A stretch of 10,048 nucleotides of DNA. Origin: Stephanodiscus triporus (taxonomy: Eukaryota > Bacillariophyta > Thalassiosirophyceae > Thalassiosirales > Thalassiosiraceae). This document shows, piece by piece, positions 1 through 10,048 of this stretch; positions within the stretch are counted from its first letter, which is position 1, and every line of letters starts with the position of its first letter. The notes under the pieces are model-generated. The model saw only the letters and a list, made by a program, of their open reading frames with translations. It did no database searches and was not told the DNA's origin. Position numbers and translations under genes: made by a program. The stretch covers positions 1-10,048 of the forward strand of contig JALLAZ010001145.1 in the NCBI GenBank assembly GCA_036939755.1. The letters run 5' to 3'.

Positions 1-510
1 GTTTGCTGCTGCCACCTCATCATCCACCACATCATCCAGCTCATTTTCAGGATTGTTTGGATTGAACTGGATATCAGCTGGTGGACCGCCTTCATGACCT
101 ACTTCTGCGGCACCTTTTGCGACGTCAACATTGTCTTCGTACAAAGACTTGGAGCCATCATCGCTCTCACGAGAGGACTCTGCCGAATTGATGCCCAAAA
201 TTGCGGCATTGGCCTTATCCTGGATGCGACGCTCAATTCCGAGGCAGCGGAAGTGCGGTCACGAAGCTCGCCCGGTTTCCCAGTTGGCTTCTTCGTGTTC
301 TTGCAGAGTTTTTTGACCCAATTGTCGCGAACATCCTCCCCACGGCGAAGAACCGCTTCGTTGGTCTGTCGTTGGTACTAAAGAGTGACCTCCCTCCAGC
401 CCTCTAAGCCCTGGGGGAGAAGCCGCTCAATGATAGCGATGAGGACATTTTTCTGGTAATTGATGGCACCAGGAGTGCGCGCTATCGTTGTCCATGATGG
501 GAGGTTCAGG
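1..510 (-). pseudogene. Degenerate fragment of a Myb-like/DUF6818-like multigene-family protein, stop plus frameshift, open at left edge
   Basis: Read on the minus strand, about 477 down to 378 encodes GAINYQKNVLIAIIERLLPQ followed by a GWREV motif, then meets a TAG stop at 380-378. The same frame continues cleanly after the stop with YQRQTNEAVLRRGEDVRDNW and KKLCKNTKKPTGKPG, down to about position 255. There similarity jumps by one base: a single base seems lost in the stretch 250-256. The new frame (RCLGIERRIQDKANAAILG, then an acidic tail) stays open to position 1. The conserved look on both sides of the stop and of the shift argues against an intron. The pattern of LPxG, a Trp-rich helix, NW..KLC and KKPTG resembles a Myb/SANT-like repeated family I remember from diatoms and loosely link to DUF6818; that name is uncertain. 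No start codon is evident near 510. It may be a transposon-associated or gene-family relic; sequencing error is the alternative. Confidence 0.6.
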
Positions 511-541
511 TCCGGAAAAAATATTTAGACTTTTGGACCTG
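507..541. repeat. Short inverted repeat CAGGTCC/GGACCTG
   Basis: CAGGTCC at 507-513 is matched by its reverse complement at 535-541, around a 21-nt A/T-rich spacer that contains TTTAGAC. It borders the 48-bp palindrome directly and may be part of the same fold-back structure. Confidence 0.55.
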
Positions 542-643
542 GGGGTCTAAATAAAGTCGGGTTGGCCGGCCAACCCGACTTTATTTAGACCTCCGAAGCA
601 AAAAAGAGGCTCTGTTTTGGATTTAGACTCGCTAAATTTAGAC
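524..643. repeat. Cluster of five TTTAGAC motifs
   Basis: TTTAGAC occurs at 524-530, 584-590, 622-628 and 637-643, and as its complement GTCTAAA at 545-551. Two of the five are the ends of the 48-bp palindrome; the other three are outside it. They may be eroded copies of the same terminal repeat or binding sites. The remaining stretch 644-718 shows nothing more than two GCTAAATTT-type words. Confidence 0.6.
544..591. repeat. Perfect 48-bp palindrome
   Basis: The 24-nt left half (544-567) starts GGTCTAAATAAAG and ends TTGGCC. The right half (568-591) is its exact reverse complement, starting GGCCAACC and ending TTTAGACC. There is no spacer and no mismatch. DNA could extrude a cruciform and an RNA copy would fold into one long stem. 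The outer ends carry the TTTAGAC motif that recurs nearby. It lies between the pseudogene and the fold-back, in no visible gene. Confidence 0.95.
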
Positions 644-718
644 CTTTTTAGGCTAAATTTTGCTAAAGATTGCCCAAAAACCCCGAAAATTGAATTACGG
701 CAGCCACCCAATATATGG

Positions 719-868
719 TGTCACAGCTAATATCGAATATTGCAAAATATCGGCTTTAACCAGGAAGTTGCCGGAATTTTTCCGCAAATCTGTTGGGCCT
801 ATTGGGTATTTTTCGAAAACTACCTGGTTAAAGCCGATATTCGGCAATATTCGATATTAGCTGCGACA
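719..868. repeat. Fold-back element with 46-nt arms (MITE-like or hairpin-RNA-like)
   Basis: The left arm 719-764 and right arm 823-868 are reverse complements with three mismatches, separated by a 58-nt loop. The arms begin TGTCACAGCTAATATCGAAT on the left and end ATTAGCTGCGACA on the right. The tip of each arm next to the loop carries the GGCTTTAACCAGG word or its complement. No clear target-site duplication flanks it and it encodes no protein. The right arm ends 59 nt before the ATG of the SGNH-like gene, so it may be inside that gene's promoter or 5' UTR. Confidence 0.9.
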
Positions 869-927
869 GGTCCGTCAAAGCCAGCTTCGCGTCGCCTGGG
901 CGCGAGTATCAGGCAAACAGCGCAACC

Positions 928-3085
928 ATGGCAACAAAGGTTGGGGACGAAGTAGAGCTCGCAACTGTCACAGAGGAGGACGATGCCGAGGAACTTTCAC
1001 TGATCGGGCTATCATCCCCGGAAAGATGCCGGCTTTCGAGGCCGTTGGGATCAGCCTCGAGGTGGGACAACGCGTTGAGCCCAATCAAGCGCTACAAGGC
1101 AAAAATTGAGGGAATATTATACAGGGGACAAACGCACATTTCGTCCTCGAGTTTGTTGGGGTCGTCGCCCGACGGATCGAGCTCCACAACGCGACATTTG
1201 GTCTGCCTCGCGATCGTGTTCGTGGTGCTGCTCGCGGGCGTCTTCCATCTTGGACGGCTGGAGGCGAAGAAAGAGGTCGGCGGGGGGGGGATCGATGCGT
1301 ATGACGTGGGGAAAGCGAAGTCGAAGTCAAAGGTCGGTGCCTTCACCCGGGGGCATCTTGAGGCCACCAGGGTGGAGGCCAATAAGGTACTGACGTTGCT
1401 CGAGGAGTACTATTTCGGCAAGGATAAGGCTTACGATATGTTGATGAAATCGTGGCTCGATCCCTGGGAGTTCGACGAAGTGCATTGGCCGGAGAAACAC
1501 GAACGCAACGCCAAGCTGGTAGATACTCTTGCCCGTGCTCTCGTTACAGATGAACAAAAGACGTTCCTGGTGGGCGCGATCGGATCCTCCGTCATGGCGG
1601 GTCATGACAATTGTCACTACGATAGCTACCAGGCTCAGATGGAGCGTCTCTGGCAGCCCGTGTGGGAGGCTGCGGGGATGAATTTCGTGTTCCAGAATGC
1701 AGGGGAGGGGGGAGGGTGCGGTGATAGCTTTCAAAACCAGGGATTTTGCATCACGCAGAACGTTTCTCCTAATGTTGATATAGGTACGTGATCACATAAT
1801 ATGAAGATATGGTGTGTGCATACAGCATTTGTGGCCGCTCACTTGCTACCGTATTTCCTTCTTTCAGTCCATTGGTCTTGGACCTATTTCGGTGAACCCT
1901 CAAAGGAGGTGGAAGCTTTGGTAAGGTGGACGCAATTGTTGCCGAAGCAACCCCCTGTTCACCAATTCAACGCTGGTAACATCCCCGGTGGCGAATCTCA
2001 ATTGGCGAAACACTACGCTAAATACTGTATTAACTGCTTCTACATGCGTACGGCATTTGAGAATGGTGGTCATGACTTCGAATCGGAGAGGAATCGGGCG
2101 GTCGATCCATTTGATAGATTCGGTTGGGGTTATGTAGGTGATGGATACCACAACACGACGAGGTATGGCGAGCGAGAGACCGACGACGTGCGCAAAAACA
2201 GTCTTGGCGTTGTGATGAGAAATTGGGTGAGATACCCTATTACGTTCTTTTGTGTGATCATGGCATGTGGTCATCCTAACCTTACTTTTTTCACTGTAAA
2301 ATCTTACAAATTTATAGCATCCTGGCCCTATGGGCTTTCAGATTACGTCTGATGCATTTACATATGTGTACACCCAAGCACTTTTGATTGCTCTGGATCT
2401 GATCGAGACGGATATGAATGATGGAAAGGATCCTCGAGATACATGGTCGGCATCTAAGCGCCAACCTCTTTTGAAGACCGATCTCCCTGCTCCAATTTTG
2501 TGTGATCCGGAGTATTGTGTTGTTGATGAACCTCCCAAATGCCTCAACTTTGAATTACCGACGTTTGGTAAACCGGGTGCAAGTGTTGAGGACCCAGGTG
2601 ACGAATTAAATCCGTACAAAGACCACTACCAGAACTGGACTGTTTGGCATGCGCCTAACGATCTATGGTATATGGTCGACCAAGACGACATATCATTCTT
2701 TCAACATCGCCCTGAGAAGGACATATGCCGTCATTTGGATGCTTGTGGAGGAATTTCTGCTCAAAGTGTTAACGATGGCATGGTGGTATTTCGCCTTCCA
2801 AAAATGTCTGTGGGACTTGTAATTATCTGTGGAATGAGTGAGGGGAGGTCAGCTGCCGAAATGTTCATCAACAATACAGCAATTGAAATCAGCTACAATA
2901 CTGTGCCTGTGAATCCCGAGGAAATGGATATTTACCCTTGGGCCGGCAAGTGCACCCGTGTTATGAAGCGATTTCCAACGTCTGGTCGACAGTCAGAGAC
3001 GCCCACTGGGCATGCATATTTGGCCGTTAATGTAGTGGCCGACATGGAAAAACCGTTCCTGATTACTCAAGTAATCACACTTTGA
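928..3085 (+). CDS. Membrane-anchored SGNH-hydrolase-like protein, three exons
   Basis: Exons 928-1783, 1868-2226 and 2318-3085 join in frame to give 660 residues. The ATG sits in ACCATGG and is the first in-frame ATG after a stop at 829-831. Residues 1-90 are polar. A hydrophobic stretch at about 91-110 (VCLAIVFVVLLAGVF) suggests a type II membrane anchor, placing the rest outside the cell or in a lumen. The SGNH blocks are IGSSVMAGHD (nucleophile probably S221), QNAGEGGG (G259) and WHPGP (H406). Residue 403 is Arg, so the usual Asp three before the catalytic His is missing. The ectodomain is Cys-rich and has N-x-T sequons at N381, N511 and N590. The C-terminal ~130 residues look beta-rich and may be an accessory domain. 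SGNH enzymes are typically esterases or lipases; the substrate here is unknown. A run of nine G at 1282-1290 lies in exon 1, but the frame is coherent on both sides. I associate this family with diatoms. Confidence 0.85.
1784..1867 (+). other. Intron 1 of the SGNH-like gene (84 bp)
   Basis: Donor GTACGT follows NVDI; acceptor TTTCAG precedes the exon that continues HWSWTYFGEP. It splits a Val codon after its first base (phase 1). An in-frame stop lies inside the unspliced reading, and splicing restores a continuous SGNH-type sequence. Confidence 0.85.
2227..2317 (+). other. Intron 2 of the SGNH-like gene (91 bp)
   Basis: Donor GTGAGA directly follows the codons for RNW; acceptor TTATAG precedes HPGPMGFQ. 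It is a phase 0 intron that joins the WHPGP block holding the presumed catalytic His. The unspliced frame would read on to a stop at 2350-2352 and lose the C-terminal third. Confidence 0.85.
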
Positions 3086-3110
3086 TGAAAGCTTATTAGA
3101 CGGGCAGAGG

Positions 3111-3116
3111 AATAAA
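3111..3116 (+). promoter_or_regulatory. Candidate polyadenylation signal AATAAA
   Basis: AATAAA lies 25 nt after the stop codon of the SGNH-like gene. Position and sequence suit a polyadenylation signal, although algal genes often lack a strict hexamer. Confidence 0.35.
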
Positions 3117-3593
3117 ATTTAATCAACCATCGCCTGTTGAGTCTTGATTGTTATTGCCACAGTGATGTATTTACATTTATTATTGATTCTACCTAGAGTA
3201 GTCAATAACTGCCATCTCACATCCTTAAACTTACATCACAAAAGCCTGAACAAAAACTGTGTAAGAGGTCTACGTAAAAAATACTCTACTCTAGGAGGTC
3301 TTATCGTAGTATCGTACCCTACCTATGGTAGATACCTACTCTATCATTTTTTTAGAGTACATGACAAGGGCACCAACAAGCAAGGGGAGTTTTGTACTCC
3401 TATGTATTTTGGTCTGTCCTTTTCCCATCCGTAACTACGATACACAAACCTCTCTCAGTCCATCATAACTGGAGATTGCTCCCGATACAATACACGGACC
3501 GCATTGTCCCTCTTCCTTCCTCTCGCGCGGATCGGCCATTTTAAAGGAGTGTAATCCTTGAAAATTTGCGCCAGTGGACAGTTTGACGGACGG
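3117..3593. other. Intergenic stretch with a TACTCTA/TAGAGTA cluster and small hairpins
   Basis: No gene is supported here. TACTCTA occurs at 3282-3288, 3287-3293 (overlapping) and 3337-3343, and its complement TAGAGTA at 3194-3200 and 3353-3359. The pair 3337-3343 and 3353-3359 could form a 7-bp stem with a 9-nt T-rich loop. TTATTGA at 3180-3186 and TCAATAA at 3202-3208 form another small inverted repeat. The stretch must contain the 3' UTR end of the upstream gene and the promoter and 5' UTR of the nuclease-ATPase gene. An ORF at 3144-3434 has no ATG-supported or protein-like character. Confidence 0.6.
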
Positions 3594-3719
3594 ATGTGCT
3601 TGTTCAAATATAATGATGCACCCTCTTCAAATCTTCTCGGTCTGCTACAATTAATGATATTCATTAATATCGCGACATCGTTTCAATTTTCATGCATCTT
3701 CCACCATCGACGATCTTCA
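3594..3719 (+). other. Bipartite plastid presequence coding region
   Basis: Translation from 3594 gives a hydrophobic core (LLGLLQLMIFINIATS, residues 14-29) followed by FQFSCIFHHRRSSS, free of acidic residues and rich in Ser, His and Arg. A signal peptide with Phe at the +1 position of cleavage and a basic hydroxylated transit peptide is the known hallmark of diatom plastid import (the ASAFAP-type motif). A start at the second Met (3654) would leave too short a hydrophobic stretch. Targeting is inferred from sequence only. Confidence 0.6.
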
Positions 3720-6700
3720 TCCCCGCTTCATCGATGTACGCCTCATACTGTTATATGGTCATCGTCGCCTCCACCTCACTTTCAAGTGGGGGAGGAGGTG
3801 ATGGTCGTGGATGATGACGGTGCAGCACATAGCGCTGGAGTGATAGAACAGAAACGGGGCGGATGGTATACCCTCCGAATGAGGGACTCCAGTTTGATGA
3901 AACGGCGGGGATCTCAGTTGCAAAGGAATAAAGTTGCTCGCCCTATCAATGGAGGATCACAACGTAATTCTCGAGGTGCAGATTCACTGGGGAATGCTGA
4001 GTCGTCATTGGCAACATCTGCAAACATAGTAGATCTTGACGCCATCTTGCAATCAATGCATCAGAAACATTCCACACGACAATGCATCACTACCAAAAAC
4101 CAAACAACCTTAGAAACCCTCCATCAAGTCACGAGCTGCCACTCACAATACAATCGTTGGCTAATATTCTCTGACTTACACGTTATGCCCTCCACTCTCT
4201 CAACATGCCTCCAGGTACTTGACACAGTACACAATACTGCGGTCCACTTCAATTCTGGGATAATATTTCTGGGGGACTTCTGGCATCACCGTGGTTTTGT
4301 CAGAGTTGACTGTTTGAACGCCATTTTGCATGCACTGGAAACATGGGAAGTTCCAAGTATTATGATTCCGGGAAATCATGATCAAATTGATTGGAGAGGC
4401 TTTGAGCATGCCTTGACTCCATTGAGCAACGCGTATCGCATTTATTCGCCAAATGAAGTTCGTGGGACTATCCCACCTAAACAATATTCTGGTCCACTCA
4501 TAATATCGCATCCTACAAAATTTCTGAATGCATTGTTCATTCCTCATATACGCGACAAGGAGACGATGAAATCGATATTATCGTCGAACGAAACAGCCTC
4601 TTCCTCTGCATTATTTGTCCATGCCGACGTCAAGGGAGCGTCGATGAATGATCTCATGCCATCACAGCATGGATTATCAGCATTGGTCTTTCCAGCAAAT
4701 AAACACGTTTATTCAGGACACTTCCACAAGCCTCATGTGATTAATGTTGGAAAGAAGTCATCAACCTGCACATCAATACGTTATGTTGGAAGTCCCTATC
4801 AAACATCCTTCTCAGAGTCGGGGCAGGTCAAGTCTCTACTTCTAGTAGATTCCAAAAGAGATTGGCAATGCATCGAAGAAATACCAATTGATATTGGCCC
4901 GAGGTATCACCGTGTTTCTTCGGTGCATCATTTTTTAGACTTTAATAGAGCAAACGTCCGCAAAGGAGATAAAGTTGCCGTGACGATCAAGCCGCAGGAC
5001 TTGGAAGACATCAGGATTCTTTCCGGAAAAGAGCAGGCGGCAACAGTAGAAAACTCTCCATTTAAAGTCAGATTGGAAGAGTTTCGACAGTCAGGGATTT
5101 CGGTCGAACTTAGGGACCTCAAACCACAAGAGGAACTTGAGGAGGCATTCCAGGCAGGAATATCATCGTCTGGGGGTGGAGAAATAATAGAGTTAGAAGA
5201 TCTGTCTCCCAAGACTATTCTTGCGGCATACCTCGATAGTGAAGTTAGTCGTTCCGGGTTAGGAGAAACCATGGCAAAGAGGCTTTTGGAATCTGGTGAA
5301 ATACTACTTAGAGAAGCAAAAGACGTCGATACCAATAAAGGCGATAGTTCGCTCTTCGTAAATTCTCCAACCGAGTTGGATATAGAGTCGGTATCTGTGC
5401 TGGGGTTCGGGTCGTTTCGCCAAGAGGTCGTCTATCCACTGAGAAATCGTGGGGTTTTACTACTCAGGGGCACCAACAAAGATGATATTGGATCAGATAG
5501 GTGAGGTGATTTACTTTTTATTGCTGTTATTCTTCAGTCTTCAATCTTATGCCGCGTCGTTTTGCCACTGATGAAGTAATGGTGTAGGTAAGTCTACGTT
5601 GGCGATGGCCCCCCTTTGGGCACTATCCGGATCTTTAGACCCACGTCCTACACAAGATGGAAGAGTCGCAGACGTTGTCAATGACTTCAGTGACTTGAGT
5701 CAAGTTACAATTCGTGGATCCATTAACACCAAGCCATTTCTTGTAAAGAGAACCAAAAGCGCATCCGCTAAAAATTCCTCGCTCACTTTCGTATTGGACG
5801 GAAAAGCTCTGACTCGACAATCAATCCAAGGTACACAGGAATTGCTTGACCAGTATTTCAGCACTGGATCATTAATGAGAACTATCTTTCACGGACAGCA
5901 CACGATCGGTGGCTTGTTGGAATCTACTGATGCAAAGCTTAAAGAGGAATTGTCATACCTTGTATCACTAGATATATGGCAGAAATCAGCTTCCCTTGCC
6001 CGATTGAAACAGCGCGAACTATTGCGGAAAACCGCGGAGGTGGAAGGTATGCTTTCAATAAGAGAAAAGGATAAATTACAAGCGCAGGGGAAAACTCTGA
6101 TGGCAAAAGAAGAGATGAAAAGAAGAGAAGCGATTCTTGAGAGCGAACGTCAAGTACTGTCACAAAAGGAACAATGTTTCTCTGACGATTCAGTTACCCC
6201 TGATGTCGAAACAGCTATGGATTCAGTGCAAACTCAAATGAATGAATGCGAGAGTGAAATCGACCGTTTAGAAAAGGAGGCGTCAAAATCTCTGGACTCG
6301 GACAATGATGGGATAAATACGCTCAGGTCCCAGTTAAACGAAAAGGCTGCAAAAGAAAGCAATGCAAAGTCGAACCTACAAGCTTGCCAGCGTAATCATG
6401 AAATAGCATCGATGGAGCTTATGTCCGCTGAGAGTCGATTGCGCAATCTTCAGTCCGAGTGGAATGTTAGCACGAGTATGAATGACGATTCTTCTTCATT
6501 TTCGTCGCCAGAGACATGCCACGCTTGTGGTCAGCCAATTGTATCGAAAGTTACGCAGGAGCATGTACGAGAAAATATCATTGATATGCTGTCTAATGCA
6601 ACGCATCACAAAGACAAGGCTTGTGAAAAAGTCTCTTTAACCGCAAAAGCACTCGCTGAAGCGAAGAAAGAAGTGGCTGGCGTAAATTTGGAGGTACAGT

Positions 6701-7584
6701 CATGCATGGAACGGCTCCGCACGGCGGAAGTGAAGAGTTCACTTAGATCTGACAGCCTACTTCAAAAAATCAAAGAAACTCGGAAGATTCAAGCGGAGTT
6801 GTCAAAAGACTTTGCCACCCTTGCCAGAAAGGCGAAAGAAGTTTCTGAGTTCAATCTTCTCATTTCTCGCATGCAGACACACCTGCATGGGCTGAAAGAA
6901 TCCTTAAAAGCTTCTGTCACCGCCCATGAGAGTTGCTGCACCGATCTGGAAGCGATCGAATCTAACATTGAAGAGCTGAAAGGAGATAGAGAGCGCGCAA
7001 GAGACTCATCTTCTCTCAACGCATTGTTGGCAGATACATTCGGACCAAAAGGAGTGCAGGCATTCGTCCTTCGCAATGTAGTTCAATCGCTTCAACACTG
7101 CTCGCAGGCATATTTGGATGAACTGAGTGATGGATCATTGCAATTGCGTATGCAAGTTGGCTCAAACGATAGCATACTCAAACAAGCTGCCGTTCGTAAT
7201 CCTGACGGGACTTGGCGTGTACGGCCTTTGTCTTCGTTGTCGGGTGGTCAATGGAGAAGGTGTTCTCTGTCCCTTAGCCTGGGTTATATTGATTTGGCAT
7301 CCAAGCGGGGGAGGATGAGAAGCTCCTTGTTGGTGTTGGATGAGCCACTCACTCACCTCGATTCGGCAGGCCGTAAAAGTGTTGGAGAGCTCCTACGTAA
7401 AATGCTGAGCCAGGCCTGTGATATTGGAAAGACTGGGAGAGGAAGTTTTGCTCTGTCAACTATTCTCGTCATCCTACAAGAAATTGCCGCTGAAGAAATT
7501 GAAGAATGTTTTGACCAAACTGACGAAGTTATCAAACTTGGAGGAGAGAGCTTTGTCATTCTCGATGAGAATCACAAGGAATGA
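3594..7584 (+). CDS. Fused SbcD/Mre11-type nuclease and SbcC/Rad50-type ATPase, probably plastid-targeted, two exons
   Basis: Exons 3594-5500 and 5577-7584 give 1304 residues; the ATG is the first in frame after a TAA at 3552-3554. Residues 1-29 form a signal peptide ending ATS, then F30 and a basic Ser/His-rich stretch, as in diatom plastid presequences. Residues ~63-110 look Tudor/SH3-like. The phosphoesterase has FSDLH (D194, H196), GDFWH (D228), GNHD (N261), VHAD (H343) and GHFH (H376, H378), the complete Mre11-type metal-ligand set. From ~594 comes an ABC ATPase: SNGVGKST (K641), Q-loop Q743, coiled coil, CHAC zinc hook (C950, C953), second coiled coil, LSGGQ (1190-1194), VLDEP (D1224, E1225) and D-loop D1231. 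SbcCD and Mre11-Rad50 use ATP-driven clamping to cut DNA ends and hairpins; plastid DNA repair or replication is inferred here. Normally two chains, these modules are fused. The coiled-coil arms are short, about 200 residues each. A typical C-terminal H-loop His is not seen (Q1270). Confidence 0.92.
5501..5576 (+). other. Intron of the nuclease-ATPase gene (76 bp), splitting the P-loop
   Basis: Donor GTGAGG follows exon 1 ending GATCAGATAG; acceptor ATGAAG precedes TAATGGTGTAGG. Joining gives an AG|T serine codon (phase 2) and the reading GSD-SNGVGKSTLAMAPLWAL, an intact Walker A. Unspliced, exon 1 stops at 5502-5504 and the downstream frame would have to begin after the P-loop, so the intron is required for a functional ATPase. 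Confidence 0.9.
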
Positions 7585-7707
7585 GCTCATTCCGTGTGAC
7601 CATACTTAATTGAAGTTTGACATGCATTGAATTGTGTTTTGCATCATCCTAGTTCATTCAATCCTTTGTGAAGAGTATTAACGATCGTCACAATATGCAT
7701 TTTGACT
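7585..7707. other. Probable 3' UTR of the nuclease-ATPase gene
   Basis: This A/T-rich stretch after the stop has no AATAAA and no coding character. It is assigned by position only. Confidence 0.4.
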
Positions 7708-7870
7708 TTACAACCCGGCGGCGATCGCCATTGCGACATTCGCGGCCAACGCGGCAATCGCGGAAAGGGACACGAAGGTGGATACGAAATCAGCATCCTG
7801 CGACAGTATGCCACCCATCAGGAAAACTAGACCAAACGCATCCTCGTTGTAACTGTTCGCCTCGTCAGGG
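7708..7870 (-). CDS. Possible last exon of a minus-strand gene with a hydrophobic C-terminus
   Basis: Reading from about 7870 down to a TAA at 7710-7708, the minus strand encodes a stretch containing SPDEANSYNEDAFGL, then LVFLMGGIL, and ends FVSTFVSLSAIAALAANV followed by AMAIAAGL. Codon third positions are mostly G or C and the C-terminal half resembles a membrane helix. The frame stays open only back to a stop near 7945. An in-phase intron is possible, from a GTAAAT donor near 7946 to an ACAAG acceptor at about 7868; it would join a Pro-rich upstream exon (about 7947-8080), but that exon has no ATG. I do not recognise the protein. The opposite strand reads an Arg/Gly-rich sequence, which could be its shadow or the reverse. 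Confidence 0.27.
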
Positions 7871-7896
7871 GACTTGTATCCCGTGCAAATAACCAG

Positions 7897-8151
7897 ATGT
7901 CCGACGGGAGAATGTCCCCCTCGGCGCCTCCGATGGGAGCGTATTTACAAAAGGAAATTGAGGATCAACAGGAATTGGAGTATGAAGGTTTGCTGGAGGA
8001 GGACCAATTCCTAGCGGAAGTAAACCTAGAGGATCTGGAAAGTTCCTCTGGGGAACGACAAGAATACTGGCTAGTCGCAATACGCGTCACGCGGGAAGCT
8101 CGATTACTCTCTGGTGCTACTACACAACACATTTGCAATAACCCCGCATGA
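7897..8151 (+). CDS. Small acidic hypothetical ORF (84 residues)
   Basis: The ORF starts MSDGRMSPSAPPMGAYLQKE, continues with a Glu-rich segment (about residues 20-54, including EGLLEEDQFLAEVNLEDLE), and ends in a mixed QEYWLVAIRVTREARLL tail. The acidic run gives it some protein-like character. It overlaps the candidate minus-strand exons, and only one of the two is likely real. There is no recognised domain, no clear promoter, and no support for the start beyond the ATG. Confidence 0.22.
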   Translation: MSDGRMSPSAPPMGAYLQKEIEDQQELEYEGLLEEDQFLAEVNLEDLESSSGERQEYWLVAIRVTREARLLSGATTQHICNNPA

Positions 8152-8356
8152 AATGGGCATAATATTTTATTACTCTGGCCCTGTATAATCAGGGCGATGG
8201 ACCATAAGTCCATACATGGTATTATGCATTCCATGTCATAGTGCATTTGTCTTGTCATAATTCTTGCCAGCAGGTACCTCTAAAAGTTTGATTTTTTTTT
8301 TCGCAACCCCCGTAAATACAATCGGGTGGCACCAAGTGCTCGAAATCTGCCACACC
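8152..8356. other. Non-coding stretch with a T10 run
   Basis: A/T-rich sequence with a T homopolymer near 8290-8302. I see no tRNA-like cloverleaf, no small RNA signature and no ORF of note. Confidence 0.4.
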
Positions 8357-8443
8357 ATGGCCAATATTACTCCTACTACATCAACGCCCAAGGATGTCAG
8401 GCAGCGATTCCGCACCCTTAAAGGCATTGATCCGATGACCTGA
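8357..8443 (+). CDS. Tiny ORF or exon remnant MANITPTT...GIDPMT (28 residues)
   Basis: The reading begins MANITPTTSTPKDVRQRF and ends LKGIDPMT before a TGA. The frame also runs upstream as GWHQVLEICHT without a stop for some distance, so this may be the last exon or a decayed piece of a longer protein. Ser/Thr/Pro followed by a basic amphipathic segment looks more protein-like than random, but I recognise no family. Confidence is low because it is short. Confidence 0.2.
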   Translation: MANITPTTSTPKDVRQRFRTLKGIDPMT

Positions 8444-9260
8444 ATGACACAAACATCGAATTAGTGACCATGTTTGTGCTTTTGTGGCTCAACTCTGAAT
8501 CGAGGGCACGCACGGGGCTCCACTGTTTGCTTTGTAAAGGGGTCTAATAGGTTTTTTTAATCGACAAGGCTTTTCCCCATTGTTAATATAACATTATTAA
8601 ATAATATTTGATCATCATATATGATCTTACCTCATAGTATCATCGTATCGGCGCCGTTTTGGTGGCCGCCATGGTCATTACGCATTTAACTGGAGTTTTT
8701 CTTGGCGGGGGAGCCGAAAAAACATACCAAGGCCTACGGAGTAATTTAAATGTCCGGACTTAACTTAACAACGTTAAACGAACCCCTACAATAAAATGGG
8801 GAATCGTTGTGGGGGGGGGTCTTACGCCTAATCCCATCCAAAACCCCATTAGGAGTGACCCAACAACACCCTAACAGTCCATATTGCACTTGGACCTGTG
8901 GTCGTAACCCCATTTTTGGCAAATTGGCGGCGTTATGTCTGGACTTATGGTTAAGTCTGATAGTCCTGAAGGAGAGAAGCCCTCTCTTGGCCTCACCATC
9001 CCTCCACACGAACCTCGTCTTCCAAAAACAGACGTGGCTCCCAACGCGGAGCAATGCCGTACCACAACAACTGTGGCTGTGACACAAGTGGCCATGCTGG
9101 GACTCAGTGGTCCCCACACTCAATCAAATTGGGAACTAGGGCAAACCCGCAAGCCTCCACCACATCCCAAACAGAGTCAAGGAGACGTGCCTCTTTGCGC
9201 CCCGACACAATGCGCGGCTCAGCCTCACGTCCACTCCACTTGGCACCACCAGAAACCTTC
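8444..9260. other. Non-coding region, A/T-rich then mixed, with weak repeats
   Basis: No gene is supported. Around 8580-8630 the sequence is very A/T-rich and contains the small inverted repeat GATCAT/ATGATC. ATGTCCGGACTTA at 8750-8762 recurs with one change at 8935-8947 (ATGTCTGGACTTA). CCTAAT and ATTAGG flank a short C-rich loop near 8828-8854. A G-homopolymer occurs near 8810-8818. The ORFs over 8746-9123 (minus) and 8935-9468 (plus) have random-looking composition. Confidence 0.45.
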
Positions 9261-9329
9261 CTCCCACACCATCACCCTCTCCCCCCTTGTCTCGCACTAC
9301 CGGTGCGTCCTCCACCTTTCCCCCCTCCC

Positions 9330-9417
9330 ACACCACTTCCCCCACTTCCCCACTTCCCCACTTCCCCACTTTCCCCACTTCCCCCACTTCCCCCACTTCC
9401 CCCACTTCCCCCCCTCG
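9330..9417. repeat. CCCCCACTT tandem repeat; G-rich on the minus strand
   Basis: CACTT recurs nine times, starting at 9334, 9343, 9351, 9359, 9367, 9376, 9385, 9394 and 9403, so units are 8 or 9 bp separated by C4-C5 runs. The minus strand reads (GGGGGAAGT)n, a classic pattern for G-quadruplex formation with 4-nt loops. The surrounding 9261-9330 is also pyrimidine-rich. ORFs across it in several frames encode only Pro/His/Phe or Gly/Val/Glu low-complexity protein and are not believed. Confidence 0.9.
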
Positions 9418-9493
9418 CCCACAACTCCCTCGATGCGTCCTCCCCCCTCTACACCCGCCGCCACGTAACTTGGATCGCCACATGGGGCAGGGG

Positions 9494-9527
9494 CCTACCC
9501 CATGGATATTGCTATCCATGGGGTAGG
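9494..9527. repeat. Perfect 15-bp hairpin with a 4-nt loop
   Basis: CCTACCCCATGGATA (9494-9508) is followed by the loop TTGC (9509-9512) and by the exact complement TATCCATGGGGTAGG (9513-9527). A further CATGGGG at 9481-9487 could compete for the CCCCATG at 9498-9504. It lies just after the C-rich tandem repeat, in no visible gene. Confidence 0.85.
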
Positions 9528-9926
9528 TGCATGTTCCGCACTTGAATAGCATCGCGGTGATCACAAATTGGATTATTTCTTAGATCTGACTACCAGTAGG
9601 AGTATGACACACCGTTGGAAAGCTCTTATTCATGCAGAAACGAATATGCTGTTCAAATGACCAACATGCGTAGGAATAAGCCAGAAATGAGAAGTGGGGA
9701 TGTATGTACGATCCGCCTTTCTCGCGATTCTCTTACACCGCGTTTATCTTAGTCCGCATGTTATATGGTATTGCTTGGTACGATAATAACATCAACATTT
9801 GTGCCCTGATCATCCATCTTGTCTGCATTAAATTGAACTGCAATTGTGAAAGTAATCAACATTGATAATTCTGTGCTCATGGTACACCTACGTTTTCGAT
9901 CATTAAAATTTGGAGAGTACAACATA
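9528..9926. other. Intergenic sequence, no feature seen
   Basis: Ordinary mixed-composition sequence without an ORF of note on either strand, without repeats above background and without RNA-gene hallmarks that I can recognise. Confidence 0.4.
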
Positions 9927-9945
9927 ACGTCATCGTGACGTCATC
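9927..9945. promoter_or_regulatory. Tandem CRE-like sites (ACGTCATC repeated, one full TGACGTCA)
   Basis: ACGTCATC occurs at 9927-9934 and again at 9938-9945; the second is part of the palindrome TGACGTCA at 9936-9943, the consensus cAMP-response/bZIP site. The two start 11 bp apart, about one helical turn. In diatoms, CRE-type elements of this kind are known from CO2-responsive promoters of carbonic anhydrase genes. Here no gene is seen within the remaining 100 bp, so the target, if any, lies beyond the right edge. Confidence 0.45.
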
Positions 9946-10048
9946 CCGTCGAAAGGAACTGAGTCATAGAGAGAGTAGGTACGAGTTTAATCTGGGTTTT
10001 GAAACGTCCCCCAGATTTTTTTCGACGTACGTAGACTTGTATCGTACT

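Follow-up and report, generated by a model that had tools for sequence, protein, structure and literature searches.

Thirteen proteins in which Mre11 and Rad50 are fused were reported by Yoshida, Claverie and Ogata in 2011 (PMC3175470). According to the main text of that paper, they occur in Phaeodactylum (B7FXD6), Micromonas and Physcomitrella, in Mimivirus (R555), in Bacillus phage 0305phi8-36 and on Clostridium and Deferribacter plasmids, and the cellular hosts, Deferribacter excepted, also have canonical Mre11 and Rad50 as distinct proteins. In the fusions, the order of the domains and the linker are compatible with the known complex, and a viral origin was proposed (PMC3175470). In a word search of the same main text the terms plastid, chloroplast, transit and targeting did not occur, nor did Tudor, SH3, H-loop, switch, intron or signal peptide.

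Here we describe a further member of this known class, encoded in a window of 10,048 nucleotides of DNA from the diatom Stephanodiscus triporus (the whole stretch that was analysed). As in the fusions of Yoshida and colleagues, a metallophosphoesterase is followed by a Rad50-type ATPase in one chain. A sequence-only reading of this DNA had set the fusion against SbcD/SbcC and Mre11/Rad50 as normally separate proteins, which overstated the case: diatom, green algal, moss, Mimivirus, phage and plasmid fusions have been on record since 2011 (PMC3175470). The present additions are a Tudor-like domain, a split at the H-loop, a conserved intron and leader statistics; the accompanying literature search covered fused Mre11-Rad50 proteins, where they act, and the H-loop of Rad50.

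Spliced translation of positions 3594–7584 gives one SbcD(Mre11)-SbcC(Rad50) fusion of 1304 residues, with its ATG at 3594 and a stop codon ending at 7584; all features given here lie on the plus strand. The raw DNA holds two long open frames, 3555–5504 and 5575–7584. Exon 1 (3594–5500) encodes the presequence, the Tudor-like domain, the Mre11/SbcD-type nuclease with its capping domain, a helix-loop-helix and the start of the ATPase lobe, while exon 2 (5577–7584) encodes the Rad50/SbcC-type ATPase lobes, coiled coil and zinc hook. Between them, a 76-nt GT-AG intron in phase 2 (5501–5576) splits the Ser codon of DSNGVGKST, the Walker A sequence. When introns running from GT or GC to AG were tried, with donors at 5441–5530 and acceptors up to 5600, four kept the frame open and DSNGVGKST was restored by 5501–5576 alone; introns 5449–5587 and 5454–5592 (GT-AG) and 5470–5587 (GC-AG) kept the frame open but lost part of Walker A.

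The location of the two halves in separate ORFs of the raw DNA might suggest that two adjacent genes had been joined wrongly. We regard this as extremely improbable and reject it at the sequence level, given that the intron lies inside Walker A, which would leave a second gene without a full P-loop, and that most homologues are fused. By motif scan, 94 of the 114 homologues from the first homology search combine GNHD/E and Walker A with the ABC signature (the signature is missing from 15 and GNHD from 5), and three named MMETSP transcriptome proteins (P0002, P0032 and P0059) span both halves. Reading exon 1 of the window into its intron leads to a stop at ...GSDR, and six of the 15 signature-less homologues, all nuclease-only, stop at or near the same splice site: P0104, P0108 and P0109 end at ...SDR, which is the donor stop, and P0105, P0110 and P0111 continue 9 to 25 residues past the donor. 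The Walker A intron is thus conserved and accounts for apparent half genes. The sequence-only reading had claimed one polypeptide with a complete nuclease and a complete ATPase, and had proposed that homologues consistently found as two genes would indicate a mis-joined model; the single chain is borne out and survives that test, and the motif positions given at the time are exact in the spliced product.

The nuclease half, consisting of a Mre11/SbcD phosphoesterase and capping domain, occupies 4140–5129 (about residues 183–512). All Mre11/SbcD metal ligands (DxH, GDxxH/D, GNHD, H and GHxH) are present in the spliced product, as D194xH196, GD228, GN261H262D, H343 and GH376xH378. Pfam Metallophos matches residues 190–379 above its cut-off and the best family match is to SbcD-like proteins in PHROGs (2.8e-27); the NCBIfam SbcD models (PRK10966, TIGR00619) score far below cut-off, at 31.7 versus 450 bits. 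In an AF2 model of a construct covering residues 60–635, two helices (480–493 and 499–521 of the construct; about residues 539–580, positions 5208–5333) were placed as the Rad50-binding helix-loop-helix of Mre11, an element also seen in the P0065 model, and a short low-confidence linker joins it to the ATPase. The prediction is thus of a Mre11 fold with both capping domain and helix-loop-helix, and Mn-dependent exo/endonuclease action is putative on this basis. A Mre11-type helix-loop-helix remains in the prediction, so the changed position of the nuclease on the ATPase heads that had been suggested from the sequence is not implied; similarly, fusion does fix a 1:1 stoichiometry but does not alter it, since the 2:2 complex is already 1:1.

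In the ATPase half, we located the Walker A core NGVGKST (5578–5598; residues 637–643, with GVGKS at 638–642), the Q-loop Gln743 (5896–5898), the zinc-hook CHAC (6517–6528; residues 950–953, C950HAC953), the ABC signature LSGGQ (7237–7251; residues 1190–1194) and the Walker B sequence LLVLDEP (7327–7347; residues 1220–1226, with LDEP from 1223); the CxxC hook lies between coiled coils, as judged from the P0065 model. The best family match is to SbcC-like proteins in PHROGs (1.6e-42), with Pfam AAA_23 slightly under cut-off, SMC_N far under and NCBIfam SbcC (TIGR00618) far below, at 26.1 versus 478.5 bits. The Pfam and PHROGs matches indicate that the motifs of the two halves did not arise by coincidence. 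AlphaFold models of the two halves agree with the folds of Mre11/SbcD and Rad50/SbcC. In an alignment of 183 proteins of at least 1000 aa, window included, the letters present are invariant at D194, H196, D228, N261, H262, H343, H376 and H378 of the nuclease and at K641, S1191, D1224 and E1225 of the ATPase, with gaps in 0 to 8 rows per site. The Q-loop Gln is found in 179 of the 183, and both hook cysteines in 182, the exception being a gap.

The H-loop departs from this pattern: in C-terminal alignments, Gln1270 (7477–7479) stands in place of the histidine of Rad50/SbcC. Histidine aligns at this position in three Rad50 structure sequences, and the ordinary Rad50 of the same genome retains it (...LVVITHDE...). 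We aligned 327 of 364 C-termini, having set aside 18 proteins and 19 viral ORFs that lacked the signature pattern by which the C-termini were cut, and found Gln in 175, His in 148 and a gap in 4. Every scored organism-named protein has Gln, with readable names from algae, mosses, liverworts and one lycophyte; some of these names were read from locus prefixes that we take to be those of Chlorokybus, Mesostigma, Spirogloea and Tetraselmis. The His rows comprise every scored IMG/VR ORF (38, of which 27 distinct), 104 compact proteins of 992–1071 aa and six P0107-type fusions. ATP hydrolysis may be weak given that the histidine, proposed to promote hydrolysis in Rad50 (PMC4762649), is missing, and the Gln–His division would fit a mainly DNA-bridging or end-sensing ATPase with weak cutting or hydrolysis. 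We consider such an enzyme improbable, as the nuclease ligands, Walker A Lys, Walker B Asp/Glu and signature are all retained, and as yeast Smc4 has a natural H-loop Gln1377 in a condensin that, in its wild-type form, hydrolyses ATP (PMC6039025); an H-loop Gln therefore need not mean a dead ATPase. The ATPase of the fusion is a derived relative that would work like Rad50 and is non-canonical in its missing H-loop histidine. The split between Gln in the algal type and His in the phage-type relatives and the genome's own Rad50 amounts to a natural experiment on the role of this residue in Rad50-type ATPases.

Upstream of the nuclease, the AF2 model and Foldseek indicate a five-strand, Tudor-like beta barrel at 3795–3926 (about residues 68–111; strands at 9–52 of the 60–635 construct). 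Foldseek matched the Tudor domains of PHF1, PHF19, PHF20 and Pcl over about 50–57 columns; for isolated Tudor domains the target TM was 0.69–0.86, yet E was just 0.008–0.02, and the matches are taken to lie on the barrel. A sequence profile gave no significant match in the PDB. Among proteins sorted into groups of our own, drawn from three search lists, a family HMM built from ten copies of the barrel matched 90 of the 105 ochrophyte-type proteins in which 60 aa or more precede the nuclease. This group numbers 123 in all, and as many as ten of the 90 matched proteins had served to train the HMM. There was no match among 55 green-type proteins (from a group of 74; best E 0.07) or among 105 other proteins, all without such an N-terminal extension.

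Diatom plastid proteins are targeted by a signal peptide with F, W or Y right after its cleavage site, followed by a basic, low-acid stretch. By our own heuristic, the window's protein has this motif. A predicted signal peptide (3594–3680; residues 1–29) ends in ...FINIATS^F, where ^ marks the cleavage site, and a basic, Ser-rich stretch at 3681–3779 (residues 30–62) reads as transit-peptide-like. The predicted cleavage context, LLQLMIFINIATS^FQFSC, puts F at +1, and the 77% identical homologue P0001 has a matching LLQLMILVPIASS^F. We then applied a leader test to 124 entries, including P0107, which is not ochrophyte-type and was excluded by the test; 59 were eligible, in that they began with Met and carried the barrel with 25 or more residues ahead of it. 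A hydrophobic stretch was present in 38 of these 59 N-termini, and F/W/Y after a small residue in 23, compared with 7.6% of 5900 shuffles; by the same heuristic the plastid motif is absent from 36. Plastid targeting thus appears likely for the window's protein and is not uniform across the family, so that the plastid presequence proposed earlier holds as an organelle-type presequence with a plastid motif here but does not extend to all relatives (23/59).

The same enzyme may instead act in mitochondria, or in both organelles, which we judge unlikely. In several homologues (P0039, P0054, P0058 and P0085) the presequence is short and basic and the leader test detected no hydrophobic stretch, the first three looking mitochondrial by eye, and the extensions of green members are rich in Arg, Ser and Ala, with a destination that is unreadable by eye. 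Against this, the leaders of the window's protein and its nearest relatives contain a hydrophobic segment that terminates in S^F, of the secondary-plastid type, and P0059, derived from a transcript, extends the shorter gene model P0065 by such a leader (VVG^W). Our literature search, which reached few subscription papers, returned no localisation study of the fused protein.

The sequence-only reading had envisaged an organellar machine apart from the nuclear complex, and this genome does encode an ordinary Rad50 in addition to the fusion. A profile search found five exon matches to this Rad50 on contig C303 (best 7.7e-31), all below a curated cut-off that is set for whole proteins. A separate canonical Mre11 was not found, in searches where controls were detected in 10 of 14 cases and, in a second search, in 0; with an assembly of 21.65 Mb in 1324 contigs, this absence means little. 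Six of six surveyed diatoms are listed with separate Rad50 and Mre11 (PMC4647503). Other ATPase loci in the genome appeared by eye to be SMC5-like (L001), SMC6-like (L002) and SMC2-like (L004), and a further one, L005, shares contig C303 with Rad50.

The nearest named relative is from Cyclostephanos tholiformis (77% identity over residues 185–1304). Relatives were found in diatoms, brown algae, Tribonema, Triparma, many green algae, streptophyte algae, mosses, liverworts and the lycophyte Diphasiastrum, with full-length examples in diatoms, brown algae, Ostreococcus and Physcomitrium; seed plants were absent among the matches listed (114 of 114, 120 of 189 and 120 of 202). On the viral side, contig L018 carries an unfused SbcD/SbcC-type pair whose genes overlap by 4 nt (ATGA) and adjoin ORFs that by eye are RecA/UvsX-, SSB-, primase- and RuvC-like; the best-matching segments of the pair share 38 and 40% identity with the P0148 fusion, and further viral contigs hold fused or split versions. 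Named phage records matched P0114 in 1863 cases (two over >80% of P0114) and P0148 in 572 (none over >80%), all at <60% identity, and 876 plasmid records matched P0148, none over >80%. Two scans of 84,980 prokaryote species, based on short motifs, gave 77 and 27 pattern matches; no match could be confirmed as related, and no bacterial or archaeal chromosomal source emerged.

Ochrophytes formed a clade in all five trees (FastTree, separate-half IQ-TREE and fused-only IQ-TREE), and the ATPase and fused-only trees united all green proteins in a single clade. A few greens stray in the nuclease trees: P0295 and P0306, as well as P0210 and P0234, which group with viral L097. The trees disagree on whether ochrophytes and greens are sisters: the nuclease IQ-TREE unites ochrophytes with nearly all greens (98.6/98, L097 inside), greens fall with phages in the ATPase IQ-TREE (88.8/87), and the fused-only tree joins P0107-type fusions to greens (97.6/97) and long-branched fused phages to ochrophytes (99.3/99). 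The full-length relatives and the shared Gln H-loop suggest that the window's protein may belong to the moss–diatom–prasinophyte fusion group, but algal monophyly was neither supported nor rejected on the fused-only tree (AU p 0.12, with just 2000 replicates). Because phage relatives occur both fused and unfused, a phage-type source is likely; the trees are compatible with one acquisition or two and with either direction of transfer. The shared Gln favours a single acquisition. We tentatively propose, at somewhat less than even odds, that a phage SbcD-SbcC entered algae and early land plants, where it was fused, adapted to organelles and altered from His to Gln at the H-loop in a change common to all of them, with a gain of the Tudor-like domain in ochrophytes. 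If so, a phage-derived organellar break-repair enzyme would stand beside an ordinary nuclear Rad50; organelles have phage-type RNA polymerases, of comparable origin.

Taken together, we favour, with a probability of roughly 0.6, a nucleus-encoded, spliced, single-chain phage-type Mre11-Rad50 (SbcD-SbcC) enzyme working in an organelle, most likely the plastid; its localisation and activity are what we infer from these data. Two chains would pair through their zinc hooks and, when ATP is bound, also through the ATPase heads, probably giving the M2R2 layout of two-gene complexes. The helix-loop-helix between the halves would rest on the root of the chain's own coiled coil, with the nuclease dimer suspended beneath the heads. 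ATP would drive the heads to close so that they can engage DNA ends, hairpins or blocked ends, and its hydrolysis would permit cutting by the nuclease, as input to organellar recombination repair. The Tudor-like domain and Gln H-loop would be accessory features, with a probable role in adjusting the binding of DNA or partners and in slowing the turnover of ATP. Fusion would guarantee co-import and co-folding of the subunits, a clear advantage when several plastid membranes are crossed. To our knowledge, resection and tethering of broken DNA in plastids are poorly known; the plastid-type leader, together with relatives from diatoms to mosses and a lycophyte, suggests a concrete candidate for plastid break repair, open to knockout in Phaeodactylum, Marchantia or Physcomitrium.

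Compared with known systems, the predicted folds and catalytic motifs are those of E. coli SbcCD and of archaeal, bacterial and eukaryotic Mre11-Rad50, which, unlike the fusion, are encoded by two genes and have the H-loop histidine in the Rad50 sequences compared. Phage SbcD/SbcC pairs (T4 gp47/gp46 type; PHROG 100 and 77) provide the best family matches for both halves; in viral contigs such as L018 they are adjacent, sometimes overlapping genes, and they differ from the fusion in being often two genes, in having no presequence in those read and in the H-loop histidine of all 38 scored ORFs. Finally, the fusions of Yoshida and colleagues share with the window's protein and its relatives the domain order, the occurrence in diatoms, green algae and mosses, the helix-loop-helix and the short linker, whereas the present set is wider and adds the leader, Tudor-like domain, H-loop and intron to what was described (PMC3175470).

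The diatom genome also carries an ordinary Rad50 gene distinct from the fused gene, recovered as several exons on the minus strand of contig C303 (about 1107-6417; matches L141-L145), and its H-loop residue is His. Histidine also occupies the H-loop of six single-chain fusions (P0107, P0148, P0239, P0292, P0293 and P0296), which have no presequence and, in the tree built from fused proteins only, cluster with proteins of green algae. Among gene models, the Cylindrotheca protein P0065 begins without a leader, while P0059, which is transcript-derived and 89% identical to it, has one, comprising a hydrophobic stretch and ending in VVG^W. Some short gene models are therefore probably truncated.

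Within the window, the fused gene is preceded on the same strand by a gene with two introns (928-3085). The first intron was placed by frame at approximately 1785-1867, and the second lies within about 2210-2341, where there are several candidate sites. In the product, a membrane-spanning segment can be made out by eye, as can a GSSVMAGH/SGNH-like stretch; searching its first 405 residues against Pfam returned no family (best 0.07). Further upstream are a 54-bp palindrome (541-594) with 27-nt arms that are 96% complementary and lack a spacer, and a MITE-like inverted repeat (719-868) whose 58-nt arms (88%) are separated by 34 nt. A short overlapping palindrome (7572-7599) spans the fused gene's stop codon.

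Compact single-chain fusions of the P0113 type measure 992-1071 aa (n = 104 scored), and many come from metagenome-type sources. The related locus L017 lies within a 79.7-kb viral contig, which carries ORFs that appeared eukaryotic-virus-like on inspection. At another viral locus, L018 (4968-8074), SbcD and SbcC are encoded by separate ORFs with a 4-nt overlap (ATGA), adjoined by RecA/UvsX-, SSB- and RuvC-like ORFs; this pair plausibly represents an unfused form.
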